Assembly: GCF_001485475.2 (NCBI RefSeq)
Contig: NZ_DF976999.1
Coordinates: 21,001-85,000, forward strand
Direction: 5' to 3'
Source of the DNA: Tepidanaerobacter syntrophicus
Lineage (GTDB): Bacteria > Bacillota > Thermosediminibacteria > Thermosediminibacterales > Tepidanaerobacteraceae
Length of the DNA: 64,000 nt
Made by a program: the position numbers and the translations under genes. Numbering within the stretch: the first letter of the stretch is position 1; every line of letters starts with the position of its first letter. Below the pieces are notes generated by a model. It searched no databases. It saw only the letters and a program-made list of their open reading frames with translations, and was not told where the DNA came from. Positions 1-64,000 of this stretch are shown in pieces.

Positions 1-2
1 AG

Positions 3-134
3 CTGCTGGGCACGCGGCAGGGTGTGGTGTCGAGATGGGAAAACGGGCATGATTACCCTTCGCTGCCATACCTGATAAAAATAGAAAAAATCCTGGATTG
101 CACTCTCCAGGATTTGTTTGAAGCGGAAGAATAA
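3..134 (+). CDS. XRE-family HTH regulator, C-terminal fragment (5' end outside window)
   Basis: An open frame enters from the left edge and ends at TAA 132-134, giving 43 visible residues. They include the helix-turn-helix recognition segment (TRQGVVSRWENG) and the following helices (PSLPYLIKIEKILDCTLQDLFE) typical of Cro/C1-type DNA-binding domains. It is a plus-strand gene, opposite to the phage late operon, and is followed at once by its own terminator. It may be a prophage regulator or moron, or belong to flanking DNA; the window does not decide this. Confidence 0.8.
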   Translation: MLGTRQGVVSRWENGHDYPSLPYLIKIEKILDCTLQDLFEAEE

Positions 135-168
135 ACGCTCTAAGATAAACTTAGGGCGTCTTTTTTAT
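135..168 (+). terminator. Rho-independent terminator of the XRE gene
   Basis: A 10-bp stem with one G-T pair (acgctctaag / cttagggcgt) and a 5-nt loop begins directly after the XRE stop codon. It is followed by CTTTTTTATT. Confidence 0.85.
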
Positions 169-181
169 TGCATTCGCACAG

Positions 182-353
182 TTTTGTACAAAGATACATA
201 TGTTATGTACAAAAACGCCCCCCAGCCTAGGCTGTACAAAATCCATAGGTTGCAGACAGCCCTTTATCCTTTGCTATGCATGGCTTAGACGCCATTGCTG
301 CACCTATATACAGTAGTGGGTGTGGATTTTTTGCCCTTCTATCCACACTTTTT
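182..353. promoter_or_regulatory. Non-coding stretch with GTACAAA repeats and a hairpin
   Basis: The 169-400 interval holds no convincing gene. It contains the palindrome TTTGTACAAA (183-192), a second GTACAAAA (207-214) that forms an inverted pair with it, and a third copy (234-241); these could be binding sites for the neighbouring XRE protein. A separate 8-bp hairpin (GTGTGGAT 320-327 / ATCCACAC 341-348) followed by five Ts could terminate plus-strand transcription. The binding role is inferred only from repetition and symmetry. Confidence 0.4.
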
Positions 354-400
354 GGGGCCTTTTTTCGGCCACTTTTATTCACAGTTCTGAATATATAAAA

Positions 401-430
401 GCAAAAAAATAAAGGCTCCCGAAGGAGCCT
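401..430 (-). terminator. Second late-operon terminator (UUCG tetraloop)
   Basis: On the minus strand the stem AGGCTCC / GGAGCCT is closed by a TTCG tetraloop, followed by TTATTTTTTT. It lies just downstream of another terminator, so the prophage late operon ends in a tandem pair. Confidence 0.85.
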
Positions 431-432
431 GG

Positions 433-465
433 GAAAATAAAAAATCCCCCGGCATTAACCGGGGG
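433..465 (-). terminator. First late-operon terminator
   Basis: The minus strand reads CCCCCGG, loop TTAATG, CCGGGGG, then ATTTTTTATTTT. It is placed just after the stop codon of the LL-H holin gene and is a canonical intrinsic terminator. Confidence 0.9.
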
Positions 466-471
466 TGTCTT

Positions 472-828
472 TCATGATATAGATTTTGCCCATTCTTCTC
501 CAAAAGCATCTTTTAATTCTCTCAGGGCTGCTTCAATTAGTCCTTTCACCTCATCGGTTGTAAGTTTTAAACCGACTTTTTCTGCCTGCGCTACTAACCA
601 CTCTGCTGCCTTCTGATACTTTTCTTCTCCCTTTAGGTCCTTATAGACCTGCTCTACAAAACGCACTGCCAGGGTAGCGAGTTCCTGTTTTGTTGCCAGC
701 TCGCCCTGGATTCTTTTTATAGTCTCAACGCCCAGCTTTTTCTTAAGCCAGCTAACAAACATCGCGACGGCCAAAGTAATCAGGATTACCAAAACATCAT
801 AGGTAAGATTTAAAATCAGTTCTTTCAT
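472..828 (-). CDS. Phage holin, LL-H type
   Basis: 118 aa. An N-terminal hydrophobic segment (about residues 4-26, LILNLTYDVLVILITLAVAMFVSWL) is followed by a charged, helical cytoplasmic region. The length, single membrane span and position next to the endolysin fit the LL-H holin family, small membrane proteins that permeabilise the inner membrane and time lysis. It is the last gene of the late operon, 13 bp after the amidase gene and just before the tandem terminators. The family call is by overall pattern. Confidence 0.75.
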   Translation of the reverse strand: MKELILNLTYDVLVILITLAVAMFVSWLKKKLGVETIKRIQGELATKQELATLAVRFVEQVYKDLKGEEKYQKAAEWLVAQAEKVGLKLTTDEVKGLIEAALRELKDAFGEEWAKSIS

Positions 829-841
829 TTTTCTGTTCCTC

Positions 842-1882
842 CTATCCCACGACTTCTATGTCGCTTGTGTTTACCCAGCTTACAATCTCTTTGAGCAGAA
901 CCTTTCCGTTGCCGACTTGCTGCACGGTGTAAGTGTTGCCTTTAACCCAGTTTGGTATCGTCTGGCCAGTGCTGTATTTTGTGGCCGTGCTTTTTATCTT
1001 AACCTTGGATCCTACTTTAAGCGTAGGGGCCGGATCCTGTGCCTGCCCTGCCGGCGTTCCTGCCTCGGTTGTTATAAAGCAGTCAAAGCCGTCAGATTTA
1101 AGCTTCCTGGCCATGGCTTCGGCATTTGCTCTTTGGCTATATGCTCCTACTTGCACCTTAAAAAGGCCTCCGGCCATAATGATATAAGTGTCATATCCTT
1201 TGGCCTTCAGTTTGGATGCTTGTGCATCCGCGTTTGCTTTTTGGCTGTACGCTCCTACCTGCACCCTATAAAGAGTGCTGGGTTTTGGTGCCGGTGTAAC
1301 TGGAGCTGCAGTTCCTTGGGCCAGTTTCTTCGCCACGTCAGCACGGAACGTGTCCATATTCTTACCATGCTTTGGGAACCAGTGCATGACGTCTCCGTGA
1401 TTGCTAGCTATGCCTAATTTAGCCCCTTCACTGTGACAAATGAGCCAAGGTTTCTCAGGTTTTATATTATATAGCTTGCAAAGATAGGCGCAAAATTCTA
1501 CGGCCTCCTGGTATACTTTATTGAAATATACCGGATCTGTCAGCCCATCCTCGCAGATCTCAAAGCCGATGTGTGTATCATTAGCCTTGCCTCCAGCGTG
1601 CCAGCCCCGATGGTCCCAGGGCAAAGTCTGATATGTGGCAATGCTACCATCTGCCAATTTTCCTATGAAGGCATGAACACACTTCTGTTGTCCATCTGGT
1701 CGCGGCTGGTTCCAATGGTTGTTATACGAATTATGGCCCAGGAGCCCATCATCAGGCCCTACATAACGTCTTAGATTAGGATTGTTGGCTCCGGTGCTGT
1801 GCACCATGATACCCTGCACCTTGATTTTTTGCCCTGCTTTATAGCACTCGTTGTTTGTGAGAAACAATTTGCGAAGGTTCAT
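842..1882 (-). CDS. Endolysin: N-acetylmuramoyl-L-alanine amidase with two SPOR repeats
   Basis: 346 aa. Residues about 20-180 form an amidase_2 (PGRP-like) zinc domain, with the metal-site histidines visible in VHSTG and later segments (HAGG, CHSEG, DVMHWF). It cleaves the lactoyl-Ala bond of peptidoglycan. Two SPOR-like repeats follow (VQVGAYSQKANADAQ and VQVGAYSQRANAEAM, about 205-275), which usually bind denuded glycan strands, then an SH3-like C-terminus (about 285-345). The strong SD GGAGGG precedes the ATG. It sits between small membrane proteins in the lysis cassette. No signal peptide is seen, so export through the holin is expected. Confidence 0.9.
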   Translation of the reverse strand: MNLRKLFLTNNECYKAGQKIKVQGIMVHSTGANNPNLRRYVGPDDGLLGHNSYNNHWNQPRPDGQQKCVHAFIGKLADGSIATYQTLPWDHRGWHAGGKANDTHIGFEICEDGLTDPVYFNKVYQEAVEFCAYLCKLYNIKPEKPWLICHSEGAKLGIASNHGDVMHWFPKHGKNMDTFRADVAKKLAQGTAAPVTPAPKPSTLYRVQVGAYSQKANADAQASKLKAKGYDTYIIMAGGLFKVQVGAYSQRANAEAMARKLKSDGFDCFITTEAGTPAGQAQDPAPTLKVGSKVKIKSTATKYSTGQTIPNWVKGNTYTVQQVGNGKVLLKEIVSWVNTSDIEVVG

Positions 1883-2146
1883 TTACATCCCTCCTTCCCC
1901 GTTACTCTCTTTTTGCGTCATAACCGAGTCATATACTATTCCGCCTTTTGTATTTTCCCGCTCCGCCTTGCGGTAGTAAAAGGCCGTCGCTGTTGCAAGT
2001 TCTGTAAAAACGGCGGGGATTAAATAGGCCAGGGGCGAGAGATCTCCTGTCCTGTAGATCATTGCGCATGAAAAAATGACCACGCTTATGGTCATTATGG
2101 AAACACCGATGAATAAAATTTTGGAGAACTCAATCCTCTTTTTCAT
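1883..2146 (-). CDS. Small two-span membrane protein of the lysis cassette
   Basis: 87 aa with two hydrophobic segments (about 9-30, ILFIGVSIMTISVVIFSCAMI, and 37-57, LAYLIPAVFTELATATAFYYR) and a charged tail. It abuts the amidase gene and follows the BhlA-like gene. Small membrane proteins at this spot are often holins or antiholins, but no family was recognised, so the function is inferred from context only. Confidence 0.65.
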   Translation of the reverse strand: MKKRIEFSKILFIGVSIMTISVVIFSCAMIYRTGDLSPLAYLIPAVFTELATATAFYYRKAERENTKGGIVYDSVMTQKESNGEGGM

Positions 2147-2148
2147 GT

Positions 2149-2370
2149 TTATCGCCTTGCTCGTTCCAACAATTCATCAATTTTGGCTTCTTGCCGAGTC
2201 AGGTTAACCTGTATCAATGTCGTAAGATTTTCTAATGCTTTTGTGTTATTCTTAACTACCTCGGTAAGCTCGTTTTCTGATTTATTCTTCATCCATCGAT
2301 CCACTAAATAAATTAAACCCGCCACCGCAAATATGGCGAGGCCATATTGAGCAATTTCAGGTCCTGGCAT
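2149..2370 (-). CDS. BhlA/UviB-like holin
   Basis: 73 aa from the chosen ATG at 2370, which has the SD GGAAGGAG. A longer in-frame start at 2409 lies inside a terminator hairpin and has no comparable SD. One N-terminal transmembrane helix (PEIAQYGLAIFAVAGLIYLVD) is followed by a charged coiled-coil tail ending in ELLERARR. Topology and size match the BhlA/UviB family of phage and bacteriocin-associated holin-like proteins. It starts the lysis cassette. Confidence 0.7.
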   Translation of the reverse strand: MPGPEIAQYGLAIFAVAGLIYLVDRWMKNKSENELTEVVKNNTKALENLTTLIQVNLTRQEAKIDELLERARR

Positions 2371-2395
2371 TGTATCCTCTCCTTCCATGACTAGG

Positions 2396-2422
2396 CATAA
2401 AAATAACACCTTTTAAGGTGTT
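2396..2422 (-). terminator. Intrinsic terminator-like hairpin upstream of the lysis cassette
   Basis: On the minus strand AACACCTT pairs with AAGGTGTT over a tight loop and is followed by TATTTTTATG. It could attenuate transcription between the DGR target region and the lysis genes. Confidence 0.55.
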
Positions 2423-2617
2423 TGATGAGAATGTTCTTGTATTAATGCATTGATCATATTCTCTTTTTCTAAGTTTTCATTGACGAGTCTGGCAATTATT
2501 TCATTCTGCTTATTAATCACTTTGCTTTGGTCTTCTATTAATTCAAGTTATGATGTCTAAAAATGCAGCGCCTAAAACGGCCATAAGGGATAAGAAATAT
2601 ACTCTTTCCGGAAACAT
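2413..2617 (-). pseudogene. Frameshifted small membrane/coiled-coil phage gene
   Basis: The ATG at 2617 opens a hydrophobic 24-residue peptide (MFPERVYFLSLMAVLGAAFL...) that stops at 2543-2545. The next frame is open immediately after and continues for about 43 codons as a charged coiled coil (ELIEDQSKVINKQNEIIARL...) to TAA 2413-2415, without a start of its own. A single indel near 2545 would join them into one roughly 68-residue protein with a membrane segment plus coiled coil, the same plan as the BhlA-like gene next door. A sequencing error cannot be excluded. Confidence 0.5.
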
Positions 2618-2629
2618 GATATATCCTAT

Positions 2630-2719
2630 CTAGCTAGCGATAAGCCCTAGAAAAGGTTTTGCTCCAGTGAATGCTTTGCTAATGTATTCAGCTATACTTT
2701 TTAACTCTTCTGTATTCAC
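2630..2719 (-). CDS. Tiny phage protein, unknown
   Basis: 29 codons from GTG 2719, preceded by the SD AAAGAGGTG; sequence begins VNTEELKSIAEYISKAFTGA and ends at TAG 2630-2632. It is short and has no recognised family, but the ribosome site is good and it is co-directional with neighbours. Confidence 0.4.
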   Translation of the reverse strand: MNTEELKSIAEYISKAFTGAKPFLGLIAS

Positions 2720-2770
2720 CTCTTTACCCCCAATAAAAAATATAAAAAGAAGGGCGATGATCAGCCCCTC

Positions 2771-2908
2771 TTATTGCTCTCCTTCAACTTCTGCAGCTAG
2801 ATATTCTGCAACTGGTATTTGATATATTTCTGGTATTTCCTCAATCGTTCTTCTTTTAGCTTTAATTAAAAGTGCATACACTGGAATCATGTACTCTCTA
2901 ACTTTCAT
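2771..2908 (-). CDS. CD1375-like small phage protein
   Basis: 45 aa (MKVREYMIPVYALLIKAKRR...TIEEIPEIYQIPVAEYLAAE). The pattern VYALLI-K-TIEEIPE resembles the short CD1375-type proteins found after tail-fibre genes in clostridial phages; their function is unknown. Its ATG overlaps the stop of the upstream gene as TAATG, suggesting translational coupling in the tail-fibre module. Confidence 0.65.
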   Translation of the reverse strand: MKVREYMIPVYALLIKAKRRTIEEIPEIYQIPVAEYLAAEVEGEQ

Positions 2909-3096
2909 TATTTAGCACCCCCTTCTAATGCTTCCACTCTAGCTCTTAATTCTTCCACTTCCCCTGCAAGCTTTTCCATGTCTTCATAAAGCATAGCTAT
3001 GACTTCTAGTGTATCTGCCTGTATTTCTATTTTCTTTTTTTCTTCCTCTTCTTTTATCTCGCTGATTGGTTTCTCATTAATTATCTTAACAGCCAT
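2908..3096 (-). CDS. Small coiled-coil phage protein
   Basis: 62 aa, highly charged, with heptad-like spacing in the second half (ALTLEVIAMLYEDMEKLAGEVEEL-like region up to EALEGGAK). It is coupled to the DGR target gene by a TAATG overlap at 3096-3098 and to the next gene by another. Such small coiled-coil proteins often follow receptor-binding genes; a chaperone or accessory role is conjecture. Confidence 0.6.
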   Translation of the reverse strand: MAVKIINEKPISEIKEEEEKKKIEIQADTLEVIAMLYEDMEKLAGEVEELRARVEALEGGAK

Positions 3097-5342
3097 TATT
3101 TAAAAGCACCTCCATATCCACTTAAGTAGCTTTTTTCTGTTGCAGTTCCTCTTTCTATTATTACTTGTATTCCTACTCCCCATTTATTTGCAGTTTTTGT
3201 TTCATTTAAGAAATTGTGATGTCTGCCTATTAATACCTGATCAGTTGCGTCTTCCCAAGTAGGCTCATCATCAAATACATTGTTGCATACAAGGACCTTA
3301 AATATTGCTCCTTCAGCTAGTTTATAGGTTGGTGTCACCAGCACTTGGGTGCACATGTCGTCTGTTTCCTTTGCAAATAGGTGCATTAGTCTTGTTACTA
3401 CCCTGGTAAAGGTATAGTTTCTAATGGCCGTAGCTCCATCATCATCTGTTACTTCAATTCTAATATTGTGTTTTGTGCTATCTAGCTGTAGCCAGTCTAG
3501 TTTTTCCATTGTGTAATCATAAGTTTGGCCAGCAATTATTGGATAGGTTTCTTTTAGTTTGTCATCCAGGAATATTTTTGCTGTCATTTGACTTCCTTCA
3601 ATGTCCGTTGCACTGAACGATACTGTGAATGGTTCTGTTTTTTCTCCTAGATCCTGGTCGCTTCCTGAAATTACTGGAGCACTGTTGGTCCTCCTGAAAG
3701 TGTATCTTCTGTATGATATGCCACCTTTACCATCATCAGCGCGTATTTCTATAGTGTTTACTTCATTTAATGGTAGCTCATATAAAGTTTCACTGGATAT
3801 TTCCATGATTATATCCTCATTTTGTGGAGCATTGGATAGGTTCTTAATAGTGTTTCCATTCAGTTTTTCTGTAATTGTTACATTGTCTCCATCTGGATCA
3901 TGTACCTGATATACAACTGTAAAGCCTTCGTTTTTATCCCCTATACTGCCATCCACGCCACTAATTATAGGAGCTGCGTTCACTCTCTTGAATGTATATT
4001 TTCTTGTTGCGGCTCCCCCTTTATTGTCCATGACTGTAATAGTTATTGTGTTGGTTGCTCCCATTGTAAGTCGTGATAGTGTTTCAGTGTCAATTTCTAT
4101 ATTATAGGTAAAATTCCTTTCAGCATTATTGATTGTTCTTATTGTTTCATTATTTAATTTCTCTACAACTGTTAATATATCGTCTTCATCTGTGTCGTTT
4201 ACTTGGTATGAAATTTTAAATGGTTCCGTCTTGTCTCCAAGGTCCTGGTCTGTGCCAGAAATCAGAGGAGCAGAATTCAGAACTACAAAGCAGGTGCGGA
4301 ACCCGTAGGTGCTGAGGGCATTACCCGTATTGCTGTCGAAGTAAGCAAGGCCAGCATTGCCGTAGTCACAGTCGCCGCCACGACGGAACACAGGACCGGA
4401 AGAGCTGGGAAAGCCGGAGACCGCACTGTTACCCTGCCAGTTTTTCCATGATGTTGTTCCTTCCCCTTGCTGTGATGTTTCGTGGATCATCATTCCATCT
4501 GTTAGTCCTTTAGCTGCATTGTAGTTATTTGGTCTATCGTCAGTAGATCCTACTGGAAATACGTCTTTGTATTTGCTTTCTGCATCAACTAAAGCTTTGC
4601 AATATGTGTTTAGGTTTGCATGGCCATTGTTTACATAGCTGGCTACATACTCGTAAGTGTTACCTACCATGTCAAAAATACCTGTCATGTTTCCTGTAGT
4701 GGAGCTAGCTCCTGTATTATCTATTCCATTGAGTCCATATCCTGTCTTGTAGTCGCTGTTACTATTTCTATCTGGTCTTTGGTTGCCTATAGCCTTGGCC
4801 AGCATTGCTGCAGCTCCCCACTCGGAGTTCTTCATCATATGGGAATCTACTCCATCAGCGTTAGTGGTCAGCTGATTCTTTAAGTCTAGACAGTTAATGA
4901 ATATATCGTTTACGGTTATACTTCTCCATGCTACCTTATCTGGTTTAAATCCTGGTATACCACCATTGTCTAGGTCCTTATGGGCTGCATATTTTGCTAC
5001 CCAAATACCTGACAATTCTTGATCTCCGAATGTAAATGCAGGATGTTTTTTGCATGCTCTGCCGTCAATTGTATTGGTATTGTCGTTTATTCCATCGGAA
5101 AATCTTATTTTAATTTCTGGATCATCTGCGTATTGAATTGCCCTATAGGTAAACCTCGGTATCCATACCCAAAGGTTGCCCTTAGTGTCTTTTGCATTGG
5201 CCCATTTCTTCATGCTAGGGTTGTAGTTGTAATCCCAGTTTTCAACCGTTGTTTCCTGGAAAGTGTGTCCTGAAACATGGTTGACTGGTACCCAGCCAGG
5301 CGGTAAAATGGGCCTATTTGCTAGTCCTGAAACTAATGCCAT
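3096..5342 (-). CDS. DGR target protein: FGE/C-type-lectin-like variable domain plus three Ig-like repeats
   Basis: 748 aa from ATG 5342 (SD GGAGGG; the in-frame TTG at 5357 overlaps that SD and is unlikely). Residues about 1-351 resemble the FGE-sulfatase/C-type-lectin fold used by many DGR targets: VWIPRF near the start, MVGNTYEYV, then RRGG...GFRTC at the end. Residues 304-351 are encoded by the variable repeat. Three Ig/cadherin-like repeats follow (about 356-454, 455-552, 553-648), each opening N-S/A-A-P-x-I-S-G and ending YTFKR/YTFRR/YTFTR. A unique 100-residue C-terminus closes the protein. It lies downstream of the tail-fibre gene, so a receptor-binding tail adhesin is the best inference. 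Having the variable region in mid-protein is unusual. Confidence 0.9.
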   Translation of the reverse strand: MALVSGLANRPILPPGWVPVNHVSGHTFQETTVENWDYNYNPSMKKWANAKDTKGNLWVWIPRFTYRAIQYADDPEIKIRFSDGINDNTNTIDGRACKKHPAFTFGDQELSGIWVAKYAAHKDLDNGGIPGFKPDKVAWRSITVNDIFINCLDLKNQLTTNADGVDSHMMKNSEWGAAAMLAKAIGNQRPDRNSNSDYKTGYGLNGIDNTGASSTTGNMTGIFDMVGNTYEYVASYVNNGHANLNTYCKALVDAESKYKDVFPVGSTDDRPNNYNAAKGLTDGMMIHETSQQGEGTTSWKNWQGNSAVSGFPSSSGPVFRRGGDCDYGNAGLAYFDSNTGNALSTYGFRTCFVVLNSAPLISGTDQDLGDKTEPFKISYQVNDTDEDDILTVVEKLNNETIRTINNAERNFTYNIEIDTETLSRLTMGATNTITITVMDNKGGAATRKYTFKRVNAAPIISGVDGSIGDKNEGFTVVYQVHDPDGDNVTITEKLNGNTIKNLSNAPQNEDIIMEISSETLYELPLNEVNTIEIRADDGKGGISYRRYTFRRTNSAPVISGSDQDLGEKTEPFTVSFSATDIEGSQMTAKIFLDDKLKETYPIIAGQTYDYTMEKLDWLQLDSTKHNIRIEVTDDDGATAIRNYTFTRVVTRLMHLFAKETDDMCTQVLVTPTYKLAEGAIFKVLVCNNVFDDEPTWEDATDQVLIGRHHNFLNETKTANKWGVGIQVIIERGTATEKSYLSGYGGAFK
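4289..4432 (-). repeat. DGR variable repeat (VR)
   Basis: 144 bp, colinear without gaps to 5527-5670. The two copies differ at 19 positions, and in every case the template copy has A on the coding strand. No other base type differs. The substitutions change 15 codons, mostly Asn AAY codons. The 18 bp at the downstream end (coding ACGGGTTCCGCACCTGCT) are identical and GC-rich, as expected for an initiation-of-mutagenic-homing site. Confidence 0.97.
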
Positions 5343-5370
5343 ATATAATCCCTCCAAGCTTCGTATATTT

Positions 5371-5416
5371 TAAATAATAAAAGGCATCTTTCACCTAAAG
5401 CTACTAAATGCCTTTT
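5371..5416 (-). terminator. Hairpin terminator between TR and the target gene
   Basis: On the minus strand AAAAGGCAT (5416-5408) pairs with ATGCCTTTT (5387-5379) around a 20-nt loop, followed by ATTATTT. It could end the avd-RT-TR transcript and uncouple template RNA from target-gene expression. Confidence 0.65.
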
Positions 5417-5526
5417 ACTGATTTTGTTTTTACCTCTTTATTATCTGAGGAAGGAATAGAGCTCCTTTGGTCTGGTAGCACCGTATAAAAGTCCGTAAAC
5501 CTTTATAATCTCGCTTAATTGACCAG

Positions 5527-5670
5527 AGCAGGTGCGGAACCCGTTGTTGCTGTTGGCATTACCCGTATTGTTGTTGAAGTAAGCAAGGCCAGCATTGTCG
5601 TTGTTATAGTTGCCGCCACGATGGAACACAGGATTGGAAGAGTTGGGAAAGTTGGAGTTCGCACTGTTAC
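5527..5670 (-). repeat. DGR template repeat (TR)
   Basis: 144 bp non-coding copy starting 18 bp after the RT stop codon. By count the coding strand has about 40 adenines; 19 differ in VR and the other 104 positions are all conserved. Read in the VR frame it encodes 16 Asn residues, mostly AAC/AAT, codons that adenine mutagenesis can turn into many residues without making stops. The GC-rich downstream end is shared with VR, after which the sequences diverge. Confidence 0.97.
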
Positions 5671-5688
5671 AGCTCTATCCCTACTAGT

Positions 5689-6714
5689 TTATTTGTTTTT
5701 TACTAATACAAAATTCTTAAACATATGATCTATAAGTAAATAGCTGTCGGCATGCTTTGCATACCCTTTCCAGCTATTTATAGACCTTTTTATCTCCTCT
5801 AATGTCATTTCTCCATTAGCATATTTCCTTTGATATGCTTTCAATTTTCTTTTCATTTTCTTTTTACTGCAATCTCTTATTTTCATATGAGTTGACCATA
5901 TTTTGTAACCACAAAAATTGACTCCATTTTTAACCGGAAATATTTGCGTCTTTTTATTTAGTTTAAGTTTCAGCCTCTCATCTAAAAATATTATAATCTC
6001 CTTTAGGGCCTGTTGGGCCTCTTCTTTGTTTTTAAATATTAGGACCCAGTCATCCATATATCTAACATACATCTTTACTTTCAGTTTGTGTTTTATGAAC
6101 ATATCTAACTGATGTAGATATAAATTAGCAAACCATTGGGATGTATATGATCCTACTGGTATTCCTGGATCCTCTGTTGTGTCTAATATAACTTTTGTAA
6201 GCCACAAAACTTCTGGATCTTTTATTTTACTGGCCACAATGTTATAAAGTATTGTATGGTCTATGCTGAAGAAGTAGCTCTTAATGTCGCCTTTAAGAAT
6301 ATAAGGTCTTTCCCATTTTGCTTCTGCAGTTTTTAAGAATTTTTGCACTCTATATGCTGCTCCATGCATTCCTTTGCCTTCAATACATGCATAGGAGTCA
6401 TATATGAATGCTTTCCCAAATATAGGGATGATAAAATTCTTTACATACCACTGGTGAATTACTCTATCTCTATAAGGGGCTGCCTTAATAAGTCTTTTCT
6501 TAGGCTCGTAAATAGTAAACTCCAAGTATTCTCCTGGAGCATATGTTTTATTTTTTAATTCGTTATACAGTTTTATGATATTGCCTTCTAGATTCATTTC
6601 AAATTCAATTACATCTTTTCTAAATCTTTTCCCCTTTTTAGCGCTCTGATGGGCATTTAATAAGCTGGAGAATGTTAATGCTGATTCGAATAAATTCTTA
6701 TATGTTTTTGCCAT
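5689..6714 (-). CDS. DGR reverse transcriptase
   Basis: 341 aa. Palm motifs are visible: KGDIKSYFFSID (motif A, Asp143), VGSYTSQWFANLYL (188-200) and YVRYMDDW with catalytic YMDD (219-222). The GxxxSQ form of motif 4 is the hallmark of DGR enzymes and differs from the QGxxxSP form of group II intron RTs. There is no maturase or endonuclease domain. It copies TR RNA with adenine infidelity and the cDNA replaces VR. The ATG overlaps the end of avd by 17 bp, and TR follows directly. Confidence 0.96.
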   Translation of the reverse strand: MAKTYKNLFESALTFSSLLNAHQSAKKGKRFRKDVIEFEMNLEGNIIKLYNELKNKTYAPGEYLEFTIYEPKKRLIKAAPYRDRVIHQWYVKNFIIPIFGKAFIYDSYACIEGKGMHGAAYRVQKFLKTAEAKWERPYILKGDIKSYFFSIDHTILYNIVASKIKDPEVLWLTKVILDTTEDPGIPVGSYTSQWFANLYLHQLDMFIKHKLKVKMYVRYMDDWVLIFKNKEEAQQALKEIIIFLDERLKLKLNKKTQIFPVKNGVNFCGYKIWSTHMKIRDCSKKKMKRKLKAYQRKYANGEMTLEEIKRSINSWKGYAKHADSYLLIDHMFKNFVLVKNK

Positions 6715-7072
6715 TCCTAGTTGATTTTATCCATCCACCTAATATTTTTCCTATTTCATCCAGCCTCCTAGCCCATTCGATATAGTTTTTATTAGATATA
6801 TACTTATATTTATGAGCTAATCTTACTAAGACTTTTTGTAGCTGCACTTCTGCATCTATCATATTGAGCATTTCTAATCTTTTCTGACTATTTCCATATA
6901 TTTTATTAGCTCTTAAAATATATTTAAGTGTATCAAACATGCTGTTTTTAAAACTAGCTGCCATAGCATACTTTTCACTTTTGGGGAATTTCCTTATTCT
7001 ATCATAGGCGTATTCAATCAAATCTACATACTTTTGGTAGATTAGGAGCTCTTTCCTCTGTGTCTGACCCAT
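6698..7072 (-). CDS. avd: DGR accessory variability determinant Avd
   Basis: 124 aa from ATG 7072 (SD AGGGGTG; an earlier ATG at 7081 is possible). The protein is basic and almost entirely helical (LIYQKYVDLIEYAYDRIRKF, then three more long helices ending in EIGKILGGWIKS), the four-helix-bundle pattern of the Avd/23S-IVP family. Avd forms a pentamer that binds nucleic acid and the DGR RT and is needed for mutagenic homing. It is directly upstream of, and overlapping, the RT gene. Confidence 0.9.
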   Translation of the reverse strand: MGQTQRKELLIYQKYVDLIEYAYDRIRKFPKSEKYAMAASFKNSMFDTLKYILRANKIYGNSQKRLEMLNMIDAEVQLQKVLVRLAHKYKYISNKNYIEWARRLDEIGKILGGWIKSTRNGKNI

Positions 7073-7091
7073 GATGAACACCCCTTCTGTC

Positions 7092-7316
7092 TTAGCGAAT
7101 GCATCTCTTGTTTCTTATCTCGTCTATTGTTTCTCTTTGGCCAGAATACTCAAAGCCAAAATCATTTATAATAATGTATTCCTCTTTTCCTTCATAAGTA
7201 GTCCCTTTGATGACTAATTTATCCTGATTGCATAGTTCGCATACAGGCAATAACTCTACAAATAGATTGGATATTATGCATGAAAGTTGGTCTTTTGTGC
7301 AAGCGAACTTCTCCAT
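7092..7316 (-). CDS. Hypothetical phage protein in the DGR locus
   Basis: 74 aa, not recognised. It contains two CxxC-like cysteines (VCELCNQDKL) plus other Cys residues and a beta-rich middle (KEEYIIINDFGFEYSG). It lies between the tail-fibre gene and avd on the same strand. It could be a DGR accessory or a small tail protein; nothing in the sequence decides. Confidence 0.6.
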   Translation of the reverse strand: MEKFACTKDQLSCIISNLFVELLPVCELCNQDKLVIKGTTYEGKEEYIIINDFGFEYSGQRETIDEIRNKRCIR

Positions 7317-7318
7317 GT

Positions 7319-7996
7319 TTATATTGCTAGTCTTTTCCCTGCTTTATCCCATATTCCTTCTACAACTTCATCCTCTGTAATGTCATCAAAGTTGACTACA
7401 AATATATTGCTTGTAAAGTTGTTTAATGCTGCATTTTTCAGTATTGCTACTTCTACCCCCAGCATTAATATATCGTCAGCATTTTTCTTTACTGTCTCGT
7501 CTGTTCTTCCTTCTCCGGCTAGATCATTGAAATCTTCTCTTGTTGCGTATACAAGTGAGTCATCTACCTCTATTACAAGGTTTTCAGCATTACCTACAAC
7601 TGTAATTAGCTGCAATAATATATCTACTGAATTTAATGTTTTAGGTGGTAAGAAATCTGCGTACATTCCTGTGTTAGTTACGCAATAAAGTATTTCTCCT
7701 TTATCTGGATCCTCTGCATAGATTCCTATTTCTCTAAGGAAAAATCCTTCTTCTATGTCTTTGTTTGTAATTACAGTTTGGATTATAGAAGTGCCATCGC
7801 CTTGAGTTTTGATGTCATTTATCGGGAATGATGTTTTGTAGTTTATTAAATTTGTTAGAGTGTTTAAATGTTGGCCTTCCCTTAATGCTCCATCTCCTAC
7901 ACCTACTCTTGTAAATTTCAGTAAAGTTCCTGATTGTACTTTTGCTTGTAGCTCTATACCATCCCTCGTTAAAACTAATTGACTGAAGTTAGACAT
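7319..7996 (-). CDS. Tail-collar / short tail fibre protein (DUF3751-like)
   Basis: 225 aa. The first about 150 residues (FSQLVLTRDGIELQAKVQSG..., TRVGVGDG, EEGFFLREIGIYAEDP, GEILYCV) match the N-terminal baseplate-attachment domain of P2 gpH-type tail fibres. The C-terminus is short and lacks an extended fibre or receptor tip, which fits a design where the downstream DGR-diversified protein provides binding. The ATG overlaps the gpI stop. Confidence 0.85.
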   Translation of the reverse strand: MSNFSQLVLTRDGIELQAKVQSGTLLKFTRVGVGDGALREGQHLNTLTNLINYKTSFPINDIKTQGDGTSIIQTVITNKDIEEGFFLREIGIYAEDPDKGEILYCVTNTGMYADFLPPKTLNSVDILLQLITVVGNAENLVIEVDDSLVYATREDFNDLAGEGRTDETVKKNADDILMLGVEVAILKNAALNNFTSNIFVVNFDDITEDEVVEGIWDKAGKRLAI

Positions 7997-8733
7997 TATT
8001 TCACCTCCGAAGTAATTGTTTTCTTGCTAACTCTCTTATTGGCTCCAGCTATATTTATATTGCCTTTAACTGTTATACTCTCATTTATTATCGCCGGCTT
8101 AATGGTCATGACTTTACTTTGTCTATAAGTTATTCCTGCGTATATTCTTCCGGATACGGTTATATCTTCTATCTTGTATGGGTTGAAGATCATTGTCTTA
8201 AGTTTCCTGGACCCAACTCCAATCCTAAAATCCATGACCCGGTCATGTTCTATTACTATTTTTTCTAGCCATGACCTAGTGTTTTTTACTGTATTGATTG
8301 CGTCAATAATTTTAGTATATTTTTCTTCGCTATCTATTAAATCTCTTGTGTGTATCTTGAACATGTAAGGTTTTCCATCATATTCGAACCATTCTTCGAC
8401 CTGTCCTTTTCCGAATATCTCTGTCACAATTTCTTCTACGGCTGCTGGAGTGCCTTTTCTTTTGTGCCATCTTATTGAGTTTTTAACAAGCGTTCTTCTT
8501 ATTTCAAGAGGTAAGCTTGTATCATAGAAATCGACATGTCGTTCCCATGCCAGAAGATCCACCAGGTCGCTCTCCAGTTCGTCTATTCTAGGCATTATTA
8601 TGCAGTGTTTGGCCTCATTTACAACTAGCAAAAATTCATCGTCTACTGCCTTTGAGGCTGCTATTATATCCGGGTCGTGCCGTAAGTTTGGCGGCAAGAG
8701 ATCTAGGAGCTTGACTTCATATATATCAATCAT
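7996..8733 (-). CDS. Baseplate protein gpI
   Basis: 245 aa from ATG 8733 (SD GGAGGG). The opening IDIYEVKLLDLLPPNLRHDPDI and the segment PLEIRRTLVKNSIRWHKRKGTPAAVEEIVTEIFG are characteristic of P2 gpI-type tail proteins that sit at the wedge/fibre junction. It overlaps the end of gene J by 8 bp, as in other P2-like baseplate modules. Confidence 0.9.
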   Translation of the reverse strand: MIDIYEVKLLDLLPPNLRHDPDIIAASKAVDDEFLLVVNEAKHCIIMPRIDELESDLVDLLAWERHVDFYDTSLPLEIRRTLVKNSIRWHKRKGTPAAVEEIVTEIFGKGQVEEWFEYDGKPYMFKIHTRDLIDSEEKYTKIIDAINTVKNTRSWLEKIVIEHDRVMDFRIGVGSRKLKTMIFNPYKIEDITVSGRIYAGITYRQSKVMTIKPAIINESITVKGNINIAGANKRVSKKTITSEVK

Positions 8734-9862
8734 CTTCAAGCCCTCCATAAGTTACGGATACATTTTCAGCGACCGCAACCTGGTTTTTCTCTAGTTTTGC
8801 GAACACTGGTTCTACTATTTCAATCCTTTTTGCCCCAGCCTGAATAATTCTTGCGATAAGTTCAGACGGATTTATATCTCGTCCTATCTTTGATCTTTGC
8901 CATATTTGAAATTGAGATATCGCATTATCTACCCTTTGCCTTATAGATGTTTCTGCGGTCTCATCTTGGGTTCGAATATAATAGGTTAAGTTAATATTAT
9001 AGCTTACTATATCCGGAGCACCTACCAACACATGGTCAGTTAATGGTCTTTTGTCTTTAGCAGATAAGTATTCTTTTAATCCATCTAAAAACGCTTGGCC
9101 AGGTATTTCTCCATTTTTAAGAAGAACTCTTATATCTACAGTGCCAGGGCCTGGTGAAGACACTGCAACATCTTCTATAAGCTGGCTGTATTTTTTTGCA
9201 AAAAACACATATCCTAGTTCTGATCCAGCTGTGCTATATCCTTCAGGGGCTAAGTTTATCTTTTCCCTGTAACTCTCATCGTCTTCCTCGTCGGCGCCAC
9301 CCTGACTTGTGTCTGTGTTCACTACACTGGCAATCCATGGGAGAGGGTCGACGAGTATATTTATCTGCCCGGGCGTAAAGCCATTTCCTATTTCGCCGGC
9401 TACGGTGCACTCATTGACAGCTATAACTTCCGTTGCTCCAGCCGGCACTTCGATTGTTTCTAGAGTTTGAAAATATACATCTTTTTTTGACCTTACCCGA
9501 GTGCCGGCGGGGATATATTGTATTGTTGGCAAAGGTGTGCTTAAAATATATTTCATGGTTACGGTTGCCTTTTTTGCATCAGCTCGCGGAACATCATGAT
9601 CTGCGCCCTTATGATCAAGAAATGGCCCTTTTGCATACTTTAGCAGATTTTGTTTTGCTGAGTAATCTATTAGCTGACGAAGTTGAAACTCGCGAAGTGC
9701 CTGGCTGTATAGCCATATTCTTATCGGGTCTCCTGGGAATAGCTTTTTAACTTCTCCGGTCTGCTCATAATATGCCTTTTCATAACCGGAAATAGTATCC
9801 GCCAATATTTCTTCAATGCTTTTTTGTGCAAAACTGACATCAGGGAGCTTATCGAGGTGCAT
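8726..9862 (-). CDS. Baseplate assembly protein gpJ
   Basis: 378 aa. The sequence has the Mu gp47/P2 gpJ layout: helical N-terminus (LRQLIDYSAKQNLLKYAKGPFLDHKGADHDVPR), then PAGTRVRS, the GNGFTPGQINILVDP stretch and GGADEEDDESYREKI. The family forms the baseplate wedge that latches onto the hub. It sits between W and I in standard P2 order. Confidence 0.93.
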   Translation of the reverse strand: MHLDKLPDVSFAQKSIEEILADTISGYEKAYYEQTGEVKKLFPGDPIRIWLYSQALREFQLRQLIDYSAKQNLLKYAKGPFLDHKGADHDVPRADAKKATVTMKYILSTPLPTIQYIPAGTRVRSKKDVYFQTLETIEVPAGATEVIAVNECTVAGEIGNGFTPGQINILVDPLPWIASVVNTDTSQGGADEEDDESYREKINLAPEGYSTAGSELGYVFFAKKYSQLIEDVAVSSPGPGTVDIRVLLKNGEIPGQAFLDGLKEYLSAKDKRPLTDHVLVGAPDIVSYNINLTYYIRTQDETAETSIRQRVDNAISQFQIWQRSKIGRDINPSELIARIIQAGAKRIEIVEPVFAKLEKNQVAVAENVSVTYGGLEDD

Positions 9863-9863
9863 C

Positions 9864-10190
9864 TTATGCCACCCCCTCTTTAAGTGTAAAAGTGACCACT
9901 GGAATAATCACTCCATCCTCATTATTCCTGGCCGTCTCGATGAAATCTACTTTGGTAACGGTTACACGCGGTTCGTTCCTATGGATAGCCTCAATTACTT
10001 CCGTTGATGTTCTGGCTTTTGCTATTGGCAAAGGCTCATCAAGAGGTGGAGTAATGCCAAATTCCCTATCAAGTGGCACTGAATATTTCGGAGTTGTAAG
10101 GATTGTATATATATTTTGCTTGATCTCATCTAGGCCGGTGGCACCAAAATTTATGCGAAATTGCGAATTTGAGCTTACGGTATATTCCAC
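9864..10190 (-). CDS. Baseplate wedge protein gpW (gp25-like lysozyme-fold family)
   Basis: 108 aa. It contains the gp25 signature: GLDEIKQNIYTILTTPKYSVPLDREFGI early, and EAIHRNEPRVTVTKVDF later. gp25/gpW starts sheath polymerisation from the baseplate. It lies one base after gpJ in the same operon. Confidence 0.9.
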   Translation of the reverse strand: MEYTVSSNSQFRINFGATGLDEIKQNIYTILTTPKYSVPLDREFGITPPLDEPLPIAKARTSTEVIEAIHRNEPRVTVTKVDFIETARNNEDGVIIPVVTFTLKEGVA

Positions 10191-10203
10191 AGCACCACCA
10201 CCT

Positions 10204-10593
10204 TTAAATATACTCTTCCAGTGTTAATTCCACCGAACTAATTAACACATTGCCTCTATTATCAATATGAGTCCATTTTTGAACCTGAGATTTTATAACC
10301 CATTTATTCACTCCTATGCCTTTTCCACCAATAACAAGCGGAACGGCTTCTCCTGAACGTGCAAGTGCTATCAATTCATCCATCTCTTTTCTAGGATTAA
10401 TTCCGTATGCTACATCAAAGCGTATCTCAAAAGTTATCACATCCAGATCCGGGCCTAAAAACTCAGATTTAGGTTTTTGCAAATGTATTTCATGTTTTGC
10501 CCATCTACCTTCGGATGACCTTTCAAATTTGTCGAATGTGCGAACCGTCTCAGCCGATACAACAAAAACTACATTCCCTAAAGCTCCAATCAT
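10204..10593 (-). CDS. Tail protein gpU family
   Basis: 129 aa. It starts MIGALGNVVFVVSAETVRTF and carries RWAKHEIHLQKPKSEFLGPDLDVITFEI, which closely follows the P2 gpU pattern (tail tip/termination protein). Its position between gpW and the spike gene differs slightly from P2, where U lies by the tape measure, but the family resemblance is clear. Confidence 0.85.
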   Translation of the reverse strand: MIGALGNVVFVVSAETVRTFDKFERSSEGRWAKHEIHLQKPKSEFLGPDLDVITFEIRFDVAYGINPRKEMDELIALARSGEAVPLVIGGKGIGVNKWVIKSQVQKWTHIDNRGNVLISSVELTLEEYI

Positions 10594-10606
10594 GAAATCA
10601 CCGCCT

Positions 10607-11080
10607 TTATTGTGGCTTACCTAGCAATGGGTGCGTGTGATTCTTTAGACTTATTCCGTCTGCTATTACATCACCGGTTACGTTTACATCTTTATTTGCC
10701 ACGATATTAATTGGCCCTGTTGCATTAATAGTAAGGGTGCTCTTTGAGCTGTCGTATTCTATTTTTGTTCCATCCTTGAAAACTACCATTCTTTTGTTAC
10801 GGTCATCAGTAGGAGGCCTATCTTCATCGTTATACACGGACCCTATGATAAATCCTTCGGCATTTCCGGTGGGCAAAAATATGCATACTACCTGTTCACC
10901 AACATCCGGCATGTAGTAATCTTTGTTATTGCGCGTTTGGCGTTGTAAAACTACTAGGTTATGTGATACTACATTTTGAGCTCCAAAAACCACTCTCGCA
11001 GTAGATTTTGAAGGGTTAACCGAAGAAACTACACCGACCTTTATTATGTTTTTTAGCAATTTTAATAAATGGACGTTCAT
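10607..11080 (-). CDS. Baseplate spike protein gpV
   Basis: 157 aa. It has an OB-fold start (VGVVSSVNPSKSTARVVF), YYMPDVGEQVVCIFLPTGNAEGFIIGSVYN, and a short beta-helical C-terminus (INIVANKDVNVTGDVIADGI) ending in a possible metal-binding SLKNHTHPL with two histidines. gpV forms the membrane-piercing tip, often with an iron-binding HxH; here HTH near the C-end fits. Confidence 0.92.
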   Translation of the reverse strand: MNVHLLKLLKNIIKVGVVSSVNPSKSTARVVFGAQNVVSHNLVVLQRQTRNNKDYYMPDVGEQVVCIFLPTGNAEGFIIGSVYNDEDRPPTDDRNKRMVVFKDGTKIEYDSSKSTLTINATGPINIVANKDVNVTGDVIADGISLKNHTHPLLGKPQ

Positions 11081-12102
11081 TAATACCCCTCCAATACTCT
11101 TCGAAGCTCAAGCTCTGTAGTATAACCCGCGCTCCCGCCTTCGTGTTTAGCCTCAGTTATAAAATATTTGCCATCAAATCTTCCCCAGCCTTTTAGATTA
11201 ACCGTCACGCCGCTTACAAACCGAACATCCCCTGATAATTTAACATTGAAGGTGGTTTCTTCCTTGTTTTTTTCTCGCAAGCTTTTCTTCGCCAGCCGTT
11301 CAGCCTCGCTATAACTTGAAACCCTTTCGTTAATGACAAGGGTCCTCCCAACCTTTGGGCCATTGGGCGGGGTGTAAGTATATATGATGGGCTCTTTCTT
11401 ATCTGACGCTTGATATTCAACCCGGCAAGCTGAATATATATCCCGAGTCTTAGAATTTCCACTATAGCTGATTACATTAGAGGATCCACGGGTAATAGTT
11501 GCAACCGGTTCCTGTTGCTCATATTTGCTGTCGTCAAAAATGATTATCGTTTTATTGGTAACTTTCAGCGATAGCCCGGCTTCTTCGCAAAGCCTTTGAA
11601 GAAATGCAATATCAGTTTCTTCTGTCTGCTCAATCCTGTCATATTCGGCATCATATTCAGTATCAAAAAACAGCTCCAGGCCGGATCCGCTAGCAATGTC
11701 GCTTGCCACGATAGATAGTCTTGTATTTTCCCACGCCCTATTCTTGTCTTCATCCCAAAGGGACGATGATACCGGCACCGAGACGCCTTTTATAGTCACA
11801 ACATCTGGAGGGCCCTGCAGGTCAATATCGTCTATTTCAAACTGGCCCAGAGGCAGTCTTTGAACCTCTCCCTCGTAATTCCAGTTTCTGGTTATTATTT
11901 CGGCTGTAAGTGTAGCGCCCTTTTCGGGGAACCAGCTGGCTTTCCAAAGATCTTCTTTATCGTCAAGATTGATTTGCAAGTCATCAGCCTTACCATTTGC
12001 ATAGTCGCTATATGAAAATCCAATAAGAAACCTCCTCAGGTCTGCACTGATGTTCTTGTTGTTGTAATTCACATTAAGTGTTGCTGTCCTCGCCTGAGCC
12101 AC
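11080..12102 (-). CDS. Baseplate hub protein, late control D / VgrG-like
   Basis: 340 aa. Features include FSYSDYANGKADDLQINLDD, the QFEIDDIDLQGPPDVVTIKGVSVP core, TDIAFLQRLCEEAGLSLKV and a C-terminal FVSGVTVNLKGWGRFDGKYFI. This is the P2 gpD/T4 gp27-like hub that connects tube and spike. It shares its first base with the end of the next gene in the operon, indicating coupling. Confidence 0.9.
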   Translation of the reverse strand: MAQARTATLNVNYNNKNISADLRRFLIGFSYSDYANGKADDLQINLDDKEDLWKASWFPEKGATLTAEIITRNWNYEGEVQRLPLGQFEIDDIDLQGPPDVVTIKGVSVPVSSSLWDEDKNRAWENTRLSIVASDIASGSGLELFFDTEYDAEYDRIEQTEETDIAFLQRLCEEAGLSLKVTNKTIIIFDDSKYEQQEPVATITRGSSNVISYSGNSKTRDIYSACRVEYQASDKKEPIIYTYTPPNGPKVGRTLVINERVSSYSEAERLAKKSLREKNKEETTFNVKLSGDVRFVSGVTVNLKGWGRFDGKYFITEAKHEGGSAGYTTELELRRVLEGY

Positions 12103-12106
12103 TAGA

Positions 12107-12307
12107 TCACCTCTTCCAGGGCGGTAAAGTCTCCGGTGAAGGAATCTCTATATCTGGAATTCTTAATTTGATTCCTGCATCGAAAATTACAGTTTTAAGA
12201 TGCTCTGGGTTGGCTTCAATAAGTTTATCAGCATATATCTCTGTTCCGTATACTTTGTATGAAATCATATCCCACGTATCACCTTGTATCGTTGTATATA
12301 TACTCAT
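12107..12307 (-). CDS. Tail protein gpX (LysM-like)
   Basis: 66 aa, essentially one LysM-like module (YTTIQGDTWDMISYKVYGTE ... LIEANPEHL ... AGIKLRIPDI). P2 gpX-type proteins link the tape measure/tube end to the hub. The ATG overlaps the tape-measure stop codon. Confidence 0.9.
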   Translation of the reverse strand: MSIYTTIQGDTWDMISYKVYGTEIYADKLIEANPEHLKTVIFDAGIKLRIPDIEIPSPETLPPWKR

Positions 12308-14547
12308 CGAAACGCCAACCTCTCTTCCTGTCGTTTTAACATTTTTAATTGCTCAATAAGGCTTCTATTGCTAGTTTCAAGAGCCATTTCAACTTGCGGC
12401 CTGACGTTCTCACCGCCGGTAACATATATTTTGGGTGAGTTTTGGATTTGAAATATTACATCACCCCTGCCGGTTTTGGCGGTTTTTATGCCTAATAATT
12501 CACCAGTCTTCGCCCATAAAGACATGGCTTTTGATGATCCATCTATCGGAATTACCGCTTCAGGCCCTTTTTCAGCAAACCACGCTAAATGAGGCTTTGA
12601 AAATATGCCGCCTTCAGCATGGCCAGGAATCTCAATCGATACATTTCCACTTTTGCCCTTGCCTTTACCGAAATTAAAGAGGTTTTTGAACCAGTTTGCC
12701 TTGTCTCCAAGCCATTTGAATATTCCTGAAAACTTTTCCCTTATCGAATCTATAAAGCGTTGCAATGCTTCCAATGGTGAGTTCCATATAGTGGAGAACC
12801 ATTCTCTGACAGTATCCCAGTTTTTGATAAGTGCATAACCTGCTGCTATTAGCCCCGCAATTGCCAATATTACAAGCCCGATTGGGTTTGCGCTCATAGC
12901 CGTATTTAAGAGCCATTGGGCAGCTGTCCAGGCTTTCGTTGCTATAGAAATGGCCATTATTTTAGCATGATAAAGAATAAGTCCGCCTACGTTCAAAAGG
13001 CCTCTTCCAAGGCTCATGGCCGTATTCCATAGCCACTGGGCACCTGTCCAGGCTTTTGTCGCTATAGTAGCAGCTTTTTGAGCAACTTCAGCTTTTTTGG
13101 TCCAGGAATAAAACTTTACAAACGGCGTTATAACTATCCCGGCAACATATCCTAGGCCTGTTATTGCAACGCTCATTCCTAACACTGCTGCGGTTCCTGT
13201 TACTATTAACCTTGTGAGCTCCGGATGTTTTTCCGACCATTTCGTAATCCGGTCAATTACTACCATGCCTTTTTCCGCAAGTGCAGAAACATGAGGCAAA
13301 AGTATACTTCCGATATTGATGCCGAATGCCCTTGCATAGTTCTTCAGTAGCTGCAATTGGTTTGCAGTAGTTTCAGATCTGGCCTCAAATTCCGCTAACA
13401 TACTTCCAGTATATAATGTGGCATCGCCGACTTTGTTGAAGTTTTCTTCTAGTGCCTCAAGATTTGTAAGTAAGGGTGCTAATGCTCCTATGCTTTCTTT
13501 GCCAAAGAGTTCCCTCATGACCGCAGCTTGTCTTTCTTTAGGAAGTTTTTGCAAAGCTCTTAAAACCTGCATTATTGCACCTTCGGCATCTTCCTGCATT
13601 GCTATGGCCATTTTCTTGGCATCAAGACCAAGTGTCTTGAATGCTTCAGCCTGCTTCTTTGTTGCGCTTTCACCGGCCGTTAATGACAATATAAGATTTT
13701 TGATTCCGGTTGCTGCGACTTCTTCTGAAATACCCGTAGCAACCATTGTGGCACCAAGAGCAGCTATTTGTGCTGCAGCCGCACCCCCTACATCTCCCAA
13801 GGGACCTATTCTTTGAACAACTTCAGATATTTGAGGAGCTGAAGCTGCAGTTGTGTTGCCAAGATAGTTTATTTGGTCCGCCAGCACATTCACTTCATCC
13901 TGGGTCATTTTAAAAGCTGACCGCCATTCTGCCATAGTTTGGCCGGCCTCTTCAGCGGTAATATCAAACGCGACTCCCATAATAGCAGCACTTTCCGCAA
14001 ACTTTACAAGTTCGTCTCTTGCTATTCCCGCTTGTCCTCCAGAGGCAACTATTTCAGCAAGGCCCTCAACGGTCATGGGAATGCGCCTTGATAACTCCAG
14101 TATGTCTTGTTCCATTTCTTTAAATTGCTGCGGTGTGTCAAAGTCTACTACTTTTCTTACATCAGCCATACTTGATTCAAAATCCATTGCGAATTTAACC
14201 GGAATACCTACTGTTAAAGCAGTTTCAATTGCCCCTAACATTCTTGAGCGCATCTCTTTTCTGAAAGTATCTACTCTTTTATCAAGCTCAATGGCCCTGG
14301 CAAGGTTTTTCTGCGCTCTTTCGGCACGCTCAAGCTCTGCAGAAAGCTTTTTATGGGCCGCCGCATATTCTTCAGTGCTAATTTTCCCATTTTTTTGGGC
14401 CCTTTCCAGCTCCCGGATTTGGGATCTGATGTTTGATATGTTTTGGTTCATTTTTTGCAATCGGTCGCTGGCGGTCATAAAAGCACTGTTCAGGGAGGAA
14501 TTCACTCTTCCTGCTAGCTCAAATGCTATTTCAAATACCTTGGCCAT
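12304..14547 (-). CDS. Tail tape measure protein
   Basis: 747 aa. An N-terminal coiled coil (about 20-110) leads into a TP901-type tape-measure core (about 110-430, with ESSMADVRKVVDF and ASGGQAGIARDEL). Then come several hydrophobic segments (about 450-590), including a duplicated piece beginning AxxATKAWTxAQWLxNTAMS. The glycine-rich C-terminus has HAEGGIFSKPHLAWFAEKGPE, a conserved late motif of this family. It sets tail length and ends up in the host membrane. It follows the frameshifted chaperone gene, as expected. Confidence 0.93.
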   Translation of the reverse strand: MAKVFEIAFELAGRVNSSLNSAFMTASDRLQKMNQNISNIRSQIRELERAQKNGKISTEEYAAAHKKLSAELERAERAQKNLARAIELDKRVDTFRKEMRSRMLGAIETALTVGIPVKFAMDFESSMADVRKVVDFDTPQQFKEMEQDILELSRRIPMTVEGLAEIVASGGQAGIARDELVKFAESAAIMGVAFDITAEEAGQTMAEWRSAFKMTQDEVNVLADQINYLGNTTAASAPQISEVVQRIGPLGDVGGAAAAQIAALGATMVATGISEEVAATGIKNLILSLTAGESATKKQAEAFKTLGLDAKKMAIAMQEDAEGAIMQVLRALQKLPKERQAAVMRELFGKESIGALAPLLTNLEALEENFNKVGDATLYTGSMLAEFEARSETTANQLQLLKNYARAFGINIGSILLPHVSALAEKGMVVIDRITKWSEKHPELTRLIVTGTAAVLGMSVAITGLGYVAGIVITPFVKFYSWTKKAEVAQKAATIATKAWTGAQWLWNTAMSLGRGLLNVGGLILYHAKIMAISIATKAWTAAQWLLNTAMSANPIGLVILAIAGLIAAGYALIKNWDTVREWFSTIWNSPLEALQRFIDSIREKFSGIFKWLGDKANWFKNLFNFGKGKGKSGNVSIEIPGHAEGGIFSKPHLAWFAEKGPEAVIPIDGSSKAMSLWAKTGELLGIKTAKTGRGDVIFQIQNSPKIYVTGGENVRPQVEMALETSNRSLIEQLKMLKRQEERLAFR

Positions 14548-14550
14548 CCG

Positions 14551-15053
14551 TTAACCTCCCTTCTTCCTCAACTCAAGCAATGTGCCAACCCACATGTCGA
14601 GTTCAGTAATAGGCCTTGATATCCAAAACTCTGCTGATGTAGCAGTGTTATATGACATGATCAGTGAAGTTTGCATGATGGCTTTAACAGGATTTTTACC
14701 TATTACTGAAATAAAAAATCCTGCACCACCATCGTTACTAAGGTGAAATCCTTAGCCGATAACTGCAGGATTAATTCTGTTGGAACTTTGGCCGCTTTTG
14801 CAGCCAGAACTGCAAGATATGTTTTTGACATTTCGGAAACCGGGTAAGTATCTCCCATGAGCTTAGATTCGTTTGACGCGGCGATAATATCTTCACCATT
14901 TAAGGATTCTAAATCCAGCTTTAATTCCTTATATTCTTTGTCTTCAAATTTAATGGGCCTGCTTAAAGGAACTCTCATATTATACTTGCTTTTGACATGG
15001 TTATACAGTTGCCCTAATTGGTTTTGGGCTTGCATTGGCATCGAATTGCTCAT
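14551..15053 (-). CDS. Tail assembly chaperone: short form ends at 14703, frameshifted G-T form ends at 14551
   Basis: The zero frame (15053-14703) encodes 116 aa resembling the contractile-phage tail assembly proteins (PIKFEDKEYKELKLDLESLNGEDI). Three codons before its TAA lies a perfect slippery heptamer T TTT TTA. After a -1 slip the frame stays open for about 54 more codons (ISVIGKNPVKAIMQTSLIMS...) to TAA 14551-14553, with no start codon of its own, then the tape measure begins 4 bp on. This is the conserved tail-gene frameshift: long and short forms chaperone the tape measure during tail assembly. Confidence 0.9.
14712..14718 (-). other. Programmed -1 ribosomal frameshift site
   Basis: Heptamer TTTTTTA read as T TTT TTA in the zero frame, eight bases before the zero-frame stop. 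It fits the X XXY YYZ rule and would fuse the chaperone to the downstream open frame. Confidence 0.9.
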
Positions 15054-15082
15054 AATATTTCTCCTTTCGATTATAAAGAATT

Positions 15083-15104
15083 AACCCACCTTTTCAGGTG
15101 GGTT
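15083..15104 (-). terminator. Intra-operon hairpin between tail tube and chaperone genes
   Basis: The 8-bp stem AACCCACC / GGTGGGTT with a 6-nt loop follows the tail tube gene. The following T tract (AATTCTTTAT) is weak, so partial attenuation or mRNA 3'-end protection is likely, keeping tube protein above chaperone. Confidence 0.55.
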
Positions 15105-15110
15105 TTACTA

Positions 15111-15629
15111 TTAAAGGCCAAGGGCCGTCCTGACATCCTTTAGGTAGTCCTTGCCGTTAATTTTGCAGATGTAGTTATATTTATCAATTTCTAGCACTTC
15201 TTTACCGTCAATTGTCATGTTTATATAGATTACTTCAAACTCGTTTGCAGCATCGCCCGTTGTGCCGACATCAAACTTTCCGAGTTCTGTAGTCTTTGGT
15301 ATACATCTGAGCGTTACCTTAGTTGATGCAACTTTGTATTCACCTGTTCCGGCATTATATACCTGGTTTGCTCCGCGAAGGGTTAGATTGTGCGTCTTTG
15401 GCTGCGCTAGGTGAACAGTAGATTTTACCACTGTCCTCCAGTTCAGTTTTACCGTCATGCTTTCATAGTGCCCCAGAACAGGGCTGTCTACCTCGCCGGC
15501 AATACCTGCACCTTTTACAGTATCGGTCATGGCCTCAAGGCTCGGAAGTTCCACGTCTGCAACACCGAGAAGGTCATTTCCATCTTCGTATACACGAAAA
15601 GAGATTAACTTTTCTGGAACCTGATTCAT
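15111..15629 (-). CDS. Major tail tube protein
   Basis: 172 aa. It opens VPEKLISFRVYEDGNDLLGVADVELPSLE and has the internal GHYESMTVKLNWRTV seen in P2 FII-type tube proteins. Hexamers form the inner tube inside the sheath. It lies 13 bp after the sheath gene and is followed by an attenuator-like hairpin. Confidence 0.93.
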   Translation of the reverse strand: MNQVPEKLISFRVYEDGNDLLGVADVELPSLEAMTDTVKGAGIAGEVDSPVLGHYESMTVKLNWRTVVKSTVHLAQPKTHNLTLRGANQVYNAGTGEYKVASTKVTLRCIPKTTELGKFDVGTTGDAANEFEVIYINMTIDGKEVLEIDKYNYICKINGKDYLKDVRTALGL

Positions 15630-15642
15630 CCCTTATCCCCCC

Positions 15643-17091
15643 TTACGCGAATAATGTCTGGAAGTATCCAGGATCGATTTCAACTATAAACTCTATCACC
15701 CTATTAGGTGCTGGCGGTGTTACATATACGTGGAACCTATGGATTCCATCCATTAAGTCAGTAACAGGGTTTTCGATGTCTAAAAACTCTACCCTACCAC
15801 CAAGCAGGTATCCTCTGGCAACTAAGCCATTCAGCCATATATTTGCCGAATCTACAACATTTTCAATGGCTCGCCTTGACGGCGGATCATCTACCTTCTG
15901 CCAATATGTGAGCACTAAAGTGTTTGATATCCAGTCAATCATTCTCCGCACAGGTATAAAGCTGTCTTTTGGATCCGTTACTGATGGATAGGCTCCCGTT
16001 CTATTGCCCCAGGCTTTCCATCCGCTGATGAAATTCAAACAAGTTACAATGCCCTGGCCATTTAAGTATGATGCCTGATCAGGGCCCAGAGCGATGACTT
16101 TGTCTCCTGCTACGGCGCCGTTGGCCTGTAAGTTCTTATTCGAAGGGCTTACGTATGGTATATCGTCGTTCTCTGCATCGGTCCGGCACATTACACCTGA
16201 TATTTGCGTAGAAAGATGATATACCTCATCCCCCAGTTTTATCTGTGGCCAACAAACTACCTGTCTTGCAGATGTATAGTTGTTTGTGTTTTTCCACTCT
16301 GATACATCCGTGTATTTTTGAACCTCATCGGTTGGAATGTCTACCACTGCAATACATTTGAAGTGTCCATTAATATTGCTTACCTTTGCCGTCATTACAG
16401 CTGCTACAACCGGATCCTTTGACCATTTTGGAGCAAGCACCATACCGGGAACTAGGCCAAAAAGAGGGAATACCTTATTCAGGGTTTCAAGGCCAGTGTA
16501 ATCCCCAGTATCAATATCAATACCGCCAATGATATCATCGACTGTAACCAAAGATGCATCAACTTTGTCATATCCAATATAAAGCTCGGCTTGGTCTTTC
16601 GGAACACTACCGCCTTCGAGAATGGTTATAACTACATTGCCGTCTTTATCAAAAGCTGCTGCATAATCCGTATCGCGGATTAAATCGGCTCCGCCTGCTT
16701 CGAGCTTTGCAGTAATAGTATTCAGTAAAACTCCATCATCTGTTATCAGGATTTCACCAGCTTCAATCGCCATTGAAATTGGCTCAACCGTCTTTGTATG
16801 TTTTACTGGGTCCAATACATTGACAAAGACTACAGGAGAACAGGCATATTTGCCAAAGTGCGAGTCCATAAACTCACATAGAGTGTATTTTTCCCAGTCT
16901 TTGCTGTATCCTAGCTGCTCGACTGCTTCAGCGTAAGTATAGCACAAAGTAGGCTTATGAGTAGGCGCCGGGTCTCTGGCCAAGTGAATTGGTGCTGTTC
17001 CGAAAACTACCGGTAGACCTGCGGTTGTTGAAACGGCAGGAGTTATTGAAGTATCCACTTCAGATATATATACGCCATGTCTATAGGCCAT
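15643..17091 (-). CDS. Contractile tail sheath protein
   Basis: 482 aa. The N-terminus (AYRHGVYISEVDTSITPAVSTTAGLPVVFGTAPIHLA) is the typical sheath handshake strand. The C-terminal half has GNRTGAYPSVTDPKDSFIPVRRMIDWISNTLVLTYWQKVDDP, then a final RVEFLDIENPVTDLMDG. It proves a contractile (myovirus-type) tail. It is co-transcribed with tube and completion proteins. Confidence 0.95.
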   Translation of the reverse strand: MAYRHGVYISEVDTSITPAVSTTAGLPVVFGTAPIHLARDPAPTHKPTLCYTYAEAVEQLGYSKDWEKYTLCEFMDSHFGKYACSPVVFVNVLDPVKHTKTVEPISMAIEAGEILITDDGVLLNTITAKLEAGGADLIRDTDYAAAFDKDGNVVITILEGGSVPKDQAELYIGYDKVDASLVTVDDIIGGIDIDTGDYTGLETLNKVFPLFGLVPGMVLAPKWSKDPVVAAVMTAKVSNINGHFKCIAVVDIPTDEVQKYTDVSEWKNTNNYTSARQVVCWPQIKLGDEVYHLSTQISGVMCRTDAENDDIPYVSPSNKNLQANGAVAGDKVIALGPDQASYLNGQGIVTCLNFISGWKAWGNRTGAYPSVTDPKDSFIPVRRMIDWISNTLVLTYWQKVDDPPSRRAIENVVDSANIWLNGLVARGYLLGGRVEFLDIENPVTDLMDGIHRFHVYVTPPAPNRVIEFIVEIDPGYFQTLFA

Positions 17092-17093
17092 TA

Positions 17094-17396
17094 TTAATTC
17101 ACCGCCCTTCCATGTTCTTTTATAAACCTGCTAATTTGAGCAAAATATGTGTTTTCCGGTGTTCCTGCAATCCCTATTTTCCTTTCCGTTTCAGTAAACT
17201 TATCCACGGGAACAATCAAGTGTTTAATTGCCGGGCACTGGCTAATCAATGGGTCAAGATGTTCGGGTATTCCACCATTATAAACTGTATACCGAAGCAT
17301 GGCCCCTCCCGGCAGATTAGGGCCACAGTAAATTACTCGGTTCGGTATATCAACATTTGTAGTATTACTTGTTTTCTTTTTCTTGCTCAAGATCAT
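17094..17396 (-). CDS. Hypothetical tail protein
   Basis: 100 aa, not firmly recognised (VDIPNRVIYCGPNLPGGAMLRYTVYNGGIPEHLD...). The motif 'IYCGPNLPGG-L..YTVYNGG-P..L' resembles small proteins that precede sheath genes in Firmicutes myophages. It ends 2 bp before the sheath ATG and overlaps the upstream gene by 4 bp. Confidence 0.7.
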   Translation of the reverse strand: MILSKKKKTSNTTNVDIPNRVIYCGPNLPGGAMLRYTVYNGGIPEHLDPLISQCPAIKHLIVPVDKFTETERKIGIAGTPENTYFAQISRFIKEHGRAVN

Positions 17397-17881
17397 CCCT
17401 CCTCAAAAAGATCCACCTCGGGAATAACTTGAGCAACCACCCATGTGGTCGTCATTATGCCTATCCACTGTGGAAATGGCTGCTCTTCGGGCATTTCCCA
17501 TTGTATTGGCTTTTCAAGCTGGTATCGCTTTCCGATGATATATTTCTTACAAAGTTCTTGACGGATACGTTCTATAATGCTGGCCACGTCTTTCCAGCCC
17601 TCCGTCGTTTCTTCACTATATGTCCCGATTATGAATTTGACAACGGCAGTTGCACTTTGCTGCGCATCCGTCCCTTTGACTAGTCTCACTATAACAAATG
17701 GGAAATCGAGTATTTCATCGTCACTATCGCCTTTGTATCTTGGCTGTTTTGGCGGCAAATACCCGGTTACCACTTGAGGCGGTTTTCGAAAATTCTCTTT
17801 TTTGGTTTCAAGGAAGTAATTTTTTACTACTTTTTCCGCAAGATTTTTTAACTCTTCCACCAAATAAACCGGGGTTATCAT
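17393..17881 (-). CDS. Putative tail completion / tail terminator protein
   Basis: 162 aa. The region DDEILDFPFVIVRLVKGTD..VKFIIGTYSEETTEGWKDVASIIERIRQ matches the pattern of phage tail terminator-like proteins lying between gpZ and the sheath gene, where a mini-ferredoxin-like fold caps the tail. Overlaps of 4 bp with both neighbours point to tight coupling. Confidence 0.65.
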   Translation of the reverse strand: MITPVYLVEELKNLAEKVVKNYFLETKKENFRKPPQVVTGYLPPKQPRYKGDSDDEILDFPFVIVRLVKGTDAQQSATAVVKFIIGTYSEETTEGWKDVASIIERIRQELCKKYIIGKRYQLEKPIQWEMPEEQPFPQWIGIMTTTWVVAQVIPEVDLFEEG

Positions 17882-18441
17882 TTACCTACCCCTTTCAATA
17901 GCCTGTTTATTTCGTGCTCAAGCCTTTTTTCAACTCTTTCCCTTGCCTGTTCTTCAACATACTCAGTGACAGACTCATGGCCGAGCATTTGCGGAACCGA
18001 AGGACCATATAGTTGTTTTATCGGTAGCCGAGCTTTTCCGACCCGTTCAAACACTCCTACATGGCCAGATTCCATCTTTGCTACAAATGCCCCAGGAATC
18101 GGGCCTCCTCCACCTCTTGTTACCCTGGCTATAATCGGTTTTTTCCTTCGCGTCTTTGGCGGACTTGACGGTGTTATTTTGAATTTCGATAGCGCTACAG
18201 GGCTACCGGATGCTTTTACTATTGCAGTTAGATCATCGTATGTCGCTTTTTTAATTTGAATAGTATCACTTACATCTTTGGCTTTGATGATATATCTTTC
18301 TCGCACCTTTTTTACTGCATCGGTCCTGGCGCCTTCAACCGAACGATTCAACGCATTTACGATGGCTTTTGAGGCCCCATTCGGTATATCTTTTAGCAGT
18401 ATTTCTGCCCTTTCAATTTGCTTTGGATCAATTTGTATCAC
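17878..18441 (-). CDS. Minor tail protein gpZ-like
   Basis: 187 aa. It has the lambda gpZ/P2-type layout: a helical start (LLKDIPNGASKAIVNALNRS), VRERYIIKAKDV, a basic middle (PPKTRRKKPIIARV) and PGAFVAKMESGHVGVFER followed by a C-terminal helix. gpZ acts at the head-tail joint. It overlaps both neighbours by 4 bp. Confidence 0.85.
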   Translation of the reverse strand: MIQIDPKQIERAEILLKDIPNGASKAIVNALNRSVEGARTDAVKKVRERYIIKAKDVSDTIQIKKATYDDLTAIVKASGSPVALSKFKITPSSPPKTRRKKPIIARVTRGGGGPIPGAFVAKMESGHVGVFERVGKARLPIKQLYGPSVPQMLGHESVTEYVEEQARERVEKRLEHEINRLLKGVGK

Positions 18442-18761
18442 GATTCATCAGCTCCAAGAGTAATTTCCAGCACTCCCATATCCTCGGAGCACTCAACGAC
18501 AAAATATAGCTTTCCATCCAGTCGTAAATCTTGGCCATAAACAGGTCGAAAGGGGAGATCTTTCGACTTTACATACACTACAATCTCCCCTTTATATATG
18601 CCATCGAATCGTTCACTTTTGTTCTGGCTCCTTATTTTTACTATGTCACTGTCAATTACCGCAGGAGCTTTATATCCGCCAATCTCGTGAATTTCGGCAA
18701 ACTCATCTAGGTTGAAGAATGTATCTAAATCTGTTTTTGTGTAATCTTTAAACCTCATCAT
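18438..18761 (-). CDS. Putative head-tail joining protein
   Basis: 107 aa. An acidic N-terminus (FKDYTKTDLDTFFNLDEFAE) precedes a beta-rich body (YKGEIVVYVKSKDLPFRPVYGQDLRLDGKLYFVVE). Location and outline fit the small head-tail joining proteins between capsid and gpZ genes, such as the lambda FII type; no family motif was decisive. Confidence 0.6.
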   Translation of the reverse strand: MMRFKDYTKTDLDTFFNLDEFAEIHEIGGYKAPAVIDSDIVKIRSQNKSERFDGIYKGEIVVYVKSKDLPFRPVYGQDLRLDGKLYFVVECSEDMGVLEITLGADES

Positions 18762-19038
18762 TTTTCAACTGCTCCTTAATAGCAGCTCTGATTTCTTTGA
18801 CGGTCATTCTTTCATTCAATTTCATACCAAGTTCTGTACTGTAAGCTAATAGCTCTTTTTTGGTCATTGATTCAATGTTCGGCTGCGGATTATCAATCTC
18901 TTGAATATCCTCTATAGGTTCGGCATCACCCAAGCTAATAAGCCTGGATTCATCTCTTGAGTTTATATCTTCAATGATTTCTCCAGGCTTATATAGCTTA
19001 CCGTTATGCCTTATTGTAGTTTTAGCTTTGACCGCCAT
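18748..19038 (-). CDS. Head-tail connector region protein with N-terminal SH3-like segment
   Basis: 96 aa. VKAKTTIRHNGKLYKPGEIIEDI at the start resembles small beta-barrel segments in phage head genes. The C-terminal MTKKELLAYSTELGMKLNER looks like a Rho-N/SAP-like helical motif. It directly follows the capsid gene with no gap. It is probably a head-completion protein; exact role unknown. Confidence 0.6.
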   Translation of the reverse strand: MAVKAKTTIRHNGKLYKPGEIIEDINSRDESRLISLGDAEPIEDIQEIDNPQPNIESMTKKELLAYSTELGMKLNERMTVKEIRAAIKEQLKNDEV

Positions 19039-20082
19039 TTACATCACCTTTGCAACAAACCAAGAATCCACCTCGTGAGGTATGGGCAAGGGTTTTGAAT
19101 TGAGCTGTACAAACCTTCTTGATGGTTTTTTCTCCACCCAGGAATCAGGCACTCTGGGCCCTTCGACAGTGTAGAAATTACCGTCTTCATCTATAAGGGT
19201 TATACCTGCATAGGCCATAGTATAATTTGCCCTGGTGCTAAGCAATAAAACAGTTCCATTAGGCACCAAGGGTTTTGTTTCAGGTTTATCTGGATCTGTC
19301 CAATCGTCTAAATACCACTCATTGTATTGATAAATATCAAGGCCTAGTTGATTAATGGTTCCAACATAGGTTACGCCGTTTGGAAGCTGTCTGGGTGCAA
19401 TAATGGCAAGTTCATAATTTTTCACGTCAAGAACATCTTTTACCTTTGGATGCTGTGTGAATCTATTTGCAACATCGCCGGCCATAACGCATATGTCGGG
19501 ATTTACAAGACCTTTTTTCTGGACCTGTTCATACCAGTTTTTGAGGTCTAGTAATGGATCAGATGCATCGTTGGACCATTGGTCATCTCCGGAAAGTGTT
19601 TCCTTGTTTGTAAACTGAAAATCTATTTCATAATCGAGCCCTTCACCTTTTACCGGTATTTTCCCGGTTATCAGGGCTTGTGCACACATCCACTCTTCTC
19701 TTCTGGTGATCATTTCATCCAATTTCGCAAGGTCTTGGCCAAGTTTTATTGCAGCTCTCTCGGCCGGAGTCATCCCACCGTAAAGAGGTTCTCCCGGAAG
19801 CCTGTTCATCAAATCATCAGCGGTAGTAATTGTGTCCGGTGCAACAAGTGCAGGTTCAAAAATATTGGTTGTATAGCCGGTGTTTTCTACCGTTTTTCCG
19901 CCAATTTTAGGATGCACAAACGGAGCTAATTTGCGGTTTCCTTTGACAAAATCAGCCTGCACGGTTTTGGTTGGGAAGGTCTCAATGTTCTTGAAAAACG
20001 TGGTTTTAAAAAAGGTGTGGACTGGTGCCATCCTTTCGACGGCCTTCATCATTGTTCTTGGTTCAAAAAGATTGATAAGCAT
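19039..20082 (-). CDS. Major capsid protein (lambda gpE-like, HK97 fold)
   Basis: 347 aa, the family's usual length. Typical segments are NLFEPRTMMKAVERMAPVHTFFKTTFFK near the N-terminus, RLPGEPLYGGMTPAERAAIKLGQDL, and the C-terminal DGNFYTVEGPRVPDSWVEK. It forms the icosahedral shell together with the decoration protein encoded just upstream. Confidence 0.93.
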   Translation of the reverse strand: MLINLFEPRTMMKAVERMAPVHTFFKTTFFKNIETFPTKTVQADFVKGNRKLAPFVHPKIGGKTVENTGYTTNIFEPALVAPDTITTADDLMNRLPGEPLYGGMTPAERAAIKLGQDLAKLDEMITRREEWMCAQALITGKIPVKGEGLDYEIDFQFTNKETLSGDDQWSNDASDPLLDLKNWYEQVQKKGLVNPDICVMAGDVANRFTQHPKVKDVLDVKNYELAIIAPRQLPNGVTYVGTINQLGLDIYQYNEWYLDDWTDPDKPETKPLVPNGTVLLLSTRANYTMAYAGITLIDEDGNFYTVEGPRVPDSWVEKKPSRRFVQLNSKPLPIPHEVDSWFVAKVM

Positions 20083-20103
20083 TATCTATTCCCCCTTCTA
20101 TGC

Positions 20104-20454
20104 TCATACTGTGGGCTTTAAAAAGATGCCCAGTTTTCTTAAAGCTACTTTGTAATCAGATACGGTTTTGCCTTCTGGTGCCACAATTTTGTTTTCGTTA
20201 AACTCACCAGTCATGTAAAGCACTATCTTTTTGGTTTCTTCAGCTTTTGTTGTTACGGCTTCTGCCGCTATTGCATAAGCTTTATTGACATCTATTTCTT
20301 CTCCAGCAGGAGCTACTACAAAACCATTTGCATCAAGCTCAACTATTGCAAACTGCTGAATCTCCTGTTTCTCAGCTACAGTTCCTGTTTCTGTTACCAC
20401 CGGCATTACATTGCCGGCAAAGATGTTTTCATATACAAAAGTTTCCTGGATCAT
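20104..20454 (-). CDS. Head decoration protein (gpD-like)
   Basis: 116 aa. It contains KIVLYMTGEFNENKIV, the same pattern as lambda gpD-like stabilising proteins, between the protease and capsid genes. Trimers cap capsid threefold sites. The ATG overlaps the protease stop by one base. Confidence 0.8.
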   Translation of the reverse strand: MIQETFVYENIFAGNVMPVVTETGTVAEKQEIQQFAIVELDANGFVVAPAGEEIDVNKAYAIAAEAVTTKAEETKKIVLYMTGEFNENKIVAPEGKTVSDYKVALRKLGIFLKPTV

Positions 20455-21575
20455 TATTTATTCATCCTCCCTCTTTTGGTATTTGCTCCTTCAACCACCT
20501 TGTTGACGATCTTCTCCTCCTCGTCTTCACTTTCAATTGGTGCTGCAACTCCATCTACATTGTTAACTTTTGAGCTTTCCACATCCTGTTTCCTTTGCTC
20601 TAGAAAATCTTTTCCCCTTTGTTTTTCAGCCTTAATTAGCTCTACTGCGAGCTTTTCAGCCGTAATTCCTGTTTCATATTTTGCTTTATTGACGATATCG
20701 TCATAACCAGGGATAGATAGCTCATCAATGGCCTTCATTCTTTCTCTTTCAGCCATTACGCCCAGGTTAAAGACTTCGTCATAAATCTCCGGATATTTTT
20801 CCTTCAGTTCCTTTAAATCCATTATCTTTTCCTCCTTTTCATATGCTAGGCCCGGCACATTTACCGAAGCCGCCACAGTTAAATTTGGTTTATTGATAAA
20901 TTGCGGAACATTTTTGTATCGTGATAAATCATGCTCAATGCCATTGATAACTATTATTTTTCCATTTTGAACTGTTTCCACTGGCTCATCGTTTTCAATT
21001 TCATCTGCGAATCCCAGCTCGATGGCATCATTTGCCGTCATCCACGTTTCGGCATCCATCATTTTCTTTATTTCATCCTCGGTTTTGGTGGTTTTTGTTT
21101 TATACACTGCTATGATTGTATCCCTGACCTTGGCCAGCATTTCTGCGGTTTTCCGCATTTCATTTTCATCGCCCCAAGCTAGTGTCACAGGATTGTGAAT
21201 CATCATCATTGAGCCGATAGGCATGATAATTTTATCACCGGCCATGGCTACTACAGATGCAGCTGAAGCCGCCAAGCCGTCAATATATACATGTTTTATA
21301 GCAGGATGACGTTTTAGCATCGAATACATGGCCTGGGCCTCGAAAATATCTCCGCCGCCGCTGTTAATGCGAACATTTAATAGGTCAACATCTCCAAGGG
21401 CTTTGAGTTCTTGATCAAGCTCTTTTGAAGTTATATCTTCGTCTTCATCCCACCATTTATAGGCCACAATATAGCCATATATCAATATTTCAGCTTCAAC
21501 GAGGCCAGTTTCATTTTTTACCGCTGGTTTGATGTTCCAAAATTTCCTAAACGTCTGTTTTACTGTTTTGCTCAT
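20454..21575 (-). CDS. ClpP-like prohead protease
   Basis: 373 aa. Residues about 25-215 form a ClpP/S49-type serine protease: VRINSGGGDIFEAQAMYSML for oxyanion binding, DGLAASAASVVAMAGD with the catalytic Ser, and MMMIHNP with the His. The C-terminal about 150 residues are charged and helical, probably an internal scaffold that the protease releases. It overlaps the end of the portal gene by 29 bp, as in lambda-type portal/protease pairs. Confidence 0.92.
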   Translation of the reverse strand: MSKTVKQTFRKFWNIKPAVKNETGLVEAEILIYGYIVAYKWWDEDEDITSKELDQELKALGDVDLLNVRINSGGGDIFEAQAMYSMLKRHPAIKHVYIDGLAASAASVVAMAGDKIIMPIGSMMMIHNPVTLAWGDENEMRKTAEMLAKVRDTIIAVYKTKTTKTEDEIKKMMDAETWMTANDAIELGFADEIENDEPVETVQNGKIIVINGIEHDLSRYKNVPQFINKPNLTVAASVNVPGLAYEKEEKIMDLKELKEKYPEIYDEVFNLGVMAERERMKAIDELSIPGYDDIVNKAKYETGITAEKLAVELIKAEKQRGKDFLEQRKQDVESSKVNNVDGVAAPIESEDEEEKIVNKVVEGANTKRGRMNK

Positions 21576-23088
21576 CTTTCACCAACCCCCCTTCCCTGCG
21601 CAATTTTTCTTCCCTGACTCTTTGTCTGTGGTTTTTATAGAAATCTCCTCCAGTAAGTTCAACGGTTTCTTTCGCTCTTGTGCTAAATCCTTCACTTACA
21701 CGCTGAGCTGCTGCTTTTACTTCCTTCAATGGATCTATCTGACCCTGAGATGGGCCATTCCATTCGGCTTCACTGTATGCTTTTCTAATAATTGGATCGG
21801 AAAAGAATCCCGGCGCCGGCACTCTCCCTTTCGCCACTGCTTCAGCTAGCCATTCTTCGTATATTGGTTGGCAAAAATCTGATGCAAGCCAGGATCTTCT
21901 CATCCTGAACATCTTCCAAGCTTCCAGTAAAGCAGCCCTGCTTGCCGAATATGATGCAGTAAATTGTTTTACAAGTAGCTCATATGGGATTTCAAGTGCT
22001 GCCCCAATTTGTCTGCAAACGGCCACCACAAATCCATCGAATGCTGAGTTTGGCCTTCCGGGGTTGGCTTCCTTTATGGTTTCACCCTCTCCAAGAGCTA
22101 TTATGGCCCCGTTTCCGAGTTCATAGGTGTTTTCATCTTCAATATCTACTTGATATTCTTCTGGAACTGACTCTCCAAGAGGAATTTCTGTAGTAGGGCT
22201 TTTTGTTTCGATGAAAACTGTATACATCCCGCTTACTACCGCTGCCATTAATTCGGCCTCAGTATATCGACTCAGCTGTTTTAAGCTTTCAATAACCGGG
22301 GCAAGTATTGGTACACCTCTTCGCTGTTCGGGTCTTTCAGCCTCCATTAGATGTAGTATGTTTGGCCGACCAGTGACTCTACCAAAAGCCTCAACTCTGA
22401 CCCATTCATTTTGACCTATATCTGCAGATAAAGGGTGTTTTTGTGCAATGTAATAGGCCACCACTTCGCCGTTTTTGCCTATTTCAACACCGCCACTTAT
22501 ATCCTTATCTGGCGGTTTAGGCTGTGGATCGCAAACTCTATCAGCTTCTATAAGTTGTATCCGCAAGTCGTATGGCATCCCTGGCCTCGGTATGACTGGT
22601 AGCAGTGCAAAACAATCTCCTGACATCAATTGTGATAAAAAAGCCAATTGCTGCAGCTCATAAAAGTTATTCATGCGCTGAGCATCGCAAGAAACACTGC
22701 TGGCCCAGAGAGAAAATTCTCTTTCCACGAGCTCCTCCCAGGCTTCAGCCTCCTCATCGCTCATGCCTAAAAAATCAGCATCAATCTGTGCTTTTAGCTG
22801 CAAGCCTGCGCCTACAACATTGGTTCTCATTGTTTTTAAAGCGCCGGTAGCCAGTGGCGCTCCCATGTAAAGATCCCTTGAGCGCTCTCTAAGGATTGGG
22901 AGGTTTTTGTCGATATCTTCCTTGGGTGATCCTCCTTTGCTTATCCAGCCAACCAGACTTTTTTTGGTCCTACTCGCTCCATGATGGCCATATCCGCTAT
23001 TGAGTATATCGAGCTGTTTTCTTGCTACTGCCCGTTTTAGTGCTCTTTCCGGTGAAAATACCGCAATTGCTCTATCCAGTATATTCAT
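21547..23088 (-). CDS. Portal protein, lambda gpB family
   Basis: 513 aa. Signature pieces: SPERALKRAVARKQLDIL at the start, MRTNVVGAGLQLKA, the AWEELVEREFSLWASSVSCDAQRMNNFYELQ segment and YSASRAALLEAWKMFRMRR. Twelve subunits form the DNA entry channel and dock the terminase. Its place between the connector (23113) and protease genes is standard. Confidence 0.94.
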   Translation of the reverse strand: MNILDRAIAVFSPERALKRAVARKQLDILNSGYGHHGASRTKKSLVGWISKGGSPKEDIDKNLPILRERSRDLYMGAPLATGALKTMRTNVVGAGLQLKAQIDADFLGMSDEEAEAWEELVEREFSLWASSVSCDAQRMNNFYELQQLAFLSQLMSGDCFALLPVIPRPGMPYDLRIQLIEADRVCDPQPKPPDKDISGGVEIGKNGEVVAYYIAQKHPLSADIGQNEWVRVEAFGRVTGRPNILHLMEAERPEQRRGVPILAPVIESLKQLSRYTEAELMAAVVSGMYTVFIETKSPTTEIPLGESVPEEYQVDIEDENTYELGNGAIIALGEGETIKEANPGRPNSAFDGFVVAVCRQIGAALEIPYELLVKQFTASYSASRAALLEAWKMFRMRRSWLASDFCQPIYEEWLAEAVAKGRVPAPGFFSDPIIRKAYSEAEWNGPSQGQIDPLKEVKAAAQRVSEGFSTRAKETVELTGGDFYKNHRQRVREEKLRREGGLVKDEQNSKTDV

Positions 23089-23112
23089 GTATCCATCTCA
23101 CCACCTCCTATT

Positions 23113-23370
23113 TTACAGATCTCGTGGGACCACGCGGAAAACTCTACGAGGCCCGTTTATGCCAGCTGAAAGTCTTTCTACTTCGTTTCTCCAAAATTTT
23201 ATTTGCTCTCTTACTTCGCTCAAATCAGCTCTAGTAATCCTTTTGGTGCCTATTTGATACGATTGACCTGTTGAAATTGCAAGTTCCGCCTGCAGCCATG
23301 CTTCTAGATGCTTTTTTGCTGTTTCTAAATCCCATGCCGGCAATTTATCACCTCCAAAGAAAAATAGCAC
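23113..23370 (-). CDS. gpW-like head-tail joining protein (DUF6148 type)
   Basis: 85 aa. The core WDLETAKKHLEAWLQAELAI..STGQSYQIGTKRITRADLSEVREQIKFW is the pattern of the small proteins between large terminase and portal in lambda-like heads. gpW-type proteins close the filled head. An alternative internal start at ATG or TTG before LPAWDLE is possible. Confidence 0.85.
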   Translation of the reverse strand: MLFFFGGDKLPAWDLETAKKHLEAWLQAELAISTGQSYQIGTKRITRADLSEVREQIKFWRNEVERLSAGINGPRRVFRVVPRDL

Positions 23371-23382
23371 CTTAAATAGGTG

Positions 23383-25188
23383 CTATAATCCTTTTGATAT
23401 AACTCTTCTCCTCCTCGGTCTTGGGGGACCGGTCATTTTTTTATGTTGTGTATACATTTTACCTGTTTCTTTCATTTCTTTTAAAGCCTCTAGGTTTGGA
23501 TTCAGTATCTCTAAAGCAGCTGTTGCATAGTTTCTAACATCAAGAGGTTCATTACTTACTCCTGATTTTTTTATCCACTCAATCTTGGGCCTGCCTTTTC
23601 TATACTTTATAATTCTCTTTTCACTTGCCAGGCCCTCAAAATATGTTTCATCGTATCCCTTCTCAGCATTGATTGGGAAATGACAGTATCCTGGCCCCTC
23701 AAATTCGATTTTAAGCCTAGTAAGTATCGTATCTTTTCCATTGTCTACGCCGAGAGTAAATAAAGCAGCCCTTTCTCTATTGTTCCTGCTGACTTTTCCC
23801 ACAAACGGTATACCCATACCACCGCGGCCTTTGACGGCAAATATCCTGCGATGCTCTCTGGGTTTACAAAATTTATACACTTCCGTTGTAAAGTGTCCGC
23901 CTGAGTCAATACAAGCACAGGATATATTGATCTTTTCGCCATTTTTAAATGACCATTCTTGGTTTAAATACTGGTCTAGCTGATCCCATATGGCCTGCTG
24001 GCCAGGGTCTCCATAAAAAATCTTATATTCTATGCCCCAAGATTCTTTGCCTATTCCCCATCCTACTACTTCTACTTCAAGCCTATCATCCTGGACGTCT
24101 ACACCTGCAGTGAGCACCAATACATCATCAGGAACCTCAGCGTCATAGCGCTCTCTTCGCTTCATCAATGTTTTTACTTCCAGGTCCCCTGCATGGTCTT
24201 CCCAGGTTTCCCCAAGCGCGGTGTTTACCCAAACCTTTAGCACTTCAGGGCCTTTTTCTTTGGCCTCTTTGAAGTCTTCTATGATTTCCTCCCATCGTTT
24301 CCACGGTGAAGCCAGCTCACATAAGTGAAAACCTCTTTTGTTGGGATGCTTTTTCCTAGCTATCCACTTCCCATTTTGGCTCTTCCATTCAAATTCGGTA
24401 TGTCTTTCTTTGCATTTCTCACATTCCATTGTTGCGTCTTCAAACCTGATTTGTGCCCATCTTAGGGGTTGATAATGGCCACAGCTTGGGCATGGCAGGC
24501 ACCATTGTTCCATGGTTGAATCCTCATATTCTGCCTCGATCCTGGATGCATCTTTGATAGTAGGTGTTGAAACATATACTTTCTTTTTATTCCAGAAAGT
24601 CGTTGTTCTTTTTGCAGCCAAAGAAAGGGGATCCCCTTCTGTTCCTGCACTAAGCGGAAAACGGTCAACCTCATCAGCTAGTAGTATTCTTACAGGCCTG
24701 CTCGAGAGCCCAGCCGGAGAGTTTGCGCCAATAAGTGTAATATGGCCACCGGGGAATTTTTTGTGCAGTAAAGTATTGTCAGAGTCTCGAGATTTAGCAT
24801 CCTTTATCTTGCCGCGCAATACTGGGGTATCCCTTATCATGGGCGCAAGCCTGTCTTTTGAAAAAGCTTCAGCTATTTCCTTTGTAGGCAGCATGTATAT
24901 CATTGGAGCCGGATCATAATCAATAAAATAACCGATTGTATTGAGTAATATCTCAGTTTTGCCTACTTGCGCCGATGACATGACCACTACAGTTTCAACT
25001 TCTGGATCGTTTATCGCATCCATAATTTCCCTTTGATAAGGTGCTCTGTCTGTTCTCCATTGACCACTTTCTGCGGATGATTCAGGAGAAAGTCGTCTGT
25101 ATTTATCAGCCCATTGTGAAACCGTTAATTTTGGTGGTGGGGCAAGGATTTTGGCTATTTTTTTAAATAGAGCAACGGTCTTATTCAT
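23383..25188 (-). CDS. Terminase large subunit, GpA family
   Basis: About 601 aa from ATG 25188, chosen because it overlaps the acidic tail of the small-subunit gene by 8 bp; earlier in-frame ATGs at 25194 and 25200 are possible. Packaging ATPase motifs: VVVMSSAQVGKTEILLNT (Walker A-like) and ILLADEVDRF (Walker B). A zinc-ribbon pair follows (CPSCGHYQPL / CEKCKERH). The C-terminal nuclease has LTAGVDVQDDRLEVEVVGWG and IDSGGHFT. It cuts concatemers and pumps DNA into the prohead. Confidence 0.93.
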   Translation of the reverse strand: MNKTVALFKKIAKILAPPPKLTVSQWADKYRRLSPESSAESGQWRTDRAPYQREIMDAINDPEVETVVVMSSAQVGKTEILLNTIGYFIDYDPAPMIYMLPTKEIAEAFSKDRLAPMIRDTPVLRGKIKDAKSRDSDNTLLHKKFPGGHITLIGANSPAGLSSRPVRILLADEVDRFPLSAGTEGDPLSLAAKRTTTFWNKKKVYVSTPTIKDASRIEAEYEDSTMEQWCLPCPSCGHYQPLRWAQIRFEDATMECEKCKERHTEFEWKSQNGKWIARKKHPNKRGFHLCELASPWKRWEEIIEDFKEAKEKGPEVLKVWVNTALGETWEDHAGDLEVKTLMKRRERYDAEVPDDVLVLTAGVDVQDDRLEVEVVGWGIGKESWGIEYKIFYGDPGQQAIWDQLDQYLNQEWSFKNGEKINISCACIDSGGHFTTEVYKFCKPREHRRIFAVKGRGGMGIPFVGKVSRNNRERAALFTLGVDNGKDTILTRLKIEFEGPGYCHFPINAEKGYDETYFEGLASEKRIIKYRKGRPKIEWIKKSGVSNEPLDVRNYATAALEILNPNLEALKEMKETGKMYTQHKKMTGPPRPRRRRVISKGL

Positions 25189-25732
25189 CGTCATCGTCAT
25201 CGCTCTCAATATCTTGCAAATACTTCGGACCGTAAAAAAGTTCTGGGTCATAATTAGATAGTTCTTTCAAAGCTTCGTATATCTCATTTTGTAACATGTC
25301 TTGTATCGTGGCTACGGTGTTTTGAGCAATTAGCATCGGTGCCAATTTTGCCGGCAATGCCAATAGCTTTGATCTAAAAGCCCCCAACATATCATTCATA
25401 ACTTTTTCAACATCTGCAGAATGATGTAATTCGCCTTTTAGATGTGCAAGTTCCAGCTCTGCTTTTTCTCGTTTTGCTCTTTCATGAAGGAATTTTTCAT
25501 AGTCCAGGTTTTCTTTAACTTTGCTACTATCCACTTCCGCTGAAGCAGCCGCTCTTAAAAAAGCTATATATTTTTTAAGTGAATCTTGTAAATCGTATCT
25601 GCCATGCCCTATTCTATCAATCACACCCTCCTCGACCAGCTGCCTGACTCGCCTTTCAGTGAGCCCGAAAATATTTGCAAGAACTTTTGTATTCACGACA
25701 AGGCCATCTATGCTTTTTAATTTCTTCGACAT
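25181..25732 (-). CDS. Terminase small subunit, Nu1-like
   Basis: 183 aa from ATG 25732 (SD AGGTGAT); a longer start at 25789 would run into the promoter region. The N-terminal helix-turn-helix (NTKVLANIFGLTERRVRQLVEEGVI) should bind the packaging site. A helical middle (YEKFLHERAKREKAELELAHLKGELH) and a very acidic C-terminus (SDDDDDE) that contacts the large subunit complete the Nu1 layout. It is the first gene of the late operon. Confidence 0.9.
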   Translation of the reverse strand: MSKKLKSIDGLVVNTKVLANIFGLTERRVRQLVEEGVIDRIGHGRYDLQDSLKKYIAFLRAAASAEVDSSKVKENLDYEKFLHERAKREKAELELAHLKGELHHSADVEKVMNDMLGAFRSKLLALPAKLAPMLIAQNTVATIQDMLQNEIYEALKELSNYDPELFYGPKYLQDIESDDDDDE

Positions 25733-25899
25733 GATATCACCTACATTTGCGGAAGGAAAAGTCGATAAAAAATTTCTGAAACTAGACAAATTTTGGGGTC
25801 GCGAGCACCCGTAACTTGCTTGATTCTTCAGAAGAACCTATTTTCTTTTACATTTCATCCAAAAAATGTTATTATAATAGCAAAAGCACATAAGGGGTG
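25733..25899. promoter_or_regulatory. Divergent promoter region of the late operon and the lipoprotein moron
   Basis: It separates the terminase gene (minus) from the lipoprotein gene (plus). TATAAT at 25873-25878 is a good -10 for the plus gene, though the nearest TTTACA (25847-25852) is 20 bp away, longer than ideal. A near-perfect palindrome TTCTTC-A-GAAGAA (25824-25836) in the centre may be an operator for the late activator or a repressor. The late promoter itself is not obvious, in keeping with activation by the ArpU-like regulator. Confidence 0.5.
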
Positions 25900-25905
25900 A
25901 TGTCA

Positions 25906-26376
25906 GTGTATAGGAGTGTGAGGTGTAAGGGTATAGTGATAGCAGCCGTAGTGTTGCTGACAGTGGTCTTGGCTATTGTAGGTTGTAGCTCCAAACCTGA
26001 TACATCTAGTCCCGAAGCTCTACTAGAGTCTATATTCACATCTCCGAGAGATGATAAAAGTAGCGGCATGACAAATTATCAAATCAATGGCTCCGAGGCC
26101 ACAATCGAATATAATTATTTTCCAGTCGGGATATCTCCTTTTGACGAAGAACTAGGAGTGCATTTATCTTCAAAAATCAAAGATTTATTTGAGCAAGATT
26201 ATTTTGATAAAATTACTATAATTGCCAAAGGCCCATTTGATGACGGATATGGTAATTATAATTGGGTGCCTCTGATATCCTTCGAATTCACCAGGGAAAT
26301 TTACGACAAAATAAATTGGGATAACTTCATATCGCAAAACTTAGTGAAGATATCCCAAAATGTTAAATTTTATTAA
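25906..26376 (+). CDS. Small lipoprotein (lysogenic-conversion 'moron')
   Basis: 156 aa if started at GTG 25906 (AAGGGG eight bases upstream); ATG 25900 is the alternative. The signal peptide (IVIAAVVLLTVVLAIVGC) ends in a lipobox IVGC, so it should be a lipid-anchored surface protein. The mature part is acidic with no recognised domain. It is the only plus-strand gene inside the minus-strand operons and has its own -10 element. That makes it a prophage-expressed accessory gene, perhaps superinfection exclusion. Confidence 0.75.
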   Translation: MYRSVRCKGIVIAAVVLLTVVLAIVGCSSKPDTSSPEALLESIFTSPRDDKSSGMTNYQINGSEATIEYNYFPVGISPFDEELGVHLSSKIKDLFEQDYFDKITIIAKGPFDDGYGNYNWVPLISFEFTREIYDKINWDNFISQNLVKISQNVKFY

Positions 26377-26582
26377 TGCCCATCAAGGGCTTTTTTATTT
26401 TTCGCCCTGGCCCCAGCTATAAGGCCTTCTATGAATGGATAAAAAAGATACGGCGCCCAAAAGACAATAAAAAGGCCGGCTACCGCAACACGCTTCCATA
26501 TCGGATCTTTTTTAGCTCTATTTATAATTCTTAAGCCAAAAAGAAGGCCAATTAATAAATAGGCGATAATAATGTATCTCAT
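26373..26582 (-). CDS. Small membrane protein, unknown
   Basis: 69 aa with two hydrophobic spans (about 3-17, YIIIAYLLIGLLFGL, and 32-52, VAVAGLFIVFWAPYLFYPFIEG) joined by a basic loop. SD GAGGGTGG precedes the ATG. It is convergent with the lipoprotein gene and overlaps its stop by 4 bp, so the two may be a surface pair. No family recognised. Confidence 0.6.
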   Translation of the reverse strand: MRYIIIAYLLIGLLFGLRIINRAKKDPIWKRVAVAGLFIVFWAPYLFYPFIEGLIAGARAKNKKALDGH

Positions 26583-26600
26583 TAAACCACCCTCACATGT

Positions 26601-26640
26601 CTTTTTATATAAAAAGCACCGGGGGATACCCGGTGCTGAT
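26601..26640 (-). terminator. Terminator of the early operon
   Basis: The minus-strand stem AGCACCGGG / CCGGTGCT is followed by TTTTTATAT. It lies just after the ArpU-like regulator and separates early from late transcription. Confidence 0.85.
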
Positions 26641-26675
26641 TTTACACATTTTCACTTACTATCATAATACCATGT

Positions 26676-27125
26676 CTATTTCGGATTTTTCGGATTGTGG
26701 TCAAATATTCCTTCTAAGTATTTATCATGAATAACTTTTCTGGGATAGCTCTCATCATGTTTTCCTATTTTCCTTGCTATTTGCAGCCAAGAAAGGCCAT
26801 CTATGTATCTGTATTGAAATACTCTCCGGGTTCGGCTATCTGGAATTGTATCTATGAATTCCTCTATCTGCAGTTTTAGCTCCTCGCATGTATCTTTTCT
26901 TTTAGTCAGTAGTTTTTTCAGTCGTTTTAACCTTTTTTGCTTTTTCACATTAACCCCCTGAATATGGAATTGACGTTGGGTATAAGGGAATTCACTATGG
27001 GAGCCCCTAACACTATCATGTTCAATTCTATCGACTTGTGCTTCGAGTTTTTTAATACGTTTTTCAAGGTCTCGGATCTCGGCTTGCAGATCCGTATATT
27101 GCTGTAAAAGTTCTTTGTAGTTCAA
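26676..27125 (-). CDS. ArpU/RinA-type late transcription regulator
   Basis: About 149 aa from TTG 27125, which has the SD GGGGAGG at 7 bp and overlaps the upstream TGA; a weaker ATG lies at 27146. An N-terminal coiled coil (LLQQYTDLQAEIRDLEKRIKKLEAQVDRIE) precedes a sigma-70 region-4-like HTH (RRVFQYRYIDGLSWLQIARKIGKHDE). Such proteins switch on late genes and packaging in Firmicutes phages. It is the last gene before the early terminator, exactly where late activators usually sit. Confidence 0.8.
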   Translation of the reverse strand: MNYKELLQQYTDLQAEIRDLEKRIKKLEAQVDRIEHDSVRGSHSEFPYTQRQFHIQGVNVKKQKRLKRLKKLLTKRKDTCEELKLQIEEFIDTIPDSRTRRVFQYRYIDGLSWLQIARKIGKHDESYPRKVIHDKYLEGIFDHNPKNPK

Positions 27126-27376
27126 AGCGCATCCTCCCCTTCCCATGGCAACAATCCCCCGCGGCCGCCTTTTGGCCGTTCAGTCATGACCGCTGCATAC
27201 AGCTTGTCCTTGCCCGAAATATCTGCTGCGGCTGTAACCAGTTCCGTAACATCTTTGACGTATAGCCGATATTCCCAATACAGCCTTCTGAAGATATTTG
27301 GCTGCAATTGCCGGATATATTCCCCGATTGTGATAAAATCCGCGGTTGTTCTCCGCTGCATATGTATATATTTCAT
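27122..27376 (-). CDS. Hypothetical early phage protein
   Basis: 84 aa, no recognised domain; helical and basic in the middle (IGEYIRQLQPNIFRRLYWEYRLYVKDVTELV). The ATG 27376 has SD GGAGG at 7 bp. It overlaps the ArpU-like gene by 4 bp. Unknown function. Confidence 0.6.
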   Translation of the reverse strand: MKYIHMQRRTTADFITIGEYIRQLQPNIFRRLYWEYRLYVKDVTELVTAAADISGKDKLYAAVMTERPKGGRGGLLPWEGEDAL

Positions 27377-27399
27377 ACCTCTTCCTCCTCGGTGTGGCC

Positions 27400-27729
27400 T
27401 TAAAGTTCAATTGTAATTCTGGCTTTGCCGGCCCTTCGAATCACCTTCATTTTCTGGTCATCCTGTAAGGGCTCCATGATCGTGTCCATTGTTTTAAATA
27501 TAAACGTCAAGGCGCTTTTGGCCCATTTTATCTGGTCTGTTGGCCGGTCTAGCTCTTGCCAGCGCAGGATCATCTCCTGCCACTCGGCAACAAATGCCGC
27601 GATTATTATTATTTCTTTTTGCTCCTGTTGATTTAAGTATGTTTTTTCCGGCTTAGATTTCTTTATTTTTGGTTTGCGTTTTGGCTTGTTCAATTCTTTG
27701 TGTTTTATAAGTTCAGCAACGGATATCAA
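27400..27729 (-). CDS. Hypothetical early phage protein, lysine-rich N-terminus
   Basis: 109 aa from TTG 27729 (SD GGAGG). Residues about 12-32 are very basic (NKPKRKPKIKKSKPEK) and the rest is helical (EIIIIAAFVAEWQEMILRWQEL). The basic tail suggests nucleic-acid or membrane contact; no family recognised. Confidence 0.6.
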   Translation of the reverse strand: MISVAELIKHKELNKPKRKPKIKKSKPEKTYLNQQEQKEIIIIAAFVAEWQEMILRWQELDRPTDQIKWAKSALTFIFKTMDTIMEPLQDDQKMKVIRRAGKARITIEL

Positions 27730-27779
27730 TTCAGAGCCTCCTCTTTACTATAGGTCCTGTCCTTTTCATGGAATGTTCA

Positions 27780-28118
27780 TTAATCTTTATCTTTAACCCA
27801 TTTGATATAATTGTCCCTAATTACCTGCTCAGTCTTTTTTGATATAGCTTGGGCTAATCCGTCCATTACTTCTTCTACTGCATTTATTGCTTTTTCTTTC
27901 AATCTTCTTTGCACATCTGGCTTTTGCATATACTCTTTGGCAAACTTTATAGCTTCATCTTCAATTGTTTTTTCTAATTGATACCCGATTCGGAAATCTC
28001 TTAAAATATTCTCGACTGCATTGGTTAAAATTGCTTCTTTGTTATCTGCACTCAGATTGTTTATAATTTTTGAGGCCGTTTCGGCAATCATGGCCTTTAA
28101 TAAAGTATCATTATCCAT
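27780..28118 (-). CDS. Hypothetical helical phage protein
   Basis: 112 aa, strongly helical and charged (KAMIAETASKIINNLSADNK..., IEDEAIKFAKEYMQKPDVQRR). No recognised domain. It has an ordinary SD (GGGAG) and sits in the run of small early genes. Confidence 0.6.
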   Translation of the reverse strand: MDNDTLLKAMIAETASKIINNLSADNKEAILTNAVENILRDFRIGYQLEKTIEDEAIKFAKEYMQKPDVQRRLKEKAINAVEEVMDGLAQAISKKTEQVIRDNYIKWVKDKD

Positions 28119-28156
28119 TTATCTCCCTCCATTTTTTTATATAAATTGCTGGTTGT

Positions 28157-28318
28157 CTATTTTACTTCAGTCTTTACCGCTTGTATCTCGGATTTTAAAC
28201 CCCACCCTATATATGCCAGTTGCACTTTTTCACCTTCTATTTTTAAAACTTTGCCCCACCTGCACCATATATTGTCAGGATTGTCAAAGGTCGCAATATC
28301 ACCTATTTTTATTTCCAT
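28157..28318 (-). CDS. Small beta-rich phage protein
   Basis: 53 aa beginning MEIKIGDIATFDNPDNIWCR and then WGKVLKIEGEKVQLAYIGWG. The ATG 28318 has the SD AAGGAGTG. The pattern (GD.A.F.NP....W.KV..I.GE.V.L) looks like a small SH3-like barrel, common in phage early regions; function unknown. Confidence 0.6.
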   Translation of the reverse strand: MEIKIGDIATFDNPDNIWCRWGKVLKIEGEKVQLAYIGWGLKSEIQAVKTEVK

Positions 28319-28372
28319 TCTGATTTCACTCCTTCACATAAATATGAACCATTTACCCCTCCGTAATCATTT

Positions 28373-28549
28373 TTATTTGTCACGCACTCGCCTCCAATTC
28401 CCCCAGGGAGCAACTATGAACTGCCCATCATCCATCTTCACCAATAGGTTCCTTGGCCCCGGCCCCTTGCCTTTTACAAGGCAAGTGCCAGTTTTCCCGT
28501 ATAGTAGATGGTTATGATCCTTGTTGACATATTTTAGCTTAATTGACAT
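28373..28549 (-). CDS. Small basic phage protein
   Basis: 58 aa (SIKLKYVNKDHNHLLYGKTG, then TCLVKGKGPGPRNLLVKMDDGQ and a tail WGNWRRVRDK). It looks like another small beta barrel with basic surface. Coding density, tight packing and direction support it. Function unknown. Confidence 0.55.
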   Translation of the reverse strand: MSIKLKYVNKDHNHLLYGKTGTCLVKGKGPGPRNLLVKMDDGQFIVAPWGNWRRVRDK

Positions 28550-28565
28550 TTATACCGCCTACCAT

Positions 28566-28781
28566 TCACCCGAAGAACGGGTCTGCCACTTTTCTTACCT
28601 CTGGTTCTCCTCCCGGGTCGCAGCTTATGACAATAAAGTGTTTGATTCTTGGCTGAATTCTTGGGATTTTGTTCCCGTTGTTTCTGCTGCAATCATGGCC
28701 CCATAGAGGATCGCACCTATTCAAATATGGGCACTTTATTTCAAGGCAAAATTGTGCCCTTTCATCCTCGAGCTTGGCCAT
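28566..28781 (-). CDS. Cysteine-containing small phage protein
   Basis: 71 aa from ATG 28781 (SD GGAGGTGG), preferred to the ATG at 28799. Cysteines in CLEIKCPYLNRCDPLWGHDC could bind zinc. No family recognised. It begins just after the neighbouring coiled-coil gene ends. Confidence 0.6.
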   Translation of the reverse strand: MAKLEDERAQFCLEIKCPYLNRCDPLWGHDCSRNNGNKIPRIQPRIKHFIVISCDPGGEPEVRKVADPFFG

Positions 28782-28783
28782 TT

Positions 28784-28987
28784 TTATCCACCTCCACAAG
28801 TGGTCGCTTTTTTAAAGGCCTCTCTTAGTTTCCGCAAGTAGAAGTTGTATCTTTCTTCCCAACTCTTCTGCTCGTAGATTGCAGCATCTATGAGCTCTTT
28901 GTCTGTAGTATGGTCAAGCTTTATTTCAGCCTGGAACAGCTGCTCTCTGGCATGTTCCAGAGCTTCCTGAAGTTCAAGAATGTTCAT
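28784..28987 (-). CDS. Coiled-coil small phage protein
   Basis: 67 aa from ATG 28987, which overlaps the stop of the upstream frame as ATGA; a longer start at 29041 lies inside that upstream frame. Almost wholly helical (LELQEALEHAREQLFQAEIK). Unknown function. Confidence 0.6.
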   Translation of the reverse strand: MNILELQEALEHAREQLFQAEIKLDHTTDKELIDAAIYEQKSWEERYNFYLRKLREAFKKATTCGGG

Positions 28988-29160
28988 TTCTGCACTTCTA
29001 TTATGATGTCGCCTATGGCCACAAATTTTTTGTTCAAGCACTCTCGATAACCCCTTTCAGTTTGTATCAAATAGAAATGTTCATACTCTTTTATCACCTT
29101 CCCCCTTTTTATAAAGGCCAGGTCTGCTATTTCCTTTTACTTATGTGTTCCCGGCTTCAT
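28984..29160 (-). pseudogene. Small phage gene interrupted by TAA at codon 8
   Basis: ATG 29160 has an excellent SD (AAAGGAGG) and overlaps the upstream stop as ATGA, so it is the natural start. After MKPGTHK comes TAA (29137-29139). The same frame then stays open for 50 codons (KEIADLAFIKRGKVIKEYEH... ending DIIIEVQK) and again overlaps the next gene as ATGA. Either the gene carries a nonsense mutation, or translation restarts at GTG 29097 with the nearby GGGGGA. Confidence 0.6.
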
Positions 29161-29252
29161 TGGTCCTCCTTTGACGCTTGCATCAAAGCAGCTATTATAA
29201 TTCCGAAAAATACCCCCGCGTAAAAACTTCCGATGGTTATTAGCCAGTTCAT
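29157..29252 (-). CDS. DUF3789-like mini membrane protein
   Basis: 31 aa: MNWLITIGSFYAGVFFGIII then AALMQASKEDQ. One transmembrane helix and a short charged tail match the DUF3789 micro-proteins of Firmicutes phages, whose role is unknown. Its stop overlaps the next start (ATGA). Confidence 0.7.
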   Translation of the reverse strand: MNWLITIGSFYAGVFFGIIIAALMQASKEDQ

Positions 29253-29254
29253 TC

Positions 29255-29767
29255 TTACACCCCACATAAGTAATCCAATACAATCCCGTTTCTAGGCTCC
29301 ACTAATGTCGCACTTCTTTCAAATTCCAACATTGGAATCGATGCAAAGCCAGGCCTACCTCGGTTCTTTTGCCATGTTTCCCAGTAATCCTTAATTGTTT
29401 TATAATTTAGCCGATATATTTTATCTAATTTTACAAAGCTGATAATCAGAAAGGCTTGTCCTCCATTTTTGGTCCATTGCTCCATGAAATCAATCTGATG
29501 ATCTTGGATGTTTTTGAGCGGAAATTTGTCTATTTCCCGGGTTTCTTTCGCATCAAAGGCTATAGGTATTCCTTTGTATACACCAATGTAATCCAATGCG
29601 GATTTTTCTTCGAAGAATCCCTCTATTCTGCTCCCTTTTATCTTTAGTGGCTTTATAGGCGTGGGAAATTTTTTCACGAATGCTATCCCTTTGGCCCTGT
29701 ATTGATTGTTGGCCCAATTAATCCATTCTTCCAACACTCTGCCTCTATTTGCTTGGCCAATTCTCAA
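29255..29767 (-). CDS. recU: RecU-like Holliday junction resolvase
   Basis: 170 aa. RecU nuclease features: NRGRVLEEWINWANNQYRAKG, the acidic EKSALDYIGVYKGIPIAFDAKET with the D...E.K metal site, LKNIQDHQIDFMEQW and the C-terminal ERSATLVEPRNGIVLDYL. It resolves recombination or replication intermediates. It overlaps the upstream gene by 4 bp and lies with replication genes. Confidence 0.88.
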   Translation of the reverse strand: MRIGQANRGRVLEEWINWANNQYRAKGIAFVKKFPTPIKPLKIKGSRIEGFFEEKSALDYIGVYKGIPIAFDAKETREIDKFPLKNIQDHQIDFMEQWTKNGGQAFLIISFVKLDKIYRLNYKTIKDYWETWQKNRGRPGFASIPMLEFERSATLVEPRNGIVLDYLCGV

Positions 29768-30012
29768 TTTCCCAAAACCCCCATTCTCCTTCTCCTGATC
29801 CTCCCTTGACGAGCCAGGTGCATTATCAGCACTGCGACTTCATCCGGATCCCGTTTCATATGTTTTGCTATGTCCGCAATATGCCAGCCGAAACTCCAAA
29901 GCTTTTTAACTTTATTGACTTCAACAGGGAACCATGAGAAGTCTAAATCATCAAGCGCAACGATAAGTTCTTCCTGTGGCCGGAGCTTGTAACGGTCATA
30001 ATGTTTTGTCAT
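29764..30012 (-). CDS. Hypothetical phage protein with HTH-like segment
   Basis: 82 aa. KKLWSFGWHIADIAKHMKRDPDEVAVLIMHLARQGRI looks like a helix-turn-helix, with a basic tail (RRRRMG). ATG 30012 has SD GGAGGTG. A small regulator is plausible; no family is certain. Confidence 0.6.
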   Translation of the reverse strand: MTKHYDRYKLRPQEELIVALDDLDFSWFPVEVNKVKKLWSFGWHIADIAKHMKRDPDEVAVLIMHLARQGRIRRRRMGVLGN

Positions 30013-30322
30013 CTTGCGGCACCTCCAGGCCCAGCTGTTTCGTTGCCTCGAGAAAACCTTTTTTGTTTTTGTTTTGCTTTATCCAGTTTCGAAGGTTTTC
30101 GGCTGCTATGCTTTCGTGATCTAGTTCTGCTGCTATTGAAGGTATGTAGTATGGGCTTTTTTTCTTCTCACACCGGGTTCCATCGTAGGAGTATTGCTCG
30201 CCGGCCTGGCAAACACAATGGGCAATGTATTCGCCCTCAAGCTCTCTAACTTTTTTTCGGTAGAGGATAAAACCCTCATCCATGCAAATAAAGCATTTTG
30301 GCATTGATATCTTTTCTTTCAT
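29996..30322 (-). CDS. Hypothetical zinc-finger-like protein
   Basis: 108 aa from ATG 30322, overlapping the DnaC stop as ATGA. Paired cysteines (CFICMDEG and HCVCQAGEQYSYDGTRC) suggest a zinc site. It is placed after the helicase loader, as small Cys-rich proteins often are in phage replication modules. Function unknown. Confidence 0.6.
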   Translation of the reverse strand: MKEKISMPKCFICMDEGFILYRKKVRELEGEYIAHCVCQAGEQYSYDGTRCEKKKSPYYIPSIAAELDHESIAAENLRNWIKQNKNKKGFLEATKQLGLEVPQDDKTL

Positions 30323-30993
30323 GATTTCAGTCTCCAATCTTCACCGCAAGTTCTAACCGGCTCGCACATCTCGGTTAGCCTGGATACTATAGACTGGCCA
30401 CGTTCCCCGAGTTTTTCCGCAAGCGTTACGCTTGTGAAATTCGTTGTAACCACAATTGGCCTTTCATCGTTGTATAGCCTATTTATGATCTGATATAGGA
30501 GAGTGTTTGTATTTTCTGAAGCCCTCTCTTTTCCAAGGTCGTCAATTACTAATAGATCCACTTCCGTGGTAAGTATATCAACTATCTCCCACTCTTCCAG
30601 TTCGGTCTTCTGGCCATATGTAGATTTAATCAGTGATATGATGTCTGTGATGTTTCTGCAAATGACAGTGTAAAGTCTGCCGATTAGGTCGTTTGTAACG
30701 GCGCTGGCCAGGTGTGTTTTCCCGGTGCCCACTGGCCCTGTGATAAGTAGGCCGCGCTTGGTGTTAGGAAAGTTTGCACAAAACTCCTTTGCCTGATAAA
30801 AGGCCGCTCTGTTTGCATCGGTAATCTGGAAATTCTCAAAAGTTTTTTTCTGAAATCTTTTGCCGAGTCCGCTTTTTTGGAGCAATTCTGAAATCCTGTC
30901 TTGTTTTTTTCTCATCATGAGTTTTTTTAATTCTTCCTCATTTTTCCTAATACTTTCGCGAATGAAGTCATCTATATTCAAAAACCTCACCAC
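30319..30993 (-). CDS. DnaC-like helicase loader (AAA+ ATPase)
   Basis: 224 aa at most; GTG 30993 and a nearby TTG are both possible starts. Walker A GLLITGPVGTGKTHLASAV, Walker B DLLVIDDLGKERAS, sensor PIVVTTNFTS and a late arginine motif (GQSIVSRLTEM) are typical of DnaC/DnaI loaders, which place the replicative helicase on origin DNA. It overlaps the DnaD-like gene. Confidence 0.92.
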   Translation of the reverse strand: MVRFLNIDDFIRESIRKNEEELKKLMMRKKQDRISELLQKSGLGKRFQKKTFENFQITDANRAAFYQAKEFCANFPNTKRGLLITGPVGTGKTHLASAVTNDLIGRLYTVICRNITDIISLIKSTYGQKTELEEWEIVDILTTEVDLLVIDDLGKERASENTNTLLYQIINRLYNDERPIVVTTNFTSVTLAEKLGERGQSIVSRLTEMCEPVRTCGEDWRLKS

Positions 30994-31799
30994 CTATATT
31001 TAGATTTGGCTGCCTCCTCATAATCAATCTTTCTCGAGTTCTCGTCATTACTTAATCTCATTCCGCCGGATGTTTTCCAATTCTGCAGTATTCCCTCGAT
31101 ATATTTCTTATTTCGCTTACCTCGTTTCTCTGCTTCAAGCATTGCATTTTTGCACCATTGGAAACCATAGTCTCTTAAAATGTCTTGCAACCATTCCGAA
31201 GTCAAAGAATTGATTGGGCCTATTACTTGTTGATAGAGATTTACGAGCTCGATAAATTCATTTTCAGAATATGAACTACTACTACCACCATTACTACCCC
31301 TATCAAGCCCCTTAGAAAGGGCTTCTATTTCTTCTTGTTCTTGTTCTTCTTCTTGTTCTTGTTCTTCTTCTTGTTCTTTTTCTTCCCCCAAGTCTATGGA
31401 TAGTCTATCGATAGGGTATCCATATTGTATGCATAGATCATAAAATACCTTGAGAAAAGCCTTATTCTTCACGTTTTTGAGCTCTTTTTCAACACATGAC
31501 ATAACCTTTGGAGATTTTATGGAATTATACTTGAGCCAATTGAGCAAAAATACCTCATTTGTATCCTTTGAATATAATATTTTTCCCCTATCAATAAACC
31601 TTTGAAGTAGTATATATACTGTATCTATAGGGTATCCAAGCTCTATTGACATCAGTTTTGGTGAAATTTCATATACACCACACTGCGTGGTATGTGGGTT
31701 CGTCATGAGGTATAAGTAAAAATATTTTTCCTCCGGCTCATATTCAATCATCTCTGGGTCCTGCCAGAAAGTCGTGTGAACCTGCCTGAAAACCGCCAT
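30987..31799 (-). CDS. DnaD-domain replication initiation protein with repetitive acidic linker
   Basis: 270 aa. An N-terminal winged-helix region (TFWQDPEMIEYEPEEKYFYLYLMTNPHTTQCGVYEISPK) is followed by an unusual linker of E/Q repeats (about 137-153) and a C-terminal DnaD domain (FIELVNLYQQVIGPINSL ... ILQNWKTSGG). It should bind the phage origin and recruit the loader encoded next. The linker DNA is a near-tandem TTCTTGTTC repeat, liable to slip. Confidence 0.88.
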   Translation of the reverse strand: MAVFRQVHTTFWQDPEMIEYEPEEKYFYLYLMTNPHTTQCGVYEISPKLMSIELGYPIDTVYILLQRFIDRGKILYSKDTNEVFLLNWLKYNSIKSPKVMSCVEKELKNVKNKAFLKVFYDLCIQYGYPIDRLSIDLGEEKEQEEEQEQEEEQEQEEIEALSKGLDRGSNGGSSSSYSENEFIELVNLYQQVIGPINSLTSEWLQDILRDYGFQWCKNAMLEAEKRGKRNKKYIEGILQNWKTSGGMRLSNDENSRKIDYEEAAKSKYRW

Positions 31800-31802
31800 T
31801 TT

Positions 31803-32096
31803 TCACTTCCTCTCCTGCATCAGGTCAATGATATTTATCTGGCCTGTTGGATATCTCATTGGGCATTTCTCCGGCATCGATATCACAAAATCTTCATCCG
31901 GTTTTGGGATTGGCGGCTCCATGTATATTTCTGTCTTAAGATAATCGCAAAATATAAATGATCTTTCGCTCCATCCACCACCTTCTTGCCATCCTCCCAT
32001 GTGCTTACAGCAACTTCCGTACGGGCCCGCATTGCAGCAATGGATGTTTTTTAGACCATTTATATAATTTTGACTTAAGACTCTGATGAAACTCAT
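31803..32096 (-). CDS. Cysteine-rich hypothetical protein
   Basis: 97 aa from ATG 32096, which overlaps the DUF5131 stop as ATGA. It contains [13 protein letters not shown] and two further Cys (FCDYL, KCPMRYP), suggesting a metal site. Unknown function, between a DUF5131 gene and the DnaD gene. Confidence 0.55.
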
Positions 32097-33010
32097 GAGC
32101 CCCACCCTTCCCAGCGATAGATGGGAAACTGGTCCAATATTCTACCATCTAATTCCGGCATCTTGACTATTCTTTTATTTACTTCCATTTGTTTTAAAAA
32201 AAACGGAACGCCGAAGTAAATACACTGATTTCTCAAGCTTCTTATCCATTCGATTTTAGCAGGCCTTCGATTTGGCCCTGATTCAGAGCCACAGATAACC
32301 CAATCTAACTTTGGCCCCACGTGTCCTACGCCATGTCCATGCCAATCATACGTAAAATCATCCTCGGTAAGCGCATTAATTCTGCGCTCCGTTGGTGGTG
32401 CACATGGCTGTGATGAGCCAGGGCCAGTTATAGGGATTACAATTTCGGTCAGATCTACCGGCCCAAGCATCGGTTCCACGCTCACAAACCGCTTGGCTGC
32501 TGGTAGCTGCAGTAGTATCGGTATACGTTCTTCGGCTCGCTGCTGATTTTCGGCAGTGACACCAAGCCAGACATTTTTATGGGTATACCAGCCAAGCCTT
32601 GCTAAAAAGTCTTTCATACGCTGCGGTCTTTTTGTCAGAACCAAGAACGTATGATGACTCGCGTTGTTCATAACTTCCCATGCCCTAGCAATAAACTCAA
32701 ACGGAACATCCTCATGAAACAGGTCATTCCAAATAGCATAAACTGTCGGTTTCTTTTTCTTGAGCGGCTTATCTAAAAAATCACGATTCAATCTGATTCG
32801 ACCATTAAATCGTGTGGATAGTCTGCCGGCCTCAGTCAATCCTTTGTTTCTGGCTTTTATCTTTTCATTGGGATGTTCTGCCCTCATATGTGTTTCCCTG
32901 GCACTCCAGCAATTTTGGCAGCCTTCTGATATTGGAGTGCATCCACTTACTAGGCTCCAGGCTTCATCCCAATACAAGCCTTTTTCAACTCTGCTTTTAC
33001 ATACATTCAT
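32093..33010 (-). CDS. DUF5131 (phage Gp37/Gp68) family protein
   Basis: 305 aa from ATG 33010 (SD AGAGGTG). The radical-SAM-like cysteine motif [13 protein letters not shown] near the N-terminus and [38 protein letters not shown] are family hallmarks. The family resembles radical-SAM/spore photoproduct lyase-like proteins and is common in phages, but its reaction is unproven. It may act on nucleic acid. Confidence 0.85.
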
Positions 33011-33077
33011 TAACAACACCTCTAGACCATGTATTTCGGCGGCATATGCTTTTCACCAAATACCCTCCTTGGCCATC

Positions 33078-33689
33078 TCACCGTTTCTTGTTTTTCCTTT
33101 TTAGCTCTCCGATCTTGTTGTAAATGTCAGCTATTATTACACCTGTTTTGGTTAGCTCTGCATCATTTTGAATCAGGCCTTTTTGGTTCATCCTGGCCAG
33201 CTGTGACCGTGACACCAAAATCAGATTTTCCGGGTCAAAATTCCGCTTGTTGCCGTCACCGAATATGACGGCATGGCCCGGGGGAACCGGCCGGCCATGG
33301 TGTTTTTCCCATATAAAACGATGTTTATATGCCCATTTGTTCGGGTCAGCTATCTTTACTTTTAAGTAACCATCACGGTCCACAGTTTCGCTGCCAACCG
33401 GCACCCAGTTTTTGGGTAGGTTGCCTTTTTTAAATTGTGTCTGCTCGGATCCAGGCGCTTGCCAACCCTTCAGGCCCTTATTCCAAGGAATGTTATCCTT
33501 GGGAAAACATCCTGTCCTGCCGCTTTTGATTTTGTATCTTTTGCCTGTTGCTGCTAAAGCTTTTACGCTCAAATTAGTGCCAAAAGTTTTGTTGAAAAGC
33601 TTTGTCAACTCTTTCCATGTCATTATTTTGATGTTTTTGCGGATGAAATCGAGTTGCTCGGGTGTGTATTTGTGAATTTTCCTGGCCAT
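33078..33689 (-). CDS. HNH endonuclease
   Basis: 203 aa. The C-terminal half has the HNH core: YKHRFIWEKHHGRPVPPGHAVIFGDGNKRNFDPENLILVSR. The N-terminus (YTPEQLDFIRKNIKIMTWKELTKLFN) looks like a DNA-binding HTH. It may be a phage nuclease or homing endonuclease; no intron or interrupted gene is visible next to it. The predicted start ATG 33689 is ordinary. Confidence 0.85.
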   Translation of the reverse strand: MARKIHKYTPEQLDFIRKNIKIMTWKELTKLFNKTFGTNLSVKALAATGKRYKIKSGRTGCFPKDNIPWNKGLKGWQAPGSEQTQFKKGNLPKNWVPVGSETVDRDGYLKVKIADPNKWAYKHRFIWEKHHGRPVPPGHAVIFGDGNKRNFDPENLILVSRSQLARMNQKGLIQNDAELTKTGVIIADIYNKIGELKRKNKKR

Positions 33690-33692
33690 CGA

Positions 33693-33956
33693 TTACTCTC
33701 CTAGCAGCTCAGCCCGGAGCATAGGAGGAATTTGTTTCTTGTCTTTCTTGCCTTCTAAACCGTATTCATGCATAAATGTTTTGGCCCGTAAAACCAATGA
33801 ACCGTTTGCAATGATCTGGCTTGCAATGTCAGATATAGCTTTTGCTCTGTTTATTTCCTCCTGAAGAGCTTCCCCCTTAATTTCTTCATCACCTAATCGC
33901 TCTAACTGGGCAAATAAGTGATTATTTAAATCGGTAAGCGTGTTTCTCACACCCAT
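33693..33956 (-). CDS. Hypothetical helical phage protein
   Basis: 87 aa (VRNTLTDLNNHLFAQLERLG ... GEALQEEINRAKAISDIASQ). This pattern is frequent in phage recombination modules of Firmicutes; the role is unknown. It directly precedes the HNH gene in the operon. Confidence 0.65.
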   Translation of the reverse strand: MGVRNTLTDLNNHLFAQLERLGDEEIKGEALQEEINRAKAISDIASQIIANGSLVLRAKTFMHEYGLEGKKDKKQIPPMLRAELLGE

Positions 33957-33981
33957 TTATCAAGTCTCCTTTCTTTTTCCT

Positions 33982-34104
33982 CTAAATTGGCCCGCCTCCA
34001 GGGCCCCCGAAGGCCCCCGATGGCAGTCTCCATTTCTCAACAAGGATATCCTCCGGTTCTATTTGCCTATCCAGAGCTATCCTCACCCACTTTTTTGCGT
34101 CCAT
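33982..34104 (-). CDS. Possible tiny phage protein
   Basis: 40 codons from ATG 34104 (DAKKWVRIALDRQIEPEDIL then VEKWRLPSG and a Gly-Pro-rich end) to TAG 33982-33984. The SD is poor. A different frame with an excellent SD starts at an ATG about 30 bp upstream but stops after 16 codons, so an indel may separate start and body. Confidence 0.35.
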   Translation of the reverse strand: MDAKKWVRIALDRQIEPEDILVEKWRLPSGAFGGPGGGPI

Positions 34105-34183
34105 TCAGCTGGGCCATATTGTTTTCTGCCCATTGCTATACCTCCTGGGTTAGCCTAATCCCGCTATTCCTCCCTTTCGTTGG

Positions 34184-35098
34184 CTATTGTTCCACTGTTG
34201 ACTTTTTGTTTCTCTGCCTGACCTCAGTTTGACAGTCCATACAAAGTTGTTTCTTGAAAAATTTTTCGCTGTATTCCTTTTCAGATTTGGAAATCATTTT
34301 GCCGCAATCTGAACATGTTAGGATTGCTGGCTCCGACTCTGGTTCCACATCTTCAGGGTCTCCGTCAACTTCGAAAGCCTCTGAAATACTGGGTTCTCCT
34401 GTATCTCCTTCTTTGCTCTGTTCTGGCTCCTGATGTGCTCCCGAATTCTCTGTATCTCCTCCGCCATCTTCCCGCGGAAAAAACCCTGAATCTTCCTCTT
34501 CAAAAGCAGCCACGTCTTCAGCCTCTTCCTCACGGATCATATTCTCGACATCAAGGAAGCCATTTGCCGTTATATATCTTACACACCGGTTGAAAGCCCT
34601 TGTCTGAGCCATTACATCTGCATGTGGTTTTATGGTAGACATCTGGATATTGTCCAGGCTTGCTGTGGCTTTTGCCTCGACTTTGAGCCCATCTCCAAAA
34701 ATGATGATGCATTTTGCCACAGCGGTCCCTTTCGGCGCCGTGAACATTTCGGCCATGTTGTCACGTTCCTTACACATCTGTTCGATTATGGGTGCAGGTA
34801 ATGTTTTTGCAAGTTGCAGCATTTCCTGCGGAGCCTCATGTGCATAGCTTCCCATGATGGTTAGTATGCTTTTGATGCCTTTACGTTTATTTGCGACCTC
34901 TTGGAGCTTGAGCTTCAGGCCACCCGTGTCAACATATGGCTTACCGCCCATGTTGACGAGAAAGGGAGCCATGCCTTTGAGATCGAGCTTGCCTTTCAGG
35001 TTCGTGATTTCTTTCAGGGCCTTTATGGCCTCTGGGTCCTTATTTATCGGCACTTGATTAGCTTGGTTCACCGGAACTTGTGATTTTTGATTTGCCAT
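34184..35098 (-). CDS. Putative phage single-strand annealing/recombination protein with C-terminal zinc ribbon
   Basis: 304 aa. The first about 190 residues end in KPHADVMAQTRAFNRCVRYITANGF, a 'TRAxNRxxR' element seen in several phage annealing-type proteins. A long acidic linker (EEEAEDVAAFEEEDSG ... EDVEPESE) leads to a zinc ribbon CSDCGKMISK ... CMDC. It sits next to a Mu Gam-like gene and near RecU, so a recombinase role is likely, but the family assignment is tentative. Confidence 0.6.
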   Translation of the reverse strand: MANQKSQVPVNQANQVPINKDPEAIKALKEITNLKGKLDLKGMAPFLVNMGGKPYVDTGGLKLKLQEVANKRKGIKSILTIMGSYAHEAPQEMLQLAKTLPAPIIEQMCKERDNMAEMFTAPKGTAVAKCIIIFGDGLKVEAKATASLDNIQMSTIKPHADVMAQTRAFNRCVRYITANGFLDVENMIREEEAEDVAAFEEEDSGFFPREDGGGDTENSGAHQEPEQSKEGDTGEPSISEAFEVDGDPEDVEPESEPAILTCSDCGKMISKSEKEYSEKFFKKQLCMDCQTEVRQRNKKSTVEQ

Positions 35099-35101
35099 AT
35101 A

Positions 35102-35656
35102 TTACACCTCCACCTTGAATTCTGGAGCTTGCTCTATTACTGTAATACCATCGATAACTTCCCCTGTAGTTTTTGATACAACTTTGTCTCCAACGATTTC
35201 AGTATCTTTTTTGAAAGTAGCCCAGTCTGGAGACTTCTGAATCTTCACCAGTTCTGTCATACCATTTTGCTCAAGCCATTTGACCAGCTTTTCATCATCC
35301 CTAACTATCTTCGGTTGTCTGTATTTTTTTACTAGCCTACCGCTTGGGAGCTTGTACGTTTCTTGAGTCTTGCTTTTCCTTTTCGGAACCGTTTCAAAAT
35401 ATTGTGCAAGTTTAAAACTGAAGAATTCAACCTCTTTTACTATGCGCTCTTTTTCTTTTTCAAGAACTGCCTGTAGTTGAGCTATTTTGTCATTTACCAC
35501 CATTTCGAAACGTCTGTATTCAGCTTGGGCCTCCCTAATTTTATCCAGAGCCCAATCAGCCTGGCTGTCATTTTGAATTTTCCAACTTTCCCTTTGCTGT
35601 TCATCCTCCATGTCTACGCCAAGATTTTGCATAGCCAAATTTTCAATTATGTTCAT
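35102..35656 (-). CDS. Mu Gam-like host-nuclease inhibitor
   Basis: 184 aa. The sequence DSQADWALDKIREAQAEYRRFEM, then a coiled coil and YKLPSGRLVKKYRQPKIVRDDEKLVKWLEQNG, follows the Mu Gam family, which is Ku-like and binds DNA ends to block exonucleases such as RecBCD/AddAB. It is located 3 bp upstream of the putative annealing protein, a common pairing. Confidence 0.85.
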   Translation of the reverse strand: MNIIENLAMQNLGVDMEDEQQRESWKIQNDSQADWALDKIREAQAEYRRFEMVVNDKIAQLQAVLEKEKERIVKEVEFFSFKLAQYFETVPKRKSKTQETYKLPSGRLVKKYRQPKIVRDDEKLVKWLEQNGMTELVKIQKSPDWATFKKDTEIVGDKVVSKTTGEVIDGITVIEQAPEFKVEV

Positions 35657-35688
35657 AATGGCCTCCTTGCAACCCTCATTCTGTTATG

Positions 35689-35967
35689 TTAGAATGAAGG
35701 TGGATTGTATTTTTGTGCCTTCTCAAGCTCCTGCTGGAGTGCCTTGAGAAGGTTTTTTGTTTTGCCGTTATATACAAATATTGCTTTGTGTGCCTCTGTT
35801 TTTTCTCGAAAACATTCTGCCTGATATTCAAAAAGGAGTTCCTGCAGTTTTTGCCGCAGCTCGTCCCTTTTTTGAATATGCTTACGTGCTTCAGCTATCT
35901 TTTGGTTTAGAATTTCTATATCACCGGCTACAGCAGCGATTTTCCCTTCCAGCTCTTCCCTCGTCAA
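35689..35967 (-). CDS. Coiled-coil phage protein
   Basis: 92 aa, nearly all heptad-rich helix (REELEGKIAAVAGDIEILNQ, then QKIAEARKHIQKRDELRQKLQEL). It overlaps the antirepressor stop by 4 bp. Unknown function; perhaps a partner of the Gam-like protein. Confidence 0.6.
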   Translation of the reverse strand: MTREELEGKIAAVAGDIEILNQKIAEARKHIQKRDELRQKLQELLFEYQAECFREKTEAHKAIFVYNGKTKNLLKALQQELEKAQKYNPPSF

Positions 35968-36782
35968 TTCGCCATCTCCCTCGTTTTGTATTTTTCCTTA
36001 AATTTGTTGATAAAGTAAATTTGACCTCTCCCCGTTACTTTTGGGGTTTTGCAAATGCTAATATGACCGTCTGAATGGGTTATTGTGGTTTCCTTCACTT
36101 CGAACAACCCCAGCTCCATGCTGTATTGTGTAGGCATGTTGTAGTCGGTTCCCCTACGTTTAATTAAATATCCATTTTGTCGTAGCCACTCAAAGAGTCG
36201 GTTTTGACCTATGTCGATGCCATTTTGCCGGAGAAGCTTTGCCAGCTCACCAACGAGGATCGAGGTTTTTGATGCAGTCACGGCCTCAGCAAATACCACC
36301 TTCGGCCTGTCTAATTCAATCTTTTTCTCTGCCTCTATTCTGGCCTGACGTTCCTCTTTTAGTTGCGTTGCAAGTTTTATTATGAAATCTGGATCGCTGA
36401 GGGTTCTTTCGATGACTTCTGGTGTCATATAGGCTCCGTGTTTGCGAATGCTCTCAACAATGTCCCATACCCAATCCATAAAAGCATCTGCTTTAGGTTG
36501 GCGACTATATCTGCAAATCTCATATACACCTTTGGCACTATACAACTTTGTATCGTATAGCTTTCCATCAGTAGCCCTCAATTTGAGGGTAACTGAAAAT
36601 TTATCTAGTCTATCTTTGTTGCGTATGTGTAAATTATCTATAGCCTTTTGTGGATTTGAATATTCTAATGCCCGGCCTATTTGCTCTCTTGTCATCCATA
36701 TCTCTCTATTATCTCTGTCACTATAAAAATCACACTTGACAACTCCAAAGTTAGCTGATTTTACTAATTGCATATCATTCAT
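35964..36782 (-). CDS. BRO-N/KilAC phage antirepressor
   Basis: 272 aa. The N-terminal BRO domain (about 8-110: REIWMTREQIGRALEYSNPQKAIDN, YSAKGVYEICRYSRQPKADAF) is joined to a C-terminal KilAC DNA-binding domain (about 175-265: ILVGELAKLLRQNGIDIGQN, LFEWLRQNGYLIKRRG). Such proteins counteract the CI repressor or control lysis-lysogeny. It overlaps the excisionase-like gene by 4 bp in the early operon. Confidence 0.92.
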   Translation of the reverse strand: MNDMQLVKSANFGVVKCDFYSDRDNREIWMTREQIGRALEYSNPQKAIDNLHIRNKDRLDKFSVTLKLRATDGKLYDTKLYSAKGVYEICRYSRQPKADAFMDWVWDIVESIRKHGAYMTPEVIERTLSDPDFIIKLATQLKEERQARIEAEKKIELDRPKVVFAEAVTASKTSILVGELAKLLRQNGIDIGQNRLFEWLRQNGYLIKRRGTDYNMPTQYSMELGLFEVKETTITHSDGHISICKTPKVTGRGQIYFINKFKEKYKTREMAN

Positions 36783-37012
36783 GAAGTCATCTCCTTCCTG
36801 TTTTTAACTAGTTTTAGTTCAGGCTTTTCTTTCTCTACCCAGCAATCATTCAGCCACTTTTCGAAACCCTCTCTTGGTATTCGTATTGATCTACCAATTC
36901 TTTTTGCAGGAAAACCGGGCGTATTGACTATTTCGTAAGCCGCGCATCTTCCAATTCTCAGAATTCTTTGCACATCGGCTACAGTTAGCACTGTTGGATA
37001 CTCGTCAAGCAT
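36779..37012 (-). CDS. Excisionase-like HTH protein
   Basis: 77 aa. LTVADVQRILRIGRCAAYEI and FPAKRIGRSIRIPREGFEKWL form a MerR/Xis-like winged HTH domain. It could be the excisionase partner of the integrase or an early regulator. It is coupled to the antirepressor by an ATGA overlap. Confidence 0.8.
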   Translation of the reverse strand: MLDEYPTVLTVADVQRILRIGRCAAYEIVNTPGFPAKRIGRSIRIPREGFEKWLNDCWVEKEKPELKLVKNRKEMTS

Positions 37013-37013
37013 T

Positions 37014-37229
37014 TCAAAAACTCACACCCCTTTTATCCGGAAAAAATATTTCCGCTACTGTTTGCTCTAATGCTGCTGATATTTTCTCCATTACTTCCTT
37101 GCTGGGATTCTTTTTTGAATCCCTGTCATTCTCCAATTCACTTATGTAACCTGCCGCAACACCTGACTTTTTGGATAATTCCCTAATAGTTAGGCCCTGC
37201 TTTAGCCTGTAGAATTTAATATTATTCAT
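37014..37229 (-). CDS. Cro-like XRE regulator
   Basis: 71 aa with one XRE HTH (FYRLKQGLTIRELSKKSGVAAGYISELEN). It is the first gene transcribed leftward from the switch region, divergent from the repressor, so it is the positional equivalent of Cro. Its promoter overlaps two of the 15-bp operators. Confidence 0.88.
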   Translation of the reverse strand: MNNIKFYRLKQGLTIRELSKKSGVAAGYISELENDRDSKKNPSKEVMEKISAALEQTVAEIFFPDKRGVSF

Positions 37230-37256
37230 AACCTACCCTCCTGGTATAATATTAAG

Positions 37257-37424
37257 TTCGTTTGCATAGAATATATCATATTCGTTAATATCGAACAAAC
37301 TTTATATTATACCATATTGGACTAATATATTAAAATACTTTTCGCTATCACCGAATACCTCAAATTTTCTTAAATTTTCGTTGACATTGAATTTTTTTAG
37401 TGTATAATGTTCTTTAGTAGAGAA
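37257..37424. promoter_or_regulatory. Lysis-lysogeny switch: divergent promoters and four TTC-N9-GAA operators
   Basis: Leftward promoter: TTGTTC (37298-37293), 17 bp, TATATT (37275-37270). Rightward promoter: TTGACA (37381-37386), 16 bp, TATAAT (37403-37408). Four 15-bp near-palindromes are visible: TTCGTTTGCATAGAA (37257-37271), TTCGTTAATATCGAA (37281-37295), TTCGCTATCACCGAA (37341-37355) and TTCTTTAGTAGAGAA (37410-37424). The first two overlap the leftward -10 and -35; the last lies just after the rightward -10, suited to autorepression. Which protein binds is inferred. Confidence 0.8.
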
Positions 37425-37444
37425 CATAGAAAAGGAGGGATACT

Positions 37445-37798
37445 GTGTTAGGCGACAACATACGAAAAATAAGGAAATCGTTAGGTATAAGCATAAATAA
37501 GTTGTCTAAGCTGTCTGGATTATCATTAGGATATCTTAGCGATTTGGAAAATAATAAGAGCTTAAATCCAACTAAAGAGACATTAGATAAAATAGCAAAG
37601 GCTTTAGGTGTTCCTACAGAGAAGCTCTTAACAAATGATTCAACCAACGAAATAAGTTATGACGATATAAAAATAACCAACCCCGATATAAGAGCTATTG
37701 CTCGTGCAGGAGAAAAACTCACCCCTAAAGAAGCTGAGGATCTCAGGCGTTTAGCAGAAAGGCTGTTTCCAAATGCATTCAAACACACAACTAAATGA
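37445..37798 (+). CDS. CI-like XRE repressor
   Basis: 117 aa from GTG 37445 (SD AAAGGAGGG). The N-terminal XRE domain is IRKIRKSLGISINKLSKLSGLSLGYLSDLE; the C-terminal part is short and helical (TPKEAEDLRRLAERLFP), without a LexA-like protease domain. Loss of repression therefore likely depends on the ImmA-type protease whose gene overlaps its 3' end by 26 bp. Confidence 0.9.
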   Translation: MLGDNIRKIRKSLGISINKLSKLSGLSLGYLSDLENNKSLNPTKETLDKIAKALGVPTEKLLTNDSTNEISYDDIKITNPDIRAIARAGEKLTPKEAEDLRRLAERLFPNAFKHTTK

Positions 37799-38816
37799 GC
37801 CTAGATTTGATTGGGTCGCAAGTATAGCTCGCAAATTTATGCTTTCTCAAAATATATGCAAATTGCCTGTAGATCCTTTTAGCATAGCAAGAAAACAGGG
37901 GTGGCCTATTGAGAAAGCAAGTATTGTAGCAAAAGATATAGGTGTATCGGTGGAATATTTAATGATGAACATAATCAAAAGTAAAGATGGTGCCGCAATA
38001 TACTGCGGTATTACTGATGAATATAAAATTGTTTATAATGATGAAATTAGAAGTATAGGCAGGATTAGATGGACTATCATGCATGAAATAGGTCATATTG
38101 TTCTAAATCACTTAAAAGACTATACCCAAACAATATTAACTAGAGGTGGCTTATCTGAGGAGAACTATAGAATACTCGAAGAAGAAGCCGATTTTTTTGC
38201 CGGACAAATTCTTGCCCCACCAATTATTTTGAGCGGATTAAAAATAAAAAGCTCACAAGATATTGCAAAAGTATGTAAGCTTTCTAAAGAAGCATCTATT
38301 TATCGATACAAATACTATAAAAAATGGAAGTCTATGGGGATAGTATCTCCAGAAGAAATATTAATAAGATTAAATTTTGATGATTTTATAAATACTAAGC
38401 ACTGTTATACTTGTGGTGCTTATTTTGTCAGCAAGGATGCACATTATTGTCCTTTTTGTGGTAATGATAAGTTGATATGGGGAGATGGAGAAATGCAATA
38501 TAAAAAAGGTGTGCCTTTAGACGAAAATGGAGTTGCTCAAATATGCCCAAGATGTGAAAATCAGGATATAGAACCAGGTGATATATTTTGTAAAATCTGT
38601 GGAATGTATTTGATTCAAGAGTGTACTGAGGTTATTGGATATAATGATTGGGGACAGCCTTATGTTGAAAAAGAGAGTTGCGGGTACAAACCTGCCAGCA
38701 ATGCCAGATTTTGCCCAAGATGTGGAAATCCAACAACATTTTATCAAGAAGGTGTATTGAAAGATTGGAAAGAAGAAAAAGAAGAATTGGAAATGGAAGA
38801 GAGTGTACCTTTTTAA
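37773..38816 (+). CDS. ImmA/IrrE-type metalloprotease with C-terminal zinc ribbons
   Basis: 347 aa. Residues about 15-190 are an IrrE N-terminal-like protease with HEIGH (104-108) and the third ligand in EEEADFFA (about 138). In ICEBs1, ImmA cleaves the ImmR repressor; the gene overlap with the repressor supports the same role here. Unusually, about 150 extra C-terminal residues carry three zinc-ribbon-like units (CYTC...CPFC, CPRC...CKIC, SCGY...CPRC), which may sense a signal or bind nucleic acid or protein. Confidence 0.88.
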   Translation: MHSNTQLNEPRFDWVASIARKFMLSQNICKLPVDPFSIARKQGWPIEKASIVAKDIGVSVEYLMMNIIKSKDGAAIYCGITDEYKIVYNDEIRSIGRIRWTIMHEIGHIVLNHLKDYTQTILTRGGLSEENYRILEEEADFFAGQILAPPIILSGLKIKSSQDIAKVCKLSKEASIYRYKYYKKWKSMGIVSPEEILIRLNFDDFINTKHCYTCGAYFVSKDAHYCPFCGNDKLIWGDGEMQYKKGVPLDENGVAQICPRCENQDIEPGDIFCKICGMYLIQECTEVIGYNDWGQPYVEKESCGYKPASNARFCPRCGNPTTFYQEGVLKDWKEEKEELEMEESVPF

Positions 38817-38845
38817 GTAATTAAATCATTAAGGAGTGAGTTTTT

Positions 38846-39997
38846 TTGCGTGGGCATATCAGAAAAAGAGGCAAAAAATGGTGCGCTATAGTAGATGTAG
38901 GCAATGATCCAGTAACCGGTAAACGAAAGCAAAAATGGTTAAGCGGCTTCAATACAAAAAAAGAAGCCGAAGCTGCTTTGGCAGAATTTATACAGCAATA
39001 TAATTCTGGGAGCTATATCGACCATAAAGGTATTACTGTTTCCGATTATTTGGACAAGTGGTTCCATGACTATGTAGAGATTAAACTTGCTCCTAGGACA
39101 CAAAGTCGATATTTAGGAATAATTAATAATTATTTTATCCCTGAGTTTGGGCATATAAAATTAAGCGATTTAAAGCCATTCCACATTCAGAACCATTATT
39201 CAAAGGCAATAGAAAATCTTTCCCATGCTACAGTTCTATATCATCATCGGGTTATACATAAAGCTCTAAAAATGGCCGTTAAATGGCAATATCTTGTGCA
39301 TAATCCCGCTGATAATGTTGAGCCACCCAGTGCTAAAAGAAAAGATTTTACCATATTATCTATAGAACAAATTGATACACTTTTACAATATTTAAAAGAA
39401 AAAAATCATGTTTTATATATACCCATTGTTTTAGCAATAATGACAGGCATGAGGCGTGGAGAAATATGCGGACTCCAATGGCAAGATGTTGACCTAGATT
39501 CAGGGCTAATCCAAATCAAACACCAATTACAGAGAATTAATGGTGAGTTAATCCTAAGAGAGACAAAAACGGCCGGCAGTCGCCGACCAATCGCATTGGA
39601 TGATATCACTATATCACTTTTAAAAGCTCATAGACAAGAGCAAAGAGAAAACAGAATTTTTTTTGGCCCCGCATATCAAATTGAAAATTTTGACTACGTT
39701 TGCACCTGGCCAGATGGCAAACTTATTGACCCAGACTATATAACCCATTCTTTCTCCAAGATATTAAAAACATTGAACTTGCCGTCCGTTCGTTTTCATG
39801 ATTTGAGGCACACCAGTGCAACTATGCTTTTAAAAGCCGGTATAAATCCGAAAGTCGTGAGTGAGCGCCTAGGCCACACAGATATTAGAATTACCCTCAA
39901 TACTTATTCTCATGTTTTGCCAAATATGCAAAAAGAGGCTGCGCAAAAACTTGCCGAGAATGTCTTTATAAAAACTGCAAACAAATTGCAAACATAA
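38846..39997 (+). CDS. int: Tyrosine integrase
   Basis: 383 aa from TTG 38846 (SD AAGGAGTGAG). It has an AP2-like arm-binding N-terminus (IRKRGKKWCAIVDVGNDP), a SAM-like core-binding domain (about 62-160) and a catalytic domain with R203 (TGMRRGE), H318-x-x-R321 (HDLRH), H344 (LGHTD) and nucleophile Y354 (LNTYSH). It catalyses integration at and excision from the tRNA-Thr site 126 bp downstream. Confidence 0.95.
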   Translation: MRGHIRKRGKKWCAIVDVGNDPVTGKRKQKWLSGFNTKKEAEAALAEFIQQYNSGSYIDHKGITVSDYLDKWFHDYVEIKLAPRTQSRYLGIINNYFIPEFGHIKLSDLKPFHIQNHYSKAIENLSHATVLYHHRVIHKALKMAVKWQYLVHNPADNVEPPSAKRKDFTILSIEQIDTLLQYLKEKNHVLYIPIVLAIMTGMRRGEICGLQWQDVDLDSGLIQIKHQLQRINGELILRETKTAGSRRPIALDDITISLLKAHRQEQRENRIFFGPAYQIENFDYVCTWPDGKLIDPDYITHSFSKILKTLNLPSVRFHDLRHTSATMLLKAGINPKVVSERLGHTDIRITLNTYSHVLPNMQKEAAQKLAENVFIKTANKLQT

Positions 39998-40122
39998 AAT
40001 TCATAATGAGATAAAATTAAGTATAATGGAAAATAATAACAAAACCTGCGAAGCCTCGATATTCAAGACTTTAATGGACATGGCATAATTATATAACACT
40101 GTCTAGATTATACCTAAACACA

Positions 40123-40167
40123 CTCGTAATGCGCAGGTCGCCGGTTCAAATCCGGCCATCAGCTCCA
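40123..40167 (+). other. attR: 3' fragment of tRNA-Thr
   Basis: The sequence contains the end of an anticodon loop (CTCGTAA, anticodon CGT), a perfect T arm (GCCGG-TTCAAAT-CCGGC), the 3' acceptor strand CATCAGC, T discriminator and CCA. The 5' half of a tRNA is missing and bases before the loop do not form the anticodon stem. Placed just after int, this is the short tRNA copy left by phage integration; the intact tRNA-Thr gene should lie at attL, outside the window to the left. Confidence 0.88.
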
Positions 40168-40252
40168 TGTGAATACTATGGCCTAAGTATTTGCAAAAGA
40201 TTTTGTTTATAGGCAAATCGCAAGCAAACTTATTGGCACTAAACATAATGAA

Positions 40253-40285
40253 TAATCCCCCGGCATCAGTCGGGGGTATCTTTAT
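40253..40285 (+). terminator. Terminator-like hairpin downstream of attR
   Basis: CCCCCGGC-ATCA-GTCGGGGG (8 bp with one G-T) followed by TATCTTTAT. It probably is the native tRNA-Thr terminator. It resembles the hairpin at 441-467. Confidence 0.7.
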
Positions 40286-40573
40286 GTTCCCTATCTTTTC
40301 CTTTATGCTCAATACTACCGGATATTTTTCCCATTGCCCCAACGGCCAACGCTCAAGTAATATAGAGTCTATCGCCATGAAGCCAGCAAGTATTCATATG
40401 GCACTGTCCGTCTGTCAAATAGAAAATAGTGGATTAAAATCAGGTAGCATAAAGCGAATACTTAAGATAATTAAAATCGTTGAGAATGAAAATTTCGCGT
40501 CGCAATTATAATCGCTCAATTGACAATAGACAGCCTTTAAAGAACTATAATATAATAGTTAAAGAGAATATTT

Positions 40574-40810
40574 ACAGGCAGTGTTGCGGCTGTTGCCGGT
40601 AACACATCATCTGCCGGCGGCCTTGGCGCATTCTGAGTTATATGCATATTTATTCTTGGTATATTGATTCTTGTCGACCTATTTACCTTGCCTAAACAAG
40701 TTAGAAAGACATATGAGAAAGCTGAAAGCAAAATTATAGACGAGCTATTGCTGCCGTCAAGCCACCGACCATCAAACATAAACGATGAGAAGGAGCTAAA
40801 AGGCATATAA
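40574..40810 (+). pseudogene. Decayed membrane-protein remnant next to attR
   Basis: The frame reads GSVAAVAGNTSSAGGLGAF, TGA (40634-40636), then a plausible protein tail with one hydrophobic stretch (VICIFILGILILVDLF) and a charged end (TYEKAESKIIDELLLPSS) to TAA 40808-40810. There is no start codon and one in-frame stop, so it looks like a gene remnant. The rest of 40168-40855 shows no supported gene. Confidence 0.4.
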
Positions 40811-40855
40811 ATATTTTATTTCATTAAAATATTGTGAACATCATGGAAATTTTAG

Positions 40856-40885
40856 TTGACAAAAACAATTGAATATTGTTATAAT
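40856..40885 (+). promoter_or_regulatory. Sigma-A-type promoter of the HAD-like gene
   Basis: TTGACA (40856-40861), 18-bp spacer, TATAAT (40880-40885), both perfect consensus hexamers. The start point is predicted near 40892, about 170 bp before the coding start. Confidence 0.85.
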
Positions 40886-40889
40886 TACA

Positions 40890-40980
40890 TTGCTGCTATA
40901 CATTGGAGTATCGGCAGATTAGCAAAGATGCTTTTACAAGGAAAGTTAAAACTTGTCCTTGGGTAAAGCATCTTATTTTT
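40890..40980 (+). ncRNA. Structured 5' leader with terminator-like hairpin (possible attenuator)
   Basis: Between the promoter and the gene lie a first hairpin (CTGC/GCAG and ATAC/GTAT, 40892-40916) and a second one (AGATGCTTT 40926-40934 pairing with AAAGCATCT, ending 40973), with an inner ACAAG/CTTGT stem, followed by TATTTTT. The arrangement looks like a cis-regulatory leader ending in an intrinsic terminator. I do not recognise a known riboswitch class. Confidence 0.5.
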
Positions 40981-41064
40981 ATGGGGGGAATGTGTCAAAT
41001 AACTGATAAGCTTTACAAACGGCAGATGTAAATAATATTTTATTTATGAAAGGATGAGTTTGAA

Positions 41065-42558
41065 ATGAATTTTAAGAAAAAAACAAGAATTGCAATAGTT
41101 CTCTTAGCTTTGTTTGCTCTATTATTGCCTAGCCTTTCTTTGGCTGACACTGCTCCAAAAACGTTACAAGCAGTTTTCAGTGAAATGCAGCTTGTTATTA
41201 ATGGACAAGAAAGTACTAAAATTACTCCCATTGTATACAAGGACAGAACGTATCTGCCTGTTCGCTATTTTAGTGAAAAGTTAGGATATAAAGTTGATTG
41301 GGATGAGACTACATCTACAATCTTTGTAACATCAACGCCGGAAGAGATTTCTAAAAATATACCAATAATGGATACCGGTAAATGGGCACCTGCCACATTA
41401 AACAGATTGCAAAAATTTATTGATGAAAATGGTATTAAAAGCCCAAATTACGATCCAAAACATAAACCTTATGCAGTGTTTGACTGGGATCAAACATGTA
41501 TTTTTAATGACACCCAGGAGGAATTATTTAGATATCAAATTAAAAATTTAGTGTTTAACATGACTCCTGAAGAATTTGCAACAGCTATAAGATATGATGT
41601 ACCAAAAGATGATTTTAGCTCAGAATACAATAATTTAGAAGGACAGCCCGTCAATATAGAAAAAATCGGTGCAGACTTGGATGAACGATATAAATTTCTT
41701 TATGACAATTATATTTTTTTAAAAGACAAAGACGCTGCAAAACTCGCAAAAATTCAAGAAACTGAAGAATTTAAGGATTTTCAAGCAAAACTTGCTTATT
41801 TATATGAAGCAATTGGAGGGACTTTCAGCGCCAACGTAAGTTATCCTTGGGTTTTGTATTTGTTTACCGGCATGACGACCCAAGAAGCGCAAGCACTAAC
41901 AGAGGAATCTAACGATGTTGCTTTAGGCGAAAAAATCGAGTATTATACTCTTACTAGCTCCTCGAAGCTTCCTGGAAAAGCCGGCGTTGTGACAGGGGAA
42001 TACAAAAGAGGGCTTCGTATTGCTCCGGAAATGTCTAATCTGATGAATGTATTGAGAGGAAATGGAATTGATGTATACATTTGCTCTGCATCTTTGGAAG
42101 ATGTAGTTGAAGTTTTTGCCGGTTTACCTAAATATGGCTACAATGTCCCGCCCGAAAATGTTATAGGCATGAGATTGGAAAAAGACACCGATGGGAAATT
42201 TAAAACCGAGTACAAGAAAGACTATCCTCAAACTCAGCAAGAGGGAAAAACTGCAGCTATCCAGCAGATACTCGTTTCAAAGTACGGTTATGGACCGGCG
42301 TTTGTTGCCGGCGATAGCCAAGGTGACTATAATATGGCTACCGATTTTGAAGAAACCCAATTGGTCCTGATAATTAATAGAGTGAGGAAGCTTTCAGACA
42401 AAATTACTATACTTGCACAAAAAGCCATTGAATCCTTGAACGATCCTAATGCAAAATATGTATTACAAGGTAGAAACGAGAATTATGGTTTATTCATACC
42501 TCAGGAATCCACTATTAGATATGGCAATAAAGAAGCCGAACTTATACGCAGCAACTAA
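41065..42558 (+). CDS. Secreted HAD-superfamily phosphatase-like protein with copper-amine-oxidase-N-like domain
   Basis: 497 aa. A signal peptide (IAIVLLALFALLLPSLSLA) is followed by a copper-amine-oxidase N-terminal-like domain (about 35-90: VINGQESTKITPIVYKDRTYLPVRYFSEKLGY), which clostridia use on exported proteins. The HAD domain has motif I FDWDQT (D140, D142), motif II CSASLED and the final GDSQGDYNM acidic loop. It likely hydrolyses a phosphate ester outside the membrane; substrate unknown. SD AAAGGATG precedes the ATG. A hairpin leader precedes it. Confidence 0.85.
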   Translation: MNFKKKTRIAIVLLALFALLLPSLSLADTAPKTLQAVFSEMQLVINGQESTKITPIVYKDRTYLPVRYFSEKLGYKVDWDETTSTIFVTSTPEEISKNIPIMDTGKWAPATLNRLQKFIDENGIKSPNYDPKHKPYAVFDWDQTCIFNDTQEELFRYQIKNLVFNMTPEEFATAIRYDVPKDDFSSEYNNLEGQPVNIEKIGADLDERYKFLYDNYIFLKDKDAAKLAKIQETEEFKDFQAKLAYLYEAIGGTFSANVSYPWVLYLFTGMTTQEAQALTEESNDVALGEKIEYYTLTSSSKLPGKAGVVTGEYKRGLRIAPEMSNLMNVLRGNGIDVYICSASLEDVVEVFAGLPKYGYNVPPENVIGMRLEKDTDGKFKTEYKKDYPQTQQEGKTAAIQQILVSKYGYGPAFVAGDSQGDYNMATDFEETQLVLIINRVRKLSDKITILAQKAIESLNDPNAKYVLQGRNENYGLFIPQESTIRYGNKEAELIRSN

Positions 42559-42565
42559 AGCTTTA

Positions 42566-42613
42566 AAGGCCTTAAATAAAGCACTCTACTTATTTAAGGC
42601 CTTATAAAGTAAT
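42566..42613 (+). terminator. Terminator-like 14-bp hairpin
   Basis: A perfect 14-bp stem (AAGGCCTTAAATAA / TTATTTAAGGCCTT, 42566-42579 and 42590-42603) with a 10-nt loop lies between convergent genes. The T-rich stretch is delayed (ATAAAGTAATTTTTAG). Confidence 0.7.
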
Positions 42614-42627
42614 TTTTAGTATAATTT

Positions 42628-43443
42628 TTATTTTAGGCTCTCACTTATCTTTTCGATTCCTGCGCTTTCATACTCTTCAATTTTGCCTTCATCGCAAAAA
42701 TTGGCGAGTTTGGGGTCCAGGGGGAGTGAACCTAAATAAGGTATATTTGCTTCTTTAGCTCCTTCTTCGCCTCTTGCTTTACCAAAAACTTCTATTTTTT
42801 CTCCACATTTAGGACAAGCTACATAGCTATAGTTTTCTATAAGCCCTATCACAGTCAGGTTCATCATGTTTGCCATCTTAACCGCCTTTTTTACTACCAT
42901 GCCTACCAGCTCCTGAGGTGATGAAACTATTACAATACCATCCAGCGGCAGCGATTGCATTACAGTAAGAGGCGCATCACTGGTTCCCGGTGGCAAGTCC
43001 ACTAGAAGATAATCTAAATCGCCCCAAATTACATCATCCCAAAATTGCTTAATGGCATTGCCAATTAAAGGCCCTCTCCAAATTACAGGATCGTCTTCAT
43101 TTTCGAGTAAAAGATTTAGTGACATTATGCGAATACCTCTGGCGCTTTCTACCGGCATCAATCCGATACCAATATTCTCGGGTCTCTCGTTTATCCCAAA
43201 CATCTTGGGAATGCTGGGACCTGTTATATCTGCATCCATTATTCCGACAGTATATCCTTGCTTCCTTAAGCTTACTGCCAAAAGACTGGTTACTGTGGAC
43301 TTTCCTACGCCGCCTTTTCCGCTCATAACTGCTATAACCTTTTTAATTCGATTCAATCCTGAAGCTTGCGGTTCTTGAGCCGCGTCATTTAATTCCTTAT
43401 CTATATTTTCACTGTTTGATTGATTTTTATCCACTATATACAC
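42628..43443 (-). CDS. mrp: Mrp/NBP35-type iron-sulfur cluster carrier ATPase
   Basis: 271 aa from GTG 43443; GTG 43434 has the better spacing to AAAGGGT. Deviant Walker A VMSGKGGVGKST, switch regions DADITGPSIP and LLVDLPPGTSD, and the cluster-binding CPKCGEKIEVFGK define the family. It forms homodimers that hold and transfer [4Fe-4S] clusters. Downstream of the DUF134 gene on the same strand, a common clostridial pairing. Confidence 0.93.
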   Translation of the reverse strand: MYIVDKNQSNSENIDKELNDAAQEPQASGLNRIKKVIAVMSGKGGVGKSTVTSLLAVSLRKQGYTVGIMDADITGPSIPKMFGINERPENIGIGLMPVESARGIRIMSLNLLLENEDDPVIWRGPLIGNAIKQFWDDVIWGDLDYLLVDLPPGTSDAPLTVMQSLPLDGIVIVSSPQELVGMVVKKAVKMANMMNLTVIGLIENYSYVACPKCGEKIEVFGKARGEEGAKEANIPYLGSLPLDPKLANFCDEGKIEEYESAGIEKISESLK

Positions 43444-43462
43444 CCTTTCTTTAACCTTTCTG

Positions 43463-43891
43463 TCACTTGTAATTACGGCACTGCCTTCTTCTTTGTTTTA
43501 TAGGCATTAAGTTAGTGCTGTGGCATTTCGGACACTCGTTATAGGTTTCACCTTGCGGCTGTTTCCATTCATTTCCACAGTCTCGACACTTTAGGGATTG
43601 AACAAATCGGTACGTTCCTCCCTCGATTTTTATAGCTTTACCTTTTATAAGCGCCTCAGCTACCTTTTTTCTTGCTGAATTTATAATTCGAACAAAAGTA
43701 GGTCGCGATACATTCATCCTTTCAGCACACGGTTCTTGCTCAAGACCTTCAAGATCTTTTAATCTTAATGCTTCAAGTTCATCTACCGTCAGTACAACTT
43801 CTTCTAAATCTCTAAGCGGCACGCCGGCAGGTTTAAAATACGTCACATCTGGAAGGAATTCCACATGCCGCCATTTAGTTGGTCTTGCCAC
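43463..43891 (-). CDS. DUF134 DNA-binding protein with zinc ribbon
   Basis: 142 aa. The N-terminal part (VPLRDLEEVVLTVDELEALRLKDLEGL ... CAERMNVSRPTFVRIINSARKKVAEAL) is a sigma-like HTH, typical of DUF134. The C-terminus has CRDCGNEW ... CPKCHS zinc ligands. Such proteins neighbour Mrp and are thought to regulate these clusters. Its promoter shares a motif with the DUF5320 gene. Confidence 0.9.
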   Translation of the reverse strand: MARPTKWRHVEFLPDVTYFKPAGVPLRDLEEVVLTVDELEALRLKDLEGLEQEPCAERMNVSRPTFVRIINSARKKVAEALIKGKAIKIEGGTYRFVQSLKCRDCGNEWKQPQGETYNECPKCHSTNLMPIKQRRRQCRNYK

Positions 43892-43921
43892 ATTTACACC
43901 CCTTTCACTAAAACCTACAAT

Positions 43922-43950
43922 ATTCTACCATTGTAATGAACATATATCAA
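43922..43950 (-). promoter_or_regulatory. Promoter of the DUF134-mrp unit
   Basis: On the minus strand TTGATA (43950-43945), 17 bp, TAGAAT (43927-43922). The -35 lies in ATTGATATATGTTCA, which resembles ATTGACATATGTTTA at the DUF5320 promoter. Confidence 0.7.
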
Positions 43951-43963
43951 TAAGCAGAAATAA

Positions 43964-43991
43964 ATATTGGGCGAAGACATATTCGCCCAAT
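43964..43991 (-). terminator. Terminator of the DUF5320 gene
   Basis: Perfect stem ATTGGGCGAA / TTCGCCCAAT with a short loop, followed on the minus strand by ATTTATTT. Confidence 0.85.
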
Positions 43992-44020
43992 AGGTTCTAT
44001 AGATACTATTTTCCCGATGT

Positions 44021-44344
44021 CTAATTGTCGCCGGAATTTTCTTTTTCTGTTTCTTTTAGATCTTTAAGTCTTTTTTCTGCTAACTCAAGCTCTTCTTTTA
44101 AAAATTTTGCTCTCTGAGTGAGGATATCAATTTCGAATTTTGAACTAGGTTCTTTGTAATAATCCATTCCACTATACGAATAGTCGCCTCTTGCCCAAAA
44201 CGGTAAACCTGTTGCATAGAACTGCCTTCTATGCCCTCTGCCTAAACCATAGTATCCGGGCTTACAAAAACCAGCGCAAAAGCCAACACGTCGACCAGTC
44301 ATTGAACCATAACCGATAGGACCTGTACCGTCTCCTCTTGGCAT
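44021..44344 (-). CDS. DUF5320 protein
   Basis: 107 aa. The opening PRGDGTGPIGYGSMTGRRVGFCAGF, rich in Gly and aromatics with two cysteines (CAGFCKPGYYG), is the DUF5320 signature. A coiled coil closes it (FLKEELELAEKRLKDLKE). The family co-occurs with Mrp and NifX-like proteins; function unknown. Confidence 0.88.
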   Translation of the reverse strand: MPRGDGTGPIGYGSMTGRRVGFCAGFCKPGYYGLGRGHRRQFYATGLPFWARGDYSYSGMDYYKEPSSKFEIDILTQRAKFLKEELELAEKRLKDLKETEKENSGDN

Positions 44345-44371
44345 AATCTCACCCCCTATTGTATTATTATG

Positions 44372-44423
44372 GACATATGTTTATTACCACATTAAGCATA
44401 ACATAGTTTTAAACATATGTCAA
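44372..44423 (-). promoter_or_regulatory. Promoter and inverted-repeat operator of the DUF5320 gene
   Basis: Minus-strand promoter TTGACA (44423-44418), 17 bp, TATGCT (44400-44395). A perfect inverted repeat GACATATGTT (44372-44381) / AACATATGTC (44412-44421) flanks the promoter. One arm covers the -35 box. The rest of 44425-44624 shows no gene. Confidence 0.7.
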
Positions 44424-44624
44424 TAATCTTTCTAATAATTTTTTCAACCAAATAAAAGATAGTTTTATGATAATAATTTACTGAATTGTCATAGGAATCT
44501 TTTCAAAATGTAGTAAGTTTCTTACGACCTCGATTAGAATAGGATAATATGATAAAATGTGATATAATGAAGTGGAAAGAAAATATTTTATCTTCTTTCA
44601 ATCGAAAGATTGAGGTGATGTCAA

Positions 44625-45044
44625 ATGACAGATGATATGGTTGAGTTAAAGGTTAAAAATGTTGCTATCGTGGATGGAGACTTTTCGGTGCTTTTGATGG
44701 ACAAAGATGAGAGAATGGTACTTCCTATAGTTATTGGGGCTTTAGAAGCACATAATATAGTTATGCCTATTCAAGGAGTAACTCCTCCCCGTCCAATGAC
44801 ACCTGATCTTTTAAAATCTGCTATAGAAGCATTGGGCGGTGTACCTGAAAAAGTTATAATAACAGATATAAAAGGCGATACCTATAATGCTGAAATTTAT
44901 ATAAAGCAAAATGGCAAAGAAATAATTCTTGATTCGCGGCCAAGTGATGCTATCGCACTTGCTTTAAGATGCAATATCCCTATTTTAATGAAAAGAAGAC
45001 TTGTGGAATTTACTTATGATATGTCAGATATCGAAGAACAATAG
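44625..45044 (+). CDS. Bifunctional nuclease family protein (DUF151)
   Basis: 139 aa. DUF151 features: VLLMDKDERMVLPIVIGALEAHNIVM, PRPMTPDLLKSAIEALGG and DSRPSDAIALALRCNIPI. Homologues show DNase/RNase activity in plants and Thermotoga. SD GAGGTG is preceded by a small hairpin (CTTTC/GAAAG). Possible -10 TATAAT at 44563-44568. Confidence 0.92.
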   Translation: MTDDMVELKVKNVAIVDGDFSVLLMDKDERMVLPIVIGALEAHNIVMPIQGVTPPRPMTPDLLKSAIEALGGVPEKVIITDIKGDTYNAEIYIKQNGKEIILDSRPSDAIALALRCNIPILMKRRLVEFTYDMSDIEEQ

Positions 45045-45141
45045 AGAAATGAATTGAAAATCATAAGATATTGCTGTATAATAGCTTTGTGAAATTCTTC
45101 TTATTTCACAATAATTTTAAAACTGGTGAGGTGAATTGTCC

Positions 45142-45903
45142 ATGAACTGTTTAGAAGTTAGTAATAAGCTTCAAGAAATTCTGCGTCTTGATACTGACCC
45201 GGTAGCAATAACAATGTATAAAGATAAAGAAAAGCTGCCGAGGAAACCCTTGGATTACAAAATAAATCTATGCCAATTGGTTTCAACAGCGCGGTATCAG
45301 GGCAGACCCGGTTCTGGAGTTCCCGAAATGATGGTGTGTGCAATGGGAGCAGCATGCGTAGGCCTTATTAAAACACCTGAAGCTATTTCATCCGGTAAAG
45401 CTGCGGTTGGGCCTTATTGTGCAAATGAAGAAGCCGGAAAAAAATTTATGGAAAATACCTTCAAGCTCGGCGATAAGGGCAAACAATATGAAGGGATTTA
45501 CGTTGAACCTTTATCTCGCGCAAAAGAAGAACCTGATGTAGTTGTTGTCTATGTAAATCCGGCCCAGGTAATGCGGCTTGTCCATGCTTGCGCATATGAC
45601 AATGGAGAAAAGGTTGCAGCTGATACGGTATGCGAAGCAGCATTATGCTCCTCTATCGGCTTTGCATTAGCTAATAACAAGCCAACAATAGGCTTCCCTT
45701 GTGCAGGAGATAGAATTTTTGGCGGCACTCAAAATCAGGAACTTGTTTTTGTGGCCCCATATAGTTTGTTTAGAGACAAACTAATTGACAACTTAGAAAA
45801 AACTGCTAAAGGTGGTTTCTCCGTGTATCCTGTTCCGCCAAATATGGCCTGGACACCTTCTATGCCACCTACCTATACGATACAGCCCGAGGATTTAAAA
45901 TAG
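45142..45903 (+). CDS. DUF169 family protein
   Basis: 253 aa from ATG 45142 (SD GAGGTG); a TTG lies two codons earlier. Typical pieces: LRLDTDPVAITMYKD at the start, CQLVSTARYQG, VVVVYVNPAQVMRLVHACAY and FPCAGDRIFGGTQ near the end. The family (COG2043) is widespread in anaerobes and archaea, with conserved cysteines, and has no established reaction. Confidence 0.9.
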   Translation: MNCLEVSNKLQEILRLDTDPVAITMYKDKEKLPRKPLDYKINLCQLVSTARYQGRPGSGVPEMMVCAMGAACVGLIKTPEAISSGKAAVGPYCANEEAGKKFMENTFKLGDKGKQYEGIYVEPLSRAKEEPDVVVVYVNPAQVMRLVHACAYDNGEKVAADTVCEAALCSSIGFALANNKPTIGFPCAGDRIFGGTQNQELVFVAPYSLFRDKLIDNLEKTAKGGFSVYPVPPNMAWTPSMPPTYTIQPEDLK

Positions 45904-45956
45904 ATCAATTAAGCTTCAGATTCGATGAAGATTAAATTTAAAATTTAATAATACAA

Positions 45957-46011
45957 AAAAGAAGTTGTGTCTTATTGAGTTTTGCGGCTTTTTTAAGACA
46001 CAACTTCTTTT
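45957..46011. terminator. Bidirectional terminator between convergent genes
   Basis: An 18-bp stem AAAAGAAGTTGTGTCTTA / TAAGACACAACTTCTTTT around a 19-nt loop, with T or A tracts on both sides. Confidence 0.9.
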
Positions 46012-46050
46012 ACTTTTTCCCATTTTTTGATGGAGCGACGAAATATAATT

Positions 46051-46578
46051 TTATCTATCAAAGAATATATTCTTACCTGTTGCCGATAGAGGAAGTCCCA
46101 GGACTACATCGCCGTCAATTAGATTCATCTTCCTGGCAACAACGCCTATGCGATACATGATGCGGTTGTCAACATTAAACATGCTTGCCGTCTTCGCCGC
46201 AGATCCTATAGCAATTCCCAGGTCCACAAAACGCCAGGGGCAAAATGGCCCTGCAAATTCAGAACCTTCTCTGGGCTCCGGCATTTTTGAGCATTCATCA
46301 TAGCCGCATGCCCCGCAATTCAAGCCGGCGGTTTTTGCATCTTTTATAGCAACAAGCAACACCGCTCCGCAGCTTGCCACCCCTTTTCCATCTCTATCAT
46401 AATTTTTTTTGCCGTGTTTTTCTCCATATGCCGCCATCTCAGCGCCAAGTCTTGCGATTTCTTTATCATCATCTATAACTTTTACTTCTATGTAATCTTT
46501 CCCGGCTGTTTTTGGCGCTGTCCTTGCAGATACTGCCATAAACTTCGCAATTATTTTCAGTGCATCATTCATATTCAT
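46051..46578 (-). CDS. DUF2148 ferredoxin-domain protein
   Basis: 175 aa. The central cysteines NCGACGYDECSKMPEPREGSEFAGPFCPW have the spacing of a 4Fe-4S site typical of the DUF2148 family in anaerobes; the C-terminus has ADGDVVLGLPLSATGKNIFFDR-like sequence. Function unknown. An internal basic/Tyr stretch (KAGKDYIEVKVI) is N-terminal. It stands alone, convergent to DUF169. Confidence 0.88.
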   Translation of the reverse strand: MNMNDALKIIAKFMAVSARTAPKTAGKDYIEVKVIDDDKEIARLGAEMAAYGEKHGKKNYDRDGKGVASCGAVLLVAIKDAKTAGLNCGACGYDECSKMPEPREGSEFAGPFCPWRFVDLGIAIGSAAKTASMFNVDNRIMYRIGVVARKMNLIDGDVVLGLPLSATGKNIFFDR

Positions 46579-46613
46579 ACACCCCTTTTAATATTTTAAT
46601 AATTTACTATATT

Positions 46614-47873
46614 TTATAATGCTATTGCTGTTTTGGACTTTTCCTTTTTCAGCTCAATCCTCTCTATACGCTTTTTAAGTTCTGCAATCTCTTCCTTATG
46701 TGCGTAACCGGTAAAAACATCCTTTTTGCGTTCAATCTCCAAAGCGCGCTGCGCCGCTTTTAAAGCCTTGTTATAGTCTTTTACTTTATGCTCATAGTAC
46801 TTGGCAAGTTCAAGTAATGCAAACTTGGTGTTCAAGTTTTCTTCAACCATTTTTATCCAAAGCTCTTCTGCCTTATGCCAATTTCCTAATCTTTTATAAA
46901 GAAGGGAAAGTTGTAAATATGATTTTTCTTTAATCTCAGGCACTTTAACGGCTTCATTATAGCAGCGTATGCTCTCCTCTATCATACCCATATCTTCAAA
47001 CACCCTGCCTATACAGTAATAATCCTGATTTTGGCAGCTTTCCGAATTGATAGGGTCATCTAGGGATTTGGCAATTTTATCTGTAATGGCAACCATCGAA
47101 AGTATATCCATACAATTATGATAAAATATGGGCTTTAAGGGAAGGGGATTTCTGTCATTTAAAAATCTAAAATATACTGAGGGAATCTCCCAGCCAGGTA
47201 TGTCTCCCCTTCTTTTGATGAATAAAAGATTTGTTTCCAGCGAAGAAAGGCTTACGCTTTCAAGTCTCTCTCTATAAAACCTTCGCGCAGACAGTAAGAG
47301 GTCAAGATGTAAAATATCCTCCAACGGATTTTCCATGCGATTTAGCAAATAGCGAGTAGTAAGCAAAGGCACGTCATAGCATCTGCCGTTAAAACTTATG
47401 ATATTCTTGAAGTTCTTCAATAGGGCGTTAAGACTGTAAAGGGCTGCTGCTTCTTCATCATAGTCTCTTATAAAATACTGGATAACTTTAAAGTTGTTTT
47501 TATCAAAAAAGCCGATGCCGGTTAAAAAGGCAAGGGTGCCTGTGCCTCCTGCAAGTCCTGTGGTTTCTGTATCTATAAATAGTGCATTTGAAAAGTCGAA
47601 ATCCTTATAGGCATCGTCTTTTGCAATGATTCTTGTTAAATGCCCGGGTATATCTAAAACCGATCTAAGCTCCGTGCTGCCGTGGATATGGGATAAAGGA
47701 TAGTTTTTTTCCACTACGAGATGCTCTCCAAAAGGTGTTGCTACGGTCTTGGCGTTAAGTAAAGTTTCTATATGGTCGGAGGTGTCATAAAGATTTTCCG
47801 GCGGGGCAACTATTTTTTCCCTCTCTATATCGTTTTTTGAAAGATATGCCTTCAATTTTTCTGAAAGGTTCAA
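46614..47873 (-). CDS. mrfB: MrfB (YprB)-type DEDD exonuclease with TPR repeats
   Basis: 419 aa. RNase H-like exonuclease motifs: FIDTETTGLAGGTGTLAF (DxE), IISFNGRCYDVPLL and a late HNCMDILSMVAI aspartate. The C-terminal about 130 residues hold TPR-like helices (ESIRCYNEAVKVPEIKEKSY ... YNKALKAAQRALEIERKK). In B. subtilis MrfB works with helicase MrfA in repair of mitomycin C lesions. It overlaps the helicase gene by 4 bp. Confidence 0.9.
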   Translation of the reverse strand: MNLSEKLKAYLSKNDIEREKIVAPPENLYDTSDHIETLLNAKTVATPFGEHLVVEKNYPLSHIHGSTELRSVLDIPGHLTRIIAKDDAYKDFDFSNALFIDTETTGLAGGTGTLAFLTGIGFFDKNNFKVIQYFIRDYDEEAAALYSLNALLKNFKNIISFNGRCYDVPLLTTRYLLNRMENPLEDILHLDLLLSARRFYRERLESVSLSSLETNLLFIKRRGDIPGWEIPSVYFRFLNDRNPLPLKPIFYHNCMDILSMVAITDKIAKSLDDPINSESCQNQDYYCIGRVFEDMGMIEESIRCYNEAVKVPEIKEKSYLQLSLLYKRLGNWHKAEELWIKMVEENLNTKFALLELAKYYEHKVKDYNKALKAAQRALEIERKKDVFTGYAHKEEIAELKKRIERIELKKEKSKTAIAL

Positions 47874-50128
47874 TCTGAAAGCACCCCTTTTATGATTCTT
47901 AGTGCAAATTCCTTGCTGCCTGAGCCCACTTCCTCATAGGGGCCTACGCATGAAGGACACCCATCTTCGCAATCACATTCCATTATCACTTGCCTAGCCG
48001 CTTTTAGCAGCTGTTCTTGCATGCCGTAAAGTTTTTCTGAAAATCCAACACCGCCCGGAAAGTTGTCGTAGATATAAATAGTGGGCTGCTGCGTAAACGG
48101 GGATCTTATTTGAACCACTCCTCGAATGTCTTTGGGATCACACATAAGATAGAGCGGAGCTATGTTTACCATTACACTGCAAAGGCCTAAAAGACCTGAT
48201 TGCAATTCTTCTTTTGAAAGCCCTGCAATTCCTTCGGGAATAGAAAACCAGTATGCGGTGGTGTGCATTTCTTCAGGCGGCAAATGTATTGAGCCAAATC
48301 CTAAATTTTCATGGGTGAAAAGTTTTATCTTTTTAAATAAGGTTGCCAGGCTTGTCACCATTACTTCGCCTGTATATTTTTTACTATTGCCTTCGCTTTC
48401 TTCTCTGAATAAATCAAGAACCTTTATTTCTACGGCAAGATTTGCATCTGTATAATAATCTACATTAACTTTTCTCACATATGCTTTTTTCTCTTCAAAG
48501 TCTAATTTTTCAACTTGATATTGCTGCCCGGCATGCATATATATTGCCTCTTCATGAATCAGCATCGGAGCGCTGCTCCTGTCGATTTCTCCTATAACCT
48601 TGGCGCCTTCTGTTATATCTATAATCACAAAATTTTCCGCCGAAGCACTTCTTAAGCTGACTTCTTCAGCAGGAAATGATTCAGCCATCCAGTGCCAACG
48701 TCCGCCCACATGGCGCAAAATCCTCTCGTTTTCTAAAAAGGCAAGGATCTCATTTATATTTTCTCCTCCGAATGTCTCGCCATCAACAAAGGGCAATTCA
48801 AATGCAGCGCATTTTATGTGGCTGACTAGAATATATAAGTTATCCGGGTTAATAAGGCCGTGTTCAGGAGATGATTCAAAGAAATACTCAGGGTGATTTA
48901 TGATAAATTGGTCCAGTGGGCTGCTTGATGCCACCAAAATCGATACTGATGCATCGTTTCTTCTTCCGGCGCGTCCTGCCTGCTGCCATGTACTTGCTAC
49001 TGAACCCGGGTATCCAGTTATAATGCTTACATCAAGGTTGCCTATATCAATACCAAGCTCTAAAGCATTTGTGCTGACAACTCCGAGTATTTTTCCGTCT
49101 CGCAGTCCTTTTTCGATTTCTCGCCGCTCTCTTGGCAGATATCCGCCTCTATAACCTCTTACTAGGTTTGAGCCGCCGGGAAATTTTTTCATTTCTTCCC
49201 GCAAATATGTAAGCAAGACTTCTACCATCAAGCGGCTTCGCAAGAAAATAATAGTTTGTATCTTATTTTTTATAAAATTTAACGATATCTTCTCAGATTC
49301 CAATACGCTGCTTCGTCGAATCCCAAGTTGGCGGTTTACTACTGGGGGGTTGTAAAAAATGATGTGTTTTTTGCCTACAGGAGCCCCGTTTTCATCAATT
49401 AAGACCATTGGCTTTTCAGTTAATTTTTCCGCAAGTTCGCGAGGATTTGCTATTGTAGCCGAGCAGCATATAAAAATCGGGTCTGAACCGTAAAAATTAC
49501 ATATTCGTTTAAGTCTTCTAAGGACGTTTGCGGTATGACTGCCGAAAATTCCTCTATACATGTGAATTTCGTCGATTACAACATATTTCAAATTAGAAAA
49601 AAGTTTCATCCATTTTGTATGATGGGGCAAAATGCCTGTGTGAAGCATATCCGGATTCGTAACAACGATATGGCCGTCTTTTCTTATTGAAACCCTGGCA
49701 TCTGCAGGAGTATCTCCATCATATGTAAAAGTTTTAATATCTTCTCCCATAATATCCACAATATTCATAAGTTCTGAAACCTGATCTTGGGAAAGGGCTT
49801 TTGTTGGAAAAAGATATATGGCTCGAGCATTTTTATCGCAAAGCAAGCTGTTTAACACAGGAAGGTTGTAGCAAAGAGATTTACCTGAGGCAGTAGGCGT
49901 AACTACTACTATATTATGATTTGCCAAAGTTTCCTCTAATGCACTGCGCTGATGGGAATAAAGACGATATATGCCTTTTTGTTTTAATGCAGATACAAGT
50001 TTTGGATTTAAGTAATCAGGGAAATCTTCATATTGTCCCGCTTTTTCCGGAATAACTTCCCAATGTGTCACATTAGCCAAAAACCGTTCATCATTTTTTA
50101 AAAAATCAATTACCTGCTCTAAGTTCAT
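47870..50128 (-). CDS. mrfA: MrfA (YprA)-type DEAD/DEAH repair helicase
   Basis: 752 aa from ATG 50128 (MNLEQVIDFL); 50143 is also possible and longer starts lie too far upstream. Motifs: VVTPTASGKSLCYNLPVL (I), VVIDEIHMYRG (II), CCSATIANP (III), QQAGRAGRRND (VI). The C-terminal DUF1998 region carries CDCEDGCPSCVG, a metal site needed by this family. It is a 3'-5' DNA helicase acting with the overlapping MrfB gene in interstrand-crosslink or adduct repair. Confidence 0.92.
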   Translation of the reverse strand: MNLEQVIDFLKNDERFLANVTHWEVIPEKAGQYEDFPDYLNPKLVSALKQKGIYRLYSHQRSALEETLANHNIVVVTPTASGKSLCYNLPVLNSLLCDKNARAIYLFPTKALSQDQVSELMNIVDIMGEDIKTFTYDGDTPADARVSIRKDGHIVVTNPDMLHTGILPHHTKWMKLFSNLKYVVIDEIHMYRGIFGSHTANVLRRLKRICNFYGSDPIFICCSATIANPRELAEKLTEKPMVLIDENGAPVGKKHIIFYNPPVVNRQLGIRRSSVLESEKISLNFIKNKIQTIIFLRSRLMVEVLLTYLREEMKKFPGGSNLVRGYRGGYLPRERREIEKGLRDGKILGVVSTNALELGIDIGNLDVSIITGYPGSVASTWQQAGRAGRRNDASVSILVASSSPLDQFIINHPEYFFESSPEHGLINPDNLYILVSHIKCAAFELPFVDGETFGGENINEILAFLENERILRHVGGRWHWMAESFPAEEVSLRSASAENFVIIDITEGAKVIGEIDRSSAPMLIHEEAIYMHAGQQYQVEKLDFEEKKAYVRKVNVDYYTDANLAVEIKVLDLFREESEGNSKKYTGEVMVTSLATLFKKIKLFTHENLGFGSIHLPPEEMHTTAYWFSIPEGIAGLSKEELQSGLLGLCSVMVNIAPLYLMCDPKDIRGVVQIRSPFTQQPTIYIYDNFPGGVGFSEKLYGMQEQLLKAARQVIMECDCEDGCPSCVGPYEEVGSGSKEFALRIIKGVLSD

Positions 50129-50231
50129 CCTGCAATTCATCCCCCAAAAACCGCATCCATTTAATGTTATTATACCATAATGCAATCTTCTTTATGTTAT
50201 TAATTTTATCATAAGAACATTCGCACATCAA

Positions 50232-50261
50232 TAAATAGAAAATTACCCGCCACAAGCGGGT
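50232..50261 (-). terminator. Terminator after the PP2C phosphatase gene
   Basis: The minus strand reads ACCCGC-TTGTG-GCGGGT then AATTTTCTATTT, just after the PP2C stop codon. Confidence 0.75.
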
Positions 50262-50266
50262 ATTGG

Positions 50267-51436
50267 TTAGTAGTAAATCATTTCTATATTTTTACCTATT
50301 TTTTCTAGGGTCTCGCCTATTTCCTTTACTATATTCAGTTTTATGGACAGTTCTTTTGGAAAATCTGGATTTTGATGGGCGGGGTTTATTGCTTTTCCTA
50401 TAAGGAAAGTAATGTCAGTAGCAGACAAAAGCAATTTTGCAAGTCTTGAAGCACCATCTTTTCTTTCAAGCTCTCTAAGTTGTTTATATTGAACTGCAGG
50501 ATCCATATATCTTAAAAGAAGCTCTCTTGTATGAGCTAGAGTTAAAACGCCTTCTGTCACAAGGTCTATGCCTTCTATTTTAGCAGTAGGCGGTATATTT
50601 GCGTCTACAAATTCGGTGGAAGTTATTATTTCTCTTCCAAGGATGCGAGCAGTAATTTGAGCTGCAGTTCCGCCACATACTATTTTTTTGCCTTCTGATT
50701 TCATCAAGCGCTCAATGACTTTTTCATCGTCATCAGGGTTTTGAGGCGGGCCGGTAAATACCGTTGCGAACTCCGGCTTTATAATCTTTAATGCAGCAAT
50801 TGTAGCATCGTCTCCGGGTTTTTCCATGTATAAGTTCGTCGTAACCGCCGACAGAAGTTTAACTAAGCTTCCAAGGGTATGCTCAACCTGAGCAATCTTT
50901 TCGATGTATTCCGCTATATTTTTCCACTGCCAACCAAGATTTAAAATGCCGCCTACCCCTGCATGGACAACACCGTCGCTTAAGGTTATAAGCACATCTC
51001 CTATCTGGGTTTTGAAGCGATACTCTGTTACTTGCTTCCCTTCGATTTCTCTCTCGTCGCCATAAAGCTTTAAAACTTTACCGCCGCGAAGAAGCATAAC
51101 AGGAGGATTTCCATATTCTGCAATATAGCAGTTTCCTGCTGAGTCTACCCTGATTATAGTAAATGTAGAATACGCTATTTTGCGAACCTTGCATATCGGC
51201 AGTGTTGCCATTATAGTTTTTATAGTTTCTTCAATGCTAAGACCCTGCTTTAGCATCGTTACTGCTATCTTGCTTGTCAATGTAGAAAGAATATTCGCCT
51301 TTACGCCGCTTCCCAAACCATCGGCCATTACCATTATAGTCTCATTAGGATTTTGCACAGTTTCGACTTTATCTCCACAGAGTTCTTCCCCGTATTTATT
51401 TAAGCTTTCCCAGTAAATCTCAGTTCTTACCTTCAT
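50267..51436 (-). CDS. SpoIIE-type PP2C serine phosphatase
   Basis: 389 aa. PP2C/SpoIIE motifs: MVMADGLGSGVKANILSTLT, YSTFTIIRVDSAGNCYIAEYGNPPVMLLRGG and VLITLSDGVVHAG, in the first about 215 residues. The C-terminal part (about 230-389) has no recognised domain. It begins 2 bp after the sensory hydrogenase gene, so it is probably the output enzyme of a hydrogen or redox signal, dephosphorylating an anti-sigma-type antagonist or another protein. Confidence 0.9.
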   Translation of the reverse strand: MKVRTEIYWESLNKYGEELCGDKVETVQNPNETIMVMADGLGSGVKANILSTLTSKIAVTMLKQGLSIEETIKTIMATLPICKVRKIAYSTFTIIRVDSAGNCYIAEYGNPPVMLLRGGKVLKLYGDEREIEGKQVTEYRFKTQIGDVLITLSDGVVHAGVGGILNLGWQWKNIAEYIEKIAQVEHTLGSLVKLLSAVTTNLYMEKPGDDATIAALKIIKPEFATVFTGPPQNPDDDEKVIERLMKSEGKKIVCGGTAAQITARILGREIITSTEFVDANIPPTAKIEGIDLVTEGVLTLAHTRELLLRYMDPAVQYKQLRELERKDGASRLAKLLLSATDITFLIGKAINPAHQNPDFPKELSIKLNIVKEIGETLEKIGKNIEMIYY

Positions 51437-51438
51437 CC

Positions 51439-53163
51439 TTATTCACCTGAAGTTTCGTCTATTAAAAGCCGCTGTATTTTATTTAGCAAAACCTTTGTTT
51501 CTGCTGTTGTTTCGCCTAAGACGCTGGCAATCTCCTGCGCTACTCGCATCTGCTTTTCTATAACCTGCTGAGCTGTTTCCACTGTCTCTCGTCTAAGCTC
51601 TTTGCTTTTTTCCCGCATTTGTTCTTGAGATGTTATATCAGTTATTATGCCTATCACAAGAGAATGTTCTCTTTCATAGTATATATCCTGCCGTGTTATT
51701 ATGCCATACTGCGGTAGATTCACTTTCTTATTTATCAAGTTTTGCTTTGTTTTGCTTACATACCTAAAATCATCATCATCAAAAAGCAAGCCTAAAGGTT
51801 TGTGGATTGCATCGGCGCTGTTTACGCGAAACATGGTTTCGGCACCGTTGTTAAATACTTGAACATTTATTTCGCTATCTGTTACTATAATTGCATTTGG
51901 CGTAGATTCTATAATAAGATTAGATAGCGATTCTGCCCTATTTCTCATGTAAGGCATGCACATATGAATTTCAGCCATTCCGTTATAGACAGCTTCGGCT
52001 TTTTCTCTGCAGGAATTATATCCGCAAACACCGCAATTTAATTCATGTTCGGGTCTATATTTTCCCGTAGCCTCCAATATGCGTTTTATTTCCTCTTCGC
52101 TTGGTTTTTTAATTTTTATCGGCATCGGCGGATAGTGTTTTGTAAAATCAATAGGTAACATATCGCAATTTATATCAATTACCTCTCCTGATAAGCTTCG
52201 GCTGCTGCGTGCAAATATTTTTACGTTTTTAATTCTTTTAAAGACACCCTTGTCAACATCGCCTACCGCAGGACCATTTACGCATCCGCCGGCACATGCG
52301 TTCATTTCTATCCAGGTTCTTTTAAACTCGCCTTTTTTTATTTCATTAAGCATAGTCATGCAATTTTCTTTACCGCTTACTTCTATAAATTCTCGCCACT
52401 CATCTTTTATAAACGGTTCTATAGTCTTATAGCTGCCTCCGGGCACAGGATAAAAATTTGCATCATCACAAAAACCATTCTTTTGCTCGTCTATAGGCTC
52501 TAAGGCAGGATCAATACCTTCTTCTTCCCACCACTTCATAAGCTCTTCAAAGGTCAGCGCCGCATCTATTCCATAGTTTTCGATATCATGAATCTCTGAT
52601 TTTTTTGCAAGGCACGGCCCGATAAATGCCACTTCTTTATGACCCTTTACTTTTTTTAGATATCTGCCGTGGGCTTCCATGGGAGAGGCTACCGGAACTA
52701 GGCAAGATGTAAGATCGGGATAATATTTTTGCACTAAATAGTTAATAGCAGGGCATGCTGTTGTTATAAGATTTGGTCTTGTTTTGTCATTATAGTATTT
52801 CAAATAGTCTTTTGCAATAAGTCTGGCGCCGGTAGATGTTTGGTATACTGCTGAAAAGCCAAGCTTTTTTAAGGCGGAAACTATCTGGCTATAATGTTGG
52901 AATGAAAAAATCCCTGCAAAAGAAGGTGCTAAGCTTACCGCCATATCTTTATCTTCGCTTAAAAGGTGCTTTACCCGCTCCACATCACTTTTTATTGTTT
53001 TAGCATTTTGCGGACACGTTATAAGACACGTCCCGCAGGTAATACATCTTTCTTCAACTATCTCTGCCTGATCATTTTTCATACGTATAGCCTTTACCGG
53101 GCATGCTCTTACACATTTATAGCAGTTTTTACAGTTGGCCCTTGAAAAATTAATAACTTCCAT
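51439..53163 (-). CDS. Sensory [FeFe]-hydrogenase-like protein with PAS domain (HydS type)
   Basis: 574 aa. Two 4Fe-4S ferredoxin sets (CKNCYKCVRACP 11-22 and CITCGTCLITCP 40-51) lead into an H-cluster domain: L1 TTACPAI (C137), L2 GPCLAKKSE (C184), L3 NACAGGCVNG (C290, C294). The four expected H-cluster Cys ligands remain, but the catalytic-type Cys before C137 is Ala and the L2 Met is Gly, as in sensory group C enzymes. A further 4Fe-4S motif (CGVCGYNSC 377-385, C402), a PAS domain (about 412-525) and a coiled coil follow. It likely senses H2 or redox state and signals to the adjacent PP2C. Confidence 0.9.
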   Translation of the reverse strand: MEVINFSRANCKNCYKCVRACPVKAIRMKNDQAEIVEERCITCGTCLITCPQNAKTIKSDVERVKHLLSEDKDMAVSLAPSFAGIFSFQHYSQIVSALKKLGFSAVYQTSTGARLIAKDYLKYYNDKTRPNLITTACPAINYLVQKYYPDLTSCLVPVASPMEAHGRYLKKVKGHKEVAFIGPCLAKKSEIHDIENYGIDAALTFEELMKWWEEEGIDPALEPIDEQKNGFCDDANFYPVPGGSYKTIEPFIKDEWREFIEVSGKENCMTMLNEIKKGEFKRTWIEMNACAGGCVNGPAVGDVDKGVFKRIKNVKIFARSSRSLSGEVIDINCDMLPIDFTKHYPPMPIKIKKPSEEEIKRILEATGKYRPEHELNCGVCGYNSCREKAEAVYNGMAEIHMCMPYMRNRAESLSNLIIESTPNAIIVTDSEINVQVFNNGAETMFRVNSADAIHKPLGLLFDDDDFRYVSKTKQNLINKKVNLPQYGIITRQDIYYEREHSLVIGIITDITSQEQMREKSKELRRETVETAQQVIEKQMRVAQEIASVLGETTAETKVLLNKIQRLLIDETSGE

Positions 53164-53409
53164 CTATTTTGCCTCCAATATCTTCTCCCTGAAAAAAGCC
53201 TCGGCGTCATCCGGTGAAACAGAATAAGGATTGCTTCCGTCGATTTTGACTGAAACAGGATTGCGGCAATTATTACAGCAAAATTCTGCTTTAAGCTCCC
53301 ACTCATTTTCAAGATTGTATTTATTCAATAGCTCTTTAAAAATTCTGATAATATCATACGAGCCTTTTAGATGGCAGGAACTGCCTACACAAACACTTAT
53401 AACCCGCAT
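53164..53409 (-). CDS. Thioredoxin-like [2Fe-2S] ferredoxin (NuoE/HydC-like)
   Basis: 81 aa from ATG 53409 (SD GAGGGG). Four ligand cysteines are arranged as CVGSSCHLKGS and FCCNNC, the pattern of the NuoE-like thioredoxin-fold ferredoxins. It is directly upstream of the sensory hydrogenase and likely its electron partner. Confidence 0.88.
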   Translation of the reverse strand: MRVISVCVGSSCHLKGSYDIIRIFKELLNKYNLENEWELKAEFCCNNCRNPVSVKIDGSNPYSVSPDDAEAFFREKILEAK

Positions 53410-53536
53410 ATATGATCCCCTCATTTTATTTTATTTGATAACTCACTTCAAAACAATTATATAAATAAAAAATATGATTGTCAAACATTTCACAATCCCT
53501 TAAATTTCTATTTAATGTAAAAAATTTGTACGCCTC

Positions 53537-53565
53537 TTGGAACCAATTTTCTTATTTGATATACT
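53537..53565 (+). promoter_or_regulatory. Promoter of dacF
   Basis: TTGGAA (53537-53542), 17 bp, TATACT (53560-53565), about 40 bp before the start codon. Confidence 0.65.
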
Positions 53566-53604
53566 TAATCTAGTTTCATTTATCTTCAAGCGAGGTGGAA
53601 ATTA

Positions 53605-54834
53605 ATGAAGTCTGCAAAAATCGCAGCAGTTATACTTATCCTATTTTCTTTTTTCGCAAATACAGCAGTCGCAACCGCATCAGAAATTCAATCTCCTCCC
53701 GAAATAGCAGGTGAAGCCGGGATAGTCATGGATGTGGAAACCGGCAGGGTATTATACGAAAAAAATGCTCATCTCAAACTTGAACCTGCAAGCACTACCA
53801 AAATAATGACGGCTATTTTAGCTCTTGAAAAGGGTGATCTTTCAGATATAGTCACAACAGGGAAAAATCCCACGCTGGTAGATGGAACTAGAATATATTT
53901 GGAAGAAGGAGAGATGCTTACCCTAGAGCAGATGCTTTATGCTATGATGCTCAATTCGGCAAATGATGCAGCTGTTGCAATAGCAGAACATATGGCGGGA
54001 AGCGTTGAAAGTTTCGCTGCGATGATGAACGAAAAAGCTAGAGAAATAGGCGCAAAGGATACAAATTTTGTAAATCCAGATGGTCTGCCTGCTGCAGGTC
54101 ATTTGACAACCGCTTATGATTTGGCGCTTATTTCCCGGTATGCGCTTTTAAATTTGCCGGAATTTAGAAAAATCGTTGCAACAAAAACTGCTGTAATACC
54201 ATGGCAGGGCCAAGAATGGGACAGACAGCTGATAAATTTAAATAAATTATTGTGGAACTATGAAGGAGCTGATGGAATTAAAACAGGATACACCAGCACC
54301 GCCGGCTCTACCATAGTTGCTTCTGCTACTAGAAATGGCAGACAATTGATTGCCGTAATACTAAAGTCTAACGGCACTACGTCAAAGGACTGTTCTGCTT
54401 TGCTAGATTACGGATTTAATAACTTTGAAAGAAAAAGCCTTCTAAAATCAAATTCCGTAATTGCAGAAAAAAGCGTGACTTATGGTAGTCCTGTAAAACT
54501 TGTCACCGAGAAAGAATTTGTAACTATAGTCCCAAAAAACGACCTTCCTATTACTAAAAAAGCATATATAGCTGATAATATAGATGCTCCGGTTAAAAAA
54601 GGCGATATATTGGGCCATGTAATATTTTATCAGGGATGCACTGTGCTGGGCAGCGTCAATCTTGTAGCTGCAAATACTGTTAAAAGAAAGGTATATACAT
54701 ATTGGTGGTTTTGGGTAATTTCGCCGCTTTTTGCAGCCTATGCACCTTATAGAATATCTATAGGTGTAAAACGTTACAGGAGAAGCAGGCTTAGGAAAGC
54801 TCAGGCTATTTCGCCGGCAAAAAGATACAAATGA
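53605..54834 (+). CDS. dacF: D-alanyl-D-alanine carboxypeptidase, DacF type
   Basis: 409 aa. Signal peptide (IAAVILILFSFFANTAVATA), then penicillin-binding motifs S63-T-T-K66, S118-A-N120 and K226-T-G. The C-terminal domain ends in a hydrophobic anchor (YWWFWVISPLFAAYAPYRI) and a basic tail. The enzyme trims the terminal D-Ala of peptidoglycan stem peptides. SD GAGGTGG. An intrinsic terminator follows. Confidence 0.93.
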   Translation: MKSAKIAAVILILFSFFANTAVATASEIQSPPEIAGEAGIVMDVETGRVLYEKNAHLKLEPASTTKIMTAILALEKGDLSDIVTTGKNPTLVDGTRIYLEEGEMLTLEQMLYAMMLNSANDAAVAIAEHMAGSVESFAAMMNEKAREIGAKDTNFVNPDGLPAAGHLTTAYDLALISRYALLNLPEFRKIVATKTAVIPWQGQEWDRQLINLNKLLWNYEGADGIKTGYTSTAGSTIVASATRNGRQLIAVILKSNGTTSKDCSALLDYGFNNFERKSLLKSNSVIAEKSVTYGSPVKLVTEKEFVTIVPKNDLPITKKAYIADNIDAPVKKGDILGHVIFYQGCTVLGSVNLVAANTVKRKVYTYWWFWVISPLFAAYAPYRISIGVKRYRRSRLRKAQAISPAKRYK

Positions 54835-54837
54835 AAA

Positions 54838-54889
54838 ATGCTCTTCCCCGACAGTTTTTGCCGTCGGTTAAGAGCATCTTTATTATTTT
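54838..54889. terminator. Bidirectional terminator between dacF and the 3D-domain gene
   Basis: ATGCTCTT pairs with AAGAGCAT around an inner CCGAC/GTCGG stem; CTTTATTATTTT follows on plus and TTTTT on minus. Confidence 0.88.
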
Positions 54890-55842
54890 AAAACATATAT
54901 CGTTACTTGACGCCTGCCAAAATATCTGCATTCTTGTGTTGTATTAAAAAACAAATCAATTTCATTGCCTTTTATTGCCCCGCCGGTATCTTCAGCCCTT
55001 GCGAAGCCATAGCCTTCTACATAAAGCCTGGTTCCCAGCGGAATAACATTTGGATCGACTGCCACAACCCCGGCCCGCGGCGTAGTTCCTGTTGCTGTTC
55101 GATGTCCTGTGTATGTATAAGCAGAGGCCGTCATGCGGCGTTTTTCTGTGTAAGCAAAATCAACACCTGCCCGAGACGCTATTTGTACCGTCCCGACAAG
55201 GACAATTTGAGGTTTTGGAGATTTTATAACTTTTGATTCTGTCGAAGTAGAAACTACCTTTCCATTTTCTAGAATTTCTGTGGTTTTTATTTCTTCACTG
55301 CCTTCTTCTCCTTGCTGTATAACTTTCTTTTGACCGGCAGGTAAATTTGAGTCCTTTCTTGAGACAGTAGTAAATGGTATAGGCTTGATTGTTTTTGTAA
55401 CTTTTTCTTCCACCCGCGTAATGATTATTTTTTCGTTTTTGGCCACACTATAAGAAAGTGCGGGCTCGATTTTGTCTTTTTCGTTTAAAACAATACCACC
55501 TTTAGATAAGATATTTTCTACTGTGTCTGGTTGTGTTTTAACTGTCACCTCTTTTCCATCTACAACAATCGTTACAGGAAACGCTCTTTTTATAATTATT
55601 TTCATATTGTCTTCAAGTTTTGTGTCAATGCTTGGTGTAACAACATCTTCAGATTCTAAAACAATTTTTTCATCAGCCAGCAGGTCTTTCACGGTTTTGG
55701 CAAAAGTGGACACCTCAACAGTCTTTTCTTTGTCGTAAATGACCACCTCTTTTTCCAAAATTGCATGAACCGTAATCGCTCCGGCAATCGCAATCACTGC
55801 TATACCGGAAGCAATGGCCCATCGTGCTTTTGGTGAAAACAC
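54883..55842 (-). CDS. DUF348/G5/3D-domain cell-wall protein (YabE-like)
   Basis: 319 aa from GTG 55842, the only start with a proper SD (GGGGG at 6 bp); an upstream in-frame ATG is weaker. An N-terminal membrane span (WAIASGIAVIAIAGAITVHAIL) precedes two or three DUF348 ubiquitin-like segments, a G5 domain (about 140-230) and a C-terminal 3D domain with MTASAYTYTG..ATGTTP and EDTGGAIKGNEIDLFF, three conserved Asp. It resembles Rpf/Sps/YabE lytic factors active on peptidoglycan. Confidence 0.88.
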   Translation of the reverse strand: MFSPKARWAIASGIAVIAIAGAITVHAILEKEVVIYDKEKTVEVSTFAKTVKDLLADEKIVLESEDVVTPSIDTKLEDNMKIIIKRAFPVTIVVDGKEVTVKTQPDTVENILSKGGIVLNEKDKIEPALSYSVAKNEKIIITRVEEKVTKTIKPIPFTTVSRKDSNLPAGQKKVIQQGEEGSEEIKTTEILENGKVVSTSTESKVIKSPKPQIVLVGTVQIASRAGVDFAYTEKRRMTASAYTYTGHRTATGTTPRAGVVAVDPNVIPLGTRLYVEGYGFARAEDTGGAIKGNEIDLFFNTTQECRYFGRRQVTIYVLK

Positions 55843-55944
55843 AAAATTCCCCCTTTTTACAAAAGCTATATGCATTTGTAAAATATCCAATATCTATTTC
55901 TATATTATTTATATAATACTTATATCAAAAATTAAGCTACTTTG

Positions 55945-57303
55945 TCAAATTGCTATCTTTTTCCAGTGTCCTTTTCTAAATCTTAGGTACATCAAACCGG
56001 CTTCCACAACAAATTGGATAACGGTTGCCACCCAAACATATATTACTGTCTTTTTAAATATAAACACCACTGCGAAAATTAAAGGTAACCGCACAAGCCA
56101 TGTTCCTATAAGACCGACTTTAAAAGTTCCGGGTGTATCTCCGGCTCCTCTTAGGGCACCGCCTAAAACCATCGAAACTGCTAAAGTCGGCTGTTCGAAA
56201 GCTGCGACTCTTATACAGGCAGCTGCCAGATTTTTAACTTCGTCTATGCTTGTAAACAAACTCATCAGTTGGTGGGAAAATATCAGAAAAACCAAGCCGA
56301 CACCACTCATTAATATCAATGCAAGCTTTAGAGAAGCAATTGCGCTTCTTTCTGCTTCCTCCGGCTGCCGGGCCCCCAGATTCTGTCCTGCAAGGGTTGA
56401 TGCCGCAACTGCAAATCCGTATCCAGGCATAAAAGACATGGATTCTGCGCTGACTGCCACTTGATGAGCTGCAAAGGCCACCGTTCCGAGGCGTGTTATC
56501 CAAATCGATGATAAAAGCCGACTACCGCTGTGGGAAAATTCCTCTAAGCACGATGGCATGCTTAATTTGTAAAGCTGCTTTATTACATCCATGTCTATTT
56601 TTATTGAGTCTTTAAGATTCAGTCTTACTATATCTTGTCCTGCTATCAGATACACAAAGGTTATTATAAAACCTACCATTTGGGAAAGGGTTGTGGCAAT
56701 TGCAGCGCCTTTTACCTCCATTCTCGGGAAACCATAATAGCCGAATATAAGGACATAATCACCAACTACATTGAGTAAATTTGCAACAAGGGCCGAAAAC
56801 ATGGGAAGCTTTGTATTGCCGGCTCCTCTTAATGCTGCATTAAGCACCATTGTTGGTATTAAAAATACAATTCCAAATGATACGATCTTTACATATTGAA
56901 TCCCGAGTTTGATTACCTGTTGATCTTCTATTGTAGATATAAAAAAGGGTCTTGCCAGAAACAGATTGGCTCCAAGCAAAAAGACGCTTATAATTAACGA
57001 GACTATAAATGACTGGGATATAACCTTGTTAGCTTTTTCAGGCTCATTTGCACCTATGTATCGAGCTACAATGGCAGAAGTTCCTATACCCATTGCGCTT
57101 ACTATATTGACCAGCGTAAACGCCAGCTGAGAACCAAAACCTACGGCGCTTAAGGCCTCAGCGCTTAATCTGCCTATCATGGCAGTGTCAAACATCCAAA
57201 CAGCTGTGTTTAGTATATTTTCTAAAATCGCCGGCAGCGCTAGTCTAAATATGGTGTTTTGAAGTGAATTGCTGTTAGAATTTCCGTTGTTAAGTGCTTT
57301 CAT
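55945..57303 (-). CDS. MATE-family multidrug efflux transporter
   Basis: 452 aa from ATG 57303 (GAGGT at 9 bp); the longer frame has no SD. Twelve hydrophobic helices in two halves are evident, with MATE patterns (FRLALPAILENILNTAVWMFDTAMIGRLS; GAGNTKLPMFSALVANLLNVVGDYVLIFG; GLGDTPG-like GAGDTPGTFKVGLIG). It exports drugs or metabolites by Na+ or H+ antiport. Confidence 0.92.
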   Translation of the reverse strand: MKALNNGNSNSNSLQNTIFRLALPAILENILNTAVWMFDTAMIGRLSAEALSAVGFGSQLAFTLVNIVSAMGIGTSAIVARYIGANEPEKANKVISQSFIVSLIISVFLLGANLFLARPFFISTIEDQQVIKLGIQYVKIVSFGIVFLIPTMVLNAALRGAGNTKLPMFSALVANLLNVVGDYVLIFGYYGFPRMEVKGAAIATTLSQMVGFIITFVYLIAGQDIVRLNLKDSIKIDMDVIKQLYKLSMPSCLEEFSHSGSRLLSSIWITRLGTVAFAAHQVAVSAESMSFMPGYGFAVAASTLAGQNLGARQPEEAERSAIASLKLALILMSGVGLVFLIFSHQLMSLFTSIDEVKNLAAACIRVAAFEQPTLAVSMVLGGALRGAGDTPGTFKVGLIGTWLVRLPLIFAVVFIFKKTVIYVWVATVIQFVVEAGLMYLRFRKGHWKKIAI

Positions 57304-57495
57304 CTTTCTCATACCTCGCTTATTGCAGTAATATAGTAAAACGCAGCTAATAACACATAAAAAAACCTGCAAATTTATGTTTTTGCGAAAGAAATAATAA
57401 ATTTGCCGGCTTACATGGATTTTTGCGAAAATATGTATTACAATACGATTATACTAGAAAAAACCTTTTTATGGTAGGCTTTTTAATTTTTATTG

Positions 57496-57524
57496 TTGAC
57501 AAGCTGTTCTTTAAGGTTTATAGT
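57496..57524 (+). promoter_or_regulatory. Promoter of the ornithine aminotransferase gene
   Basis: TTGACA (57496-57501), 17 bp, TATAGT (57519-57524). The -10 box lies in the left arm of a 50-bp palindrome. The 57304-57495 interval otherwise shows no gene. Confidence 0.8.
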
Positions 57525-57569
57525 TATAAATATATTATGCATATATATGCATAATATATTTATAACTAT
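57520..57569. promoter_or_regulatory. 50-bp perfect palindrome with ARG-box-like core
   Basis: Bases 57520-57569 read identically on both strands with no mismatch or loop. The central 18 bp (57536-57553) is TATGCATATATATGCATA, which agrees with the E. coli ARG box WNTGAATWWWWATTCANW at all but one base per half. It spans the -10 and predicted start of the rocD promoter, so ArgR/AhrC-type control is likely. It can also form an RNA hairpin. Confidence 0.75.
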
Positions 57570-57683
57570 TGCTATATGTTCAGGATTTTTTAAGTATAAC
57601 CGAGGTTTAAATTAAATTTATATGCAATAAAATACATACTAAGCTTATAATTATACATTTATATAAATCAGGGAGGTCTACCA

Positions 57684-58883
57684 ATGTCTAAAAGTAAAGA
57701 AATTATTGAGATAACCGAAAAATACAGCGCCCATAACTATAACCCACTGCCCGTAGTAATTTGCGAAGGTAAGGGAGTCTGGGTGAAAGATTTGGATGGC
57801 AACAAATATATGGATATGCTCAGCGCTTATTCGGCAGTAGGGCAGGGTCACTGCCATCCGAAAATTATTGCTGCCCTTAAAGAACAAGCCGATAAAGTCA
57901 CATTAACATCAAGAGCTTTCCATAATGATAAATTCGGGCCATTTTGTCAAAAGGTTGCAACGATTGCCGGCAAAGATATGGTTTTGCCTATGAATACAGG
58001 GGCCGAAGCTGTTGAAACTGCTATTAAGGCTGCCAGGCGGTGGTCTTATGACGTAAAAAAACTGCCCGAAAATTCCGCAGAAATTATTGTATGTGAAGGA
58101 AATTTTCACGGCCGCACAACTACTATAATATCTTTTTCATCCGAAGAAGAATATAAGAGGGGTTTCGGGCCGTTTACTCCGGGCTTTAAGATTATACCGT
58201 ATGGCGATTTAGATGCTCTTAAAGCGGCTATTACTCCAAATACAGCAGCTTTTTTAGTCGAACCTATTCAAGGTGAGGCAGGAATTAATGTGCCCTATGA
58301 CGGTTACTTAAAAGATGCTTATGAAGTTTGCAAACAAAACAATGTACTTTTTGTTGCTGATGAAATTCAGACAGGCCTTGGCCGAACAGGCAAAATGTTT
58401 GCATGTGACTGGGAAAATGTGGTTCCGGACATTTATATACTCGGTAAAGCACTAGGCGGTGGAGTAGCGCCTGTATCTGCTGTTGTAGCAGACGAAGAAA
58501 TTTTAGGCCTTTTTGAGCCGGGCTCTCACGGTTCAACCTTTGGAGGAAATCCATTGGCTTGTGCTTGTGCCATTGCGGCCTTGGAAGTTATTGAAGAAGA
58601 AAATTTGGTCCAGCGTTCTCTTGAAATGGGCGAATATTTTATGGGTAAACTCAGGGAGATTAAAAATCCGCTTATAAAAGAAATTCGCGGAAAAGGTCTG
58701 TTGATTGGTTTAGAGCTTAACGGAAAGGCTCGTCCATATTGTGAAAAGTTAATGGAAAAAGGTCTTCTTTGCAAAGATACTCATGAAGCAGTTATACGAT
58801 TTGCTCCGCCACTTATAATCACAAAAGATGAAATCGATTGGGCAATGGAAAGAATAAAAGCAGTCCTTAACGATAACGCATAA
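57684..58883 (+). CDS. rocD: Ornithine aminotransferase
   Basis: 399 aa, a class-III PLP aminotransferase. Key pieces: [15 protein letters not shown] (phosphate site), [38 protein letters not shown] with D226, and ILGKALGGG with PLP lysine K255. It turns ornithine and 2-oxoglutarate into glutamate semialdehyde and glutamate, linking arginine and proline pools. The ornithine-type call follows [21 protein letters not shown] near the N-terminus. SD GGGAGGTC. Confidence 0.92.
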
Positions 58884-58895
58884 GATAAAACAAAT

Positions 58896-58950
58896 AAAGC
58901 AGGGTTTGATATTTCCATCCTTTAGGAAAATCTTACCCTGCTTTTATTTT
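58896..58950. terminator. Terminator between rocD and the rubrerythrin gene
   Basis: AAAGCAGGGT pairs with ACCCTGCTTT around an inner TTTCC/GGAAA stem; TATTTTC follows on the plus strand. Confidence 0.85.
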
Positions 58951-58981
58951 CTATACAAAACTTAGTGCTTAGTGAGATTTA

Positions 58982-60040
58982 TTAATAATTTTCGCATCTG
59001 ACTTCAAAGAAGGCCTGTGGATGCTCACATACGGGGCAAATCTCCGGAGCTTTTTTGCCAATTACAATATGGCCGCAGTTCCTGCAAACCCACATTGTCT
59101 CTCCTGCTTTTTCGAAAACCTTTTTCATTTCGACATTATCGAGAAGCTTGCGATATCTCTCCTCGTGGGATTTTTCGATGTTTGCAACCATCCTAAATTT
59201 TGCCGCAAGTTCTGTAAAACCTTCTTCTTCAGCTTCTTTAGCAAAACGTGCATACATATCGGTCCATTCATAATTTTCGCCTTCAGCTGCATGGCGAAGA
59301 TTTTCGGCTGTATTACCTATACCGTTAAGTGCTTTAAACCACAGCTTTGCGTGCTCTTTTTCATTATTCGCTGTTTCTTCAAAAATCGCTGCAATCTGCT
59401 CATAGCCTTCTTTTCTTGCAACAGATGCAAAATAAGTATATTTATTTCTTGCTTGAGATTCTCCTGCAAATCCTTCCATTAAGTTTTTCTCAGTTTTTGT
59501 GCCTTTAAGGTCTTTAAGTTCCATAAGATCCTCTCCTTTATTATTTGATATTTTTGTTCTTTTTAACTGCCGTAGTAGCTTTTCCACCACTTCGCCAGGA
59601 AAATCATCTGGTGGATTAATAAGTATTGATTCGAGTAATTTTCTTACTTCATCGCTTTGCGGAAGCATATAGCCGGATTCTCTGAGTAAATCTTCGGCCA
59701 TTAACCTGTTGGATTTGGCTAATGCCTCTGCAAATTGGCGAGTAATAGCATTGTTACTTGACTTTGTTAGCGCGCGTGCTATCTGTTCTTGTGCCACCTT
59801 ACTTTTTGCAAGTTCACGCATCGCTTTGACTACTTCATCTTTTTTAGGCTGTTGAGGCGGATAATCATCGGGAAGAAGCGAAATCGCTCCTGATGGGCAT
59901 GCATCTACGCATTTTCTGCATCCCTTTATGCATTTATTCACATCGATAATGCTGTCTTCCGTATCTGTAGCACCCGTCGGACAAACATAAAGGCACATAC
60001 AGTCTTTCGTGCACAACCTTATATTTCTTACTGCCGGCAT
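58982..60040 (-). CDS. Ferredoxin-rubrerythrin fusion, with an internal start for rubrerythrin alone
   Basis: 352 aa from ATG 60040 (SD AAGGAGGT, 4 bp after the rubredoxin gene stop). Residues 1-60 bind two 4Fe-4S clusters ([23 protein letters not shown]); about 65-165 is helical linker; 173-352 is a complete rubrerythrin with two E..ExxH sets ([18 protein letters not shown]) and a rubredoxin tail CRNCGHIV...CPVC. No stop separates them, yet a strong SD (AAAGGAG) precedes ATG 59524 (MELKDLKG), the usual rubrerythrin start. So long and short products are both likely. Role: peroxide reduction. Confidence 0.88.
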
Positions 60041-60044
60041 ACGC

Positions 60045-60719
60045 TTACCTCCTTGCAACCTGCAGAATTTTAAAATTCGGGACCTTGCACACAGGACAAA
60101 TTTCCGGCAGGTTATCACCTATGTATATAAAACCGCAAATATCGCATACATAAATTTTAGTATTTTCCAGCATTGCATCCTGCTCTTTTGCGTAGCGCTC
60201 AAGAAGAGATTTAGCCATACGGCTAACTTTTTCGCTCCATACTAATGCCCTTAGAGCTCCCCTGTCAGCATTCGCTTTTGCTGTCGAAGTTGCTTTTGTA
60301 AGGCTTTCTGAAAGATCTTTTTCTAACAGCTCTACGATTTCGCTAAAGTCTCCGGCATTTTCTTTTGCCGCTTTTCTTGTATAATACTCGCTTAGCGTAT
60401 TAAATAAATCCCTTTCTTCCCAAAGGTGCTGTTTGTCACATCCCTTTGCAAGATTCGAGAATATAGCAGCAAGTTCGCCTGCTGTAAGGTCTTCTGATTC
60501 TTCAAATTCCTCGCTCGAAGGTGCGTATTGTGGCAATGGTTCAGTTTCTGTCTTCATTTCCTTGACTTCAGTAAATAATAGTTTAACCGCGCCACACCAT
60601 GGACACGCAAAATCTTCCGGCAGATCCTCCCATTTCGTTCCGGGAGCAATGCCCTTTTCAGGTATGCCGATAGCTTCATCATATGTATACCCGCAAATTG
60701 GACATCTGTATTTCCTCAT
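60045..60719 (-). CDS. Rubredoxin-containing protein with C-terminal rubredoxin-like ribbon
   Basis: 224 aa. An N-terminal rubredoxin domain ([20 protein letters not shown], then CPWCG at about 41) is followed by a helical middle (about 60-175) reminiscent of a four-helix rubrerythrin-like unit but without clear ExxH di-iron ligands. A second [20 protein letters not shown] ribbon ends it. First gene of an oxidative-stress operon with a strong promoter; likely an electron carrier for the rubrerythrin downstream. Confidence 0.85.
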
Positions 60720-60749
60720 CCAACCACCTCCTTAATAATAACTATTCTT

Positions 60750-60778
60750 ATTTTACCTTTAAAATTATATAATGTCAA
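60750..60778 (-). promoter_or_regulatory. Promoter of the rubredoxin-rubrerythrin operon
   Basis: On the minus strand TTGACA (60778-60773), 17 bp, TAAAAT (60755-60750), followed by SD AAGGAGGTGG before the ATG at 60719. No clear PerR box seen. Confidence 0.82.
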
Positions 60779-60802
60779 TAGATAAAAGCACGCCGAAACG
60801 GT

Positions 60803-62254
60803 CTATTTCGATTCCTTTCGCATCGCACTGTGTTGTTCAAGCATTAAATTGATAAGTTCTGTGCGGTTTCGTATATTAAGCTTTGAATAGATTTTCTTTA
60901 CATGGGTTTTTACTGTATTTTCGCTTATGTAAAGCTCTGAGCCGATTGTCTTGTACGTTTTTCCTGCTAAAAGCAATTCTACTATTTCTTCTTCTCTTTC
61001 AGTTAAACCTCCAAGCTCAATCAAATTTTTTACAGCCATTTCACGCTTCTCTTGAGGTGTGCTCAAAACCATCGTAAGATATGCATGATCGCTTAATATC
61101 TCGGATAGATATTTGTGCAGCAGTGGAAGAATTGTGAAAGTCACGCATACAACGCCAAGAGCCAACAGCATCGTGCTTATATCCCGACCCGCACCATTTA
61201 TGACGTTACCTATCACGCCGCCAAGTAGTACGCCTAAAACATTAGCCGAAAGGCCAATTCCAAAAACTTTAGCCGGATTTTCGTCAAAATCCAACATCTC
61301 CCCTAAAATACTCCACCAAAATAAATCGTATATGCCGCATGCTCCCAGCATTAATGTATCTACAACTAAATAACTTTGCCATGATTTATCTAAAATCGCA
61401 AAAGTTATAAAAGAAAAACCTATCATCGTTATTCCTATATATAAAATATAAGTCCTATTTCTTTCTCTAGACAAATTTCTCATAATATACAGCGCTACGA
61501 TATACGGAATAGCCCAATACCAGCTTGTGAGCCATTCAAGGTGTGAGAACGCCGGATTCATTACTTGATACATTAATCCCGAATTTATCGTAATTATCAC
61601 AATAAACAGGTATAACAATAGAAGGGGTTTTGTAATACTAACAGCATTTTTGGTGTCATTGGGAAGTTCTTGATGTTCTGTATTAGCTTCAACCGTTGGT
61701 AATTTAGCTACAAATAAAAGCGCTAAAGCAAGTATGGCAATAGATAGCGAAAGACCAACATAAGCAGATATATAGACTGTTGCCATATCCAAAACTATCA
61801 TAATAATGTTTGAATATATAAGAACATCAGCAGTCGTCTTTATTCGCTCATTCTTTGGAGTAAATTTTTTTAAGAAAAACCCCCATGCAGCTACACATAT
61901 CCCCGCTATAAATGAAATTAAAATAAGTGTAAGTTGCCATGGGGCTCCGGGCTTTGAAAAATATACAAAACTTCCTAAAATACACAAAAGAATAGAAAGA
62001 AACATTGTTTTCTTTGCCGCTTGTATATTTTTCACAAAAAATCCGCATAAAAACAATCCTGCAAAATGGGATATAATAGCTCCAAAAACCATTCTGTGAG
62101 GCTCAATCTGAAACATTTCGGTAAGTGAATACAGAATCTGGCCTTCGAAAGGAAAAGAAAGTATCCAAGCGAAAATAAGTGAAAACACAATAATCGATAA
62201 ACTGCGATTATCGATGTTTTTATATAAAATTCCATTATGTCTGTCATTCTTCAT
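60803..62254 (-). CDS. LuxR-type regulator with 12-span membrane domain
   Basis: 483 aa. Residues about 18-400 contain about 12 hydrophobic helices in an MFS-like arrangement. The C-terminal 65 residues are a LuxR HTH (LTEREEEIVELLLAGKTYKTIG ... ENTVKTHVKKIYSKLNIRNRTEL). Such membrane-bound LuxR proteins occur in anaerobic Firmicutes and Actinobacteria; the transporter-like part may sense a ligand. It is next to two GGDEF genes on the same strand. Confidence 0.88.
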   Translation of the reverse strand: MKNDRHNGILYKNIDNRSLSIIVFSLIFAWILSFPFEGQILYSLTEMFQIEPHRMVFGAIISHFAGLFLCGFFVKNIQAAKKTMFLSILLCILGSFVYFSKPGAPWQLTLILISFIAGICVAAWGFFLKKFTPKNERIKTTADVLIYSNIIMIVLDMATVYISAYVGLSLSIAILALALLFVAKLPTVEANTEHQELPNDTKNAVSITKPLLLLYLFIVIITINSGLMYQVMNPAFSHLEWLTSWYWAIPYIVALYIMRNLSRERNRTYILYIGITMIGFSFITFAILDKSWQSYLVVDTLMLGACGIYDLFWWSILGEMLDFDENPAKVFGIGLSANVLGVLLGGVIGNVINGAGRDISTMLLALGVVCVTFTILPLLHKYLSEILSDHAYLTMVLSTPQEKREMAVKNLIELGGLTEREEEIVELLLAGKTYKTIGSELYISENTVKTHVKKIYSKLNIRNRTELINLMLEQHSAMRKESK

Positions 62255-62286
62255 TTCAAATCCCCTTTGCGCACAAGAAACTTACA

Positions 62287-63153
62287 TCAATCTGTCCATT
62301 TAGTGCAGTTGCCTCCTTGCTGTTTAGCTTCGAACATTCTTTTATCGGCGCAAGAAATCAGTTCTGCCGCTGTAAGTTTCGGACCATTCATTGTATACAC
62401 TCCCAAAGACGCAGTAAGCTTTATTTTATTTTGAGGAGATATTGTAAGTTCTGAAATGCCGTGGCGAATTCTTTCGGCAATCTTATAAGCTTCGACCTCG
62501 GATGTTCTATTTAAGCATACAAGGAATTCATCGCCCCCATAGCGGGATGCCCAGTCATTGCCGGCTCGAATGCATTTCATTATCGCTCCGGTCACCTCTG
62601 TAATTGCTTTATCTCCAAATTCATGACCATAAGTATCGTTTATGTCTTTAAAGTTGTCGATGTCTAAAAATATAATCGACAAAGGACTGTTTTCAATTAC
62701 TGCCCTTACAATATCTGCCGGCAGGCGCTCGTTTATATACCGCCGATTATAAATATCTGTCAGCTCGTCTTTTACCGCAAGGCCGTTGAGTTTTGTAATC
62801 AGATCATGGAGCAATTGTCCTTCTAAATAATTTCCGGTGCCCACCATCATAGTTTCTGTAACATTCTTAAGCAATTCTAATACAAGAGGTGTTTCGAGAT
62901 TTTCGATAGAAAATGCGGTCACCATCATAATGGTGTTCGGCAATTGCTCAAGTTTTTGATAGCATTTTTTATCAAGATAAGCTCTAATTGATATACAGTT
63001 ATCGCAAATCTCATCTCTCTTCCAATATGAATAACATATTTCGTCATGAGTAGCTTCAAGAGATCCTTTATATTCAACCACTCTCTTTTTTAAAGGATCT
63101 ACAAGCCTTACAATGTCATACATTTTATTAAAAAAATCTATTCTGTCTTCCAA
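62287..63153 (-). CDS. Diguanylate cyclase with Cys-containing sensor domain
   Basis: 288 aa from TTG 63153, although that start has no SD. The frame is open upstream, and the only strong SD (GGAGG) lies before ATT 63183. The N-terminal half (about 1-120) has cysteines (CYSYWKRDEICDNCISIRAYLDKKC) that may bind metal or heme-like ligand. The GGDEF domain has DELTDIYNRRYINERL and RYGGDEF; no RxxD inhibitory site is seen. It makes cyclic di-GMP. Confidence 0.87.
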   Translation of the reverse strand: MEDRIDFFNKMYDIVRLVDPLKKRVVEYKGSLEATHDEICYSYWKRDEICDNCISIRAYLDKKCYQKLEQLPNTIMMVTAFSIENLETPLVLELLKNVTETMMVGTGNYLEGQLLHDLITKLNGLAVKDELTDIYNRRYINERLPADIVRAVIENSPLSIIFLDIDNFKDINDTYGHEFGDKAITEVTGAIMKCIRAGNDWASRYGGDEFLVCLNRTSEVEAYKIAERIRHGISELTISPQNKIKLTASLGVYTMNGPKLTAAELISCADKRMFEAKQQGGNCTKWTD

Positions 63154-63338
63154 GTCTTTAAGAGTAATTTGATCGGCTATAATTTTTGCCTCCTTGAAGC
63201 ACGGTCTTTCTTGCTATAATTAAGTTAGAATATTCACTATTTTACAATAAGCAAATGCTCTATTTTCCTTCATCATTCTACACTTTTTCGACATATATCA
63301 CAAGGCGTCATTCTATAATTCAGATGTTATAAATTAGC

Positions 63339-64000
63339 CTATGTCTGCTCTTCACGATGATACAAGGTTTTATCATGGTACATGTTCTCATCTGCTTCTT
63401 TAAAAAGGTTTGCCGTTCTGTTAACCCCTTTTATACTTGATATCGCGTAGCCGGCGCTGACAGAAAGTTGGAACGGAAACTGTCTTGATTCATTAAAATC
63501 AGCGAAATTATTCTTGATTTTTCGAATAACTTGCCCAGCAGCGCCTTCTTCACCCTGCTGCATAATGATTACAAATTCATCTCCGCCATAGCGCGCCAGA
63601 AAAGTAGAAGTTCCATTAAACATTTCACGCAGAAGATTTGCGGTCTGCATCAACGCCATATCGCCTGAAGCGTGGCCATATCGATCATTAATATACTTAA
63701 AATCATTGATATCTAATACGATCAGGGTCACGGCACGATTTTTCCCGTCTTCATATGTCGCAAGATGTCTCTCCATATTTCTGCGGTTATTAAGGCGAGT
63801 AAGTGAATCCTGAGATATTGCTTGGCTTTCCTTGTCAAGTAAAACCAATAGGCTGGAGATGACCGTGCAAGGCCATATCATGCTAATTCCGTAAAACACT
63901 GTCTGTATTGTCCCACCGATAAATGGAGGCACTACAAAAAAAGCAATAGTCAAAAGTTCTTTTTTGCGGTCGCTGAATACCTCTTTTTTATACTGTGTCA
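63339..64000 (-). CDS. Membrane-associated diguanylate cyclase, 5' end outside window
   Basis: The frame is open to the right edge of the window, so the N-terminus is missing; the visible 220 codons include an apparent TTG at 63953 that is internal. One or two hydrophobic helices (LTIAFFVVPPFIGGTIQTVFYGISMIWPCTVISSLLVLL) precede a GGDEF domain with DSLTRLNNRRNMERHL and RYGGDEFVII. No RxxD site. Probably a multi-span membrane sensor making cyclic di-GMP. Confidence 0.85.
   Translation of the reverse strand, partial: TQYKKEVFSDRKKELLTIAFFVVPPFIGGTIQTVFYGISMIWPCTVISSLLVLLDKESQAISQDSLTRLNNRRNMERHLATYEDGKNRAVTLIVLDINDFKYINDRYGHASGDMALMQTANLLREMFNGTSTFLARYGGDEFVIIMQQGEEGAAGQVIRKIKNNFADFNESRQFPFQLSVSAGYAISSIKGVNRTANLFKEADENMYHDKTLYHREEQT

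Follow-up and report, generated by a model that had tools for sequence, protein, structure and literature searches.

A tentaclin-type diversity-generating retroelement in a Tepidanaerobacter syntrophicus prophage and a predicted RNA helix bracketing its template repeat

The closest described systems are the tentaclin diversity-generating retroelements (DGRs) of the phages nd4, nd12, FP_Mushu and FP_Brigit. According to PMC10743442, their reverse transcriptase (RT) lies upstream of a target protein combining an N-terminal C-lec domain, an internal variable repeat (VR) and a chain of Ig domains, an arrangement also found at the locus described here. The DGR of Bordetella phage BPP-1 shares with this locus an avd gene, an RT, a template repeat (TR), a C-lec target and a structured spacer adjoining the TR, which in BPP-1 is RF03022.

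Our window is a 64,000-nucleotide stretch of the T. syntrophicus genome. The locus that it holds is one more tentaclin DGR and thus belongs to a known type of system. We estimate at roughly 85% the probability that it is a complete prophage DGR that rewrites 48 codons inside the gene for a predicted tail-borne receptor binder of the tentaclin type, armed with Ig domains and tipped by a C-lec domain. Its template RNA led us to a structural feature that may concern DGRs more generally.

Components of the element

The genes avd, RT and target, with the TR between the last two, all lie on the minus strand within the prophage, and the three reading frames are intact. The product of avd (accessory variability determinant; 6698..7081, with GTG 7081 or ATG 7072 as start) matches PF22296 bAvd (1.7e-26) and phrog_3206 'Avd protein of DGR' (1.4e-35), which bears out the Avd-like protein proposed in an earlier note on this DNA. 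The RT (341 aa, 5689..6714) matches PF00078 and phrog_1423 (5e-131), is 36% identical to BPP-1 brt, and carries in its translation the motifs GSYTSQ and YMDD, in accordance with the GxxxSQ and YMDD of that note. Its best solved relative is 8ub7 'Reverse transcriptase' (1.1e-57), which we take to be the BPP-1 DGR RT. A group II intron or retron RT flanked by incidental repeats would account for the RT core, which is common to group II intron RTs (best match 3.1e-14), but 8ub7 is a far better match, an Avd is present and the repeats differ at adenines only. We regard this explanation as negligible, and by its best matches the RT falls in the DGR clade, as the note had expected of a profile search. 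The DGR-type RT, the Avd, the adenine-only differences, the C-lec target and the hypervariability of the same codons in relatives together support the identification of the element as a DGR, with all components of the proposed avd-RT-TR-target system in place.

Upstream, on the same strand, lie genes for a tail-collar fibre N-terminal protein (7319..7996; PF12571, 3.5e-11) and a Tail_P2_I baseplate protein (7996..8748; PF09684, 4.7e-24), and the prophage integrase is found on the plus strand (38846..39997; PF00589, 1e-25). Relatives of the RT occur in records of Desulfotomaculum copahuensis, Dethiobacter and Pelotomaculum, none of which is known as a gut bacterium, and in the first two the locus also has an internal-VR target. 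With such relatives, it becomes less likely that the role of tentaclins is confined to gut mucus or immune cells.

Adenine-specific differences and rewriting of the VR

The TR (5527..5670) and the VR (4289..4432), both on the minus strand, are 144 bp long and align without gaps. They differ at 19 positions, every one a template adenine on the coding strand, exactly as previously noted; with 40 adenines among the 144 TR bases, the chance of such a distribution is about 3e-11. The substitutions from TR to VR (13 A>G, 4 A>T and 2 A>C) include no synonymous change and alter 15 residues, 12 of them at Asn AAY codons, again in agreement with the note. No further VR was found in the host genome, where TR and VR are the sole copies detected.

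That the VR has been rewritten at least once, as the note had argued, is supported by a relative that is 96% identical: 31 residues differ, 17 of them in the VR and every one of these at an adenine codon, from which we conclude that the VR was rewritten since the two split. The same codons are hypervariable among close relatives (P0121-P0123). The restriction of differences to adenines, complete here (19/19), does not extend to every related locus: non-adenine differences, which the note had named as a refuting observation in other isolates, are absent from 11 of 20 such loci, number 1-3 in 8 and reach 17 in L036. The few are ordinary drift, while in L036 TR and VR look uncoupled. Four identical prophage copies in genome G379 carry one and the same VR and, together with L036, indicate that such elements can be idle. 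The G379 copies are uninformative as to the rate of rewriting. This locus might be a relic, a formerly functional DGR whose copy here no longer rewrites its VR, as the uncoupled repeats of L036 and the single VR of the four prophage copies could suggest. Intact avd, RT and target frames, the lack of any non-adenine difference in 144 bp and the concentration of the closest relative's differences in VR codons argue against decay, and we consider it improbable.

The spacer RNA and pairing across the TR

The DNA following the TR (5376..5528, minus strand) matches the Rfam family RT-14 (RF02921) over its full length of 144 positions, with 85.3 bits for a gathering threshold of 48.1 (E 2.1e-12). At 20 of 26 loci, RT-14 directly adjoins a TR for which there is a VR. 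The Rfam RT motifs reportedly originate from Weinberg 2017. The RT-14 entry in Rfam makes no mention of DGRs, and in the literature searched, which took in only a minority of subscription papers, we found neither RT-14 named as a DGR RNA nor a description of a helix bracketing the TR. RT-9 was detected in 2 of 398 genomes of the phylum, this genome scoring below the RT-9 cut-off. The earlier note had the TR right and overlooked both the spacer RNA and the pairing around the TR.

The Rfam model begins at the 3' end of the TR and leaves unpaired a conserved segment (AGCTCTATTCC, 5453..5463, minus strand) whose partner, across the TR, lies outside the model. This segment is complementary over about 11 bp, with compensatory changes, to the bases immediately 5' of the TR (GGGATAGAGCT, 5671..5681, minus strand), and from these sequences we predict an RNA helix that would mark the end of copying. 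With RT-14 loci treated as independent, none of 20,000 permutations paired as well across the TR; in a shuffle test under the same assumption, two of five measures were unexceptional (34/500 and 106/500 shuffles). RT-14, an Rfam RNA lacking a DGR label, is thereby tied to DGR template RNAs, and its conserved unpaired segment gains a partner.

Similar pairing across the TR is seen in the Phage_DGR family. The best pair falls in one register in 6 of 9 loci, lies elsewhere in L070 and L079 and is tied in BPP-1. Arms were then placed by hand in this one register, and in a permutation test that excluded BPP-1, 4 of 5,040 orders paired equally well. Beyond RT-14, pairing at single loci was mostly not significant (p <= 0.05 in 6 of 40), and 29 of the 40 best pairs fall within one positional box amounting to 26% of the search space, a box chosen post hoc from the earlier pairing result and applied to loci that are related.

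We give even odds to the proposal that a helix closing off the TR is common to DGR template RNAs. In it, the bases flanking the TR on its 5' side would pair with the central part of the spacer, leaving the TR as a loop, and the helix would be the built-in 5' stop of every mutagenic cDNA. The function as a cDNA stop we infer from position only. At all 19 loci measured, TR/VR homology stops short of the helix arm, an observation that speaks against a use of the helix in RNA stability or in RT-Avd docking, with the cDNA end set otherwise in the same DGR. Such a use is nonetheless quite conceivable, as the helix is embedded in a larger conserved fold, its gap to the TR varies (0-12 nt in 18 of 19 loci and 31 nt in L110), and BPP-1 reverse transcription is terminated by a sequence motif within the 3' end of avd, according to the introduction of PMC12875486. 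Were the TR-closing helix general, RT-14 and RT-9 RNAs would be DGR template scaffolds and the point at which TR/VR homology ends would be explained. As a 5' cDNA stop, it would answer what defines the copied segment and offer DGR finders a structural mark of the TR that requires no VR.

The hairpin that follows the VR in BPP-1, as described in PMC3240598, was not found here: in the search for a GC-rich hairpin with a GRNA loop, the best stem in the 80 nt after the VR was 4 bp (p 0.35). Stems of at least 7 bp in this interval are absent from all nine internal-VR loci, this one included, and occur in 7 of 48 loci with the VR near the gene end, including two of RT-14 type, L054, the contig of L123, where RT-14 was found, and L053, typed from sequence alone. 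Since such stems are scarce even there, and present in L053 and L054, we make no claim of a loss by internal VRs or by RT-14 elements. A scan for intrinsic terminators listed none between TR and target.

The target protein and its relation to known systems

The target gene (3096..5342, minus strand) most likely starts at ATG 5342 and encodes 748 aa, which places the VR at codons 304-351, followed by 397 residues. Its N-terminal C-lec domain (residues 1-355, 4278..5342) has the fold of DGR variable proteins and carries the VR internally. This domain was modelled separately, as it was poor in the full-length model; even alone, residues 308-343, within the VR, have a pLDDT below 50. In tentaclins the VR forms a beta-hairpin at the surface, and the VR residues here are presumably surface-exposed by homology. 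The remainder (residues 356-748, 3096..4277) comprises four Ig-like domains, visible as four beta-sandwich units in the strand order of the predicted model, whose pLDDT per block of 10 residues lies at about 80-95 between 361 and 748. This Ig part matches PF17963 and the solved tail fibre 31he (1.5e-9, at 454-639), and the C-terminal part matches phrog_10993 'Hoc-like head decoration'. In common with the tentaclins nd4, nd12, FP_Mushu and FP_Brigit, it carries the C-terminal Ig motif NNxxDxxPxWEDxT, present in 88 of the 93 proteins examined in all; we defined this motif here, independently of the published logo of the seven-residue C-terminal Ig consensus of tentaclins. The last Ig domain is the presumed virion anchor. 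The earlier note had recognised a target with a VR and missed both the internal position of the VR and the tentaclin architecture.

C-lec domains of this type also occur at the C-terminus of pilin-like proteins, and for the C-terminal C-lec relatives (P0209) no locus was found in viral contigs. With a Mushu-type Ig chain here, the target is modular, the variable domain being placed in different protein contexts.

The phrog_10993 match raises another view of the target, that of a Hoc-like head decoration attaching virions to mucus or other surfaces in place of a receptor-binding tail protein; in PMC5883640, the Mushu and Brigit targets are interpreted in this way. This seems unlikely here, given the match to tail fibre 31he, a gene position after the Tail_P2_I and tail-collar fibre genes and before the endolysin, and the hosts of the RT relatives named above. 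For a tail-borne receptor binder, the element may work as follows. An RT-Avd complex would bind the RT-14 fold, and cDNA synthesis would start in the spacer, as in BPP-1. The TR would be copied with errors at adenines until copying stops at the bracketing helix, helix and spacer thus being the two limits of the copied segment. The cDNA would then replace the VR, and the new C-lec surface would be displayed on a flexible four-Ig arm attached to the virion through its C-terminal Ig domain.

Compared with the phage tentaclins, of 313-649 aa in PMC10743442, the target is longer, at 748 aa. Its Ig chain is 45% identical to that of Mushu; its C-lec domain is of the TaqVP/FGE kind, whereas that of nd12 is DUF6273. 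The TR follows the RT here and precedes it in nd4, nd12, FP_Mushu and FP_Brigit, and the spacer is RT-14, against RT-9 in Mushu; for the spacers of nd4, nd12 and Brigit, Rfam gave no match. BPP-1 has the order mtd-avd-TR-brt, a C-terminal VR and an RF03022 spacer, in contrast to the avd-RT-TR-target order, internal VR and RT-14 spacer of this locus. Like this locus, it has a candidate helix bracketing the TR, shorter at 7 bp. Finally, in TaqVP of Thermus aquaticus (5vf4), the VR is at the C-terminal end of the chain and the C-lec alignment extends to the chain end, whereas here the C-lec domain is N-terminal and four Ig domains follow the VR.

A diversity-generating retroelement in a prophage tail module

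The minus strand of the window carries, in the order avd-RT-TR-target, what we take with a probability of about 0.97 to be a diversity-generating retroelement (DGR); its proteins, repeats and hypervariability are directly observed. The template repeat (TR, 5527-5670, minus strand) and the variable repeat (VR, 4289-4432, minus strand) match without gaps over 144 bp. Realignment returned the counts of the earlier note: 19 differences, all 19 at adenines of the TR coding strand (A>G 13, A>T 4, A>C 2), for which the chance probability is about 3e-11. They alter 15 residues, mainly asparagines as had been claimed (12 at Asn codons), and none is synonymous. A genome search found no TR or VR copies beyond this pair.

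An Avd-like protein and a reverse transcriptase (RT) had been said to complete the system, and both are recovered: Avd (6698-7081, minus strand) matches PF22296 and phrog_3206, and the RT (5689-6714, minus strand) matches phrog_1423 and is 36% identical to BPP-1 brt. Among solved structures, the RT aligns best with 8ub7 (1.1e-57; entry title 'Reverse transcriptase', presumably the BPP-1 RT), far ahead of a group II intron RT (3.1e-14), in line with the DGR affinity that the note had expected. The target gene (3096-5342, minus strand) encodes 748 aa. The DGR sits within a tail module, with Tail_P2_I and tail-collar fibre genes upstream and an endolysin downstream, in a prophage that also holds a terminase (23383-25251) and an integrase (38846-39997, plus strand).

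The claim that the VR has been rewritten since divergence is supported by three relatives of the target, compared at the protein level using adenine-alterable codons that do not come from the relatives' own TRs. P0121 is 96% identical to the target and equal in length, with 17 of its 31 residue differences in the 49-residue VR stretch versus 14 in the other 699 residues; all 17 fall at the 24 codons alterable by adenine changes. For P0122 and P0123 the VR differences number 20 and 18 and are likewise confined to such codons, with 83 and 93 differences elsewhere. The expectation that other isolates would differ at adenines only stood in part: across 20 related loci that have both a TR and a VR, the window included, non-adenine differences are absent in 11, number 1-3 in eight and reach 17 in L036 (Desulfotomaculum copahuensis, NZ_LYVF01000168.1). 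This last locus has an RT, an RT-14 RNA and an open target frame of 973 codons, and its sequence reads as if the TR had been replaced or the VR left behind.

L003, L004 and L005/L052 are closely related elements, and the L003 TR differs from the L004/L052 TR at adenine and non-adenine positions, so that the template itself evolves. Separately, one prophage region occupies four places in genome G379 (L144-L147), and its aligned bases are identical as far as base 5610 of L144. Each copy has an RT-9 DGR, and the VR, at 5 differences from the TR, does not vary between copies; the region spread inside the genome without visible VR change.

A spacer RNA and a probable helix bracketing the template

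The spacer on the target side of the TR (5376-5528, minus strand), starting at the TR 3' end, matches the Rfam family RT-14 (RF02921; 85.3 bits, E 2.1e-12), and RT-9 (RF03080) matches the same spot with a score under its cut-off. Scans recovered RT-14 at 9 of 14 related loci and at 1 of 32 viral loci of more distant kinship. A sequence pattern built on the region of its 3' arm gave 19 matches; 15 of these were scanned and 4 contained RT-14. Of 398 genomes scanned within the phylum, 12 gave a match, counting this one, and 11 of the 12 exceed the cut-off. Of the 26 loci collected before the scan of the distant viral set, one of them below cut-off (L119), 20 carry a VR and a TR whose end lies at RT-14; of the remaining six, four are truncated by contig ends (L004, L039, L119, L130) and two lie in genome G239. 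Of 19 loci with strict boundaries, 15 have RT-14 starting at most 1 base from the TR end. We are highly confident that RT-14 is a DGR spacer. The two RT-14 RNAs of G239 (L115, L120; G239:C59:7394-8135) lie about 590 nt apart, with no TR/VR pair found near them, and L120 has the helix described below; they may represent two template RNAs or an element in decay.

Just before the TR, GGGATAGAGCT (5671-5681) pairs with AGCTCTATTCC within RT-14 (5453-5463) at 11 of 11 positions, one of them G-U. This bracketing helix is present in the minimum-energy fold, which as a whole is modest against shuffles (z -2.0). In a search of all 11-mer pairs over 115 upstream by 55 spacer positions, the best pair fell at the homologous place in 24 of 25 RT-14 loci (exception L115; L130, too short, was left out). 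Once aligned in register, the 25 loci yield 20 different arm pairs, forming 10.55 of 11 pairs with their own arms versus 7.51 with swapped arms; none of 20,000 permutations matched the own-arm sum, even with L115 counted as 5/11, where arms were chosen at each locus's best pairing, four loci came from the 3'-arm-region pattern, and kinship among these related loci was ignored. RNAalifold predicts the helix unaided on a 21-locus alignment (L004, L117, L119, L115 and L130 left out), with double changes at 7 of 11 pairs. In this covariation alignment, where rows L111, L113 and L116 look one out of register, 86% of cells pair in the helix register versus 45-67% when slid, and three of five measures beat all 500 shuffles, the other two being reached by 34 and 106. 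The 3' arm is unpaired in Rfam's RT-14 consensus. The gap between the 5' arm and the start of TR/VR homology is 0-12 nt in 18 of 19 loci (31 nt in L110). The helix very probably exists.

Beyond RT-14, we compared 40 distinct DGR loci whose TRs measure 90 bp or more; nine belong to the RT-14 type, three of them by sequence rather than by scan. The best 9-mer pair lay inside one box (5' arm -30 to -5, 3' arm +38 to +78) in 29 of the 40, 22 of these being among the 31 non-RT-14 loci, for a box that spans 26% of the search space, was set after a first look at the data and was applied to related loci. Pairing was significant on its own in only 6 of 40. Arms of 12 bases after GGTCAG in Phage_DGR loci form 11-12 of 12 pairs (7 distinct arm pairs), and 4 of 5,040 permutations were as good as observed.

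The target protein and the place of its variable repeat

There is little doubt that the target is a tentaclin-type protein, with an N-terminal C-lec holding the internal VR, followed by four Ig-like domains; it may bind a receptor, the C-terminal Ig domain acting as a putative anchor. Its C-lec (residues 9-355) is the C-terminal domain, 40-42% identical, in 32 of the 120 relatives listed (P0209-P0240, 460-809 aa). Both of those read fully have a prepilin-like N-terminus (PF07963; P0209 at cut-off, P0213 below), and four that were aligned show three different VR-like ends; the group is likely to consist of bacterial DGR targets. Unrelated proteins thus bear the same variable domain at one end or the other.

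Across the 20 RT-14 loci with a VR, which are related, gene order goes with VR position: the VR is internal in all six whose target lies downstream of the TR, and in the 14 with an upstream target it is followed by 0-4 residues in 13 and by 16 in L110. Two RT-14-type DGRs with the VR at the gene end (L053 and L054; IMG/VR 3300028034_000074 and 3300042782_000051) have, downstream of the VR, a GC-rich hairpin of 10 bp whose loop is 4 nt long; no such hairpin was found in the internal-VR loci scanned.

A possible mechanism and known elements

Work on the BPP-1 DGR describes self-primed synthesis, adenine errors and homing (PMC12875486, PMC3240598). By analogy, cDNA synthesis here would be self-primed and error-prone at adenines, with the product homing to the VR; the bracketing helix might serve as the 5' stop of copying, a role to which we give even odds. 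BPP-1 itself offers only a 7 bp candidate for this helix. The target's Ig chain shares 45% identity with its Mushuvirus counterpart, and the C-lec has no match there; in Mushuvirus the spacer RNA is RT-9, beginning 17 nt past the TR end. In the scan outputs, the Rfam labels of RT-14 and RT-9 make no mention of DGRs, unlike that of RF03022, 'Bacteriophage Diversity-Generating Retroelement RNA', with which the BPP-1 spacer coincides.
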